This document shows, in pieces, positions 1-64,000 of a stretch of 64,000 bases of DNA. The DNA is taken from NCBI GenBank assembly GCA_963693285.1, contig OY848918.1, forward strand, positions 6,887,876 to 6,951,875, given 5' to 3'. The DNA comes from Xestospongia muta (taxonomy: Eukaryota > Porifera > Demospongiae > Haplosclerida > Petrosiidae). Both the position numbers and the translations under genes were made by a program. Positions within the stretch are counted from its first letter, which is position 1, and every line of letters starts with the position of its first letter. Below the pieces are notes generated by a model. The model searched no databases. It was not told the origin of the DNA and saw only the letters and a list, made by a program, of their open reading frames with translations.

Positions 1-12
1 CTACATACATAC

Positions 13-1801
13 CTCTAGGACATGGCAGTGTTGGTGATATAGTAATAACAGAGACACTGGTTAGAATACCTAATAAGTAGAACAAACAATAATAAATGGG
101 CCATTGTACTGGGTCATATCTTACTTCTTTCAGGTGTACATGATGTAACAGAAAGTGATGCAATATTTGTTGGAATAACTAAAGGATTTAAAATATATTT
201 ACCAAACAACAAAGTCAACAGACTTCACAAGATGTAAACTAACATGGGAAAAACCAAGAGGAACACAAACTAAATATGCATATACAATCAAATATTGTCA
301 TTTGAAAGATCAATCAATATGATCAACCCTAATTTGAAATACTAGGAAATACATACTATCATTATGCTGTATATATGGAAATTATTTGTGCTTTAATTGT
401 GGTTTGTGGTTACAAATTTTTATAATTGTAAGCAACCGCATTACACCGAAAGGTTTCAGATTCACTCGCTTTCCACTATACTCATGTATTAACTCTAGCA
501 TTAGCAAGTCATCAGGGAAGTAGTTGCAACAAGTAAAGTAGATGTAGGTATATATAGTTATAACTGTGTAATATTAGAATATGGTCTAACAATCATTCAT
601 ACCACTACCTATACTATTATTTATATATTTACCTATATTTGTCATAGTAGCTGGTCCAAATCCTAAAGTATTATTAGCTTCTAGTTGTATAAAATAAGTA
701 AAGTTCACACTAGCTCCAGTGATAGTGATAGTAGTAGTAGGAGTTGGTACAATGACAGTTATATTAATGTCATTGTTTGTGAAATTATGAACTACTCTGT
801 AATAGTTCACATCAGGACGAGGACATGATGAGGTAGGTTGCTAAGTAATATATTACACAAATACATAATTACATATAATATAATAATATACAACACTTAC
901 CATCCACTGTACTGATATAATAGCTGTAACATTAGATTGTGTTAAGTCATGAGGGAAGCAAGTGGCCATTGCTGTTAGGCTTGGGACTTGTTCAGGTGCT
1001 ATTAGAATAGTATAACAATAAATGCCACTAAATGCAATTACAAGTTGTAACTTACTATCTAAATTTAAACAACCACTGTAACTTTGAGGTCCACTCCTGT
1101 TAGCTCCATCTACTACTGCTACAGTATAAGTATATTGTACTCCTTCTAGTCTGTTACTGATAGTAAGAGAGGTAGATGTTGTATTAAAGATCTCTTCTTG
1201 GTTGGTACTCTGGTTAGTGACATTAACACTATAGTAATCAAGACATTTTTCTGAAGATGATGACCAGGAGATAGTAACTGTTGTAGAACTAATAGCAGTA
1301 TAAGACAGTGAACTAGGACTGGTAGTGGGGGGACCTGTTGACAAAGATACTATTGATTAGACCAATAGTTCACACTCACCTTCTAACTCAATAGTACATT
1401 GTCTACTGTTAGTATTGCTATTACCATCATTCTGATCACGACAGTCAACAGTCACACTGTTGTTAAACTCAACATTAGCAATAAAATTGAGACTGAAAGA
1501 GTTACTACCAGTTTTATTGGCAGTAAAAGAATTACCAACTGGTAGGGTGTGTCCAATAGCATCAGCTGCACCAAATGAATTAACACCACTAACACTACCA
1601 CTGACTGTCAAACGTGCTACTGCACTAGTTATCACACAGCGATATATAGCTGATACCTCAGGACAAAATGTTGGACATGGAAAACTCACTACTTGAGAGT
1701 GAACTGGAATGACAGAGATATAATATAACATATCTTAGGTTAGTAATACCTTGAACAAAGAAAAAGACAGAACTTAACAATATAACCAGAAACGCTGACA
1801 T
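13..1801 (-). CDS. Gene A: Ig/FN3 receptor, 3' end beyond the window
   Basis: Exons on the minus strand: 1801-1750 (signal peptide, begins MSAFLVILLSS), 1703-1380 (Ig-like), 1334-1056 (FN3-1), 998-901 and 840-633 (FN3-2 split by a phase-0 intron), 69-13 (stalk). All joins are GT-AG and keep frame. The Ig-like exon has the expected pair of cysteines (IYRCVI and VDCRD) plus extra CPTFC cysteines. Each exon matches gene B in length, except that the stalk exon is 6 bp shorter. The transmembrane/tail exon, at 4762-4512 in B, should lie left of base 1. Expected to be a secreted-pathway, single-pass surface receptor; ligand unknown. A tandem duplicate of B, same strand. The family call is firm; function is inferred from domains only. 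Confidence 0.8.
132..345 (+). pseudogene. Relic FN3-like exon, opposite strand, inside the last visible intron of gene A
   Basis: After a TTTCAG acceptor-like site, the plus strand reads a GVHDVTESDAIFVGI-like stretch, then an FN3-like piece (RCKLTWEKPRGTQTKY, then IKYCHLKD) before stops. The two pieces are not in one frame. The same relic lies in gene B at 4940-5152, so it predates the A/B duplication. It is no longer a usable exon as read here. Confidence 0.45.
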
Positions 1802-1847
1802 TTCAAATTTAAAATAAACCACACCCTAATTACACAAAATGATTTAG

Positions 1848-1854
1848 TGAGTCA
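1848..1854. promoter_or_regulatory. AP-1-like TGAGTCA in a shared upstream block (gene A)
   Basis: TGAGTCA sits within a block conserved upstream of A (1802-1990), B (6930-7140) and C3 (38665-38890). The same heptamer occurs at 6975-6981 and 38715-38721. Regulatory use is inferred only from conservation between duplicated copies. Confidence 0.3.
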
Positions 1855-3429
1855 CACAATCTAGCATGAAGAAATGAATGAACTATACTCTAATTGAAAA
1901 GTACATCTTATGCACTTTGTCAAGTGATTGTGTTAATCAACATAATGCTAATATTAATATTGATATTAATGCTGTTACCAGTGTTGTATGCTAATAATTA
2001 ATATATCTATATGAAGTTTATAAGACAACAATAGAAAATGATGTTCACAAAAACAAATATAGTCTTACAAGTATATATAGCTATAGTCATGAGCAGACTA
2101 CAGTGGTTTGTCTATTGCTACAATGTATATGGGTTTCAAATAACAGTTGCATGCTCCTTCCTCCCTATATTATTTAGCGATATATCACTCCCAGTCTACT
2201 TTGAGAAGATCATCAGTGTACAGATGTGATAAATGTAATAATAATATCTCTACACAGTATCTGTGGACTGAGCTAAATTAAATTTCCCAACTTTCACTCA
2301 TTACTTACAACAAATATAGATCAGCTTTATATATAGTTGTCTTGGTCCAACTTTATTATCATGCCTTTTCAAAATATGAAAGTTAGGTTACTTTTTGTTA
2401 ACCACAATATATGGGAACATTTTAGCACTATAATGGCTTTTGAATGTATGAAACCATGACATTATCCTTACATTTAACACAGATTGTGCTAAATAGTAAA
2501 TACATATATTGGACAGCAGTGGTTTTGTATTTCAACTTTATATATATGTTGGATACGTTATACCTTCCATAATATTTGCACGACTAAGTTATGTGTTACC
2601 AGCAAGTATAATATTAATGTGTTCTATGTTCCATGATTAATTCTAGTATATTGTAAGCAATGGACTCTGAAATTGATGTACATCCTTGAGTGAATATTGA
2701 TACAGTGTAATATTCACTCAGTGTTTTATACTGTGAGCAAATATCAATGAGGGGGTATACAAAATATGACATCTTTTTATTTGGTTTGTACCAATCCTCT
2801 AATGTGCAACTGTTTAGTGGATATGATAAGAATCTATGCTTGAAATAGTGTAAAATGTAATTGTTGAAACAACCAACTGTTAGACAATATTCTGGCACTT
2901 GAATGACTTTAAAAGTAGTTTCTAAGAAATGTTAGGATAAATAATACAATTTAAAAGGTAATTTTCTAAGTCACTATATTATTTTCTTATAAAGTATGTC
3001 TCAATTCTGAATACTAGTATGTACTACAAACACACCTTAGCTTAACAAAGACAGTATCTGTACATTTACAGCATGATAAGACAATTTTACTGCACAACGA
3101 AATGGAGTAAAAACATATCAGGTATAAACAGCCTCATACCTAGACTGAGTGCCTTCTGTTCCATATGAGTACAAAACTAGTGTATAATTATGAGGACATG
3201 CAACCTAAATAAGAGGAAGGAAGCATAGTGTTATGGTCAATATATATGTTATTATCCTTTCTGATCACATATACTATTGTTTGGTCAAGTTAACTCCCTT
3301 GTGTACCGGTCATGCTCTAAATAAACTATTATTACATTCACTTGAGTATTAATATATATACATACACATAAACACATAGATACGTACCATGCAAGCTTAC
3401 AAATTTATTTCCTGTTTATACATTCATTC

Positions 3430-3720
3430 TTGTGGATTCAAGATCTTCTACTGACAATATGAGAGATATGTCTAAGCTCTTCTATTATATCAGAAAGTCC
3501 CTATTGTACTCCATCAGGACAAGGTAGTAACTATATATCTCGTACCTGGTACTATCATCACTGAAAACAGTTTAGTGGATAATTCTGCTGATGACTGTTT
3601 CAATGTTTAGTTTGGACTATTCCATCATATGATGTAGATATCTTTTATCTCAATGATTACTTTAATGATGTAGAGAGTGACACCAATCAATCACAGTTTT
3701 TATTCACTGTTATTACCTCT
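3430..3720 (+). pseudogene. Decayed Ig exon of the gene C family
   Basis: Scattered matches to the first exon of gene C can be read in broken frames: a start-of-gene context (TGTGGATTCAAGAT), SPYCTPSGQGSNY-like and VPGTIIT-like pieces, then WTIPSYDVD. Stops and small indels interrupt it. Related relics are at 42900-43165 and 13550-13605. Confidence 0.6.
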
Positions 3721-4039
3721 ACTACCCAGCAATTAGCGATTTAATTGGGTTGTAGGATGATGTAATAACTAATTTAGTCATGTGTCCAATTACTTTGAGA
3801 AGATCATCAGTGCACAGTTATGGTAAATGTAGTAACAATATTTCTGCACTGTATCTGTGGACTGAGGCAAACTAAATATTCCAATTTTTACTTATATTAA
3901 TAGTTTACAAAACCTACTTTCTGCAGTTTTACTATATCCAGTTACACACAACATCAAGATCAGGTATGTATGCTATTAGTATTTATGTATATATCAGACA
4001 ATGTAACTGGCATTGTTTTGACCATTGATGTTTCTATTG

Positions 4040-4200
4040 AATGGTATTGTATCCTCTTTTATCACATAGTCAAGTCAAAAGCAGAACTTCACTTCTTTGT
4101 CTACTGGTTCTCCTGCTCTAAGTAGAACATTATCATGTAAACGAGAAGGAAGATATTATGGTCATGTGACCATTGGTAACATGATACATTTATACACTGT
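4040..4200 (+). pseudogene. Decayed transmembrane/tail exon fragment
   Basis: Reads ILSSFIT, then a broken SK.QNFTSLSTGSPALS stretch, then YYGHVTIGN in another frame. This corresponds to the TM end and the YGHV motif of the receptor tails. Similar shorter relics precede gene C (9175-9290) and gene C3 (39505-39600). Confidence 0.5.
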
Positions 4201-4511
4201 TATATAAAAATATATCTATTTTGTACTTCTTCATGTCAACTTGTCACAGTTTGCTTTGCTTGATATCATAATTTGACACATATAGCAGTTATGACAGGAA
4301 ATCTATCAGGAATGTTGCTAATAGTCACATAATGGTTAGAAAATTTTCTCTATGTAACTAATAAGTTGTCTTATGAGGTAACAAAATAAGTCAATATATT
4401 CAAACTTTTTTTGAAAGGAACTTCACAAATAATTAGATATGTAAATTAAATTTGTTAAGATACTATCCTTTGTTAACAATTTAGTATATAAAATGGATTT
4501 GTTGACAGTAT

Positions 4512-6610
4512 TCACTGTCCTATATGTCCATAAGCTGGATTAATAGTAAGAGGTAATGGACTAATAATGGCTGGATTTTGTACTTCTTCATACACAACCT
4601 GTTCAACTAGTTTGACTGGTTCTTTTCTTGTCAATCCACTTCTTTTGATATACACATAAACAAACAGTAATGTTAGTACTAGTGTTAATATTGATGAGAA
4701 TATAGCTGTTATGAAAAACGTAATTGTAACAGCAGCAGCTGTTGATAATGAACTAGAAGTATCTATAGAAAAGAAAAGACTGACAATACAGGTTATATCA
4801 ATCTACATATATACCTCTTGGTCCAGGACATGACAGTGTTGGTGATGTAGTAATAACAGAATCACTGATTAGAATACCTAATAAGTAAAACAAACAATAT
4901 TGAATGGGGCACTGTACTGGGTCATATTTTACTTCTTTCAGGTGTGTATGATCTAACAGAAAGTGATGGAATATTTGTTGGAATAACTAAAACATAACAG
5001 ATATACTTATATTTAAATTTACTAAGCAACAAAGTCAACAGACTTCACAAGATGTAAACTGACATGGGAAGAACCAAAAGGAACACAGACCAAATACGCG
5101 TGTAATATCAAGTATTGTCATTTGAAAGATCTTAAATGTGATCAACCCTAATTTAAAATACTAAGAAATATGTGATATTATTTTATACTGCATATAAGAA
5201 ATTTTTTGTGCTTTTATATTAATTTGCGGTTTATGTTTGATACTGTTAATAGTTGAAAGCAACCACATTACAATGAACGTTTTCAGATTCTCCATTATAT
5301 GAGTCATCAGGAAGTAGTAATGCAGCAAGTAAAGTAGCTGTATATAGGTACATAATAGTTGTAATTGCAACTGTGTAATATTAGAATATGATTTAAAATT
5401 CATTCATACCACTACCTGTACAATGTTTATATGTTTACCTATATTTGTCACAGTAGCTGGTCCAAATCCTAAAGTATTATTAGCTTCTAGTTGTATATAA
5501 TAAGTAGAGTCCACACTAGCTCCAGTGATAGTGATAGTAGTAGTAGGAGTTGGTACAATGACAGTTATATTAATCTCATTGTTTGTGACATTATGAACTA
5601 CTCTGTAATAGTTCACATCAGGACGAGGACATGATGAGGTAGGTTGCTAAGTAATATATTACACAAATACATAATTACATATATAATAATATACAATACT
5701 TACTCTCCACTGTACTGATATAATAGCTGTAACATTAGATTGTGTTAGGTCTTTAGGGAAGCAAGTGGCCATTGCTGTTAGACCTGGGACTTGTTCAGGT
5801 GCTATTAGAATAGTAACAATAAATGTCATTAAATGAAATTTACAACTTCTAACTTACTATCTAAATTTAAACAACCACTGTAACTTTGAGGTCCACTCCT
5901 GTTAGCTCCATCTACTACTGCTACAATATAACTATATTGTACTCCTTCTAGTCTGTTACTGATAGTAAGAGAGGTAGATGTTATATTAAAGATCTCTTGT
6001 TGGTTGGTGTTCTGGTTAGTGACAGTAACACTATAGTAATCAAGACATTGTTCTGAAGATGGTGACCAGGAGATAGTAACTGATGTAGAACTAATAGCAG
6101 TATAAGACAGTGAACTAGGACTGGTAGTGGGAGGACCTGTAATATATATAGGTATTGATTGTAGTACTACTTCTCTCTCTTACCTTCTAACTCAATAGTA
6201 CATTGTCTACTGTTGGTATTGCTATTACCATCAGCCAGATCTCGACAGTCAACAGTCACACTGTTGTTAAACTCAACATTAGCAATAAAATCGAGACTGA
6301 AAGAGTTACTACCAGTTTTATTAGCAGTAAAAGAACTACTAATTGGGAGGGTGTGTCCAATAGCATCAGCTGCACCAAATGAATTGGCACCACTAACACT
6401 ACCACTGACTGTCCATCGTGCTAGTGTACTAGTTATCACACAGTGATATATAGCTGGTACTTCAGGACAAAATGTCGGACATGGAAAACTCACCACCTGA
6501 GAGTGAACTGAAATGAATGACATAAAATATAATATAACATATCTTAGGTTAGTAATACCTTGAACAAAGAAAACAACAGAACTTAACAATATAGCCAGAA
6601 ATGCTGACAT
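4512..6610 (-). CDS. Gene B: complete Ig/FN3 transmembrane receptor, 424 aa
   Basis: Exons: 6610-6559, 6507-6184, 6136-5858, 5801-5704, 5646-5439, 4877-4815, 4762-4512. They sum to 1275 nt with no internal stop. Domains: signal peptide 1-17 (MSAFLAILLSSVVFFVQ), Ig-like 18-125 with cysteine pair IYHCVI/VDCRD, FN3-1 126-218, FN3-2 219-320, stalk 321-341, transmembrane about 353-380, then a basic stop-transfer KRSG and a 40-residue tail. The tail has VVYEEV (Tyr399), which fits the ITIM consensus, and PAYGHI (Tyr419). The start is the ATG at 6610; an upstream in-frame GTG is not needed. The last exon is identified by frame, the TM helix and paralog motifs. Role in surface recognition with SH2-type signalling is inference. 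Confidence 0.85.
4940..5152 (+). pseudogene. Relic FN3-like exon, opposite strand, in intron 5 of gene B
   Basis: Copy of the relic in gene A. The plus strand shows TTTCAG followed by GVYDLTESDGIFVGITK, then a FTRCKLTWEEPKGTQTKY piece, then IKYCHLKD and a stop. FN3 hallmarks (LTWEEP and the IKYC strand) are visible. It is antisense to its host gene. Confidence 0.5.
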
Positions 6611-6904
6611 ATCTGTCACATATTACTTTCTGGACTTAGTTATTAATATGTCTTTAAGTCAAACAAATTCTACTTATGTACTGTACAAAAAGATTGAATG
6701 CTGATACAATATATGCACTCAAAGGTGAAAACGAGACTATAGAACCAACAAAGCTAACAAAACACTGAAAGGAACACATTAGGATCATTAGTAATCACCA
6801 CTTAACACACTATCAACACCTAATACATTTTAACAAAAGTGTATAACAAGAAAGAACCTACTAAAACCGAATGATTAACTAAACCAAAAATACAATATTA
6901 ATAG

Positions 6905-7145
6905 ATGTTGGCTTGAGCCTTGCAATATCAAATTTAAAATAAACCACACTCTAATACTACATATAATAATTTGGTGAGTCACACAATCCAGCATGAAGTA
7001 ACAAATAAACTACACTCTAATTGAAATGTAGGTCATGTATATTTCTAATGATGTTTTTAATCAACACAATCCTTTCATCAGTGTTGTATGCTGTAATAGT
7101 TAGTATAAGCTTGTATATACATTTTGAAAGATAATAATAGCACTG
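6905..7145. repeat. Upstream block shared with genes A and C3
   Basis: Nearly identical to 38645-38885 and clearly related to 1802-1995. It lies about 300 bp upstream of the ATG of gene B, while in gene A it touches the ATG. An interposed sequence (6620-6900) separates it in B. It includes TGAGTCA at 6975-6981. Confidence 0.6.
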
Positions 7146-7369
7146 GTATGTTATGGCATGGTCCAAAAATAGTGTGAGTAACACTAATTAATACAATTTG
7201 CAAGGAGCACGGCCCCAGTTGCTACACCTACATAACCCTAATTATCACCATCAAGTTTCAGGTATACTATCAATGGTTAAAGCATGGCGAATTTAAGTAT
7301 CATTTTACTTTATTGAAAATATGAAAAAATAAGTTTTTAAATAGTTATTTTCCACATTCTAAGTAGTTT

Positions 7370-7990
7370 TTAAATATATTTTAGTTCTCTACAGAGTTTT
7401 AGATATTGGAGGTCGTTAGTAGGCACTATATTGTGCTTACCATAGAAGTCATTTTCAAATTGCCTCAACAATTCTGTCACAACAATTCTCCTTTGAACTA
7501 CTGACAGCTGCAAACGTGCCAAAATGTCTTTATAGTTGCCTTCATCCCTTTTCGTCGGTTTGTTTGATGATGATTTCAATTTAGTATGTACTTGGTCGTA
7601 CAATATGACATCGTTAGTGTCTCCCAAGATTCTCTGTACAGCAATGGTATGCTTACTAACTACTTTGGAAAATTCTGTTATTTCGACTATACTTTCGTTG
7701 AGATCAATCTGAATGTCTTCACCTTTGTTTTCCTCTACAACATCGTCTTTTGTTTCATCAATGACAGCTTGCTTCACGTAACTTATTTCGTTGAGTTCTT
7801 CATATTTTGTAGGAGTGGATGTGATCACAGTGTTTGGTGGTGGAGACGACACATTCTGTTGTAGACCACATTCTACTCCTTCAGTTATGCTACATTCAAA
7901 GTCTGGTTCTTCATAAGATGAAGTGTATTCATGTTGTAAATTCGACTCACAAGCTCTTAGTGACTCTAACTCTCCATCATCATCAAAACT
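7370..7990 (-). pseudogene. Coding fragment of an unidentified gene, weakly FAM13-like C terminus
   Basis: One open frame runs from about 7990 to a stop at 7370-7372 with no ATG. The right edge looks like a splice acceptor (TTAAAG before TTTTGATGATG). The N-terminal part is acidic (YEEPDFECS, DDVVEENKGEDIQ). The C-terminal part has RRIVVTELLRQFENDFY followed by HNIVPTNDLQYLKLCRELK. This helix, with a pattern of Leu..Phe-Glu, His, Pro and Tyr..Leu, resembles the C-terminal region of FAM13-type proteins, but I am not sure. Base composition is less AT-rich than its surroundings. It lies directly beside a retrotransposon remnant. Probably the last exon of a gene or a captured fragment. Confidence 0.4.
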
Positions 7991-8059
7991 TTAATAAATC
8001 TAGTTGGGATGGTGATTTCATTCTCAATGCCAAATAATAGCTACTACGGTAGAGGCAGT

Positions 8060-8710
8060 GTAAACATTCCAAACACGAGGTACTAAGACAGATGTAAGAG
8101 CCTTCCTAGACCTTATGGGATGCTATCAAAAATTTATCCCGGGATATGCCACTATCTCACAGTACTCTCTGATCTCACTAGGAAGTCTGCTCCCAATAGG
8201 GTAGTATGGACCCCTCAGTGCGAGAGAGCATTTGTTGAACTGAAGAAACTGTTATGTTCTGCTCCGGTATTGAAAGCCCCTGATTTATTGAAACCATTTA
8301 TATATATCACAAAGCGATGCTTCTGATCGTGGAATCGGCACCATTTTAAGTCAAATAGATATTCCACTGTAGAGAAAGAGTGTCTAGCTATCAAGTTAGC
8401 GACTCATGCTTTTCGAGTCTATTTGCTAGGGCGTAAATTTATTATTCAAACCGATCATCATTCCTTTGGAATGGCTAGATCTTTTAAAAGAGAACAATGC
8501 AAGATTGATTAGGTGGAGTTTATCAATCCAACCAACCTAGTCTCGTCCCCACACTTACTCGCAAGTTAAAGTAGGTCTGGTCACACAACCATATCACTTT
8601 GTTGTAAAATATTGTTCTGGTTTTAGAAATGGAAATGCCAATGCTTTGTCCAGAATCGCAACAAACGAGTTTGTCGCTGGAGAAGAAAGGAGGAGTGTGA
8701 TGGATTCATC
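8060..8710 (+). mobile_element. Ty3/Gypsy reverse transcriptase-RNase H remnant
   Basis: Read in several frames, this gives the end of a Gypsy-type reverse transcriptase and its RNase H: DVRAFLDLMGCYQKFIPGY, then LSDLTRKSAPNRVVWTPQCE and AFVELKKLLCSAPVL, then SDRGIGT, YSTVEKECLAIKLA, LLGRKFIIQTDHH and GNANALSRI. These are established Gypsy hallmarks. Frames change between blocks, so it is dead. Gag, protease and the start of RT are missing on the left, and no integrase follows before the LTR-like end. Confidence 0.85.
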
Positions 8711-9036
8711 AAGGTGTGATAAGTGTTTAGTATTATTTGAGTTATCATTTTATTTGGACTGTTAATAGCTGTTACTTACATTTCTGCTGTGTCATTGATT
8801 TGTTATTATTGTTAATAGATGATATTTCCACAACTATTGTTCTTGTAAAGATATGTTAAGTGTGTTAATATATTTTTAACACTAGTTTTTACTGGTGTTA
8901 TTTTTCAATTTACACTGTTCTTTGTATTGTACACTATTTAAATGTTTTTTCTTTTTGTAATAAAATAGTCTTTTTCGTGATTCTAAAATTAACTGGTCAA
9001 CTTGGTGGCTAGACCTCTTCCATATAATCCTTCACA
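8696..9036 (+). repeat. Probable 3' LTR of the Gypsy remnant
   Basis: Starts TGTGATGGAT just after the RNase H coding remnant and ends ATCCTTCACA, giving the TG...CA ends and a short inverted terminus typical of LTRs. A poly(A)-signal-like AATAAA lies near 8960. No second copy was seen in the window, so the call rests on position and termini. Confidence 0.5.
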
Positions 9037-9039
9037 ATA

Positions 9040-9365
9040 ACAAACACAATTGTTACAAGACATGTTAACAACAACAGATACATACATATAAACCTGACTA
9101 CACTAGACTACAATGCTCAATTGTCTCTATATAATAATAACTCAGCATACTGTCTTTAATAACAGTACAGTGTTCAGTATTGTATCCTCTTTTATCACAT
9201 AATCAAGTCAAAAGCAGGACTTCACTCTTGTCTACTGGACCTCTTGCTCATGTGACCTTTGATAATAAAGAAATATTCATTACATCATCTAGCTATGACA
9301 ACAGTTATTTCAGTACATGTAAATAGTTCATTTCCTGTTAATACATTTGTGGTTGTGGATTCAAG
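9040..9365. repeat. 5' flank of gene C, duplicated before gene C3
   Basis: Closely matches 39370-39689. It contains a decayed TM/tail exon at about 9175-9290 (ILSSFIT-like), which shows that gene C lies behind the remains of another receptor. The sequence just before the ATG is nearly identical in both copies. Confidence 0.6.
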
Positions 9366-11824
9366 ATGTTCATCTTAATTTTTCTTCTTCTACTGTCAAT
9401 AACTGAGAAATGTTTATCAACATCTGTTATATCAGGAGGTTCTTACTGTACTCCATCAGGACAAGGTAGTCACTATGCTGTACCTAATACTGTTATCACT
9501 GTGAACTGTTCAGTGGATAACCCTGATAATTTGGATAACTTACTCAAATGGACTATTCCATCATATGATGAACAAATTTCTCATTTATATGCCAAGCCTA
9601 ATAATATGATATATATATGGCCATTTAAGTCCACTGTTATTTCATCTGATAATACTGCCAAGACTACAACAGCATCACTACAGATATCAGCAGTTAGTAA
9701 TTTAGATGGGGCAGTAGTGAGATGTGCTGATGCATCAAATAATATGGCAACTTGTATACTACAGATATTAAGTAAGTTCCAGTGTTATCATTAAACACAA
9801 TGTTACCATGAACTGTCTAGCTGTCCCTAGTCCACCAAATAATCTGAAATGTACTAATATCACCTCCAACTCACTTACATTACAATGGAGTCTACCAACT
9901 GATAATGGAGGAGCATCCATTTTTCATTACAATGTAACTTGGTCTCCTAATTCAGACATCAAAGTCACTGAAGACATGTCATTATCTATTACTGGTCTAT
10001 CACCTAACACTGAATATACATTTACTGTCAGTGCTAATAATTCTGTAGGAATTGGAAATGGTACCTCAACGAAATGCACAATACTACAAGAAAGTAAGAA
10101 GTTTATAATCTAAAATTTAGTCTTTATTTTCTTATAAATTGTAGTTCCTCCTGGAGTTAGTACAGTTAGTGTATGTTTGGATTGGAATATAAATGACAAT
10201 ACTGCTCTGTCTATTAATTATACAGTAAGTATAGCACTGAAAATATGATTGGTCAAAATACCATAGTCATTTAAGTTGCATTAACACAGTATACTTAAAT
10301 AAGACACACAGAATTAGTAATCATCACACTGTTTTCATATCTAATATAATGACTGACACTTGTCTTAATTGTCAGAGCTATTGAGATCTGTTTAACATCT
10401 CATTATTTAGAGACAGGAAATTTCATGGATGTTGGTCCTATATGTAAGGGACTGTTATTTTTATAGGAAAGATATCCTTTTTGAAAAATACATAAAAAGG
10501 AGATGAACTATTAATTCAAAGCAATTAATCAAATAGTAACGGATATGCTATATGAATGTTTATTCATAACAAAAATTTGACCGGATGAGCCTGGATTATA
10601 ATTATATAACCATAAAAGACGGAAATTAATAATTAATCATAATTATTTTAAGAAATCAATTTTAAGCTAACAAAATTTTCACGACTACCGTGTACTATTT
10701 TATATATAGTAACTATGAATTGAACCAATCTATTTTAGCAGTGTACTATATATCACATCTATTATTTTCACATAATTATAGGATTGTCCTGTTATTATTA
10801 CTAACACTGTCACTACACCTCCTGTTACTAACTACACTATATCAGCAGGACAGTCATTTATACATAGTCTTCATCCTAGTATAGCTTGTTCTGGTTTGAG
10901 TCAACCAATAACTGAAGGAGATACTTACAATGTTAGTGTGTCTGTATTTAATATAATAGGAGCTAATACAACAAGAGCTGATCCATTTAGTAAGTGAATA
11001 AGTTATACTAACTAAATTACTATCCATTTGTTTATATAGTTGCTACTTGGTTACGTGATGTTAATGTAGTAGATGATAGTAATTCTTCAGCTAAAATACA
11101 ATATACTACTGCAGACTGTGTATCAGATGTTGAAAACCTATATATTGAATTAATTGTGAAGGATGGTTCTAATATTGTTAACTCTACTAGAGCACCATAC
11201 TCACCAAATACAAGGAGTATCTTTACACTAGAAGGTTTTCAACTACAACCAAGTACTACATTGTCTTATACTGCGCAAGTAATGTATGTAACTACTGTTG
11301 GAGCAGCCGCTATTGGTAGTTTTATAATTACCTCTACAACATCAACAATGCCTTCAACATCAACAACACCTTCAACATCAAGTATTACAATATAAACCAT
11401 TTCTAAGATAAAAATATTCCTTTTATTCAGCACTATCTTCTCCATTACCAAATCCTAGTGATACTCCTACAGGTAACTGTATGTAATTACAACTAATGTA
11501 TTATTAATTAGTGATTTATTAACAGGTTCTGGCTCAATTGGTACAGTGATAACTATTGGTGTGCCTATTATCACAGCTTTATTGATAGCTGTTGTTGTAA
11601 TAACAGCTATTTTATCCTCTCTTATCACATATTACTGCTGTATTAGGTCGAAAGAAGGTCATTCTCCTTTAGTTGCAGTTACAGCTGGTCCTTATGAGAT
11701 TCCAGTATCTACTATGAAAGTGTCATCACTTGAAATGAAAGATAATATGGCATATGGTCATGTGACTATTGATACTAGTGGGAACACATCGACACCTGCT
11801 GTTTATGAACCTACTTATATATAA
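9366..11824 (+). CDS. Gene C: complete Ig/FN3 transmembrane receptor, 551 aa
   Basis: Exons: 9366-9771, 9821-10093, 10145-10224, 10782-10989, 11040-11381, 11431-11478, 11526-11824; 1656 nt, no internal stop. Signal peptide MFILIFLLLLSITEKCLS; Ig-like to residue 135 (VNCSVDN, LKWTIP, VVRCADA: the C..W..C pattern); FN3-1 136-226 (QWSLPTDNGG, VSANNSVGIGNG); FN3-2 227-322, split by a phase-0 intron; a third FN3-like exon 323-436 ending in a Thr/Ser stalk; a Pro-rich stalk exon; TM about 460-487 followed by YYCCIRSK. Tail tyrosines are Tyr509 (PYEIP), Tyr529 (MAYGHV), Tyr546 (VYEPT) and Tyr550. Followed 150 bp later by pseudogene D1. Likely a cell-surface receptor; ligand unknown. Confidence 0.87.
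10571..10645 (+). other. Conserved block in intron 3 of gene C
   Basis: A stretch with TTTGACCGGATGAGCC, a spacer, then AAAGACGGAAATTAATAATT is preserved at 35885-35960 and about 40945-41015 in the copies of this intron. It stands out as less AT-rich. Function unknown. Confidence 0.4.
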
Positions 11825-11859
11825 GTATATTATTAGTCATATTTTGTGTTATAACTTTC

Positions 11860-12945
11860 TATCTGAGAAGGTGTATTGCTCTTACCAATAATGACAATGA
11901 TTTCACACACATCTTCTGGAATATATGTTATGTTATAAAGTATATGTTTTAAATCTTTAATTTTTAACTTATAGTGTTCTGTTATTGATCTTAATGTTCC
12001 ACCAGTAACTAATTACTCTCTTTATCTATTTGGGTGTCTTTATAATTTCTACTATCTTTTTCCTTGAATAATTGTCCATCAATAAATTCACCCGATAAAG
12101 CTCTTATTTTAAATGACACATAATATACTCTTACTTCTGCCAATATCATCCTAGTTAATAAACAGTAATCAGTAAGTTTAATGTATACATTGAAACTATA
12201 TCATTGAAATGTTTCATAGGAAGCTTTATCTTTACAACATTTGATACTGAACTGAGTGGAGATATATTTATTAATTTAAAAGTTACACTAACACAAAATA
12301 CTCTATGCAATGACATTGTACAAGTGACAGTGTTATACTCTGAAAAGGAACAAATGTAACTCAGTATAGTAGTATATTTTTGCATTTATTAGTAGAGGAT
12401 ACTAAAGGGAAATTTATCGTGATTGAGAATTTAAATCCAGCTACTGAATATCTTTATAATGTTTCAATGTATGATGGAAATGAACATATTGGTACTAAAT
12501 TTAGTAAGAGCTACTCCACCAATGATAAAGGTAGACCTAATATATGTACATATATTATGTTATATTATTACTACTTTTATACATAATATAATTACAGTCT
12601 GTACATGTACTCCAAAGTCATGTATGTATAGCCTATATTCATAGCTATCATGTCTCCATTTGTTTCCATATTTAGATTCATTAAATTATGGCATTGCAGT
12701 GAGTGTACTCATCACTGCTATAATGATAGCTACACTCTCCTCTTTTGTCACATATTACTGCTGTTTCAATTCTAAAAGAGATTACTTTCCAACAGTTGTT
12801 GGTTTCTTGCTATGTCATATGATACTCCAGTATCTACCAGTTGTGTTTATTGCTTAACATGAAAGATAATATGGAAGATGATCATGTGACCATTGGTACC
12901 AGTGGGAATATACCCACTACATCAATTGTTTATGATTCATACTAG
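11860..12945 (+). pseudogene. Pseudogene D1: FN3/TM receptor remains
   Basis: Ordered remains of a gene E-like receptor. About 11974-12110 is a broken FN3 half (CSVIDLNVPPVTNYSLYLFG). 12220-12530 is an FN3 exon with GSFIFTTFDTELSGDIF, then a frameshift and stop, then FIVIENLNPATEYLYNVS. About 12670-12944 is a TM (SVLITAIMIATLSSFVTYYC) with a frameshift, ending DNMEDDHVTIG and VYDSY. The YGHV tyrosine has become Asp-Asp. No signal peptide or Ig exon is present. A second copy, D2, has the same layout. Confidence 0.8.
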
Positions 12946-13098
12946 ACTGTTGTTGTCTTTTATAACAATGCTGTAGTTGTCAATGTTTAATGGCTATAAA
13001 ATATTTTTTTTGGTAATTTATAATTGTAAAATCATATTATAATGCTATATTATTACATAAAAGAAAGAGTATTAGGACTAAAAAGAAAATATGACTAT

Positions 13099-13158
13099 TA
13101 TTTTGACTATTATTACAATCATAAGATATATCTTATGATTGTAATAATAGTCAAAATA
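13099..13158. repeat. Perfect 60-bp palindrome
   Basis: Thirty bases are followed at once by their reverse complement with no spacer; the centre is AAGATA/TATCTT between 13128 and 13129. It lies about 100 bp from a larger palindrome at 13262-13399, downstream of pseudogene D1. Confidence 0.9.
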
Positions 13159-13261
13159 TAAGGATGCACCACTTTTTAATGTCTGAAAGAATTTGATAAT
13201 ACAATAACTCTTGTTTATACAATATATACAGACCCCAAAAAATTGTTTATTAATTGAGACA

Positions 13262-13399
13262 TACTTACACTGATTGTTGCAAAATAAACACATTGTGACT
13301 CACATTCACATCCATATATTACCATGGTTATAACCATGGTAATATATGGATGTGAATGTGAGTCACAATGTGTTCTTTTTGTAACAATCAGTGTAAGTA
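13262..13399. repeat. 138-bp zero-spacer palindrome
   Basis: Two 69-base arms meet at ACCATGGTTA/TAACCATGGT (13330/13331). The inner roughly 45 bases per arm pair perfectly; about three mismatches lie further out (around 13279-13288 against 13373-13382). TGACTCA/TGAGTCA is present in the arms. The low divergence suggests recent origin or ongoing correction. Confidence 0.9.
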
Positions 13400-14539
13400 C
13401 ACTTTAAACTACTTTATACTGATAATATTTTAAAGATGTCTAAGTTCATCTATTCAGTACTTACTGCTTAGAACATGATAGTAACAATGTTTAATAGATC
13501 TATACTCTGTTCATATTGAGTGAAATTTCAATTATGACAATCATAGCATGTACTAATATCACTGTAAACTGTTCTGTAGATAATCCTGATGGTCAATTTG
13601 CTGTCCATGTAATTCATTTGACCAGAAAATATAGTGTTTTCATTTTTAATACTTATACTGAGAACTAAATAGATATAGTAATTCAATAGTATATTAGTAT
13701 TCAAACAGTATTATTTTTATTTTAAAATTTCATTAACTAATTTGCTACTTGTAACTTGTATAATGATAGATAGATTAGCCAAATCAACCAGTGTATCTGT
13801 TCATGCAAATATCATTTAAGCACAGTAGTGCTTAATATGTGGGAATGACCCAGAAAATGGCCACCACAATTATTAACTACTTGCTATCGTTAAGTATATT
13901 GATAAATTGCTCTTTCCTATTATGATTTTGATGAAGGGCTAGCCTAAATATATATGTATATATTAATTATTTGTCATGATTTTGCCAAATACATGCATGG
14001 AGTACATTACCTGTAATGTGCTGCATGGCTACAATGTTAGACAGGCTTTTATTATATATGTAGGAATTTAGGGTCAAGAGAATAGAAATCTGTAGGATAT
14101 GATATACGATTCCAGGACAAGTTACACATAGATCCAGCTGTGTGTGTAGACACTATTGCTCATTTAATACTTATTTCTGTAAGTCAAAATTGAATGGTGA
14201 AGAATTGGGAGAAGCTATATATTGTAAATGGTGCTGTCAGGTTAAAAACGTTTTCTCAAGTTACAGACTGTAACCTGAAAAAAATGTCATTGAGCAGTAT
14301 CATTGCATATAAAGTCTTTTAGAGCAATGAAATTATCATTAAATTGATATTCAGACAATTTTTTGTAATTATAATTATGTTAATTCATTAGGATGATTTT
14401 AATTAAAAACATTAATTTTAACAGTTAATACAGTAGTATCTACATGCGCATATAACAGTTGCAAATATAATAAATAATGAATAAATTAAACACACTGTAA
14501 ACAAGAACAGTAGACTTATTTTGAAAATGGAAAGTTTAT
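13400..14539. other. Intergenic region between D1 and gene E
   Basis: AT-rich with no coherent reading frame. A short Ig-exon relic of the gene C family lies at about 13550-13605 (ITVNCSVDNPDGQF-like). Nothing else recognised. Confidence 0.5.
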
Positions 14540-16461
14540 TTAAACAACAATATTGTCATACACAACTGTTGCATTGTGTATATTACCACTAGTATCAATG
14601 GTCACATGACCATATGCTATATTATCTTTAATCTCAAGTGATGACATATCAATAGTAGGATCAGGTGGACCAGTAACTGAGGAAGAATATCTTTGGTTAG
14701 ACTTGACACAGCAGTAATATGTGAAAATAGATGACACAATAGTTGTTATTACAGCTGTAACTATAGCAGTTATAGATATACTAATGCTTACTGCTACATC
14801 ACAACTTGATGTATCTATTCAATAACAATGAAACATTATAAACAATGATTATTATAAAAAGTTAATTTACAAGTTGGGTGAGGGGAATTTGTAACTTTTA
14901 TGATCTGTGTTGTGCTTAGAAAGACATCTATGTTATAAACTGAAAATTTAATGAAAGAGTAATTTATCCAAATACCTTTATTGGTTGTATAGAAAGTTTT
15001 GTTTAGTTCTACAATGGCTAGTTCCTTTCTATCATATACTGAAACATTATAAAGATACACAGAGCCTGGATCTAAGTTTTCAATAAAGAAAAGTTTACTA
15101 ATAACATCTACAACTAAACAATAACTACTACTACTATTGTGAGTGACATAATTAAGATCTGATGTTTTGTAGTATGATATTATCACTTGTACTCTATCAA
15201 TACATGGACTGTTCCATGTTATCCTGATTCTTAGAAGTATGAATGTTTCTCCACTTAGTTCAATATCTGATGTTATCAAGATAAAGTTTCCTATGAAATA
15301 TTATAAACAAAGTTTTAATACATTCAACTCACTGATCACTATGCTTGAAGCAATACTTGATCCAAGTATGTTATTAGCTGAGACATTAATAGAATATTGT
15401 GTGTTATTAATAGTTTGAATTCCAAAAGGAGAATCACTGGAGGGACAGTTGTCAGGGAAGAAGGTGTAGATAATAGATCCATCAACATCAACAGTGTAGT
15501 TAGTTACAGGTGGTGTAATATCATCAACCGTGTTAGAACACTGACATGTAATAAAGTAACAAGAACATAAAAATTTCAACAAACTTACATTCCAGTAGAT
15601 ATTAAGTAAATAGTTTCCATTACTAGCAGTAAAACATATTTTTACATCTTGAATGAGTCCAGGAACTATAATTATCACAAATAATTATAACAATTATGCC
15701 AACATTGATTGTATGCATGCACATACCTTCTCCAGGAATAAGAGCAGTAATTGTATTACTCTTATCTCCCAGTCCTATGCTGTTATTAGTTCTCATAATA
15801 AAGTTATATCTCTGACCAGATTTTAGTCTAGTGACAGTATAACTAGTACTATTGTCTGTAGTAGTAATGTTCCATGAATTACCACTATCTAATGGAGTCA
15901 CAGTGATGATATAGTTTACTGTGTTGTATCCTCCTGTATCACTGGGAGTATTCCATGATAAATTCACAGATTTATAAGTGATACTTTTCATAGTTAGGTT
16001 TCTTATAGCACTGGGTGTAGCTATTATAAGACAAATGAAATGAATGACAAATTAAATTACTTACTATAGATCAATAGAGTACAAGATTTTGAATATGCCA
16101 CATTATCTCTACAAGTCACCACTTTATCATCAAATGACTGTGTAGTTGTAAAAGTCAGTGTAGCATTAGCTAAGTCTCCATCAAAAGTAGCAGTAGATGA
16201 GAATATTGAGTTATTCTGATATAGTGCTCCATTAATGTGGATTAAATCACCAATTTCATTGACGGGAGTATTCCATATAATTATATTTCCACCAGGAGCT
16301 CCTGTATTGTCTACAACACAAAGTAAAGTTACAACTTGTCCTGGTAGAACATATGATCCTCCAGTTTCACTGCAAATGTTTTTAGGATCATAAAGTAACA
16401 CAGATGTTCTCCCTGATGAGAGGAAGGAGATGAGCAAAAAAAGCAAAATAGATTTCTTCAT
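14540..16461 (-). CDS. Gene E: complete Ig/FN3 receptor with two ITIM-type motifs, 540 aa
   Basis: Exons: 16461-16065, 16020-15727, 15665-15589, 15540-15333, 15290-14976, 14927-14871, 14814-14540; 1623 nt with no internal stop. Signal peptide MKKSILLFLLISFLSSGRTS; Ig-like to residue 132 (TLLCVVD, IIIWNTP, VVTCRD, plus outer ICSE and KSCT cysteines); FN3-1 133-230 (LSWNTPSDTGGYN, NNSIGLGDKS); FN3-2 231-325 split at phase 0; FN3-like 326-430 (ITSDIELSGE, FIENLDPGSVYLYNVS); a 19-residue stalk; TM about 458-481 followed by YYCCVKSN. Tail: IAYGHV (Tyr517) and VVYDNI (Tyr535), both matching the ITIM pattern [ILVS]xYxx[ILV]; YDNI also fits a Grb2-type pYxN site. Start is the ATG at 16461. Inhibitory or adaptor signalling is inference. 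Confidence 0.87.
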
Positions 16462-16782
16462 GAGCAATATACCATATATGGAACAGCTAGTGAATCCACC
16501 TATATTGAAATCAGTTATGAATAAGTGTGAGCAACACTACATAAACTAATAATCCTAAACATTAATACATATTCATAAATCCAGGAGGAAATTTTATGAC
16601 AAAAATATATGCATAAGCTGTAGATGTAAATTACTACCAACAGAAATGAAATCTTTCATTTTGATATTTATTGTGTTCAGTGAAATTGAATTGTAGGTTC
16701 TCTCCTAATAATGATAAATGTATACTTTGTGTTAAAAATCACTTGTTAGTTAACAATATCATGATAGTGATACCTACATACC

Positions 16783-16870
16783 TACCTACATACATACATG
16801 CGTACATACGAACATATATACATACATACATACATACAACATACAACACACACACACACACACACACACA
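16783..16870. repeat. Simple repeats (CATA)n and (CA)n
   Basis: Tetranucleotide CATA/CCTA runs are followed by a CA run; they mark the start of duplication unit 1. No gene here. Confidence 0.95.
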
Positions 16871-17039
16871 TGACAGTCTAGAAGATTCCCTTTGCACCCC
16901 CAGTATTAGTGATGCTCTCACATTAAAAAAGTTAACGTTACATGATGTACATTGTCTACTACAGGTAGTTGCTCTCAGATGTTCAGTTTAATTTGATTGT
17001 TGGACATTGTGTAATGTTAAATACATGTCAGTGACAGTG

Positions 17040-17250
17040 TTGAAATGAAAATAATTTTAGTATTAGTATTAGTTTTAGTAGGAAATGTAATTTTGTTTTA
17101 GTTTTAGTTTTAGTTATGGTAGATTCTGATGATTTTTTTAGTTTTAGTTTTAGTTATGGTAGATTCTGATGATTTTTTAGTTTTAGTTATAGTTTTAGTT
17201 ACTATAATTAAATCATTTTGGTTTTAGTTTTAGTTTAAAAAACCTTTTTT
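17040..17250. repeat. TTTTAG hexanucleotide repeat, left block
   Basis: Interrupted TTTTAG/TTTAG tandem copies, including a short duplicated segment (GTTATGGTAGATTCTGATGA, seen twice). A matching block on the other side of the hAT relic lies at 17875-18030. Confidence 0.9.
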
Positions 17251-17289
17251 ATTAGTTAAATACATGTAACTACAACACTGTAGCAATGT

Positions 17290-17749
17290 TTCCTATATGT
17301 TATAACGACTATCTAGCACTTGCGTCTTCTTAAAAGCCTTATTTTCCACTAAGCTGATTGGTACATTTGTCAATAAAAATTGCCAGTTGTTTGGTAATGC
17401 ACCTGTGCCTGTCAGAGTCAACACTGTACTTTCTTCCTCCTTGTACAACTTTGTGTAGGATCATTTGTGTCATTGAATGCTGGTGAAGCTGAGATCCTTT
17501 TTGCCCCTCCACCTTTTTTTTCTTTCTTGTTACTCTCTTTTTTTCTGAAGCTCATGAACTGTCATGATATTTAGTTTTTAAATGGCACTTTAAGTTAGTA
17601 GGAAACTTTCCTTGGATGGAATGACCATGTTGACCATGCTCACCATTGCTCAAATTCACCAAGCATACACCCTTATCTTCTTCCAAATATTTAAAAAAAT
17701 TCCATACACAGCAGTCCAGCTGTCTCACAGGTCTTCCAATAGTAGCCAT
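17290..17749 (-). mobile_element. Decayed hAT transposase fragment with a BED-type finger
   Basis: The frame 17749-17552 has a BED-finger layout: SVW-like CCVWNFFKYLE, a C-x-x pattern with the second cysteine lost (VCLVN), then FPTNLKCHLKTKYH. Further down, in other frames, are YSVDSDRHRCITKQLAIFI and PISLVENKAF, typical of hAT transposases after the BED finger. Frameshifts and stops make it nonfunctional. It is absent from unit 2 of the surrounding duplication and is flanked by TTTTAG repeats. Confidence 0.65.
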
Positions 17750-17874
17750 GATTTACAATCAAAGATCAACTATAATGAGAGTGCATACATAGCATTCACC
17801 TTTTCATTCATGTCTAGTGATGTGTGACATTCAACAGATGTATGTGTGAATGTACTAAAACTAAAAGCAAAGTA

Positions 17875-18030
17875 AATACTTTTAGTTTAGTTTTAGTTTT
17901 AGTAAGAGCTAAACTTTTAGTATTAGTATTAGTTTTAGTTGTGAAGGAAGATAGTTTTAGTTTTAGTTTAGTTTTAGTTTACCAAAAGTCAAATGCCTTA
18001 CTAAAAGTATTTTTAGTTTTAGTTTTGATA
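17875..18030. repeat. TTTTAG hexanucleotide repeat, right block
   Basis: Same motif and same orientation as 17040-17250. The two blocks bracket the hAT relic. Confidence 0.9.
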
Positions 18031-18049
18031 TATCAAAACAACACTAGGC

Positions 18050-19715
18050 AGTGAGATGAATTTTTGCTTGTATACAAATTACTGTCAATGGTTCAATGGC
18101 AGTATATTATCGCATTGTTATGACATCAATAATACATATATAGTGTTGTATCAGAGCCGTAAGAATTAAGAAAAATGTAGTCCAAATGATTATAGGACAC
18201 CTTGGAAGTTGTGCATGCCAGGCTGTAAAATTTGTCCTAAGATTGTCTCGATATATATTGTATTTAGATTATAATAATTAAATTATATTCTTGGTAAATT
18301 TTCTGATGTGATGGAAAACAGATCTATTTGATATGACTGTGACGACCAAGAGAAATATGTTATAGAATTAAGCTAGAGGCTTTAAAAAATGAACAATTCA
18401 TCCTATAGTTGTCGTATATATAACAAATATATACATTTATATATGCATTTAATATTGCATTTTCATTAAAACAAAAAATAAAAAAAAACCATTTTGAACA
18501 AATGAAAGATGATCTAAGGATGATAATATCAAAAAGAAAAGAAACAAGGTAGGATTGAACACACAAATCCATGTTAAAATCTCTACATATGTAGTCAGTC
18601 AGTATGACATAATGAACTTTTTATTTAATTATTCAGTTTTCAGTATATGAGAGTAAAAGTGTATATAGTATTTATATTGAAATTGTACTGTACAACTTTT
18701 CCTGAATACTTATATAGAGATTTTAAATTTCCAAGGCAACTCCAACGTTTTTAAGGCAAGAGACAGCTCAAATAAAACCAAAAGATCACAGAGTTTCTCA
18801 AAGAAGTTGGAACATCAAGTTTCAGGGTGGCCTGATTAATACGCGTGCCCAAAAGAGCGATTTTAAGAAATAACTTTGTTATTATTTATTTATAACTATA
18901 CATAAATTGTTTGTTATTGTAAGTTTGCAATATACTAATATAGTTACGAGGACGCAATGTAACCTGTTCCCGAGCAGATTGAACCAGGTCTTCTCCTCTC
19001 CTACAACCACCGTAAAAGTCACGCTCAATTTTGTGCTAGCTTGGGAAAACAATAAGAAATGAAACAATTTGATTGTTTAGCTACATCCCCGTTTTTCTAC
19101 TTTGCAAGCGCTTTTTAACAAAGCTAGATGTCTCAATAGTTGGAAAAAGACTCAATAATGGCAAGTAGGTGCTCAGATAATCTTAATAACATTATTATGG
19201 AGTCATTTTGCAATTGAAAGCACCATAGTGTACAGAGCGACCATTTTTACTAGGGGCATATTGAGCAGTACTTGTTCAATGATTTTAATAAACTATATCA
19301 TTAGACCATATATATTAGAGTATAAGGAGACAGCACATTCCTTCTATTCTATTATATATAATATCAATGATTAGTTGCTGTGCAATATTTTTTCAAAGTT
19401 GTTTTTGTGGTAGATACTGGAACGCTGAGCCATGATTAGTTTTTAGACTAATATGCATGCAACTACATTTGATTATATTGAAGCCCACAACATAATTATA
19501 TATATATGAGACTAATGTATGGATCTGAATGATAGGTGTACTTCTGCATGTTGGTCCAGACAGATGTTCTCCTGTCATGACTTGCAAAATTCCTAATAGA
19601 TCTATATGCACAGAACTAAATTCCAAAAGACAACAATCTGGTAACAAGTGTATTAAATATATATCAAAGTACAATGATTAAAGTTCATAAATCAGAATGC
19701 CATGATGTTCATGTC
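18050..19715. other. Non-coding part of duplication unit 1
   Basis: No gene seen. About 18400-19200 has no counterpart in unit 2 and may be an insertion. Flanking parts (18060-18395, 19215-19660) match 21170-21500 and 21560-21990. Confidence 0.5.
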
Positions 19716-19721
19716 ATACAT

Positions 19722-20102
19722 TCATTGATTACTTAGATTTATTAAGTAATTTTTAAGAGATATATCATCAGAAGTAGAAGAAGTAGCAAAGCATGAACTA
19801 TTGTTACAACTTGGGTACTCAATTTCTTTACCTGAAGGAAAGACAAAAGTAGTGTTAAGATCAATTAATAAGCCTGAGGAAAGCTCATAACTTACCTATA
19901 TGTTTTGTTTTGACAAGTAATATGCATACAACTATAATAACTAGAATGACTATAACTAAAATGACTGTAATAACTGGAATGACTGTAGCAATAACTATTG
20001 TAGCTGGAGTAAGACTTTTTAAAAACAAAGTAAACTATATGGTATATGATAATTTTCTTACCTCTTGGGTTAGTTGGGGTTATAAAAGTTGATAGTGTAG
20101 AA
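19722..20102 (-). pseudogene. Decayed duplicate of the last three exons of gene G
   Basis: Minus-strand copy of the stalk exon (20102-20056, LSTFITPTNPR), TM exon (about 20011-19894, reading IVIATVIPVITVILVIVILV) and tail exon (from about 19832, KEIEYPSCNNSSCF, ending LINLSNQ and a stop). Compared with gene G, the stalk and TM exons have each lost one base near the acceptor, so they cannot join gene G in frame with the same acceptors. The encoded tail differs from that of G. Probably dead, though an alternative 3' end is not excluded. Confidence 0.6.
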
Positions 20103-20159
20103 CTAAGGTTGTAGAAAAAATGAAATAAATAAATTAAGGACACAGATCTTATTAAGATA

Positions 20160-20290
20160 TACAGTGGAACCTCATAATGGACAGTCACTTGAGTGGATAT
20201 TTCATTATATCAACAACAATTTGTGGTTTAACACATAGATAATGTTGTGCCAATTATTACTAAAATTATTCATCTCCATAATGACAGGGA
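20160..20290. mobile_element. Pogo/Tigger-like terminus remnant, copy 1
   Basis: Begins TACAGTGGAACCTCAT, the start seen in many Tc1/mariner pogo-type elements, and then decays. The second copy at 22799 arose with the segmental duplication. No transposase seen. Confidence 0.4.
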
Positions 20291-20653
20291 TACTTAATTT
20301 TTCATGTAAGGCTTTATGAATGTGTTGAAGCATATGAAGAACAGTAATGAATAATACAAAGGAAGACTATACATTAACCATTAATTGGTCTTTATTAACA
20401 ATTCATACTTAAAACATACTAATTTATATTATGTAATTATAACAAATCACTCTAGTGCATGTTTCAATTTGTTTTGACTTCAAAAATCTGACATCATTCC
20501 TAATACCCCTATGAAACTCTATTATTAGACATGTATATTCAATTACTGTTCCAGCTTTTTAGGTTTAAATTAGCATTCCATTGCCTTCACCTTCTACATT
20601 GGTAGTCAAGATAAATAAATTGTGAGTTGACAGTATCATAATAGTTACCGGTA

Positions 20654-20672
20654 TACATACATACATACATAC

Positions 20673-20703
<31 letters not shown>

Positions 20704-20852
20704 TGTATATGCATGTATGTATGTGTGTAGGTGTATGCATGTATGTATGTGTGTATGTGTATGCATGTATGTATGTATATGTATGTATGTATTTTGCGTT
20801 AATAATCACTTGTTAGTTGACAGTATTATGATAACAATACATACATATATGC

Positions 20853-20912
<60 letters not shown>
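20654..20912. repeat. (CATA)n/(TATG)n palindromic microsatellite and (TA)n
   Basis: CATA repeats turn into TATG repeats at about 20675, forming a self-complementary tract. A pure TA run lies at about 20854-20912. No gene. Confidence 0.95.
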
Positions 20913-20915
<3 letters not shown>

Positions 20916-20919
20916 GACA

Positions 20920-22410
20920 GTCCTGAAGGATCACCTTGCACTACGGTAGTAATGATTGCTCTCACACCTACTAAAAAAGTTAACATTACATGATGTGCAT
21001 TGTCTACTACAGGTAGTCTATATAGTACTGCTATTGTGAATATATTGTTAGATAATTTTTAATCAACTGACTATTAGCTCTTAGTTAAATTTCCATTTTC
21101 AGGTGTTCAGTTTAATTTGATTTGCCTGTTGGACATTGTGCAATACTAAGTGCATCTCAGTGAGATAAATGTTTTTGCTAGCACACAAATTAAGTCAGTG
21201 GCTTAATAGTAGTATATTATCACATTGTTATGACATCAACAATACATACATTGTGTCGTATCAGGGCTGTAGAAATTAAGGAAGAAAAAAGAGGTTCAAA
21301 CGATTATAGGACTACTTGGCATAGCATGCATGCCAGGCAATAAAAAATTGTCCTAAGATTGTCTCAATATATTGTATTTATATTGTAATAATTACATTTA
21401 TTCTCAGTGCAATTTCTGATGTGATGAGAAACAAATCTATTTGATATAATTACAATGAGTGAGAGAAATGTTACAGAATTAAGCTAGAGGCTTTGAAAAA
21501 TGAATTGATCACGTACTTGACATTATCGAGTCTTTTTCTAACTATATTGAGAGTGAATGCAGTGGCCATTTTTTCTGGAGCATCCCTATATATTGACTAC
21601 TATGTGCTAAATGATTATAATAAATTGTACCATTAGATCATTGATATTAGTTTAGAAGGAGACAGCTTCTACTCTATTATATATAATTTCTATGATTACT
21701 TGAGGTGTAATATTTTCATAGTTGTTTTTGTGGTAGATACCAGAAGTCCGAGCTGTGATTGATTTTTATAGACTAATGCCACTATACATTTTGTTATATT
21801 AAAGCCCACAACATATGTATCAAGTTAATATATGAATTTGAATGAGAAGTGTATTTCTGCATGTTAGTCCAGACAGAACTGCTCCTGTCATTAAATTTCC
21901 CTGACTTAACTTGGTAAAATGTCCTACTTGATTGGAGACAAAGCAATGTAGCATGTTGAAAAATTAGTGTATATATGCACGTCCAAATTGATTTCATTTG
22001 AAACTGTCTTACAACCTGATGTTATTTATTTGATTCCATTCATGAGTAGAAAATACTATTACTAGTGGTTCCATCTACTTGTTTTACATCTCAAACTTTT
22101 TTATGAATCACGAGGCCTATATATCTATAGGATACTCTGTTATCAAGGGAAACTGACATGTCAATCTCCCATCTCTACTTTTTAACAATTTACTGTACTT
22201 AACTGTTCTCTTCTACCAATGTAACAAGGACTTTTAGCTTTATTGAGCTAAGTTGATGATACAAAAGTCAACATCACACAATGATTAAATGACACAAGCA
22301 GAAAAAGCAACCTATATACATAGAACTAAATTCCAAAAGATAATAAATATATTAGATACATATCAAAGTCAAAAACTAAAGTTCATAAATCAGAATGTCA
22401 CACATAAATC
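20920..22410. other. Non-coding part of duplication unit 2
   Basis: Diverged copy of unit 1 sequence downstream of gene G. No reading frame with coding character was found. Confidence 0.5.
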
Positions 22411-22417
22411 ACTATTT

Positions 22418-25400
22418 TTATACTTTTTTAGTATGACAGCATAAACGTTTGCATTTCTTTCTTCCTGAAGGAGAGAAAAAGTAGTGAGAGTTAAGATCAA
22501 TGAGCCTGAGGATAAGCTCATAACTTACGTATTTTATCTTTAAAGACACATATATATAAAAAAATTATGACTAGAACTGAAATGACTACAACTGCAACTA
22601 GAACTGAAACAATTATACTAGCTATTTTACCCGGTGTAAGACCTTTGAAAGAAAGAAATTAATCTACACAGTATGTGACAACTTTCTTACCTGTTGGGTT
22701 AGGCTGGGTTACAAAAGTTGATGGTATAACAACTAAGTTTGTAGATGAAATAAATGGGTAAATAATACAGTAATAAGAATACAGTTCTTATTATGATGTA
22801 CAGTGGAACCTCATTACTGGACAGTCCCAAGAGTGGACCCTTTTGATATTGGACAAATCATCAAGGACCAATTGTGGTTCACCACATCCCTTTCCAGACA
22901 ATGATGTACCAATTATTACTAAAATTATCCAACTGTTTAATGGGCACACATGCCTAATTTTTTCATGTAAGGTTTTATGAATATACAGCAGAATAATACA
23001 AAGGAAGAATATAAACTGACCATTAATTGGTTTTTATTCACAATTTATACTTAAAACATATACATTCATGTAATTATAGCAAATCACTCTAGTGCAAATT
23101 CAATTTTTTTACTTCAAAATGTGACGTCTTTTTTAATACCCCTATAAAACTATATTGTTAGAAAAGAATATTAATTATTCAACAAGGTTCTTAGGTTTAA
23201 ATTAGCATTCCACTACCTTCACCTTTTACACTGTTAGCTAAGTTAAATTAATGACAATAAGCCCTTTGATGTTCTCTATTTTATTATTGTGGTGCATGTT
23301 TAAAGACTTTGACAAATGGAGTACAGGGCGTTTTGTTAGAAAATGAATGCTATAAATAATCATTACCTCTGAGTTATGAATATCTCTCTAAATATACATT
23401 CACACTTGTCCCAAAGGTATCCACTACTTGGATGTTGGGGTTCCACTGTAATACAATTGCAATTGTTATACCTAATGATGTTGTCGTAGCTATAGATGTC
23501 ATAGATGGCAATAGTGATGATGTGATCACAAAGGTACCAGTAGTAATACTCCCAATAGTAATATTGTTACTATCGACCACTTGCAGTGTATAATGTATAG
23601 TAGCACTAGGTTGTAATGATGACATTATTAAACTATCTGTTGTATTGGGCACATATGCTTTTATAGTAGTGACTGCAATATTTTCAGTGTCATTGTTGTA
23701 GGTTAGTTGAACATTTAGGTCCACTAGTACCACACACACAGCTGTTGTGTATTCCACCTTAGCCATACTGCTATTTTTAAGAGTAACATTTGTGAGCCAT
23801 CTAGCATCTAATGTAAATCACAAATCAGAATTATTGATGCAATAAAACAGCTTACTAAAATCTATTATTGTCAATTCACTTGGTCCCACTATATTGTTAG
23901 CAGTAATGTTCACAGTATATGTATTTTCCATCACTGACTGAGAGTGACTACATTTAAACAAATTTATTGGGTATCCAGGAATATTACTAATTGACAGAGT
24001 ATAGTTGTCAACAGGAGGTGTTGTATCTGCATTACTTATTGGTGGACAAGGCTAAATTAAAGGAACAAACATTATCTCATTTAAATCATTATACATACTT
24101 GTACATTTAGCAAGAGCTATGTATAAGTACTTATTCATTCTTTATGAAGGTACAAACGTAATAAAAAATAATTTCATGTAGGAGTGGCTTAGTACCAAAA
24201 AATTGAAACTAAATTATAGTTGTAAAATTTGTGTTATTTGTTGCGAAAAATTTAAATGGAGGTGTTGTTGTTCTGAAAGGCTAGAGTTTGTTATTGCTGA
24301 AAACTATAACACTGGAAAGTTGAAGGAAGTTGTGGTACTGATTAAAAACATTTTTTTGAGTTTCAGAATATACCAAATATTTTTGTAACAATCATGTTCA
24401 AAAGTTTTTTCACTACATCTCTGTCCATTCAGTTGGCAACCAGCTGGCTTACTTGAGATATTTAAAAGTAAGAGTTGTCGATTATATATGGCTGGCTGAC
24501 TTATATATCTCTGCTTAATTATAAATAGCTAACCTATTGGGAACACCTACTACAGCGATTTAATCTACTTCAACCTACAATAAGCATTACATGAGAGATA
24601 CCTAGTTACACGTATTTCTCAGTATATGCAGAGCAATTTAGAACCATTTTGTTGACAACAAGATTATAATCAAAAATTACCCTATAGTTGTTTAGGCAAT
24701 CTGGTGTAATGAAGAAGATTGGAAATTTGGTAGCATTGTCAGTGGAGTGAATACTAAAAGCTAAAAGTACAGGGCAGAAATCTTTAATTAAGTCTTTGAA
24801 GTTGAATTGGATGCACCAATTGTTGTGGCTGTAGTGTTTAAGGTTAGTAATTAACTTTATCTGTTAGCATATATATATTTGTAGTTAAAGTTTAAGTTCA
24901 ATCTTATTCATCACTTTCAATTATTGAAGTGAAAGATATACGAATATAGATATACATAAAAATATTCTACAAAATATCTATAGACTGCATGGTATATGCT
25001 TCAAATATACTATTAGACACTAAAACATTTTAAATGTAATTCTAACACATAAATTCTTGGTTACACAATCAAAACAATTTAGCTGGATTATATGTCTGGA
25101 TATAAATAAATAAATTGCAGCATCGATTTTGAGTCAATCTACAGGTGAAGCTTAACAAAGTAGATGTATAGTGATGAAAATTATATTTTTAATGCATTAA
25201 GAAGGTGGAATGTTTGAGGTGACACCTTAATTTTTAAAAAAAAACATGTATCACATGGTATTACAACTGAGACAATATGTATTTATGTACAGGTTCACAT
25301 GTATCCAAGGAAGACACACGATTACAATTGGATGTTAGCAATTTGAATGGAAACGTTGGTTATGAATAATTTAATAACTACACATTTGCTCATCTCTAGT

Positions 25401-28400
25401 GTGTAGCTATTACTCTATAAGTTTTTTATGCAATCTATATATTGCAATACTTACATTCCAAGATATGTTCAGTTTAGTTGTACCATTTGCAATATAGTCC
25501 AAACAGATATCTACATTAACAGGATGTGGCACTAGAAAAATAGAGAGATATAAAAAGCATATGAAGAACTTTAGCTATACAAAATTAATGAAGAATGCAT
25601 CAAGAAGCATTCCAAAAGCAAAAGATTGTAAATAACCCATGCATTTGATTATAAACAAGATAAAACTGTGCAGTTGCAATTGCATTTAAATACATTTATT
25701 GATGTTCACATTGAGAGCTTAGCTAACTTGCAATTCCACATGAAAGTTATTGTATTGATCATTGTTATGCTCTATATTGTTATGCTTATGATCTATATCA
25801 TCCATTATTGCTAGACATTAGCAACTTTCACTAGTCCAAATATATTAAATAACTTCAAATAACATTTAATCAATCACATAGAAGTTTAAGCTCCTTTCTC
25901 TTATTATTCTTTAATTTCCTTGTCATAATCCTCTGTAAAAGCCAAAAGTCTTCTCCTATATGCATTCTTAAAACAGCCAAACAACTGGTCATAATTAGTA
26001 CACAAATAAATCTTTTATGGCTAGTTCTCATGCATGTTATGCTACTTATTTTGTGGATTTGTATGTATAGATTATTTAAACCTTAATGCAGTAATAGATT
26101 GTCTAAACATAATTGATGTTTCTACTTACTGTCAACTAAGAACATAACTGGGATAAATAAAAATTACTATACACATAGCTTTCAAACTAGAAAAGAATCT
26201 ATCAATTATTTTGCTTGTCATTCTATCTAGTAAACTCGTTTGAATTTCCTCATTTTTAACTTTATTCTTAAGCTAACTAACCTGGGAGTGTTAGACTTAT
26301 ATTTATAATTAAAATGATTTTGCCTTGGTAACACACTCATATATATACAAAATGCACACATGTGCACATTTGCTAAGCATTGTAATGGCCTTCTGTGGAT
26401 CAATTAAATTTATCATTATTGCATCATACCATATCCAAGTAGAAGAACAGTCAGTGTATTACTCTCCTCTCCCACTCCTATACTATTATTAGCTCTCACA
26501 GTAAAGTTATAACTCTGACCAAACATTAGTCCAGTGACAGTATAACTATTGTCTGTAGTAGTAACACTCCATGGATCACTATCATCTAATGGAGTCACAG
26601 TGATGATATAGTTCACTGTGTTATACCCTCCTGTATCACTGGGAGTATTCCATGATAAATGGACCAAGGTGTAAGTGACACTGATACTGGTAAAATTGTC
26701 TGGAACACTTGGTGTAGCTGTAACAGATTTGATAAAAAATGTGATGGCATTTAATTGTTAAACGCCATTTCCTTATTTAAAGCAAACTTGTAAAAGTTTT
26801 GGTTGAGTGGATATGTGCTTTTTATAAATGTTTGGATATAAACATTTTATTTGCAAAACTTTTTTCCATTTCAGTTATCCTTTATGGAAATATGAGTTAT
26901 TAATAACATGCACAAGGATACATCTGTCTTTCTTCCATTGATTGTTGAGTGTAGTAATTGAAACAAATATAGCACTGGTCTATGTAGATATTTTTATAAT
27001 TATGTAGCAATAACAGTCCATAATTTCAGTTCGCTAATAATTGTAGTATATTTTGTGAGATTGAAGAGAATACTAAGTTTCTTATTAATTTTCAGAGAAA
27101 CACTAGGTAATTTTTTCTTTATGCTAAGTGAGCTTTGCACAAGAGAAACTTACTTATATACCTTGTCATGGTTTCTAATCATTTATCAAACCTCACACAA
27201 ATTCAGCAGAAACATTTATTTCAGTATCTAACTTATATTTATCAAGAATTGACATACTTTTTTACTTAAGTTCATATTATTGAGGAGATTATTAAACAAA
27301 AAATATAATTGTAACAATAGCTCCTTAATAGGACTACAATTTTGTTAATTTTAATTTTGGCAGGTTGAGAGAAACTGCTCAAAGCAAGTTTTGAATTATA
27401 AAACTTCGAAGATTCAAATTATCAATAACACTTTATATAATTATTGATTTAATATGTGTCAATGCATCATTACTTAATCTCATTCATTGTTCTTGAAAGG
27501 CACATACAAATATAAAAAATATCAAAATATTGGAGGAAGAAATACTTTCTTAGCATATACAGTAATGGCGCTATATGTTAAAGTCTAGTAGCTATGACTG
27601 TAATATAACCTATATACAGCCACAATATCTAATCAAGATGTATATGGAATACACGTCACACATATAAGTAGCATGTAATGCAAATTATGCTGCTTTTGTG
27701 ATATCATTAACTCACAATGACTGTAGATCTGCAGGGTACAGTTTTTTGAATTTCCTAAGCCATCTCCACAAGTCACTACTTGATTATTCAGTGATTGGGT
27801 AGCCATAAATGTTAGTGTAGAATTAGATAAATTTCCATTGAAGGTAGCAGTGGCAGAGAAGACTGAGTTACTATCATGTAGTCTACCACTAGAGAGTGCC
27901 AAAACTGGATTGTTTGATTTGCTTTCAAGTGTAACTCTACCAATCATTATGTCTTTGTCAAATGTCTGTTGATGTGAAAAAGTTGAGTTATAATGATTTA
28001 ATGTGACATTTGGAATTGTAAAATTAGCACTTTCAGATTTGACTTTGACCATAAGTGTAATATTATTGGTTGAATTCCCAATGAAGGTGGCATTAGATGA
28101 GACGTTTAAACAATTCTGATTTATCACAGCAGTATAGTTTACAACATCTCCATTTTCAGTAATCATCATAACTGTCAGAGTAGTATCAGATATATTTCCA
28201 CTGTAGGTAATAACATGTGAAGACGCAGATTTAGTCACTAATAATGTATTATAATTAAGTGGCATTTTAACTAAAGGAGTTTTCCAAGTAAGTATTTTGT
28301 TGTAAGCTCCTTTATTATTGACTTCGCAATTAAGCTTTACATCTGTTCCTGGCATAGGGTGAGATCCTTCATTTGTTCCTTTACAAATATTGTCTGGATC

Positions 28401-29431
28401 AGACAGTATTACTGAACACCAGCCTGTAATATCAAGTAAAGCAAAAATTTTCTACTACATCATAAATAGCATAGAAATATTAATATAACTTCATAGTAAT
28501 GTCAAATAAGAGAACATTTATTAGACATTAGCTGCAATCAATGAGTTTTTGTTATATTGTAAATTAAATTAAAATACAAATGTACATGCAGCAAATTTAT
28601 ATGCTCAAAAATATGTTTTAAACTTCTTCTATTGTATTGTGCTCTTCTCTTCCAATCCTATAATTTACTGCTGTTTCCTTTTTTCTTCAAGTTAATTTAA
28701 ATAGCATTATGTATTGATGATGTGTAAACTATATATACATATGTATATTTAAACACACTGAGCCAAAGCTGGTAGACAAACTTAGATCTCTATAGGTGAT
28801 ATGTGAAAAAGGGGCTGTAGAAAATATCAAACGATAATAGCTATATATAGGAAGCAACCATAAGTCAATGGTCACGATGACATTATATAGGCATAGCTAG
28901 GCTGATGTCAAGGCTTCAGCTTCTGCTTTTGCCAAGCACGGAGTCAGGCTACACACGACAATACATCCTGGTAAAGATCGTCTACAGGCTAGCATTGCTT
29001 GCACGCTTATAGTCACAATAACATATTGATGTACAATTAACACCAAAGCGCATTATTTCAAGCGGAAGTAGCCATGACAGTCGCTATTTTATAAGTTGCA
29101 ACCGACACGTAGCAGCTAGCCCAATGAATTTATTCATCTCCAAATGGTATTTGTGTGTAATTGTTCCTGAAGCTTGAATCAGACATAGTATATTACTACC
29201 GAATTCATATCATAGTTGCGGAGCCTGCTTGGTGTTCAGACATGTTGTTGGCATTCACTTGAGAGCAATTTACCTGCCAACAGTCAGGATATGCCTGCTT
29301 AGATCCTCTCAAGCTTACTCTCTGCGTTATATCACATTTTCATACATAATTTGTATGGGTACGCAGAGATGAAGTGTAAATTACAACTCACCAAGATTGG
29401 ATACAACAAAAAGGAACAGTAAAAGTCGCAT
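22418..29431 (-). CDS. Gene G: complete Ig/FN3 receptor with expanded Ig exon and basic Cys-rich tail, 615 aa
   Basis: Exons: 29431-29392, 28423-27716, 26717-26430, 25531-25455, 24051-23856, 23807-23472, 22732-22691, 22642-22529, 22464-22418; 1848 nt, no internal stop. Signal peptide MRLLLFLFVVSNLG on its own exon; a very long Ig-type exon (residues 14-249, LNCEVNN, LTWKTP, VVTCGD); FN3-1 250-345; FN3-2 346-436 split at phase 0; FN3-like 437-548; stalk; TM about 569-594 (IASIIVSVLVAVVVISVLVI); and a 20-residue tail with KDKIRRKKCKRLCCHTKKV. There is no tyrosine motif; the CC pair could be palmitoylated. The donor after the Ig exon is GTGAGT at 27715 rather than a nearer weak GT. The 965-, 997- and 1403-bp introns are long for this cluster. 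Divergent from gene F. Confidence 0.78.
22799..22990. mobile_element. Pogo/Tigger-like terminus remnant, copy 2
   Basis: Starts CAGTGGAACCTCATTACTGG and is longer than the copy at 20160. It lies in the intron before the stalk exon of gene G. No coding remains. Confidence 0.4.
24052..25454. other. Long intron of gene G
   Basis: Interrupts an FN3 domain at the usual phase-0 site. AT-rich; no coding or repeat signature recognised beyond short A/T tracts. Confidence 0.5.
26718..27715. other. Intron of gene G between the Ig and FN3-1 exons
   Basis: About 1 kb of AT-rich sequence; nothing recognised. Confidence 0.5.
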
Positions 29432-29756
29432 CTTCTGTTAAGGGAGTCGTTTAATTAATTTACTTGCAAACCGTATGAATTCAACCAGATGCCCTTTTCT
29501 CGCATTATGTAATACAGTTGCACGAGCCTATCACTCGCTTGGCTTTGCTTTGAGTACAGTATATTCATGTCTTGTTCAACTTTTGTTTTTATCTATGATT
29601 TTAAAACTAGATTCATAATTAATTTAACACGACAACTGCATGACGAAATTCTTTATATACTGTTAACGTGTTAATCAATTTAATGAATTTTCATTTAAAT
29701 AAGAATTTTCATTTGCTCTCTAGTCTCTGAAATAAAAAAATATTGCTAGTTTGGAC
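29432..29756. promoter_or_regulatory. Divergent promoter region between genes G and F
   Basis: The start codons of G (minus) and F (plus) are 325 bp apart and point away from each other, so this interval must hold both promoters and 5' leaders. No clear TATA/Inr pair was assigned. Confidence 0.5.
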
Positions 29757-31222
29757 ATGCAAGTTTTCTTTCTTTTGATTATCTCTTTCCTCTCATCAGG
29801 GAGAACATCTGTGTTACTTTATGATCCTATAAACATTTGCAGTGAAACTGGAGGATCACATGTTCTACCAGGACAAGTTGTAACTTTACTTTGTGTTGTA
29901 GACAATACTGGAGCTCCTGGTGGAAACCTACTTATATGGAATACTCCTGTCAATGAAATTGGTGATTTAATCCACATTAATGGAGCACTATATCAGAATA
30001 ACTCAATATTCTCATCTACTGCTACTTTTGATGGAGACTTAGGCAATGCTACACTGACTTTTACAACTACACAGTCATTGGATGATAAAGTGGTGACTTG
30101 TAGAGATAATGTGGCATATTCTAAATCTTGTACTCTATTAATCTATAGTAAGTAATTTAACTTGTTTTTCATTTCATTTGTCTTATAACAGCTACACCCA
30201 GTGCTATAAGAAACCTAACTATGAAAAGTATCACTAATGAGTCTGTGACTTTATCATGGAATGCTCCCAGTGACACAGGAGGATATAACACAATAAAATA
30301 TATCATCACTGTGACTCCATTAGATGGTAGAAATCAGTGTATTATTGTTACCACATACAATCGTTATACTGTCACTAGACTAATGTTTGGTCAGAGATAT
30401 AAATTTAGTGTGAGAGCTAATAACAACATAGGACTGGGACAAGAGAGTAATACAGTCATGGTGGCTATGCCAGGAAAAGGTATACTATTGACTAATGTTT
30501 ATAATTATTAATTATAGCTCTTAAAAGTTGAAAATATCACCTTGATAACATCAGATATTGAATTGAGTGGAGAAACATTTGTCCTTCTAAAAATCAAGAT
30601 AACATGGAACAGTCCATGTAGCAGTGATAAAGTTCAAGTGATAGTATCATATTACAAATCATCAGGATTATACATACTTCAGAATAGTAGTGGTAGTTAT
30701 TGTTTAGCAGGAGATGTTAGTGGTAAACTCTTCTTTATTGAGAACTTAGATCCAGGTTCTGAGTATGTTTATGACATATCAGTATATAATGGAAATGAAC
30801 TTGAAATTGAAGACGTAAACAAAACTTTTTTTACAAATGATAAAGGCATGTGAATAAGTTGCTTTTTTGTAAAATTTTCATATTTATAACAGGGATTCCA
30901 CTACCTACCACAACTGAGCTATATAAAATTAAAAATAGCCGGTTTATCACAAGTTCTCCTCAGCCAACTGGTTAGTAGTATTGTATATATATAGCCTTTG
31001 TTTATTATTTTAATAGACATATCAAGGTGTGGTGTATCAGTTAGTATCAGTAGACGTATCACTGTTATTGTGATGGCTATAATAGGAGCTATAATAACAT
31101 TTATAATCATATACTGCTGTTGTATCAAGTCTAAAGGAGGTTACTCCACTGGACATTCTGATAAGATTCCTGACCTAGAAAAAATACAGCACGTAGACAG
31201 AGGATCATTGATAAAGGAATAA
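29757..31222 (+). CDS. Gene F: complete Ig/FN3 receptor lacking one FN3, altered tail, 426 aa
   Basis: Exons: 29757-30147, 30192-30479, 30528-30845, 30893-30970, 31017-31222; 1281 nt, no internal stop. Inverted paralog of gene E: the Ig exon differs by only a few residues. The two exons of the middle FN3 are missing, and intron 2 is only 48 bp. The donor after exon 3 appears to be GC (AAAG/GCATGT) where E has GT; using GT two bases later would break frame. TM about 373-391, then YCCCIKSKGGYS. The tail lacks YGHV and YDNI; it ends DRGSLIKE, where D419-x3-LI fits an acidic dileucine sorting motif. The start is the ATG at 29757 rather than an upstream TTG. Possibly a non-signalling or trafficking variant (inference). 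Confidence 0.8.
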
Positions 31223-31456
31223 ATCTAGTACTTGCTTATACAATCACTTGTTAATAATATACAATATAGACAATTGAACTTTTTTTTTATTTTTTTATTG
31301 CCAAAATACCCAATATAGCCACTGCTTTACTATTGTTTATTTGCTAATATATACGTACATTTTGTGCTTAATCAACTAGTGTTGTAATTGTGGCTTGTAT
31401 CAAATAAGTTGGTCTGCAGGCACCTATAATAATAACAATAATATTTCTTCATCAGA

Positions 31457-31562
31457 TATGTAAAAATGCTTTTTATGAACTGCTTGAGCATGCAAGGAAC
31501 CTCAATGCCAACCAGCATGTTACAGTTTCTTTATTGGCTATCAAAACACTTGAATTTAAGCA
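31457..31562 (+). other. Exon-like open frame of unknown origin
   Basis: Between a TTCATCAG acceptor-like and an AAGCAA/GTAAGT donor-like site, one frame reads ICKNAFYELLEHARNLN then ANQHVTVSLLAIKTLEFKQ. It resembles nothing in the receptor family. May be a stray exon of a lost gene; weak evidence. Confidence 0.25.
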
Positions 31563-32009
31563 AGTAAGTATTTATAAACTTTTTGTTAACACTTTCTTAG
31601 TTCTATTTTGTATTTAAATGTTGCTGTTACAGTTTTGTTAATAATTGTAAAGATATATTCATATTCTAATTATTTGTGAGTTCAACAGTTTCGGTTACCA
31701 CATGTAGAGTTAAGTAATATCAATCCAATACAAAAAATGCAAACAAGACAGTAAGGATGGTATTGCATCATCTCTACATAATAGCATAGGTGACCAAGGG
31801 TATTCACAAACTAAATCACTTAAACAATATCGGTGTTATATTGTTACATTCTATATGCCTCTGCTAATATATATGGATGATGCAACTGCCATTCCTACTA
31901 TCTTGTTTTCATTCTTTGTAGTGGACTAAGATTATCCATCCCTACATTTATTTCACTTTATACAAAATGTGTTTTATATTTACATGTTTGCTTAAATTTT
32001 TTAAATGCA

Positions 32010-32480
32010 AGTGTTTTGATAGTCAACAGAGAAAGGTGTAGCATGCTGCAAGGCAGTGACGTTCTGTGTCCAACCAGTTCACAAAAAGTGTTCTTACATT
32101 TTGTGATGAAGACATAACAACTATATACAAACTATAATGTATAAATTCATGGACACCTTGGTGTGGAGACATAGAAATAAATCTACTGGTGAAGTTGGAA
32201 AGTTCCAATTTGTAAATTTTCTTTGGTCTAGTCTGGCAACAAGAGTTACATATAATACACAATACTCTAGGTATATATTATTCATGTGTTACATAATGTT
32301 TATTCCTAGAATAGGTTATACATTTATTATAGTTGTCACATTTTGATTAGTTTATTATTAAATTAGTGAATTTTGTTTATCACAATGAATCTTATAGTCA
32401 CTGCAGGTGTCCAGATTTTACACATTTTATACATGATCTGATTCATGAATACCATACTATTCTAATAGTCTGATAACAAG
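32010..32480. repeat. Dispersed repeat, copy 1
   Basis: Shares ordered blocks with 33880-34345, including TGGAGACATAGAAATAA, CTAGTCTGxxAACAA, ATACACAATACT and AGTCACTGCAGGTGT. The last block also forms the core of the MITE at 60626-60770. Confidence 0.6.
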
Positions 32481-33229
32481 AGGAGAGAAGTACAGAGAGA
32501 GAAAGAGAAGTAAATATATCTTTACTATAAAGTAATGGCTCCTAAGATACAAGTATATGTTAGCCTAAAATAGCAATTACATGTAAGACATCGTTTACAA
32601 ATGACGAGACATTAGTAAAGCAGTGTAGAAATGTTACCTAAAATATGAATAACTCTCTTCAAAATCTTCAATAGGAACCACCTCAGTTTTGTGTTTCAAT
32701 AATGTAATCAATAGGCACTTTATATACATTGTGTATAACCTGAAATTAACCAATACAAGAAACTCACTAAAACATAACAGTTTCATATAGACATCAATAA
32801 CCATAGCAGACAACCTAAAACAGTCACATATTAAATGCACTCTTTAATCATGTCAAGTCTTTCTGCATGTACGCTAATACATTACATATATCTTTGCTAA
32901 AATTTAATGGCTGCTAGGCATCACAGATATAGCTGCTATGATTATTGCAGCTGTGATGAATTAAATTATGATAAGAACCAAACCAACATAGTACGTGTTT
33001 ATTCCTTCATAGATTAGACTACATGATGTTCACATGGAATAAAAAAGTGTGTGTTGTAACAATACACTAAACTTTTAATTAAAAGCATATTCCATCATAT
33101 GGTATAAATATCCCACGTGTCAATGCTAACCCTTATGATGTATAAAGGAACCACAGCCAACCATAGTTTGTATTCACTGTTATCATATATTGGCAACCTG
33201 TACCCTAGCTGTTGATATTACATGAGTGT

Positions 33230-33637
33230 TTTCACTAAACATAATACACATATAGTATTGTAACTTTCTATCAGAGAAGGTGTATTAATTTCATGTCAAG
33301 CATAATATTTATTCTAATAAATAGGTCTAAATTCAGTTTACATGTGTGCATTGCTCTTACCAATAATGACAATGTTTTCACACACATCTTCTAGAATATA
33401 TGTTATGTTATAACAGCTATTTTATCCTCTCTTATCAGATATTACTGCTGTGTTAGGTCGAAAGAAGGTTATTCTCCTTCATCTATTGTTCCAGCTGCTC
33501 TTGACTATGAGACTCCAATATCTACTAAGGATTTGTCATCACTAGAGATGAAAGATAATATGGCATATGGTCATGTGACCTTTGATACCAGTGGGAATAC
33601 ATCGACTCCTGCTGTTTATGAAACTGTTTTTATATAA
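33230..33637 (+). pseudogene. Orphan transmembrane/tail exon fused to a gene C flank
   Basis: 33230-33407 matches the region just 3' of gene C (11845-11940, 37160-37255). At about 33407 it jumps into a gene C3-type tail exon: TAILSSLI, YYCCVRSKEGYSPSS, DNMAYGHVTFD, AVYETVFI, stop at 33635-33637. The junction falls in a shared TGTTATAAC-like stretch. No splice acceptor or extracellular exons precede it. The tail frame itself is intact. Confidence 0.7.
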
Positions 33638-33879
33638 GTAATTTAGTCGTATTTTGTTCTCTTTTGGTTGTTAATTAATAACAATTTAAACTATAAGTTT
33701 TTGTTTTATTTTTTTATTTTTTATATAATATGTATCTTCATTCTTCAACTATGCATAACATCTTGTCCTTTTACAATTTTACTATATTATGACACAAATT
33801 GAGGCAGACAGTACCAGAAATTTACAAAATATAAATTTCAAAAGTGTCACCAATAAATTTGCATTAGTTATTAACCCTT

Positions 33880-34345
33880 CATTTTACCTAAGGAATGTTA
33901 AAGGTTGTATTTAAATTTATGTTTGTCAATTGGCAATAATAGATGCATGAGCCAACTTTTTGGCTGTCCTTAAAACAAAGCTGAAGAAAGTGCTGGTAAT
34001 TAAGAGATGTTACTCTGGATATAATGTGTAAATTCATGGGCTCCATTGTATGGAGATATAGAAATAAGTGTACTGGTGGAGGTGTACAGTGCTCAGTTTG
34101 TAATTGTCCAATTCCCTTTTGTCTAGTCTGATAACAAAGATTGCCTACAATACACAATACTATAGCTATATATTATACATGTATTCACATCATGTCATTT
34201 CCTAAAAATAGGTAATATATTCATTATAGTTATCTACTTTGAACTGGTTTATTTTATGATGATGAATCTAATAGTCACTGTAGGTGTTCACATTTTTACG
34301 CATGATTATAATGATTCATGAATATCATACTATTGTACTACTCTG
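33880..34345. repeat. Dispersed repeat, copy 2
   Basis: Counterpart of 32010-32480, about 60 bp upstream of the duplicated ankyrin-gene flank, which suggests one larger duplicated block. Confidence 0.55.
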
Positions 34346-34405
34346 AAAATATAGAGTCAGTATATAAATATCTATATGTTGACCATTCGCTGCAAATAAA
34401 GTCAT

Positions 34406-35363
34406 CATTAAATAACATTGGGTGGAGCTCAAAATAAACCAGGGTGTACTTTTATGTTCTCTTAGCTGAACACTATCAAGAAGAGGTCAAAGGAATCTTG
34501 ATAAAATGTGTGAATATAATATTGATTCCCTTAATTAATTGACATTATAACTCAAATGAACCATCTACCATATTCATGTAATTCCTGATCTAAATTGCAA
34601 GATGTGGCCCTTATACATTGAATGGAGTAAACATACTTTGACAATATTGTTTCTAAGATTAATAAAAACCTAACAATACCATTGCATTCATATACTTTTA
34701 CAAGAGATCATTAATTACAAACTCATATGACTTGAGTGTTTCCCACGTCAATGCTTACCTTATGAGCTCTACTAACAGCAGCAACCAACCTGAATTTGTA
34801 ATGACTAAGTTATTTCATGAGTAAACAGTAATATTTACTATATATGTACTAGCATGTTTGATAGTCATTAGTGAAGTGTCACTGGAAGTAAATGCTACAG
34901 TACTCCTTTTTCCAGTATGCTGTGATCAGATTATCATTATGTAGTTATCTTATAAACATCTTCAAATGAACATCTATATTTGGTCAATCATTAGTGTTCA
35001 AGAAGTATAAAGAATATAAAAATACTAATACTCAATGTGCATAGATACTTTTTTTGTTCATGTTTCAGCTTCTCACATAGTCTTGTTGTGTTAATAAGAC
35101 GTGTTGCTTGTTACTTTTGAAATTGCTATCAAATAGGTTAAATAGAGTCATTCTATCAGTCATTTTAAATTTACCATTGGCTGAGTAATTACATGGTATA
35201 TAATGGCAACAATTCATTAATGTTTTTGTAACTTAAAATCAATTCTTTAAATGTTGGTTTAAAGATGTATGAGCTAAACTTAGATTTAGCAGTATAGTTT
35301 GAGTCATCAGTATATGTTGGATCTGCTCTTGAGGGAAATTCACTTGTTGTCAATTTTCATTAT
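34406..35363 (-). pseudogene. Duplicated 3' end and downstream flank of the ankyrin gene
   Basis: Near-identical to 61371-62312 over about 950 bp. At 35240-35345 the minus strand carries the last codons of the ankyrin protein (SEFPSRADPTYTDDSNYTAKS-like), with the stop region altered. The copy ends abruptly at about 35363. It brings no ankyrin repeats and cannot be functional. Confidence 0.8.
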
Positions 35364-35599
35364 AGAATTATAGCTTTCTGTATGTTACGTCAGTACATTG
35401 TTAATATTACATATAATAAGACTAGTTGATAATGTTATGAGCTATATTATTTTATTAGTGAAATACTAGCATAGTAATATCTTCCATATCACTGACCAAC
35501 AACATATGATTATTTTCACTAACTGTACCTAGTGTTCCAATATCTTCCATGAGTTCTAGTCAAACCTATCAGTTTATTCTTCTACAGTGGACTAAGTAG

Positions 35600-37140
35600 T
35601 AAACATCACACTGTTTTCTAACTAATATAATAAGTGATGTTTGACAGTAGTCTTGTAGTTAATTGTCTGAGCTATAAATATTCTGTTTAATGTCTCATTA
35701 GTTAGACACAAGAAAGTTCATGGATGCTGGGCCTGTGTGTAATGACTGTCATTGTAATAGGAAACATATCCTTTATGAAAAGTTATTCGTTGACAGTACA
35801 TGAACCCACAATTCATAGTAATTAGTAATCAAAACAGTAGTGTATATACGGATATCCTATATAAATGTTCATCGTTTGATATACATAACAAAATTTGACC
35901 GGATGAGCCAGGATTATAATTACATAACCACAAAAAGACGGAAATTAATAATTAATCATAATTTCTAAGAAATCAATTTTAAACTAACAAAATTTTCCAG
36001 AATACCGTGTGTTATTTTATTTATAGTTACCACAAATTGTGCAAACAACCAATCTATTTTAACAGTGTACTTATCACATCTATTATTATCACATAATTAT
36101 AGGATTGTCCTGTTATTATTACTAACACTGTCACTACACCTCCTGTTACTAACTACACTATATCAGCAGGACAGTCATTTATACAAAGTCTTGATCCTAG
36201 TATAGCTTGTTCTGGTTTGAATCAACCAGTAACTGAAGGAGATACTTACAATGTTAGTGTGTCTGTATTTAATATAATAGGAGCTAATACAACAAGAGCT
36301 GATCCATTTAGTGAGTAAACAAGTTATACTTACTAAATTATCTGTTTGTTTATATAGTTGCTACTTGGTTACGTGATGTTAATGTAGTAGATGATAGTAA
36401 TTCTTCAGCTAAAATACAATATACTACTGCAGACTGTGTATCAGATGTTGAAAACTTATATATTGAATTAATTGTGAAGGATGGTTCTAATATTGTTAAC
36501 TCTACTAGAGCACCATACTCAGCAAATACAAGGGGTATCTTTACACTAGAAGGTTTTCAACTACAACCAAGTACTACATTGTCTTATACTGCACAAGTAA
36601 TGTATGTAACTACTGTTGGAGCAGCTGCTATTGGTAGTTTTATAGTTACCTCTACAACATCAACAACATCTTCAACATCAACAACACCTTCAACATCAGG
36701 TATTACAATATAAGCCATTTCTAAGATAAAAATATTCCTTTTATTCAGCACTATCTTCTCCATTACCAAATCCTAGTGATAGTCCTACAGTTAACTGTAT
36801 GTAATTACAACTAATGTATTATTAATAAAGTGATTTATTAACAGGTTCTGGCTCAATTGGTACAGTGATAACTTTTGGTGTGTCTATTATCACAGCTTTA
36901 TTGATAGCTGTTGTTGTAATAACAGCTATTTTATCCTCTCTTATCACATATTACTGCTGTGTTAGGTCGAAAGAAGGTCATTCTCCTTTAGTTGCAGTTA
37001 CAGCTGGTCCTTATGAGATTCCAGTATCTACTATGGAAGTGTCTTCACTTGAGGTGAATGATAATATGGCATATGGTCATGTGACTATTGATAGTGGGAA
37101 CACATCGACACCTGCTGTTTATGAACCTACTTATATATAA
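35600..37140 (+). pseudogene. Gene C2: 5'-truncated copy of gene C
   Basis: Sequence begins within intron 3 of gene C and retains exons 36103-36310, 36358-36699, 36749-36796 and 36845-37140. These exons are intact and in frame (894 nt): second half of FN3-2, third FN3-like domain, stalk, TM and a tail with MAYGHVTIDSGN, VYEPTYI and a stop. Signal peptide, Ig and first FN3 exons are absent; the left junction abuts ankyrin-derived sequence. Compared with C, one tail codon is missing. It may be transcribed only if joined to another start exon. Confidence 0.8.
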
Positions 37141-37149
37141 ATATATTAT

Positions 37150-38277
37150 TAGTCATATTTTGTGTTATAACTTTCTATCTGAGAAGGTGTATTGCTCTTA
37201 CCAATAATGACAATGATTTCACACACATCTTCTGGAATATATGTTATGTTATAAAGTATATGTTTTAAATCTTTAATTTTTAAGTTAGTGTTCTGTTATT
37301 GATCTTAATGTTCCACCAGTAACTAATTACTCTCTTTATCAATTTGGGTGTCTTTATAATTTCTACTATCTTTTTCCTTGAATAATTGTCCATCAAGAAA
37401 CTCACCCCATAAAACTCTTATTTTAAATGACACATAATATACCCTTACTTCTGCCAATATCATCCTAGTTAATAAACAGTAATCAGTAAGTTTAATGTAT
37501 ACATTGAAACTATATCATTGAAATGCTTCATAGGAAGCTTTATCTTTACAACATTTGATACTGAACTGAGTGGAGATAAATTTATTAATTTAAAAGTTAC
37601 ACTAACATAAAATACTCTATGTAATGACATTGTACAAGTGACAGTGTTATACTCTGAAAAGGAACAAATGTAACTCAGTATAGTAGTAAATTTTTGCATT
37701 TATTAGTAGAGGATACTAAAGGGAAATTTATCGTGATTGAGAATTTAAATCCAGCTACTGAATATCTCTATAATGTTTCAACGTATGATGGAAATAAACA
37801 TATTGGTACTAAATTTAGTAAGAGCTACTCCACCAATGATAGAGGTAGGCCTAATATATGTACATACATTATGTTGTCTTGTTACTACTTTTATAGATAA
37901 TAATTACAGTCTGTACATGTACTCCAAAGTCATGTATATATAGCCTATATTCCTAGCTATTATGTCTCCATTTGTTTCCATATTTATATTCATAAAATTA
38001 TGGTATTGCAGTGAGTGTACTCATCCCTACTATAATGATAGCTATGCTCTCCTTTCTCATCACATATTACTGTTGTGTCAAGTCTAAAGGATGTTACTCT
38101 CCAATAGTTGCTGGTTTTCCTGCTATGTCATACAAGACTGCAGTATCTACTAGTGGTGTGTCATCACTTGAGATAAAAGATAATATGACATGTGGTCATG
38201 TAGCCACTACTAGTGAGAATACACTGACTTCATTAGGTGTAATGAATCAGCAACCACTTACTGTTTTGGATGCGTAA
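37150..38277 (+). pseudogene. Pseudogene D2: second copy of D1
   Basis: Follows C2 as D1 follows C. Broken FN3 half near 37290; FN3 exon about 37534-37844 with an early stop (LKVTLT then TAA) and FIVIENLNPATEYLYNVS; TM/tail about 38000-38277 (SVLIPTIMIAMLSFLITYYCC). The tail reads DNMTCGHVATTSEN: the tyrosine of YGHV is now cysteine. Ends GVMNQQPLTVLDA and a stop. Confidence 0.8.
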
Positions 38278-38289
38278 CAGTTACAGCCA

Positions 38290-39689
38290 CTTCATTATAT
38301 TAAATGTCTACCTTCACATTTCATTGCTGAATAAACACTATTATTAATGTGTATTATATATATCTACTTGTATATTATATAATTGTAAACTAGTTAATTG
38401 TTAGTTACAATAAGAAATGCTGCCAGAGTGTTATAATTGTTTATATAATAATGTGTATACAAGCTGTTAATTAGTCATTATTCAGAGGTGTATCTCTTGC
38501 TATGAATAACTTACCATTGCTGTATACTAATGTGGAGCTTGTGTTAAAGTTGTAAATTATTCACAATTATTGCTTTTGAAGCAGGAGTAACTGTGATTGT
38601 AGAGAAAATAATTTTAATACATGTACTATATTAAATCAATTAACTGTTGAGCTTGACCCTTACAATATCAAATTTAAAATAAACCACACTCTAATACTAC
38701 ATATAATAATTTGGTGAGTCACACAATCCACCATGAAGTAACAAATAAACTATACTCTAATTGAAATGTAGGTCATGTATATTTCTAATGATGGTTTTAA
38801 TCAACACAATCCTGTCATCAGTGTTGTATGCTGTAATAGTTGGTATAAGCTTGTATATACATTTTGAAAGATAATAATAGAAAATGATGCTAACAAAATA
38901 AAACAAATATACTCTTACAAGTATATATAGCTATGGTCATGAACAGACTACAGTGGTTTGTCTATTGCTGCAATGTATATGGGTTTCAAATAACAGTTGC
39001 ACCTCCTTCCTCCCTAAGTTATTTAGCGATATATCACTCCCAGTTTACTTTGAGAAGATCATCAATGTACAGATGTGATAAATGTGGTAACAATATCTCT
39101 GTACTGTATCTGTGGACTATAGTAAACTAAATATTCCATCTTTTACTCATTATATTAGTAGTTTATAAAACCTATATACTTTTTGGAGTTTTACTATATA
39201 TCCACTTACACATAACATCAAGACCAGGTATGTCAGCCAATGTAATTGGTATTATTTTGACCACTGATGTTTCCATCACAGCTACAATATTTGTAATAAT
39301 CTCAGATTATAGAGTTTTCTTCTTTTTAACATGAAATAGAGCTGGCTTAAACCTCTTATATACATAACAAACACAATTGTTACAAGACATGTTAACAACA
39401 ACAGATACATACATATAAACCTGACTACACCAGACTACAATGCTCAATTGTCTCGATATAATAATAATTCAGCATACTGTCTTTAATAACAGTACAGTGT
39501 TCAGTATTGTATCCTCTTTCACATAATCAAGTCAAAAGCAGGACTTCACTCTTGTCTACTGGACCTCCTGCTCATGTGACCTTTGATAACGAAGAAATAT
39601 TTATTACATCATCTAGCTATGACAACAGTTATTTCAGTACATGTAAATAGTTTATTTCCTGTTAATACATTTGTGGTTGTGGATTCAAG
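38290..39689. repeat. 5' flank of gene C3, mosaic of duplicated blocks
   Basis: 38290-38560 matches 59890-60090 downstream of pseudogene K. 38640-39180 matches the upstream block of genes A and B, including TGAGTCA at 38715-38721. 39370-39689 matches the 5' flank of gene C. No gene seen. Confidence 0.65.
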
Positions 39690-42469
39690 ATGTTCATCTT
39701 AGTTTTTCTTCTTCTACTGTCAATATCTGAGAAATGTCTATCAACATCTGTTATATCAGGAGGTTCTTACTGTACTCCATCAGGACAAGGTAGTCACTAT
39801 GCTGTACCTGGTACTGTCATCACTGTGAACTGTTCAGTGGATAACCTTGATAACTTGGACAACTTACTCAAATGGACTATTCCATCATATGATGTACAAA
39901 TTTCTCATTTATATGACAGACGTTATAGTATAGTATATATATGGCCATTTAAGTCCACTGTTATTTCATCTGATAATACTGCCAAGACTACAACAGCATC
40001 ACTACAGATATCAGCAGTTAGTAATTTAGATGGGGCAGTAGTGAGATGTGCTGATGCATCAAATAATATGGCAAGTTGTATACTACAGATATTAAGTAAG
40101 TTCCAGTGTTATCATTAAACACAATGTTACCATGAACTTTCTAGCTGTCCCTAGTCCACCAAATAATCTGAAATGTACTAATATCACCTCCAACTCATTT
40201 ACATTACAATGGAGTCCACCGACTGATAATGGAGGAACATCTATTTCTCATTACAATGTAACTTGGTCTCCTAATTCAGACATCAAAGTCACTGAAGACA
40301 TGTCATTATCTATTACTGGTCTATCACCTAACACTGAATATACATTTACTGTCAGTGCTAATAATTCTATAGGAATTGGAAATGGTACCTCAACGACATG
40401 CACAATACTACAAGAAAGTAAGAAGTTTATAATTATAATCTAAAATTTTGTCTTTATTTTCTTATAAATTGTAGTTCCTCCTGGAGTTAGTACAGTTAGT
40501 GTATGTTTGGATTGGAATATAAATGACAATACAGCTCTGTCTATTAATTATACAGTAAGTATAGCACTGAAAATATGATTGGTCATTTTTAACCAAAATA
40601 CCACAGTCCTTTTCAGTTGCATTAATGCAGCATACTTAAATAAGATACTAAGTGTAAATATCACACTGCTTTCTAACTAATAATAGTTAGACACAAGAAA
40701 TTAAATTTCATAGATGTTGCACCTGTGTGTAATGGCTGTCATTGTAATAGGAAACATATCCTTTCTAAGAAGTTATTTCTTGATAGTACATGAACCACAA
40801 TTCATAATAATTAGTAATCAAAACAGTAGTATAAATATCCTTTCTAAAAAGTACAGTACATCCTTTCTAAAAAGTTACAGTACATGAACCACAATTCATA
40901 GTAATTAGTAATCAAAACAGTAGTGTCGTTTGTTTGATCTACATATAACAAAAATTTGACCGGATGAGCCAGTATTATAATTGCATAACCACAAAAAGAC
41001 GGAATTTAATAATTAATCATAATTTCTAAGAAATCAATTTTAAGCTAACAAAATTTTCCAGATTACCGTGTGCTATTTTATTTATAGTTACCACAAATTG
41101 TGTAAAACAGCCAATCTATTTTAACAGTGTACTTATCACATCTATTATTTTCACATAATTATAGGATTGTCCTGTTATTATTACTAACACTGTCACTACA
41201 CCTCCTGTTACTAACTACATTATATCAACAGGACAGCCATTTATACATATTCTTCATCCTAGTATAGCCTGTTCTGGTTTGAGTCAACCAGTAACTGAAG
41301 GAGATACTTACAATGTTAGTGTGTCTGTATTTAATATAATAGGAGCTAATACAACAAGAGCTGATCCATTTAGTAAGTAAACAAGTTATACTTACTAAAT
41401 TATCTGTTTATTTATATAGTTGCTACTTGGTTACGTGATGTTAATGTAGTAGATGATAGTAATTCTTCAGCTAAAATACAATATACTACTGCAGACTGTG
41501 TATCAGATGTTGAAAACTTATATATTGAATTAATTGTGAAGGATGGTTCTAATATTGTTAACTCTACTAGAGCACCATACTCACCAAATACAAGGAGTAT
41601 TTTTACACTAGAAGGTTTTCAACTACAACCAAGTACTACATTGTCTTATACTGCACAAGTAATGTATGTAACTTCTGTTGGAAGAGCTGCTATTGGTAGT
41701 TTTATAGTTACCTCTACAACATCAACAACACCTTCAACATCAACAACGCCTTCAACATCAGGTATTACAATATAAACCATTTCCAATTAATAATATAAAA
41801 TTACTCCTTTTATTTAGCAGCAATATCTACATCAATATGTTGTATGAAGTCTAAAGGAGGTTATTCATTTTCATCTACTGGTACTCCTGCTCTGTCTGAG
41901 ACTCCAGTATCTACTAGTGGTATGTCATCACATGAGATGAAAGGTAATATGTTAATAAACAATATCTACTTTGAGATTTCAGTTCAGTTAATTTAGTGCA
42001 TTGAAATATTTCTAATTCATGGAAACCTATTTTAACTTATTATGTCATTTTCATTTTTAGTTACCACAAATGTTCTGTCTTCTCCATCTCCTAATCCTAT
42101 TAATAATCCTACAATCAACTGTATGTAATTACAATTAATGTGTATTATTGATAAAGTGATTTATTAACAGGTTCTGGATCAGTTGGTACAATGATAGCTA
42201 TTGGTGTACCTATTATCATTGCTCTAGCAATAGCTGTTCTAATAACAGCTATTTTATCCTCTCTTATCACATATTACTGCTGTGTTAGGTCGAAAGAAGA
42301 TTATTCTCCTTCGTCTATTGTTCCAGCTGCTCTTGACTATGAGACTCCAATATCTACTAAGGATTTGTCATCACTAGAGATAAAAGATAATATGGCATAT
42401 GGTCATGTGACTTTTGGTACCAGTGCGAATACATTGACTCCTGCTGTTTATGAAACTGTTTATATATAA
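39690..42469 (+). CDS. Gene C3: complete Ig/FN3 receptor with an extra stalk exon, 597 aa
   Basis: Exons: 39690-40095, 40145-40417, 40475-40554, 41165-41372, 41420-41761, 41818-41943, 42061-42120, 42171-42469; 1794 nt, no internal stop. Close paralog of gene C with the same domain order. The extra exon 41818-41943 (SICCMKSKGGYSFSSTG, then PVSTSGMSSHEMK) looks like a piece of a cytoplasmic tail exon now placed before the TM; it is phase 1 on both sides, so it can be skipped. Its acceptor is a NAG-NAG pair (TAGCAG), either use keeping frame. TM about 506-532 and YYCCVRSK. Tail: DYETPI (Tyr555), MAYGHV (Tyr575), AVYETV (Tyr592), Tyr596. Surface receptor, ligand unknown. Confidence 0.83.
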
Positions 42470-43429
42470 GTAATTTAGTCATATTTTGTTCTCTTTTGGT
42501 TGTTAATTAATAACAATTTAAACTATAAGTTATATTTTATTGTTTTATTTTTTATATAATATGTATCTACATAGTTGTCACTTTAGTTGTTTCAGAAACA
42601 AAAAGTTCAGAATTTTAAACTTTTAAGTTAGTTAGTCAAAATTCAAAATAGGAAGTAATGTTTTATTAACTTAATGCAGCACTATACTACTATGTTACTA
42701 GTTAATACCTTTTGTTTTAAAAATGTCAATATAGCTTGTTCTAAATTTGCTTTGTTTCAAAGTACCTTCCATAATGCCTATGTATAATATAATATTATTA
42801 ATATATGCTATAAACTCAGTCCATTAATGCTTAGTATAGGTGTGGATGAACTAGACACTCGAGATACTTTATATTGTCTTGCAATTGTACTTGTTACTGC
42901 TATTGTCAATATCAGATATGTCTAAGCTCATCTTTTATACCAGGAGGTTCTTATTGTACTCCATCAGGACAAGATAGTAATTATGTTTTACCTGGTACTA
43001 TCATTGCAGTGAACTGTTCAGTAGATAATCCTAATAACATTACTTGATTGGACTATTCCATCAATAGATGTAGACATCTTTCATGTAATGGTAATCTAAC
43101 AATATATGAAGGGACTATGACCAACCACAGTTTGTTTCTACTGTTATTACTTCCATAAACATTAATAATATTACTAGGACAATCATACCATCATTACAGT
43201 TCCAACCCCATATTGTCAAATTATCTGCTACACTAGTCCATTCAATGCATACTTATAATTATACATAGACCAGAAGCTTTTGCTGTGTCAACCACAGAAT
43301 ATGGAGTGGTAATGTTGGGATGTTTGGATCATAAATCAAACACAGAACTAAAAAAACTGAGATGGATATTGCCACAACTTGATAATATGTGCATGTACAT
43401 TCTACCTGTACTCTATAGAGTGGTTGCAC
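42470..43429 (+). pseudogene. Intergenic stretch with a decayed Ig exon
   Basis: 42470-42890 is AT-rich and empty. 42900-43165 preserves a gene C-type Ig exon in pieces: GGSYCTPSGQDSNYVLPGT, IIAVNCSVDNPNN, then a stop, then WTIPSIDVD. It lacks an intact signal peptide. It ends just before the DNA transposon. Confidence 0.6.
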
Positions 43430-44320
43430 GGAAGTAATTATTGAGAGGAGGTGCATCCTGTAACGAGTGCATTCCAGAGCAACGGTTGCTATGCGCCATG
43501 TTGGGAGTCAAGCTATACTGCACTGTACTGCACGTTAATACATGTGAGAATGCTTAAGCTGTCAGAATATGTAGCTGATCTCTCTTTGGATGGAAGAGAG
43601 AGGTATCAGAAGAAATTACAATGTGTACAGCTGTTATCAGATCCACATGGAAGAGTGGAGTAGAGAACCAGAGCAACTTCCCCCATGATCAGCTGGAGTG
43701 ACATCATGCTCTACATGGTCTCTACTCCCAGTCCTCATACAAAAGAAACAATAAAGGTAATAATTTATTAGTAAATTTAGTAATATTGTTACAAGGCATG
43801 GAAAGAAATGTTGGACTCTGAGGCTTTGTTGTCACTGGTTGGGTACATGACCTTGCTTTGCACTGTTGTGAAGTTTCTTCAGGTCACTCAAGATTGCTTG
43901 TAAAAGGAAAGGTAAGAAACAATGATTAAAATGGTAGTATAACCTTATGGTTCAGGTGAAGCACTCACAAAGGGTAACTGCCTCATCACTTTTGCCATGA
44001 GTGGTGATTGATGAAGAAGGTACAGTGTTAGCTACTCACTGTACCTGTATGGCTGGGTACATTTTATTTTCACTGATTGATAATATTATGATTAAATTAT
44101 TAGCCTAGGAGAAGCTTGTTCTCATATTGCTTCAATTTTGACATCTGTTTTGAAAGCAGTAGGGCCAAGAAAGGAATCTGGGCAAGAGTCATGTACCTCT
44201 CGGTCATGGAACGATGATATTTTGTGATTGTGAACTTGAAGCATGCCCAATACAATAGTTCCATTGTAATTGCTTAAGAATATGAAGACCACCTAAAGGA
44301 AAGTGGATATGTCTTAGTTG

Positions 44321-44851
44321 CCGTAAATTTCCGAAATCATCTCATCAAAAGAAGTCTCTGAAACAATAATTAGTTATTCAAAATAATCAAAATTTAAATT
44401 AATCCTGTGAAGCAACAGATGGGCACAAGTTAATAAGTGCACAACATACAGAGATAATTTTATCAATATTTGAAACATCAATCTATTTATCCATCCATCC
44501 ATCCATTCATCCATCCATTCATTCATTGATGAGTCTGGTCAGCAATTAATGAAATTGGAATAACATTTTGTAGAACACAGTATTTTTGTTTTAATCCGTA
44601 AATTTCCGAAATCATCTCATCAAAAGAAGTCTCTGAAACAATAATTAGTTATTCAAAATAATCAAAATTTAAATTAATCCTGTGAAGCAACAGATGGGCA
44701 CAAGTTAATAAGTGCACAACATACAGAGATAATTTTATCAATATTTGAAACATCAATCTATTTATCCATTCATCCATCCATTGATGAGTTTGGTCAGCAA
44801 TTAATGAAATTGGAATAATGTTTTGTAGAACACAGTATATTTGTTTTAATC
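44321..44851. repeat. 275-bp tandem duplication inside the transposon
   Basis: 44321-44595 and 44596-44851 are near-identical copies starting CCGTAAATTTCCGAAATCAT. They differ mainly in the length of a CCAT run. The right copy overlaps the 3' end of the transposase frame, so the left copy duplicates the transposase end. Confidence 0.9.
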
Positions 44852-46212
44852 TGCCAATAAGTTGTTCAACATGTATTCTTACTAGTGAGAGTTCATGGCT
44901 CCAGTCAATTTCAACTTTTTCTAATTGTTGTTTCCCTCTTGTAAAGGAAGGGGTTTCACCTCTGCCATAGCTATGCAGACATGATCTTGGCATGTGAACC
45001 CTCGATCAATTCACACAATGTCTCCTGTGATTAATTCAAAATGTAAAAAAGATAACCTAATAAATTAATAATACCTGGTAGCAAGAAATTTATTATATTT
45101 GATTGCTCAAACTCCTTGTCAGAGATCCTTCCTCCGGTACATTTAGAGATGAAAGATATAGTTCCTTGGGGTGTGATGCCAACGAGAAACTTCACAATTG
45201 AATGGTGTTTATAATTGTTCCAAACTTGACATACGTTAAATCATTGAAGGATGAATGCCAAAACAAAGAGTGATCTCTTTAATGCAAAAATTCTGTCTTA
45301 TCTTCAGAAAGAAAACAACAAGCATTATATATTTTGATAACTTCGTTCCTTCACATAGATCAGGTTTAATTAAATCTAATAATCCTTCAAAAACACACCA
45401 ATTGTGTAGTCCTAAATTGATAAAAATTGTGGAACTTTTTGATAGTCACCACCTTATAAATTACCTGTGTAGTATTTGAAATTTCTTTCAAAAACTCTAG
45501 TGATAAGTACAATCTTTGAGCTTCTGGGGTGATTGATTTCTCAACAATTTCTGTCTGGGTACTGATGGTTGTTGTTGATCTTATATTTTCAGTCTGGGAG
45601 CCAACACTTTCTCTTATAACACCTGCGGTCTGGCAGCCAATACTCTGTGTTATGACATCTATAGTCTGGGAGCCAACTGAAATAACAGACATTAAATGAT
45701 GCAGAATAGATATACATACAAACATACCAGTGTCTTCCTCTTCAATATCTTCTACTGCCGCTTTTTCTTGTGGCTGTGCTACTTCTTCCATCATAATCCT
45801 TCTCCTTTTCAGTCTCCCTTCTAACTAATTATATCAATTCACTCGATCTATTCCATACAAATAACATTATATTAAAGCTAAGCTACTGAAGGACTATACC
45901 TGTTGACTGAGGGCTATATATAGTTGTTGGGCTGTCCAGTTTTAAAGTAGGAGCCCAATCAATAGGCCTGCAGAAATTATTCCCGGAAGTAATAAAAGAA
46001 TAATAGGTAGTCAAGAGAATAAAGAATAATTCTGGAATAATAGGGATGAATATTGTGACCATGCCTACCACGTGTAAACGTGTAAATTTGTCAGTGGCTA
46101 AGTTGAGTGAGTGCCTCCTTGTTGAGGAAGACAACTTAGACGAGGAGACATCTGCAGGTGGGAAAACCACTGTACTGAATTACCGAACTGGGCATCAGCA
46201 GTACGTCAGGTG

Positions 46213-46347
46213 TTCTTGATATTACCATCATCTGCAGAAGCTGAACGTGCCTTCTCAATTCTATCTAACTGCTTTAAAGACACCCAGGAGTCTGCCTTAC
46301 AAGATTACATTGAGGCATCATTGATGTTACAATATAATGGAAGATAG
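46213..46347 (+). mobile_element. hAT transposase C-terminal dimerisation fragment
   Basis: The frame reads FLILPSSAEAERAFSILSN then CFKDTQESALQDYIEAS, LMLQYNGR and a stop: the hAT C-terminal dimerisation pattern (P.S.aeAERaFS.L). Only the end of the protein is present. It sits on the opposite strand inside the ISL2EU-like element, so it probably inserted there. Confidence 0.8.
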
Positions 46348-46905
46348 ACTAACATCTTTTCTGTATTCATATTGAAAACACTCTTTTTCTGCATCTCTTT
46401 TGTTTGAATCAGAATAGTTTTTTACTGTAAACCATTTGGGAATAATACAGGAATAATGGACAAATATTTTGGGAATAAAGGAATAGAATAATAGGCAGGT
46501 TTTTGGGAATGATTTTCTCAGACCTACCAATCAATGGTGATGGCTTCCCTACATTATTCACAATCAATACAAACTAATACTTATAATTATTATTACCTGA
46601 TATAAACTGATCAGAACAGATCCAGCTATTTTCAGGATTTCACTATTTTCTGTTAATTTTAGCTAGCCAAGCTAAGTACCTCTTCTCAGACAGGAGTCTG
46701 GTACTCTCTCCCTGGTGAGAAATTATCCTAGGTATTCTATAATAGCTTTTTCCCCCTTTTCAGCTCTACTGTTAGTCTGTTACAGCCAACTACACAGCAC
46801 GTATGACCCATGCTGTACTACTTGACTCCCAATATGGCGGATAGCAACCGTTGCTATGGAATGCACCGCCTGAGTCCGCCTCTCGATAATTACTACCATT
46901 TCACA

Positions 46906-47210
46906 TACTGTAGATCATTCTTTTAAAAATGGAGAGCTAGCAAAGAATGCAAATTATTTGAAGTCAAAACCATGCAAACTAACTAGTTAGCTTAGAAGAT
47001 CTTCAAGATTATGCAAGCAAGGCATATTAACTGTAAAGAAATATATTCATGTGCCAAAAAAATTATATTTCAATAACAATAATATACTTTGAAAACCTAC
47101 TAATAAGATTATAAAAAGATTATAAAATAATAAACCAGTGTTATACCATGTATAATTAACTATCTACAAATAGGTTAGGTAATAGTAAATGCATGTATTA
47201 AAATAATCTA
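46906..47210. other. Region between the transposon and the 3' end of gene I
   Basis: AT-rich, presumably the 3' untranslated region of gene I; no other feature seen. Confidence 0.4.
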
Positions 47211-48508
47211 TTACACAGGTGTGTCTTCTGCTTGTTGGTCAGTGTCTTCTGTTTCTGAGTCAGTGTTTTCTACTTGCTGGTTAGTGTCTGCTTGTCGGAT
47301 ATCATGCAAGTTATTTTCATCCCAATTTTCTTTATCCAAATCTCGAAGTATCAACATTTGAATAGCCTACCAAAAAGAGAGAAAAGACACATTTACACAA
47401 ACTACAACTTAATGCCAATTATTAAATTCATTTAATAACATATGTACCTCAGTAAATTTATAATAATTAATTCTTATAGACTATAATATCATCAGTACAG
47501 AGTTTGATCATTAATAATAGAGTATTTTAGTCAGTTTGATTGGACCATTTTATCATTCGTTTAAAATGGTGGAATTTAGTAAACAAAGTTAATACTAGGG
47601 TTAAGGTGCATTTGGTATCTGGATCTCCTCTGCCAGCAGGCTCTCATAGTTCTTATAGTCTTAAAGGATAAAGAAACTGTCAAGTTCAATGTACAGATAG
47701 GCAATGTTGTCATTGTACTTCTAATACTAATACACTGCAATCACATCCACAATACCACATGGTACAAAACAATTATAGGACCTCCTGACACATACATTTT
47801 GCATGACAAGCAGCAAAAATAAAGAAAAGAGGCTTGCTCTGATAAGAAATCTTTTGATTTTTACCATTGTCTCAGTCAATTTTACCTTATCAAATTATGA
47901 ATTATTCAAACATTTAGCTGTTAATTTGTGATCTCAATTTTTCACATTTTATAACTATAACACAATATTTTATAAGAGAAAAACATTGTGCATCTTTTTA
48001 TTTGTGAAAAACGTTAAATTTCTATCCCATGACAATCTAATAAAGAATACCTACAATTAGGAGGGTATGATAAGGGTTAAAGAGAAATCAAGGTATTATT
48101 GACTACTAAATGTGAATTTTTTTATGACTTACTTTTTCATTCATTATCGTATCTTTATTTGGATATCTTGTGGTATTATAAAACACATTTTCAAAAGGGG
48201 GGGATGTCGTAAATGATTGTTCCTGTCCTTCTGACATAGTATTCAAAGGTCCAGGAGGTGGTTCCTCATGTTCACGATCTTGATCAATGCCATTTACAGA
48301 AGAGGGTGGTTGTGGTCTATCATTTAAATCTTCAGGAATTACTTCCTGATGTTCAATAGCATTAGGATTTTCATAGATAGCAGAGAGTATGATTGATGCT
48401 TCATCTTCTAGACATTCAATGGCTTCAGAGTCTTCAAAAGGGTGTGGTTGTTTAGCACTATGTTGTCCTTCTGTTACCAAAGCAGACACACCTGTCATTG
48501 GAAGAAAT

Positions 48509-49384
48509 CTGTACAATAGAGAAGATATAATTAAGGTTGCACAGTAATAGTGTTAATAATATTCATAGCTTGAAAGTCTTTTCACTTGGCATGAATGCCA
48601 AGAGGTCTTAAGATTGTTTTGGGCCATGTGTTAACTGCACACATATATTTTTTATGTGTCCTATGTGTTTGTTATATTATTATACGTGATTTTAAGTCAA
48701 CGATTGAAAGTAACATGCCAACACTCATTGTGACCAATGAGTTTTAATTACTACTAACAAGCACTTTCAATTTGGGTATGACTGATTGAGGCTTGAATAT
48801 CTGTAAAATGTCTTTATAGCTTTATTAACTCTCTACTTGGCAAAATACAGCTCTTTATAGCAACAAAACTATCCTCAAAACAATCTTAGGGCAATTTTTT
48901 ATTATTATGACCTCTTTTGTGTATTAATATCATTAATAACAATGCTCTCTAATCTTTAATCTAGAACAACAGACTTAAGTGTCACTTAGGTAAAGTTTTT
49001 TGAGATGAACTAAACAAGCCACAAGTACAAGTTTGTTCTACCAGTACAAAGCAACAACATCTACACATACATTTTCTGAAAATTTACTGCCTATTTTAAT
49101 GGCTCATCATAGTGAAACTCAACAATGGCTACATTTATCAAAAATGATTTTGTAGAATTGTCAAGCTGTATTCTCAATGCTTCTTGAAAATTTCATTGCT
49201 GTGCTTAACATAAACTCATAAAAATATACATAGAGGCAACCTAGTAGACTCTCCCTTTATTCTCCATCTTTCATATTATTAGATTATGTATAATCGTAAA
49301 CAAGAAGTCATACGGTTTCTTACTTCCATAGCAATATCACCTTAATTATATGTTTTCATGATATATAATAAAATGAATGCTTAC
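48509..49384. other. Intron in the cytoplasmic part of gene I
   Basis: About 0.9 kb between the micro-exon array and the 376-nt tail exon. No coding signature. Confidence 0.5.
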
Positions 49385-51640
49385 TCTGATTGCTCTTCTA
49401 AGGTCTCATCTCCTGTTTCACCTGAAGGTGTTACATGTAATTATCATGAAATACTTAGTGATTGAAAATACATAACATACCTTCTAGATTAACTCTGACG
49501 TCTCCTGTTTCACCAGGTGTTACATGTAATTATAATAAAATACTTAGTGATTGAAAATTATAACATACCTCCTGGATTAATTCTGTCATCTTCTGTCTCA
49601 CCAGAAGCTGCTACATGTAATTATATCATGAAATACTTAGTGATTGAAAATACATAACATACCTTCTAGATTAACTCTGACATCTCCTGTTTCACCAGGT
49701 ATTACGTGTAATTATAATAAAATACTTAGTGATTGAAAATTATAACATACCTCCTGGATTAATTCTGTCATCCTCTGTCTCACTGGAAGCTGCTACATGT
49801 AATTGTATCATGAAATACTTAGTGATTGAAAATACATAACATACCTTCTAGATTAACTCTGACATCTCCTTTTTCACCAGGTATTACGTGTAATTATAAT
49901 AAAATACTTAGTGATTGAAAATTATAACATACCTCCTGGATTAATTCTGTCATCTTCTGTCTCACTAGAAGCTGCTACACGTAATTATATCATGAAATAC
50001 TTAGTGATTGAAAATACATAACATACCTTCTAGATTAACTCTGACGTCTCCTGTTTCACCATGTGTTACATGTAATTATAATAAAATACTTAGTGATTGA
50101 AAATTATAACATACCTCCTGGATTAATTCTGTCATCTTCTGTCTCACTAGAAGCTGCTACATGTAATTATATCATGAAATACTTAGTGATTGAAAATACA
50201 TAACATACCTTCTAGATTAACTCTGATGTCTCCTGTTTCACCATGTGTTACATGTAATTATAATAAAATACTTAGTGATTGAAAATTATAACATACCTCC
50301 TGGATTAATTCTGTCATCTTCTGTCTCACTAGAAGCTGCTACATGTAATTATATCATGAAATACTTAGTGATTGAAAATACATAACATACCTTCTAGATT
50401 AACTCTGATGTCTCCTGTTTCACCATGTGTTACGTGTAATTATAATAAAATACTTAGTGATTGAAAATTATAACATACCTCCTGGATTAATTCTGTCATC
50501 TTCTGTCTCACTAGAAGCTGCTACATGTAATTTTATCATGAAATACTTAGTGATTGAAAATACATAACATACCTTCTAGATTAACTCTGACGTCTCCTGT
50601 TTCACCATGTGTTACATGTAATTATAATAAAATACTTAGTGATTGAAAATTATAACATACCTCCTGGATTAATTCTGTCATCTTCTGTCTCACTAGAAGC
50701 TGCTACATGTAATTATATCATGAAATACTTAGTGATTGAAAATACATAACATACCTTCTAGATTAACTCTGATGTCTCCTGTTTCACCATGTGTTACATG
50801 TAATTATAATAAAATACTTAGTGATTGAAAATTATAACATACCTCCTGGATTAATTCTGTCATCTTCTGTCTCACTAGAAGTTGCTACATGTAATTATAT
50901 CATGAAATACTTAGTGATTGAAAATACATAACATACCTTCTAGATTAACTCTGATGTCTCCTGTTTCACCATGTGTTACATGTAATTATAATAAAATACT
51001 TAGTGATTGAAAATTATAACATACCTCCTGGATTAATTCTGTCATCTTCTGTCTCACTAGAAGCTGCTACATGTAATTTTATCATGAAATACTTAGTGAT
51101 TGAAAATACATAACATACCTTCTAGATTAACTCTGACGTCTCCTGTTTCACCATGTGTTACATGTAATTATAATAACATACTTAGTGATTGAAAATTATA
51201 ACATACCTCCTGGATTAATTCTGTCATCTTCTGTCTCACTAGAAGCTGCTACATGTAATTATATCATGAAATACTTAGTGATTGAAAATACATAACATAC
51301 CTTCTAGATTAACTCTGATGTCTCCTGTTTCACCATGTGTTACATGTAATTATAATAAAATACTTAGTGATTGAAAATTATAACATACCTCCTGGATTAA
51401 TTCTGTCATCTTCTGTCTCACTAGAAGTTGCTACATGTAATTATATCATGAAATACTTAGTGATTGAAAATACATAACATACCTTCTAGATTAACTCTGA
51501 TGTCTCCTGTTTCACCATGTGTTACATGTAATTATAATAAAATACTTAGTGATTGAAAATTATAACATACCTCCTGGATTAATTCTGTCATCTTCTGTCT
51601 CACTAGAAGCTGCTACATGTAATTATATAATAAAATACTT
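49385..51640 (-). repeat. Tandem array of 12 x 182-bp units carrying paired micro-exons
   Basis: Starts of the type-a exon motif are spaced about 182 bp apart from 49567 to 51569. On the minus strand each unit has exon a (42 nt, encoding ASSETEDDRINPG, acceptor ACATGTAG, donor GGAG/GTATGT) and exon b (24 nt, encoding GDIRVNLE, likely acceptor GAAACAG, donor GAAG/GTATGT). Both are phase 1-1. The last variant (49421-49385) encodes GETGDETLEEQSE and switches to phase 2, matching the next exon. Units differ by few bases. SETEDD fits casein kinase 2-type acidic sites. Confidence 0.85.
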
Positions 51641-51785
51641 ACTTGAATTATCATCTTACCATAACGTTTGCTCTTATTCTTAAAACAAACAACAATTCCA
51701 GTTCCCAGAAAGATTGTACCAAGAATGAGTATAATCACAACTAAACCACCAGCAATACTTAGTCCAATATAAATCTGATGTAATC

Positions 51786-52700
51786 CTGTAAATTAAATTA
51801 TAATTAATATTTGGCTTATTTCATACAAATTGGTCAGAAGTGAATATATAGCAATAAAAGAGAAACTATATTTAATTAAACTAACAATAACAAGTAAAAT
51901 AAACTGACTGAAAGAAACATTTCATAAATGGTTTGAAAATGCCAATTTTATGGTTAATGAGTATATATGAAATATCATCCAATAATTATTTTGCAATTGA
52001 AAGATACTAACTTTATAATGAAACACTAACTAGAGCTACAAAGCTTTTTGGTATAATTTTCAGCAGTGTCAGTGGAAGAAAATTAGCTATAGAATGCTAG
52101 AAATATAGAAGAGCAAGCTAGTGAGAAGGTTCAAGTGTTGTCAGTCACAGATCATTATACTGCTTGCAGTTTAGGTTAATAAAATTCATTGGTTGCTATA
52201 ACAGTTGGATGTGTTTAGTTTTGTTCATTGATCTCAAAAGTGGTATACATTGATATATCAAAACAATGAAAACAAACATAACCTATTATATATATATATA
52301 TATATTCATAAACATTGTCTAAAACAATTATAAGACTACCTAGCAAGCTGCATGTGCCAGGCAAAAGAATTTATGTTTGGAAATTAGAGAGTTGGAGTGA
52401 GGATAAAAAGGTAAAAAATGAATCAGCTAGCCTATAAAAACCTTCAAAGCTTGATCAGTAGTGAGTACTAAGTGGTTGCCAAGTGCATCATTACATAATT
52501 AATGTCAGTGCATGTGATCTAGTATTTTTCATTGCTTTACTTGCTGCATACAACTATAGATTAAAACAATGTAATTAATTGAACATGTACATGGTAATAA
52601 ACATAGCCCTATTATTGTGATCATAACTGTCATGCCTATATACATGTATAGTATTAAATTTTTAGACATAATTATTACTATAATAAAATGAACTCCTTAC
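51786..52700. other. Intron before the TM exon of gene I
   Basis: About 0.9 kb, AT-rich, with a short TA run near 52290. Nothing recognised. Confidence 0.5.
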
Positions 52701-54472
52701 TTGATGAAAATGTAGGTGATGAGGGTAGAAGTGATGGTGCTATTAAAATGTGATCTACACAGTATAATAAATTTTATATGTACTTCTTACTTGATGAAAA
52801 TGTAGGTGATGAGGGTGAAGGTGATGGTGCTATTAAAATGTAATCTACACAGTATAATAAAATGTACTTCTTACTTGATAAAAATGTAGGTGGTGAGGGT
52901 GATTGTGATGAAGATAACAACAGTGATGGTGCTAATGGAGCCACAAAGCTACCAGTACTAGCTTGTCCTACAGTATTGCTGTTAGCATCAATCACTTGTA
53001 GTGTATAAGATATAGTAGCACCAGGTTGTATTGATGAAAATAAAAAAATGTTTTGTTGTATTAGCTACATAGTCGCTTGTATTAGTGACTGTGCTGTTAG
53101 AGATGTCATTGTTATAGATTAATTGAACAGTAAAATCATCTCTTTCCACACAATCTGCTGTTCTATATTCAATCTTGAGCTCAGTTACATCGACAGTAAC
53201 ATTTTCTAACCATCTAGCATCTATCATTAATTGAAAAAAGATTCATGACATAATACTGATATATATACTTACTATAATACATCATTATCTTCTTACTTGA
53301 TCCCACAATATTGTTAGCAGTAACAGTCACAGTACATATTCCTTCACTTACTGACCAAGTATGACTACATGTTATAACATCCACTAGTACTATAGAACAA
53401 CCCTTAATCAACACAGTATAATTATCAACTGGAGGTGTTGTATCAGTATTAGTTATTACTGAAGGACATGGCTACATAAAAAATGAATTAATATAAATAA
53501 CAGACATATACAATGCAAGTTAGATTCATTGGTTGCCAAGTGTATCACTCATTGAAATATTTGGTTTAATTTTATCCTTGTTTCAATTGCTATTTACAGC
53601 AATAGAATAAAACAATGCGAGTGAACATGAAAAGAAATATGCAGCCCCTAAAATTAGACCTGAAGGATGCCAGGGAGTAATAAACAGTTAAATATCACTT
53701 AGCACAATAACTGGTGGAAAAGAATGCTTCATTTCCATTAAAAAAATGTAAAAACAATGTTATAGACTCCAGTCAGTTCAATAAGAATAGAAATATGGCT
53801 AATACAATGATTTAAACAACCAATCTGACTGGTCAAGATTTTACATTGGCTATATACACTAACTGTATGCATTTAAAGATAGCTGTCAGTGCAGTAAATC
53901 AAGTACACAACCTATAGTGTAATTATAACACTTACAGTCCACGAAACGATTATCTCAGTTGCATTAATAGCATTATAGTTGAGACAACTTTTACATTATT
54001 AATAGGAGGCGGTACTAGAAAAAAGTTAACATTATATTTGACAATTTGACATGTAGTTGTTATTTGCTGTACCTTCTCCAGGTAAAGTAACAGTCACTGT
54101 ACTAGTCTCTGTTCCTACTCCCACACAGTTAATAGCTCTCACAATAAAGTTATACATCTGACCAAACATTAGTCCAGTGATATTATAACCAGTACATTGT
54201 CTGTAGTAGTAATGTTCCAAGGATCACTACCATCTAATGGAGTCACAGTGATGATATAGTTCACTATATCACATCCTCCTGCGTCACTGGGAGTACTCCA
54301 TGATATACTAACTGACTGGTAAGTAACACTGGTGTTACTAAGGCTCGTAGGAGAGTTGGGTATAGCTGTAGCAAAAACAATAAAATATAGTTATCAGTTT
54401 TGTTGCTTATACTTTTAAACTTTCGAAACAAAGAAAATTTGTTTGAAATTTTCTTTTAGAAGAGCTTCTTCA

Positions 54473-54473
<1 letters not shown>

Positions 54474-54539
<66 letters not shown>
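54474..54539. repeat. (AT)n microsatellite
   Basis: Pure AT run of about 66 bp, about 110 bp beyond the FN3-1 exon of gene I. Confidence 0.98.
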
Positions 54540-54542
<3 letters not shown>

Positions 54543-55249
54543 TCTGCTTTAAAGAATTTCAAAGTTGTCAGATTTATCTATTTCAACAATTTAAGTTATA
54601 GTCTTTTATTTAGCATGTCACAAAAACTATGATTGTTTGTGATGGTATAAAATATTCCTAATATACATCACGAGTAGGAAGACTAGAGTACTATCTTGAG
54701 GTTGGACTTATAAAACATTTTAAACTGTTTCCATTACAGTTGTAGAACACATGAGAAATAATATGAATAGTGCATGTGACATCACATAACTCTGGTACTA
54801 TGTGTAGAATCTGATTCAGTTTATATTGATTTCTGTTAGACAACTTTTATGTATAGATTTTAGTATTTTATAAGGTATTAGCCTGATATAACAAGGGTCA
54901 AGATCAAGGCAAAATGGAACAGAGCATAGATATGCATCATTGTAGGGAGTGCACACACACACACAATAAATAGCTTATAGTCATAGTCATTGAGTTTTTG
55001 ACTTAACAAACTAACAAACATTGGTTTTTGTTATATAGTTCGGTTCTAGACCCTCCTCCACCCGTCAGCTTATCAAATGGAGTAGAAGCTAACTCGCTAG
55101 AGTTATATTAAGTGCTTGATAATTTCATCATTTAAAAATTTGTCAAGGCATTCAAATTTGGACTTCTCTTTTGAATTATTATTTTTTTTACAAATGTAAA
55201 TCCAATGCAGTAAATAATATCACTAATCAAATTATTAAATATATGTATG

Positions 55250-55280
<31 letters not shown>

Positions 55281-56478
55281 ATAAATTAGCGAATCTGATG
55301 AATCAAATTTGCACAAATCAGGATATTTATTTACAACCGAGACCGTCAAATTTGTTTAATTATGACTGCCTAGAAATTAAAGGGGGAGGAGAATTAAAAT
55401 CCAAAGGAAAATTTTGGAAATTATAATTAAGTAAAGTGCCCAGATCCTTTTGGACAACAAATTCTCACGAATAAGTTGAATGTCCCATTTGGCTTTTGCA
55501 TGTAGCAGTTGAGGTTGCTGCATAGTAACGTGTTACATAGTTCAGTACTTTTTACAATGTGTGCTAGTGTGAAGGACAGTATTCAGTTTAAGGATTTGGG
55601 TCTAGATCTAGGGAATAAGGACCTGTCACTTTGATGATGATGTAATCTTGTGAACAGCTGAGAGGGCCAACATATTGCACAGGAGGGTAACCCTGTTGGT
55701 TAGTGCGCCATTCTCCTCATCAATGTTTGCAATATATAATAACACTCAGCAAGGTATGTATGGGCATTGCAGATTCTCTCACTTGGCTTAACCTTTGTGC
55801 CAGATTATATGAGTCATGATGAATTATTATAAGCCAGTACATGAAATGCAACTAATTTGAGATGTTTGAAAAAAATTACAAAGGATTAATTTATAACAGT
55901 TGCTGTAAGAATTTTTTATTTCACTTCTAAATATTTGCTTGACTGTTTCCTTTTTAGTCAAGACTACAGTTCTGGCAGAAGGTGACATACATAAATTAAT
56001 TTAAATGTTGACAAAAATGTTAACTTTTGTTTCTCATCATCCAGATTTCCTATTAATCTCAAATCTTCACTTCAACCAACAAAATCATTCTTCAAGAAGT
56101 TTATAGGATATAGGGACAATAATATAAATCATTCAACTATTATGCTGGTCCCTGCTGCACAGACTACTGTGTTGTACTGGCTTATAATAATTCAAAAAGG
56201 AGAGGTTAATGGCTAAGAAAGCAAATAATCAATTCTTCTAGTTAAATGTTCAATCAGCATTGTTAGTGTATAGGATGCACATTTAATTATTAATTTATGT
56301 ATAATATTTAAATTATAAGTTCTCCTTTTATTCACCATGATTTATTTAAAAACAGTACTCATACTTAGTGCTTTGTCAGCTGTCATACAGTGTCTGCCAA
56401 TGCTAGTTATTATAAGTAATAACTTAAGGTATCTACTGAATAGTTATTAGGTCAATGGGTTGTGCTTAATGCTGAACA
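54540..56478. other. Region between genes I and J
   Basis: Divergently placed genes. The missing signal-peptide and Ig exons of gene I should be here, but no minus-strand frame with the Ig cysteine/tryptophan pattern was found. A short TA run lies at 55261-55282. Confidence 0.5.
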
Positions 56479-58553
56479 ATGGAAAAATCTATTTTGTTTC
56501 TTCTGATCATCTCTATCATCTCAGGAAGAGCATCTGTGTTACTTAATGATCCTAATGATGTTTGTAGTGAAACGAATACAGGAGGATCACGTATCCTATC
56601 AGGAGTGATAATTACTTTGCATTGTGAGGTGGACAATACTGGTGCAGGTGTCAACCTACTTGTATGGAATACCCCAGTCCAAAATGGAGATTTAATACAC
56701 ACTAGTGGAGCTTTGTATGAGAGTAACTCAATGTTCTCATCCACAGCTATTTTCAATGGAGACTCAATTAATGCCACACTTGCATTTACAACTACTCAGG
56801 CAAAACACAATCATTTAGTGACTTGTAACGATAACTTGGGAAATTCAAAAACCTGTACACTGTTGATCTACAGTGAGTAATTTAGTTTCTTTAGTTTCAG
56901 CCATTGAATTTCATTTTTTTTAAATAGCTATACCAAGAGCTCCAACAAACCTTGGTAATGCAAGTATTACCTATCAGTCAGTAAGTTTATCATGGAATGT
57001 ACCTAGTGATACAGGAGGATATAACACAGTAAACTATGTTATCACTGTGACTCCATTAGATGGCAGTGATCCATGGAACATTACTACTACAGACAATAGT
57101 ACTAGTTATACTGTCATTGGACTAATGTTTGGTCAAAGTTATAACTTTACTGTCAGAGCAAATAACAGTATAGGACTTGGAGAGAAGAGTAATTCATTGA
57201 CTGTTCTAATTCCTGGAAGAGGTAAGACATTTGAATATTATATAAGTGTTCATCTTATTGTGCTATAGTTCCTCCATCTATTCATGGTATAGACATGTGT
57301 CTTACAATAATAGATGGAAGCTATTTGCTCAATATCTACTGGAATGTAAGTCTTTCATGTTGCTATCCCTTTTATACTCTCACTTATTAGTGCTGTAATA
57401 TAAGTGATTCTAATACTCCACCAGTAACTAGCTATACACTTGGTCTTATTGGATTCATTACCTATACTTTCCTTACTGACTACTGTCCCTCCAGGGACTC
57501 TCCTCATAAAATTCAAACTTTTAACAACACACAATACTGTATTAACATCACTGCTAATAACATTGTTGGACCAAGTATTCCTTCTAAAAGGGTGATCAGT
57601 GAGTTTTAATGTTTTTAAAACTATTCTACATTGATTTTCCTAGGAAGTCTCGTATCAATAACATCAAATTCAAAACTGAAAGGAGAAACATTCGCACTTC
57701 TAAGAATACAGATAACATGGAATAGTCCATGTATTGATAAAGTACAAGTGATGGTGTCATACTGCAAGTCATCAGGATCATATGTACCTCAGAATAGTAG
57801 TGGTAGTTATTCTTTGATTGAAGATGTTAGTGGAAAACTCTTTTTTTTGAGAATTTAGATCCTGGCTCTGAGTATCTTTATAATATTTCAAGATACGATG
57901 GCAAGGAACTTGTCATTGTAGAAATAAACAAAACTTTCTATTCAGAAAATAAAGGTATATGAATATAAAGGTTGTTATATAATTTGCTTTATAACACAGG
58001 GATTCTTGCTACCACAACTGAAGTTAAAAGTACAATAATTGCTACGATATCTCTTGAGGCTGAGCCAGGTGTTTCTTCTTATGTATATAATATATTATAT
58101 ATATAAGTGTTGTTATTTTTATAGAATCAACAAATTGTCTTATAGCTTGACGAGAGAGATAAATGGCATCGCACATACCAAACTTAAGCAATTCTCTATA
58201 AATAGAGCTCTATTTCGACCAATGATTGATCTGTATAGAAAATAATAATAGACTGAAACCTATTTCATAAGACTGAAACCCAATCCAATGAACTGCTCAT
58301 TGCTATTCTATAAAAAATCAGTGTACCAATTACTGCTACAGTGACAGCTATAGCAACAGCTATACTCTCCTCTTTTATCACATACTACTGTTGTGCTAAG
58401 TCTAAAAGAAGTTACTCTCCCTCAACTACTGGTCCTCCTAGTAGTCATATTTCTCAATTTGAAATGAAAGATAACATGGCATATTGTCATGTGACCATTG
58501 ATAGTGGAAATAAATCCACTGAAAGAGTCATTTATGACAACATAGTTATTTGA
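56479..58553 (+). pseudogene. Gene J: Ig/FN3 receptor with a frameshift and a broken TM exon
   Basis: Exons as in gene E: 56479-56872 (signal MEKSILFLLIISIISG, then Ig with LHCEVDN, LVWNTP, LVTCND), 56928-57221 (FN3-1), 57269-57345 and 57391-57598 (FN3-2), 57644-57954 (FN3-like), 58000-58068 (stalk), tail frame to 58553. A run of eight T at about 57841 is one base short, shifting frame before ENLDPGSEYLYNIS. The TM exon starts ESTNCLIA at about 58125, hits a stop and is interrupted by about 185 bp before VPITATVTAIATAILSSF resumes at about 58332. The tail is intact: MAYCHVTID and VIYDNIVI, the latter an ITIM match. Lesions are few, so loss is recent, or the single-base shift is a sequence error. 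Confidence 0.8.
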
Positions 58554-58688
58554 GAGAACTTTACTTTCTAAAATATTTTATGTTTGCTCTTCATTCACTG
58601 TGTGTTTGCTAATTGTTTATTGCTGACAATTGTGACAAAATGTCATTTCCACAAGTTATAAGATTAGAAGTAGGAAATGAGGGTCCAG

Positions 58689-58830
58689 TAGTGCATCAGC
58701 TGCTTAATAATAGCTATTAGAGCATCAGCTGCTTAATAATAACTAGTAGTGCATCAGCTGCTTAACAATAACCAGTAGTGCATCAGCTGCTTATAATAAC
58801 TAGTAGAGCACCAGCTGGTTAACAATAACT
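58689..58830. repeat. 29-bp minisatellite with five CAGCTG E-boxes
   Basis: Five copies of a CATCAGCTGCTTAATAATAACTAG-type unit (quoted variant merged from several copies). CAGCTG lies at 58697, 58726, 58755, 58784 and 58812. Located 140 bp after the stop of gene J. Confidence 0.85.
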
Positions 58831-59465
58831 AGCAACCACTTAAGAGTATTATGTAGGTCAGTCAGTGCCCAGTTTCAACCACAGTTTCTAGCTGTAATAC
58901 TAGTCACTGTAGTGTACCAGTAGAGGTTACTGTACCAGGATAAGATATAATAGTATATATAGATTATATGATGTTAGTAGTATCTCTTAAAAGATCATAC
59001 AAACTATGCTAAATATTGGATTAATTAATAATTGATTAAATCAGTTAATCTATGAATGAATAGATGGGATTTTATTTCAGAGTTTTATGGCCACTAACCT
59101 TTACTATAGTTTAAAAATGGATGTAAGTAGGCGAGTTTATAATCTAAACAAACCAAAATACTTGCTGTATAGTATCAGAATTTCCTAAATTAGACATTTT
59201 ATGCTACATCTACTCAATCATCCAATATAACTGAGTATAGTAATGATTAATGTCAATTTATCATTCAAAGATAAATCTATTGAATGTAATAGTAGACTAA
59301 TAATTATGTATAGAAAGATATAGACTAATGTACCACTGGTGTTTATCTCAATTCTCATTGAATGGCATCATATCCATTAGTATAGATTGAGAACGAACAA
59401 TCATATGAATTCCATCTTGTAGTAAATATTTATCAAGCTATCAGTGGATTCATAGCTAAACCAAG
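58831..59465. other. Intergenic region between J and K
   Basis: AT-rich; no feature recognised. Confidence 0.5.
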
Positions 59466-59469
59466 CAAA

Positions 59470-59885
59470 AGATGAATACTATACTGAGTTTTTTTCTATT
59501 TGCCTTGGTCATCTTCAGCGAGGACTTCAGTGCTATTTGCTGATCCTGACAGTAATTGTAATGAAATGAATGGAATATATGTATCATATGTCTTTCAAAC
59601 AACTTAGTGACTTTATGTTGTAATGTCAAAAATACTGGAGTTTGTCTCAGCATACTAGTGTGGACTACACCTAATGGAGAATTAATACACATTAGTGGAG
59701 CAAAAAACTCCTTCACCCCTCCCCCCTGTGAATTTTTTAATGTATGTTTCCAATGGGTCAGTGTACCAATCACTGCTATTTCAGTATCTACTAATGATGT
59801 GTCACCACTTGAGAAAATGTTAATGAATCAGTAGCCACTTAGCTGTTCTGGATGTGTATCAGTTTACAGTCACTTAATTAAATAT
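59470..59885 (+). pseudogene. Pseudogene K: Ig exon remnant fused to a tail remnant
   Basis: Broken frames give a signal/Ig start (MNTILSFFLFALVIFS, then RTSVLFADPDSNCNEMNGIYV), VTLCCNVKNTG, LVWTTPNGELIHISGA, then at about 59705 a sudden change to QWVSVPITAISVSTNDVSPLEK and MNQ: a TM/tail exon of D2 type joined directly to the Ig exon. The FN3 domains are gone. 59890-60090 matches the 3' flank of D2 (38290-38560). Confidence 0.75.
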
Positions 59886-60625
59886 CTGTCTTCACATTCC
59901 ATTGCTGATATTAGACATTATTCTATTATTAATAGTATTATATCTAGCTAGGTGATATTGCAAAGTAGTTAATAATTATATAGTTACAATAAGAAATGCT
60001 GCCAGAGTATTAAATTGTTTAGATACTGATGTGTGTACTAGCTTTTGATATAATTTCTTGTTATTCAGAAGTCTATCACCTGCTATGAAAACTTAACCTT
60101 TGATGTTGCTTCTTATACTAGTATCTTAAGGTTACAAATTATTCATATTGCTTTTGAAGCTGAAGTAACTGTGAGCGTATACACACAGTGATTGAGTAGT
60201 AAACAAGACTGGTAATTTTCGTCTGTCTCTCTATTAAAATAAAGCATGAAAGATAACTAAATATGTACATAATTTTGGGATCATAATTTAGAGGGGATAG
60301 ATTACTTTAAAATTAATTCTGAGTATGTTATGTAATTTCCTTAGATTAAATTGCCACTGCCACTGACTTTTGCAACTGAATTAGGAATGTAATGAATACA
60401 ACAGCTTATAGTTTTGTATTAATAGTTTGTTATATTAATTCACGTACTCAATGAATAATAATCTTAATGCAGTAATGATGTAGAACCTGCTGACAATGAT
60501 TAACTATGTAGTTTGTAGTCTGGCCACTCGCTACAGACTCATCTTAATTACTTATGACTAGTGATGACGTATGTATTGCACGGGACTAATTATTGTTTGT
60601 TTATGATGATGAATCTATAAATTAC

Positions 60626-60770
60626 ACTTCTCTCTTTCTTTCCACTTATTATCAGACAAGTACAATAGCATGGTATTCATTAATCATTATAGATCATGTA
60701 TAAAAATGTGGACACCTGCAGTGACTATTATTGTACTAGTCTGATAATAAGTGGAAAGAAAGAGAGAAGT
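60626..60770. mobile_element. 145-bp MITE/foldback element
   Basis: Two 42-bp inverted arms (60626-60667 and 60729-60770, starting ACTTCTCTCTTTC) differ at a single base and enclose about 60 bp. Core and right arm resemble the end of the dispersed repeat at 32380-32500 (AGTCACTGCAGGTGTCCA and TAGTCTGATAACAAG). No coding capacity; no clear target-site duplication seen. Confidence 0.85.
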
Positions 60771-61370
60771 GCAGAGAGAGCAAATGATGTTACACAATCA
60801 AGAATTAAGTAACTCTCAAGTTTGAATACTAACATTTATTCCACTTTAGATTGATGAACATGTTAGCAAATATTTAAACATGCTTTCTAAAGCATAATAG
60901 ACATATTAAGTCTATTTAATCAGTTAAAACAGTCTATAGTAGTATTTGCTGTCTAAAAATCATCATGTACATCTAGACAAATGAAGACAGTGTCTATTTA
61001 GTGATATGCACAAAAGAGATTTTTTCAGTCTCTTTGGTTTTTGCAATCCCAACTACCTGATAACATTGTGTATAAAATGCATCTTCATCAAATTGAAGTA
61101 ATGTTATATTGTGTGTGTTTCAACCATTGGCATATGATCATCAAATATCTTAAGAGTTATGCTAATTTTCTTTCTTATCTATTAAAAGGCACTTTTAAAC
61201 CATGGAAACAAATTTATATAGTTAAAAAAATGAATCACGAAATCATCCAGTGTTCCATTTGGTCTGTTTATTATTAATTGGAATTTGAGTTTCAATGTCA
61301 AGATATTAGAGACTAACATTTATGCCACCTATATGTTAATAATTCACTATGAATAAACTCATCTTTGGAT
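60771..61370. other. Spacer before the duplicated ankyrin flank
   Basis: AT-rich, no feature recognised; 61041-61277 holds only a chance open frame. Confidence 0.4.
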
Positions 61371-62187
61371 AACATTGGGTGGAGCTCAAAATAAACTATG
61401 GTGTACTTTTATGTTCTCTTAGCTGAACACTATCAAGAAGAGGTCAAAGGAATCTCGATAAAATGTGTGAATATAATATTGGTTCTCTTAATTAATTGAC
61501 ATTATAACTCAAATAAACCATCTCCTACATTCATGTACTTCCTGATATAAATTGCAAGATGTAGCCTTTATACATTGAATGGAGTAAACATACTTTGACA
61601 ATATTGTTTTTAGGATTAATAAAAACCTAACAATACCATTGTATTCATATATTTTTACAAGAGATCTTTAATTGAAAACTCATATGGCCTGAGTGTTTCC
61701 CACGTCAATGCTTACCTTATGAACTCTACTAACAGCACCAAGCAACCTGAATCTGTAATGATTAAGTTATTTCATGAGTAAACAGTAATATTTACTATTT
61801 ATGTACTAGCATGTTTGATAGTCATTAGTGAAGTGTCACTGGAAGTAAATGCTACAGTACTCCTTTTCGAGTATGCTGTGATCAGATTATCATTATGTAG
61901 TTACCTTATAAACATCTTCAAATGAACATCTATATTTGGTCAATCATTAGTGTTCAAGAAGTATAAAGAATATAAAAATACTAATATTCAATGTGCAAAG
62001 ATACTTTTCTTGTTCAGGTTTTAGCTCTTACATAGTCTTGTTGTAATGGTAAGAAGTGTTGCTTGTTACTTTTGAAATTGCTATCAAATAGGTTAAATAG
62101 AGTCATTCTATCAGTCATTTTAAATTTACCATTGGCTGAGTAATTACATGGTATATAATGGCAACGATTCATTAATGTTTTTGTAAC
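61371..62187. repeat. Downstream flank of the ankyrin gene, duplicated at 34406-35240
   Basis: Presumed 3' untranslated and intergenic sequence, nearly identical to the copy at 34406. This is the likely source, as it is contiguous with the complete 3' end of the gene. Confidence 0.75.
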
Positions 62188-64000
62188 TTATATTAATTCT
62201 TTAAATGCTGGCTTAAAGACGTATGGGCTAAACTTAGACTTAGTAGTATAGCTTGAGTCATCAGTAGATGTTGGATCTGCACTTGGGGGAAATTCACTTG
62301 TTGTCAAAGAAGATTGTAAAAATGACTGCTGAAATTCTGTAATTCTTCGTAATTGTGATGCTGTATGAGCTCCATATTTGATGAGTAGTTCACCAATAAT
62401 TTCTTGCTTTGAATTCTTGGCAGATACACTATTGGCTACATCCAATGGAGTTTCAAAAGTATCAGACATTATGTTAGGGCTGGCACCATGCCTTAATAGT
62501 TTTTCTACTATTGTCAAAGATTTACCTGCTACAGCAAAGAACAAAGGAGTGAACCCAAAATGGCTTTGTTTGTGTACATCAGCTCCAGCTTGCATGAGAG
62601 CATCCACAATATTAACATGTCCACATGATGAAGCCACCATTAGTGGGGTGAGTCCAAGTAGGAGTGAAGAGTCTGGATTACCTAATGTTTTCACTAAAAC
62701 AGTATCAATATCTCCCTTAACACATGAGTCAAGTAGCTCTTTCTGGTCATTAGTGAGGTATGGGAGTTTCTTTAAAAGGAATTTAATATGAATAGGATAG
62801 CCATTGAAACATGACAGGACTATTGCCTTTTCAATGTCATGATTACTGGGCTTAGATTTATTGAAAAGCAAGCTAACAAGATCTTTGTTATCGGTAGCAA
62901 GTGCTAGCAAAAATGCTGTTGATCCATCCAACGTTAGTAAATGCGGATTTGCTTGTGATTGTAGTAAATATTCAACTACTTCAAAATGTCCATTCATACT
63001 AGCTAACATTAAGGCAGTACATCCGCTTTCATCTTGAATATCAATAATGTTAGCATGCTCTTTAAGTAGAAGTTTAACAATCTCAGTATGACCGTGATAA
63101 CTAGCTAACATTAGTACATATCCTCCATTTTTTTTGTCAATATTTATATCTGCTTTCTTTTTGAGTAGTAGTTCAACAACCTGGGTTTGACCCTTCTGAA
63201 TAGCTAGTACTAAAGCAGTACAAATCTTTCCATATTTTGCCTGTGCCTGAACATTGACATCTGCACACTCTTTAAGTAGAAGGTCAACAATGTCTATATG
63301 ACCATTAGAACTAGCTAGCATTAGGGCAGTTACTCCATTTTTTCTCTGGCTATTTATGTTTACTTTCTTTTTGAGGAGTAGTTCAACAACCTGGGTATGA
63401 CCATTCTTACTAGCTAGCATTAGAGCAGTGCTTCCATCTTCCATCTTCATGTTAACATCTGCACACTCATTTAATAGTAGTTCAACAACCTGTGTATGAC
63501 CACTAAAACTAGCTAGCATTAGAGCGGTGCCTCCATCTTTCATCTGCATGTTAACATCTGCACACTCTTTTAATAGAAATTCAACAGTCTCAGTATGACC
63601 ATTAAGACTAGCTAGCATTAGAGCAGTCACTCCATATCTATCCTGAATATTTATGTTTGTAGGTGTGTTGTAATTCTTTTCAAGTAATAGTTTAACAATT
63701 TGAACATAACCATTGCGACTAGCTATCATTAGAGCAGTCAACCCAGCATTGTTTCTTTGAATAATGGCATCTGGACATTCTTTTAGTATTAATTCAACAA
63801 CTTTGCTATGACCACTAGAACTGGCTACCATAAGGGCAGTTACTCCGTGTTCTCCATGTATATTAATATCTGCATTCTTTTGGAGTAATAGCTCAATAAC
63901 TTGAGTATAACCACCATGACTAGCTAACATTAAGGCAGTCCATTCATCTTTTTTCCTTTGAATATTGACATTTGTATTCTGTTTAAGTAAAAGCTCAACA
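62188..64000 (-). CDS. Ankyrin-repeat protein, 5' part beyond the window
   Basis: One frame without stops runs from the right edge (reading VELLLKQNTNVNIQ) to the stop at 62188-62190, at least 603 residues; the true start lies outside. Around 14 ankyrin repeats of 33-35 residues with the TALMLASxxGHxxVVELLL consensus: about ten regular repeats, one or two degenerate ones (TAFLLALATDNKDLVSLLF), a linker, then three more (TPLMVASSCGHVNIV, TPLFFAVAG, TPLDVANS). The last roughly 60 residues are Ser/Thr-rich and repeat-free. No intron in this stretch, unlike the receptors. Ankyrin repeats are protein-binding scaffolds; the partner is unknown. No death, kinase or other domain is visible here. Confidence 0.9.
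   Translation of the reverse strand, partial: VELLLKQNTNVNIQRKKDEWTALMLASHGGYTQVIELLLQKNADINIHGEHGVTALMVASSSGHSKVVELILKECPDAIIQRNNAGLTALMIASRNGYVQIVKLLLEKNYNTPTNINIQDRYGVTALMLASLNGHTETVEFLLKECADVNMQMKDGGTALMLASFSGHTQVVELLLNECADVNMKMEDGSTALMLASKNGHTQVVELLLKKKVNINSQRKNGVTALMLASSNGHIDIVDLLLKECADVNVQAQAKYGKICTALVLAIQKGQTQVVELLLKKKADINIDKKNGGYVLMLASYHGHTEIVKLLLKEHANIIDIQDESGCTALMLASMNGHFEVVEYLLQSQANPHLLTLDGSTAFLLALATDNKDLVSLLFNKSKPSNHDIEKAIVLSCFNGYPIHIKFLLKKLPYLTNDQKELLDSCVKGDIDTVLVKTLGNPDSSLLLGLTPLMVASSCGHVNIVDALMQAGADVHKQSHFGFTPLFFAVAGKSLTIVEKLLRHGASPNIMSDTFETPLDVANSVSAKNSKQEIIGELLIKYGAHTASQLRRITEFQQSFLQSSLTTSEFPPSADPTSTDDSSYTTKSKFSPYVFKPAFKELI

Follow-up and report, generated by a model that had tools for sequence, protein, structure and literature searches.

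The closest described counterpart of the locus analysed here is the chicken BG family of multigene transmembrane receptors, members of the B7/butyrophilin superfamily whose tails, in one haplotype, are predicted to comprise 13–36 exons per gene of 21, sometimes 24, nt, and some of whose cDNAs skip exons or read through introns (PMC4046983, PMC5043582). The tails of BG1 alleles range from 13 to 21 exons, a difference for which the authors suggest unequal crossing-over rather than splicing (PMC5043582). The original prediction for our locus had held that no receptor built in this way was described; because the chicken BG receptors are already built on many small tail exons, that claim of novelty fails in principle. 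A literature search, conducted mostly outside subscription journals, showed, among the matches listed, no receptor from a sponge or any other invertebrate whose tail is built like this.

Small exons are also a feature of schistosome genes. Judging by its title, work by Davis et al. in 1988 reportedly dealt with Schistosoma transcripts that carry tandemly repeated 81-base exons. The Schistosoma micro-exon genes (MEGs) have exons of 6–81 bp, mostly multiples of three, separated by introns of 100 to almost 5000 bp, and diversify by alternative splicing secreted products with a conserved signal peptide (PMC10526429). The locus that we describe lies within a window of 64,000 nucleotides, the whole stretch of DNA that was analysed. 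A receptor tail encoded by an array of micro-exons is a kind of system already known from chicken BG, and for this locus such an interpretation appears possible in a reduced form.

A predicted receptor gene in an FN3-type cluster

The genome searched (158 Mb in 28 contigs) is compact and of animal type, is rich in myosin and kinesin exons and has short introns, with a median of 81 nt, a minimum of 41 nt and 33 of 75 at or below 70 nt. An extracellular-exon query gave 28 matches in this genome (E ≤ 0.1, its own gene included), all of them on contig C2 between 6683642 and 7096080. On its sequence, the interval from 6.68 to 7.10 Mb of this contig is a predicted FN3-type receptor cluster of about 0.4 Mb, and the FN3 exon of the array gene is homologous to cluster members. 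Elsewhere in the window, one extracellular exon occurs three times on the plus strand (10994–11392, 36315–36710 and 41377–41772) with 94–95% protein identity, which suggests that genes of the cluster were duplicated recently. At 59479–59828 (+), an Ig-type exon in decay, its frame broken, appears as the relic of another cluster member.

Between 54.4 and 47.2 kb, the minus strand can be read as a single gene resembling a receptor. In predicted order, the FN3 exon and three more extracellular exons are followed by two stalk micro-exons and a transmembrane exon; the array comes next, and then a tail exon of 37 nt and two longer ones (Table 1). The phases fit from the transmembrane exon through the array to all three tail exons, bearing out the position first assigned to the array, between a transmembrane exon ending in phase 1 and tail exons of fitting phase. 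Such a fit is expected for the cluster family, since two other receptor-type transmembrane exons, read by eye at 22.6 and 20.0 kb, likewise end in phase 1 and have a tail exon next. A second donor at 51642 scores 10.0 versus 9.3 for the one at 51659; its use would give the transmembrane exon a phase-0 end and put it out of step with the array.

Table 1. Predicted features of the array gene, in window coordinates
Feature	Position	Strand	Evidence or remark
FN3 exon, phase 1 to 1	54073..54365	-	one-base frame break near 54196
Next extracellular domain, exon 1	53936..54014	-	frame break between 54012 and 53974
Next extracellular domain, exon 2, open	53273..53471	-	ORF 53214-53471; paralogs in the contig C2 cluster
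Third extracellular domain exon	52875..53220	-	frame break at or beside T7 run 53048-53042
Stalk micro-exon 1, 39 nt, phase 1, proline/serine-rich	52791..52829	-	donor 9.0, acceptor 2.3
Stalk micro-exon 2, 39 nt, phase 1, proline/serine-rich	52701..52739	-	donor 9.0, acceptor 1.2
Transmembrane exon, phase 1 to 1	51660..51785	-	hydrophobic stretch then KNKSKR; acceptor 8.0, donor 9.3
Tandem array, 12 x 182 bp plus terminal half-unit	49406..51641	-	TRF, genome search, unit alignment
A micro-exon, unit 1	51571..51612 (42 nt from 51612, 39 nt from 51609)	-	NAGNAG acceptor
A micro-exon, unit 12, 39-nt form	49607-49569	-	182-bp spacing from unit 1
B 'micro-exon', 24 nt, unit 1	51483..51506	-	donor 10.1; acceptor poor
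B 'micro-exon', unit 12	49504-49481	-	182-bp spacing from unit 1
Short tail exon, 37 nt, phase 1 to 2	49385..49421	-	acceptor 6.7, donor 5.0
Long tail exon 1, open	48133..48508	-	acceptor 6.4, donor 9.1
Last tail exon, open, carries stop	47211..47366	-	acceptor 11.4

The two stalk micro-exons are covered by a TRF repeat at 52679–52910 and mirror the pattern of the array in that their donors are strong and their acceptors weak. This minus-strand stretch forms a second, smaller tandem micro-exon set in the same gene, and the end of the preceding exon is also related to it.

Neither the transmembrane exon nor the tail exons contain any interruption of their frames, and the tail, last and transmembrane exons each have a single genome match. 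In the public protein database, the 148-residue tail frame drew seven hits among 16 candidates, comprising its own entry and six relatives in other assemblies at 61–88% identity. The alignment of these relatives contains length differences of whole residues, as is nearly unavoidable when predicted open frames are compared as protein, where gaps can hardly be other than in frame; one relative (P0037) shifts frame near its end and another (P0039) is shorter at the start. Together they provide modest evidence that the tail is kept. For the transmembrane segment, array and tail taken together, no known protein was found at E ≤ 1 among 7994 scored candidates. The last tail exon also contains a 21-bp in-frame repeat at 47221–47289 (-).

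A tandem array behind the transmembrane exon

TRF delimits the array at 49406–51641 with a period of 182, 12.3 copies and a 97% match. Cut at the A donor, it yields 12 units of 182 bp, as originally predicted, all of exactly this length and without a single indel. Units 2 and 5 are identical, as are units 6 and 9; units 2–4 resemble units 5–7 in a three-unit higher-order pattern, and divergence is greatest in units 10 and 11. The terminal half-unit is continuous with the short tail exon, and an array unit matches 49406–49456 with 81% identity over 53 bases. The fact that the half-unit runs into this exon makes the exon, with its upstream intron, the likely founder of the array. The repeated pieces are exon-derived, phase-1 and frame-neutral, which to that extent supports the earlier interpretation.

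In every one of the 12 units, the predicted array exons have an open phase-1 frame. The 42-nt form of A encodes AASSETEDDRINPG and the 39-nt form encodes ASSETEDDRINPG, which corrects a small slip in the sequence first given for the 42-nt exon. Per unit, the predicted coding amounts to 13–14 acidic residues from A and 8 from B. The array introns would be about 50–65 nt long with every predicted exon used and about 143 nt with A exons alone.

Other readings of the array were considered. Coding on the plus strand is unlikely, in that 182 is not divisible by three, open frames on that strand inside the array reach at most 60 residues and donors reach only 5.9, although one acceptor scores 6.3. 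The region from 47000 to 56500 has no Rfam match at gathering thresholds, which speaks against a non-coding RNA. A dispersed repeat or element is likewise disfavoured, since all 13 genome matches to the array unit (E ≤ 0.001, in a search that skips very common words) lie inside the array. Viral contigs gave no match to a 41-base array pattern, and contigs of prokaryote genomes none to a tail pattern of 22 bases.

Splice signals within the array

Splice sites were scored with a model built from 75 introns of the genome (44 myosin and 31 kinesin) that were placed by exon chaining; the placement relied partly on the splice consensus, so the model is mildly self-confirming. The leave-one-out medians are 7.4 for donors and 6.6 for acceptors. 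The array donors score 9.5 (A) and 10.1 (B), each in 12 of 12 units, above all 685 of 685 decoy GTs. The acceptors present a different picture. In unit 1, that of A scores 4.4 for the 42-nt and 3.8 for the 39-nt form, and outside unit 1 the A acceptor scores 1.0–2.4, with the 39-nt site at 1.6–2.4 in nine further units. In units 2 and 5, a change from CAG to CAA abolishes the 39-nt site and leaves the 42-nt site alone, at 2.1, a value that 5 of the 75 real acceptors do not exceed.

The B acceptor (..GGTGAAACAG) is poorer still, at −0.6 in 8 of the 12 units, while the remaining four give −1.5, −3.1, 0.4 and 1.1. Of the 75 real acceptors, 2 score −0.6 or less, and 2–3 of the 75 model introns have acceptors as poor as B. 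An earlier model from the 44 myosin introns alone agrees, with A at 4.1 in most units and B at −2.8 in nine. The acceptor of the terminal exon, CACCTTCAG, scores 6.7 and is absent from 12 of 12 B copies, and the donor of that exon is itself weak, with 16 of 75 real donors as low. The proposal that every micro-exon has its own splice signals thus holds for the donors, strong in 24 of 24 cases, and breaks down at the acceptors, weak in A and practically absent in B. For want of a credible B acceptor, the 24 usable micro-exons and roughly 264 residues first envisaged are not supported. From its splice sites, B is probably not used as an exon, and 12 A exons, adding about 156 residues, would be at most what can be defended.

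Chance and constraint

We compared unit 1 with 2000 dinucleotide-shuffled copies of itself. Two donors of at least 9.4 arose in one unit in 4 of 2000 shuffles. An open exon of 18–90 nt whose length divides by three, whatever its phase, and which has a donor of at least 9.4 and an acceptor of at least 3.7, arose in 33 of 2000, a figure that flatters the array because unit 1, the best of twelve, is the only one whose acceptor reaches 3.7.

Among the 12 units, variable positions number 3 of 39 in A, 2 of 24 in B and 9 of 119 in the rest, so that within the array the exons (5/63) show no contrast in variability with the non-exon part. Three of the five exon changes read as synonymous and two alter a residue, too few to use. 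The array is young, and the missing contrast counts for little. The A and B half-units, on the other hand, differ from one another at 8 of 33 exon-homologous positions versus 2 of 48 intron positions, with 3 further intron gap positions (Fisher p 0.013 without gaps). Intron conversion and exon diversification are both options for this excess; simple decay does not predict that the exons should differ more than their introns.

Frame breaks in the extracellular exons

The open first part of the FN3 exon matches FN3 with 23.8 bits, just below the Pfam cut-off of 25, and the reading frame stops shortly past the break near 54196. Nineteen database proteins match the region of this exon; 17 of them span 54196, and all 17 need two frames to do so. 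Its DNA is one base shorter than the paralogs at 57.0 and 15.8 kb, and the paralogs at 26.5 and 30.3 kb differ from it by 5 bases, likewise out of frame. In the exon at 54014–53936, the 5' half (VPPPINNV) and the 3' half (ATEIIVSWT) lie in different frames, and the sole relative for that exon, P0029, carries both halves in one frame. In the third-domain exon (53220–52875), 4 of 4 in-window paralog queries align in two frames and align to each other in one, the break falling at about 53045. The extracellular exons hence contain three frame breaks in total, two of them outside obvious homopolymers, and no continuous ORF runs through the extracellular part of the array gene.

On the minus strand between 54365 and the start of a plus-strand gene at 56479, we found no Ig exon, the domain present being FN3. 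Between 56476 and 54380 on the same strand, seven ATG candidates with a hydrophobic start were found for a signal-peptide exon, none with an in-frame donor above 3.9. An intact receptor is therefore not supported by the assembly, in view of the three extracellular frame breaks and of the Ig and signal exons not found, and those breaks make a working receptor from this gene improbable.

The other matched Ig/FN3 loci in the window keep their main alignment in a single frame per exon, except for the relic at 59.5–59.8 kb; a minor second-frame alignment occurs near 26.7 kb. Of another extracellular exon type with five copies in the window, those at 14.8–15.3 and 30.5–30.9 kb are open through the matched domain. 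A third copy, at 57637–58025 (+) in the neighbouring receptor gene, has a frame change at a T8 run near 57.84 kb, for which either a null allele or a fault of the assembly could be responsible. The remaining two, similar copies at 12213–12532 and 37527–37846 (+) change frame at the same place, the second with a further in-frame stop. This shared break probably reflects inherited decay, or else an exon boundary, and the fact that it is shared means that assembly error alone does not account for it.

Breaks at homopolymers in the window may be either assembly errors or inherited. The position of the break at about 53045, together with the T8 break of the neighbour, makes assembly error possible for one or more of the breaks, and broken neighbours in the cluster raise the odds of assembly noise and of true decay alike. 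On balance, the alignments suggest that this copy of the array gene is probably disrupted in the assembly, a judgement that we hold with some reserve.

Discussion

The explanation that we consider best, and to which we would give an even chance, is that an exon was recently duplicated in tandem in an FN3-type cluster receptor that is probably disrupted, with A usable as an exon and B a relic. The short tail exon and its intron of about 50 nt would have been duplicated in tandem within the part of the gene encoding the cytoplasmic tail, so that each 182-bp unit would hold two copies of that exon that have since diverged. One of them, A, with its strong donor and weak acceptor, could be a 39/42-nt phase-1 cassette; the other, B, kept its donor and lost its acceptor, and would most likely be what remains of an exon. 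Provided that there is transcription of the gene, the transmembrane exon could be joined to none, some or all of the A exons (at most 12, or about 156 residues in the 39-nt form) and then, through the exon at 49421, to the rest of the tail. Unequal crossing-over, the mechanism inferred for chicken BG1, is probably what alters the number of units. This copy of the gene probably makes no working receptor. The open transmembrane and tail exons would be odd for an old pseudogene and count against this explanation, as do the divergence of A from B, greater in exons than in introns, the small and partly consensus-placed intron set behind the splice scores, and the possibility of assembly error at one or more of the breaks.

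An alternative in which the array is an inert intronic minisatellite with exon-like fragments, either always spliced out from 51660 to 49421 as a segment of about 2.2 kb or never transcribed, is unlikely, if not markedly so. It would account for the equal variability of exon and intron parts and for weak acceptors inside the array next to a good one at 49421, whereas 24 strong donors out of 24 accompanying an open phase-1 exon, the rarity in shuffled sequence of the donor pair and of an exon of unit-1 quality, and the kinship of the units with the tail exon all argue against it. We regard as quite unlikely that the receptor is intact and alive and that, much as in chicken BG, its acidic tail varies through inclusion of the A micro-exons, alone or together with B; on this view, the frame breaks would be faults of the assembly or be missing from other haplotypes. 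The six tail-exon relatives in other assemblies, the exons open in phase 1 in all 12 units, the strong donors and the position of one break at a homopolymer, with a neighbouring gene broken at another, are in keeping with a living gene. They have to be weighed against the finding that a single gene has three breaks, of which two lie outside obvious homopolymers, in a window where the other matched FN3 exons keep their main alignment in one frame, against the signal exon not found and against the weakness of the acceptors. The original arrangement of 24 micro-exons with 22 residues per unit fits in its phases and lengths, but the B acceptors, rarely matched in weakness among real introns and lacking the better sequence of the terminal exon in every copy, render it highly improbable.

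We also think it doubtful that an invertebrate, possibly a sponge, has independently evolved the chicken BG design, with an array of near-identical, frame-neutral micro-exons lengthening or shortening the acidic tail of a cluster receptor. Splicing at weak acceptors would then act together with germline gain and loss of units, perhaps with differences from one individual to the next in a cluster that serves recognition, and the frame breaks would be assembly errors or mark a null allele that segregates with intact ones.

Were the A exons used, the gene would be a second, unrelated receptor that tunes the length of its tail by micro-exon count, with units alike enough that the birth and loss of exons might be watched between individuals. 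If instead the copy is dead, as under the young-duplication explanation that we prefer, it would serve as an example of how such an array may originate, in which a tail exon and its minimal intron duplicate, one descendant loses its acceptor and the pair is then amplified in step. The locus also carries a caution, as phase-matched mini-exons in a receptor gene are no proof of expression.

Set beside the known systems, the locus resembles each in part. It shares with the primate NBPF/Olduvai repeats a gene-internal tandem arrangement and a three-unit higher-order structure, and differs from them in that their units are reported to be about 1.6 kb long and encode no receptor tail (PMC9584774). 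Like the exons of Schistosoma MEGs, the predicted mini-exons of 39/42 and 24 nt are multiples of three within the range of 6–81 bp. Unlike the MEGs, the predicted product is a membrane protein, as indicated by the transmembrane exon, no signal-like start with a donor above 3.9 was found, and the array introns would be about 50–65 nt long with every predicted exon used, or about 143 nt with A exons alone.

The likeness to chicken BG is that of a predicted transmembrane receptor from a multigene family, in which the position and phases of the array would suit a tail of many small, frame-neutral exons behind the transmembrane exon. Whereas the BG tail exons are 21–24 nt long, A is 39/42 nt and B, at 24 nt, comes without a credible acceptor. 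BG proteins have one extracellular Ig-V domain and tails of seven-residue heptads, presumed to form a coiled coil; the array gene has an FN3-like extracellular part and would contribute 13–14 (or 21–22) acidic residues per unit with no heptad. In further contrast to BG, the units of this array are nearly identical. The array gene does not belong to the BG genes, although a living copy would function in the BG manner.
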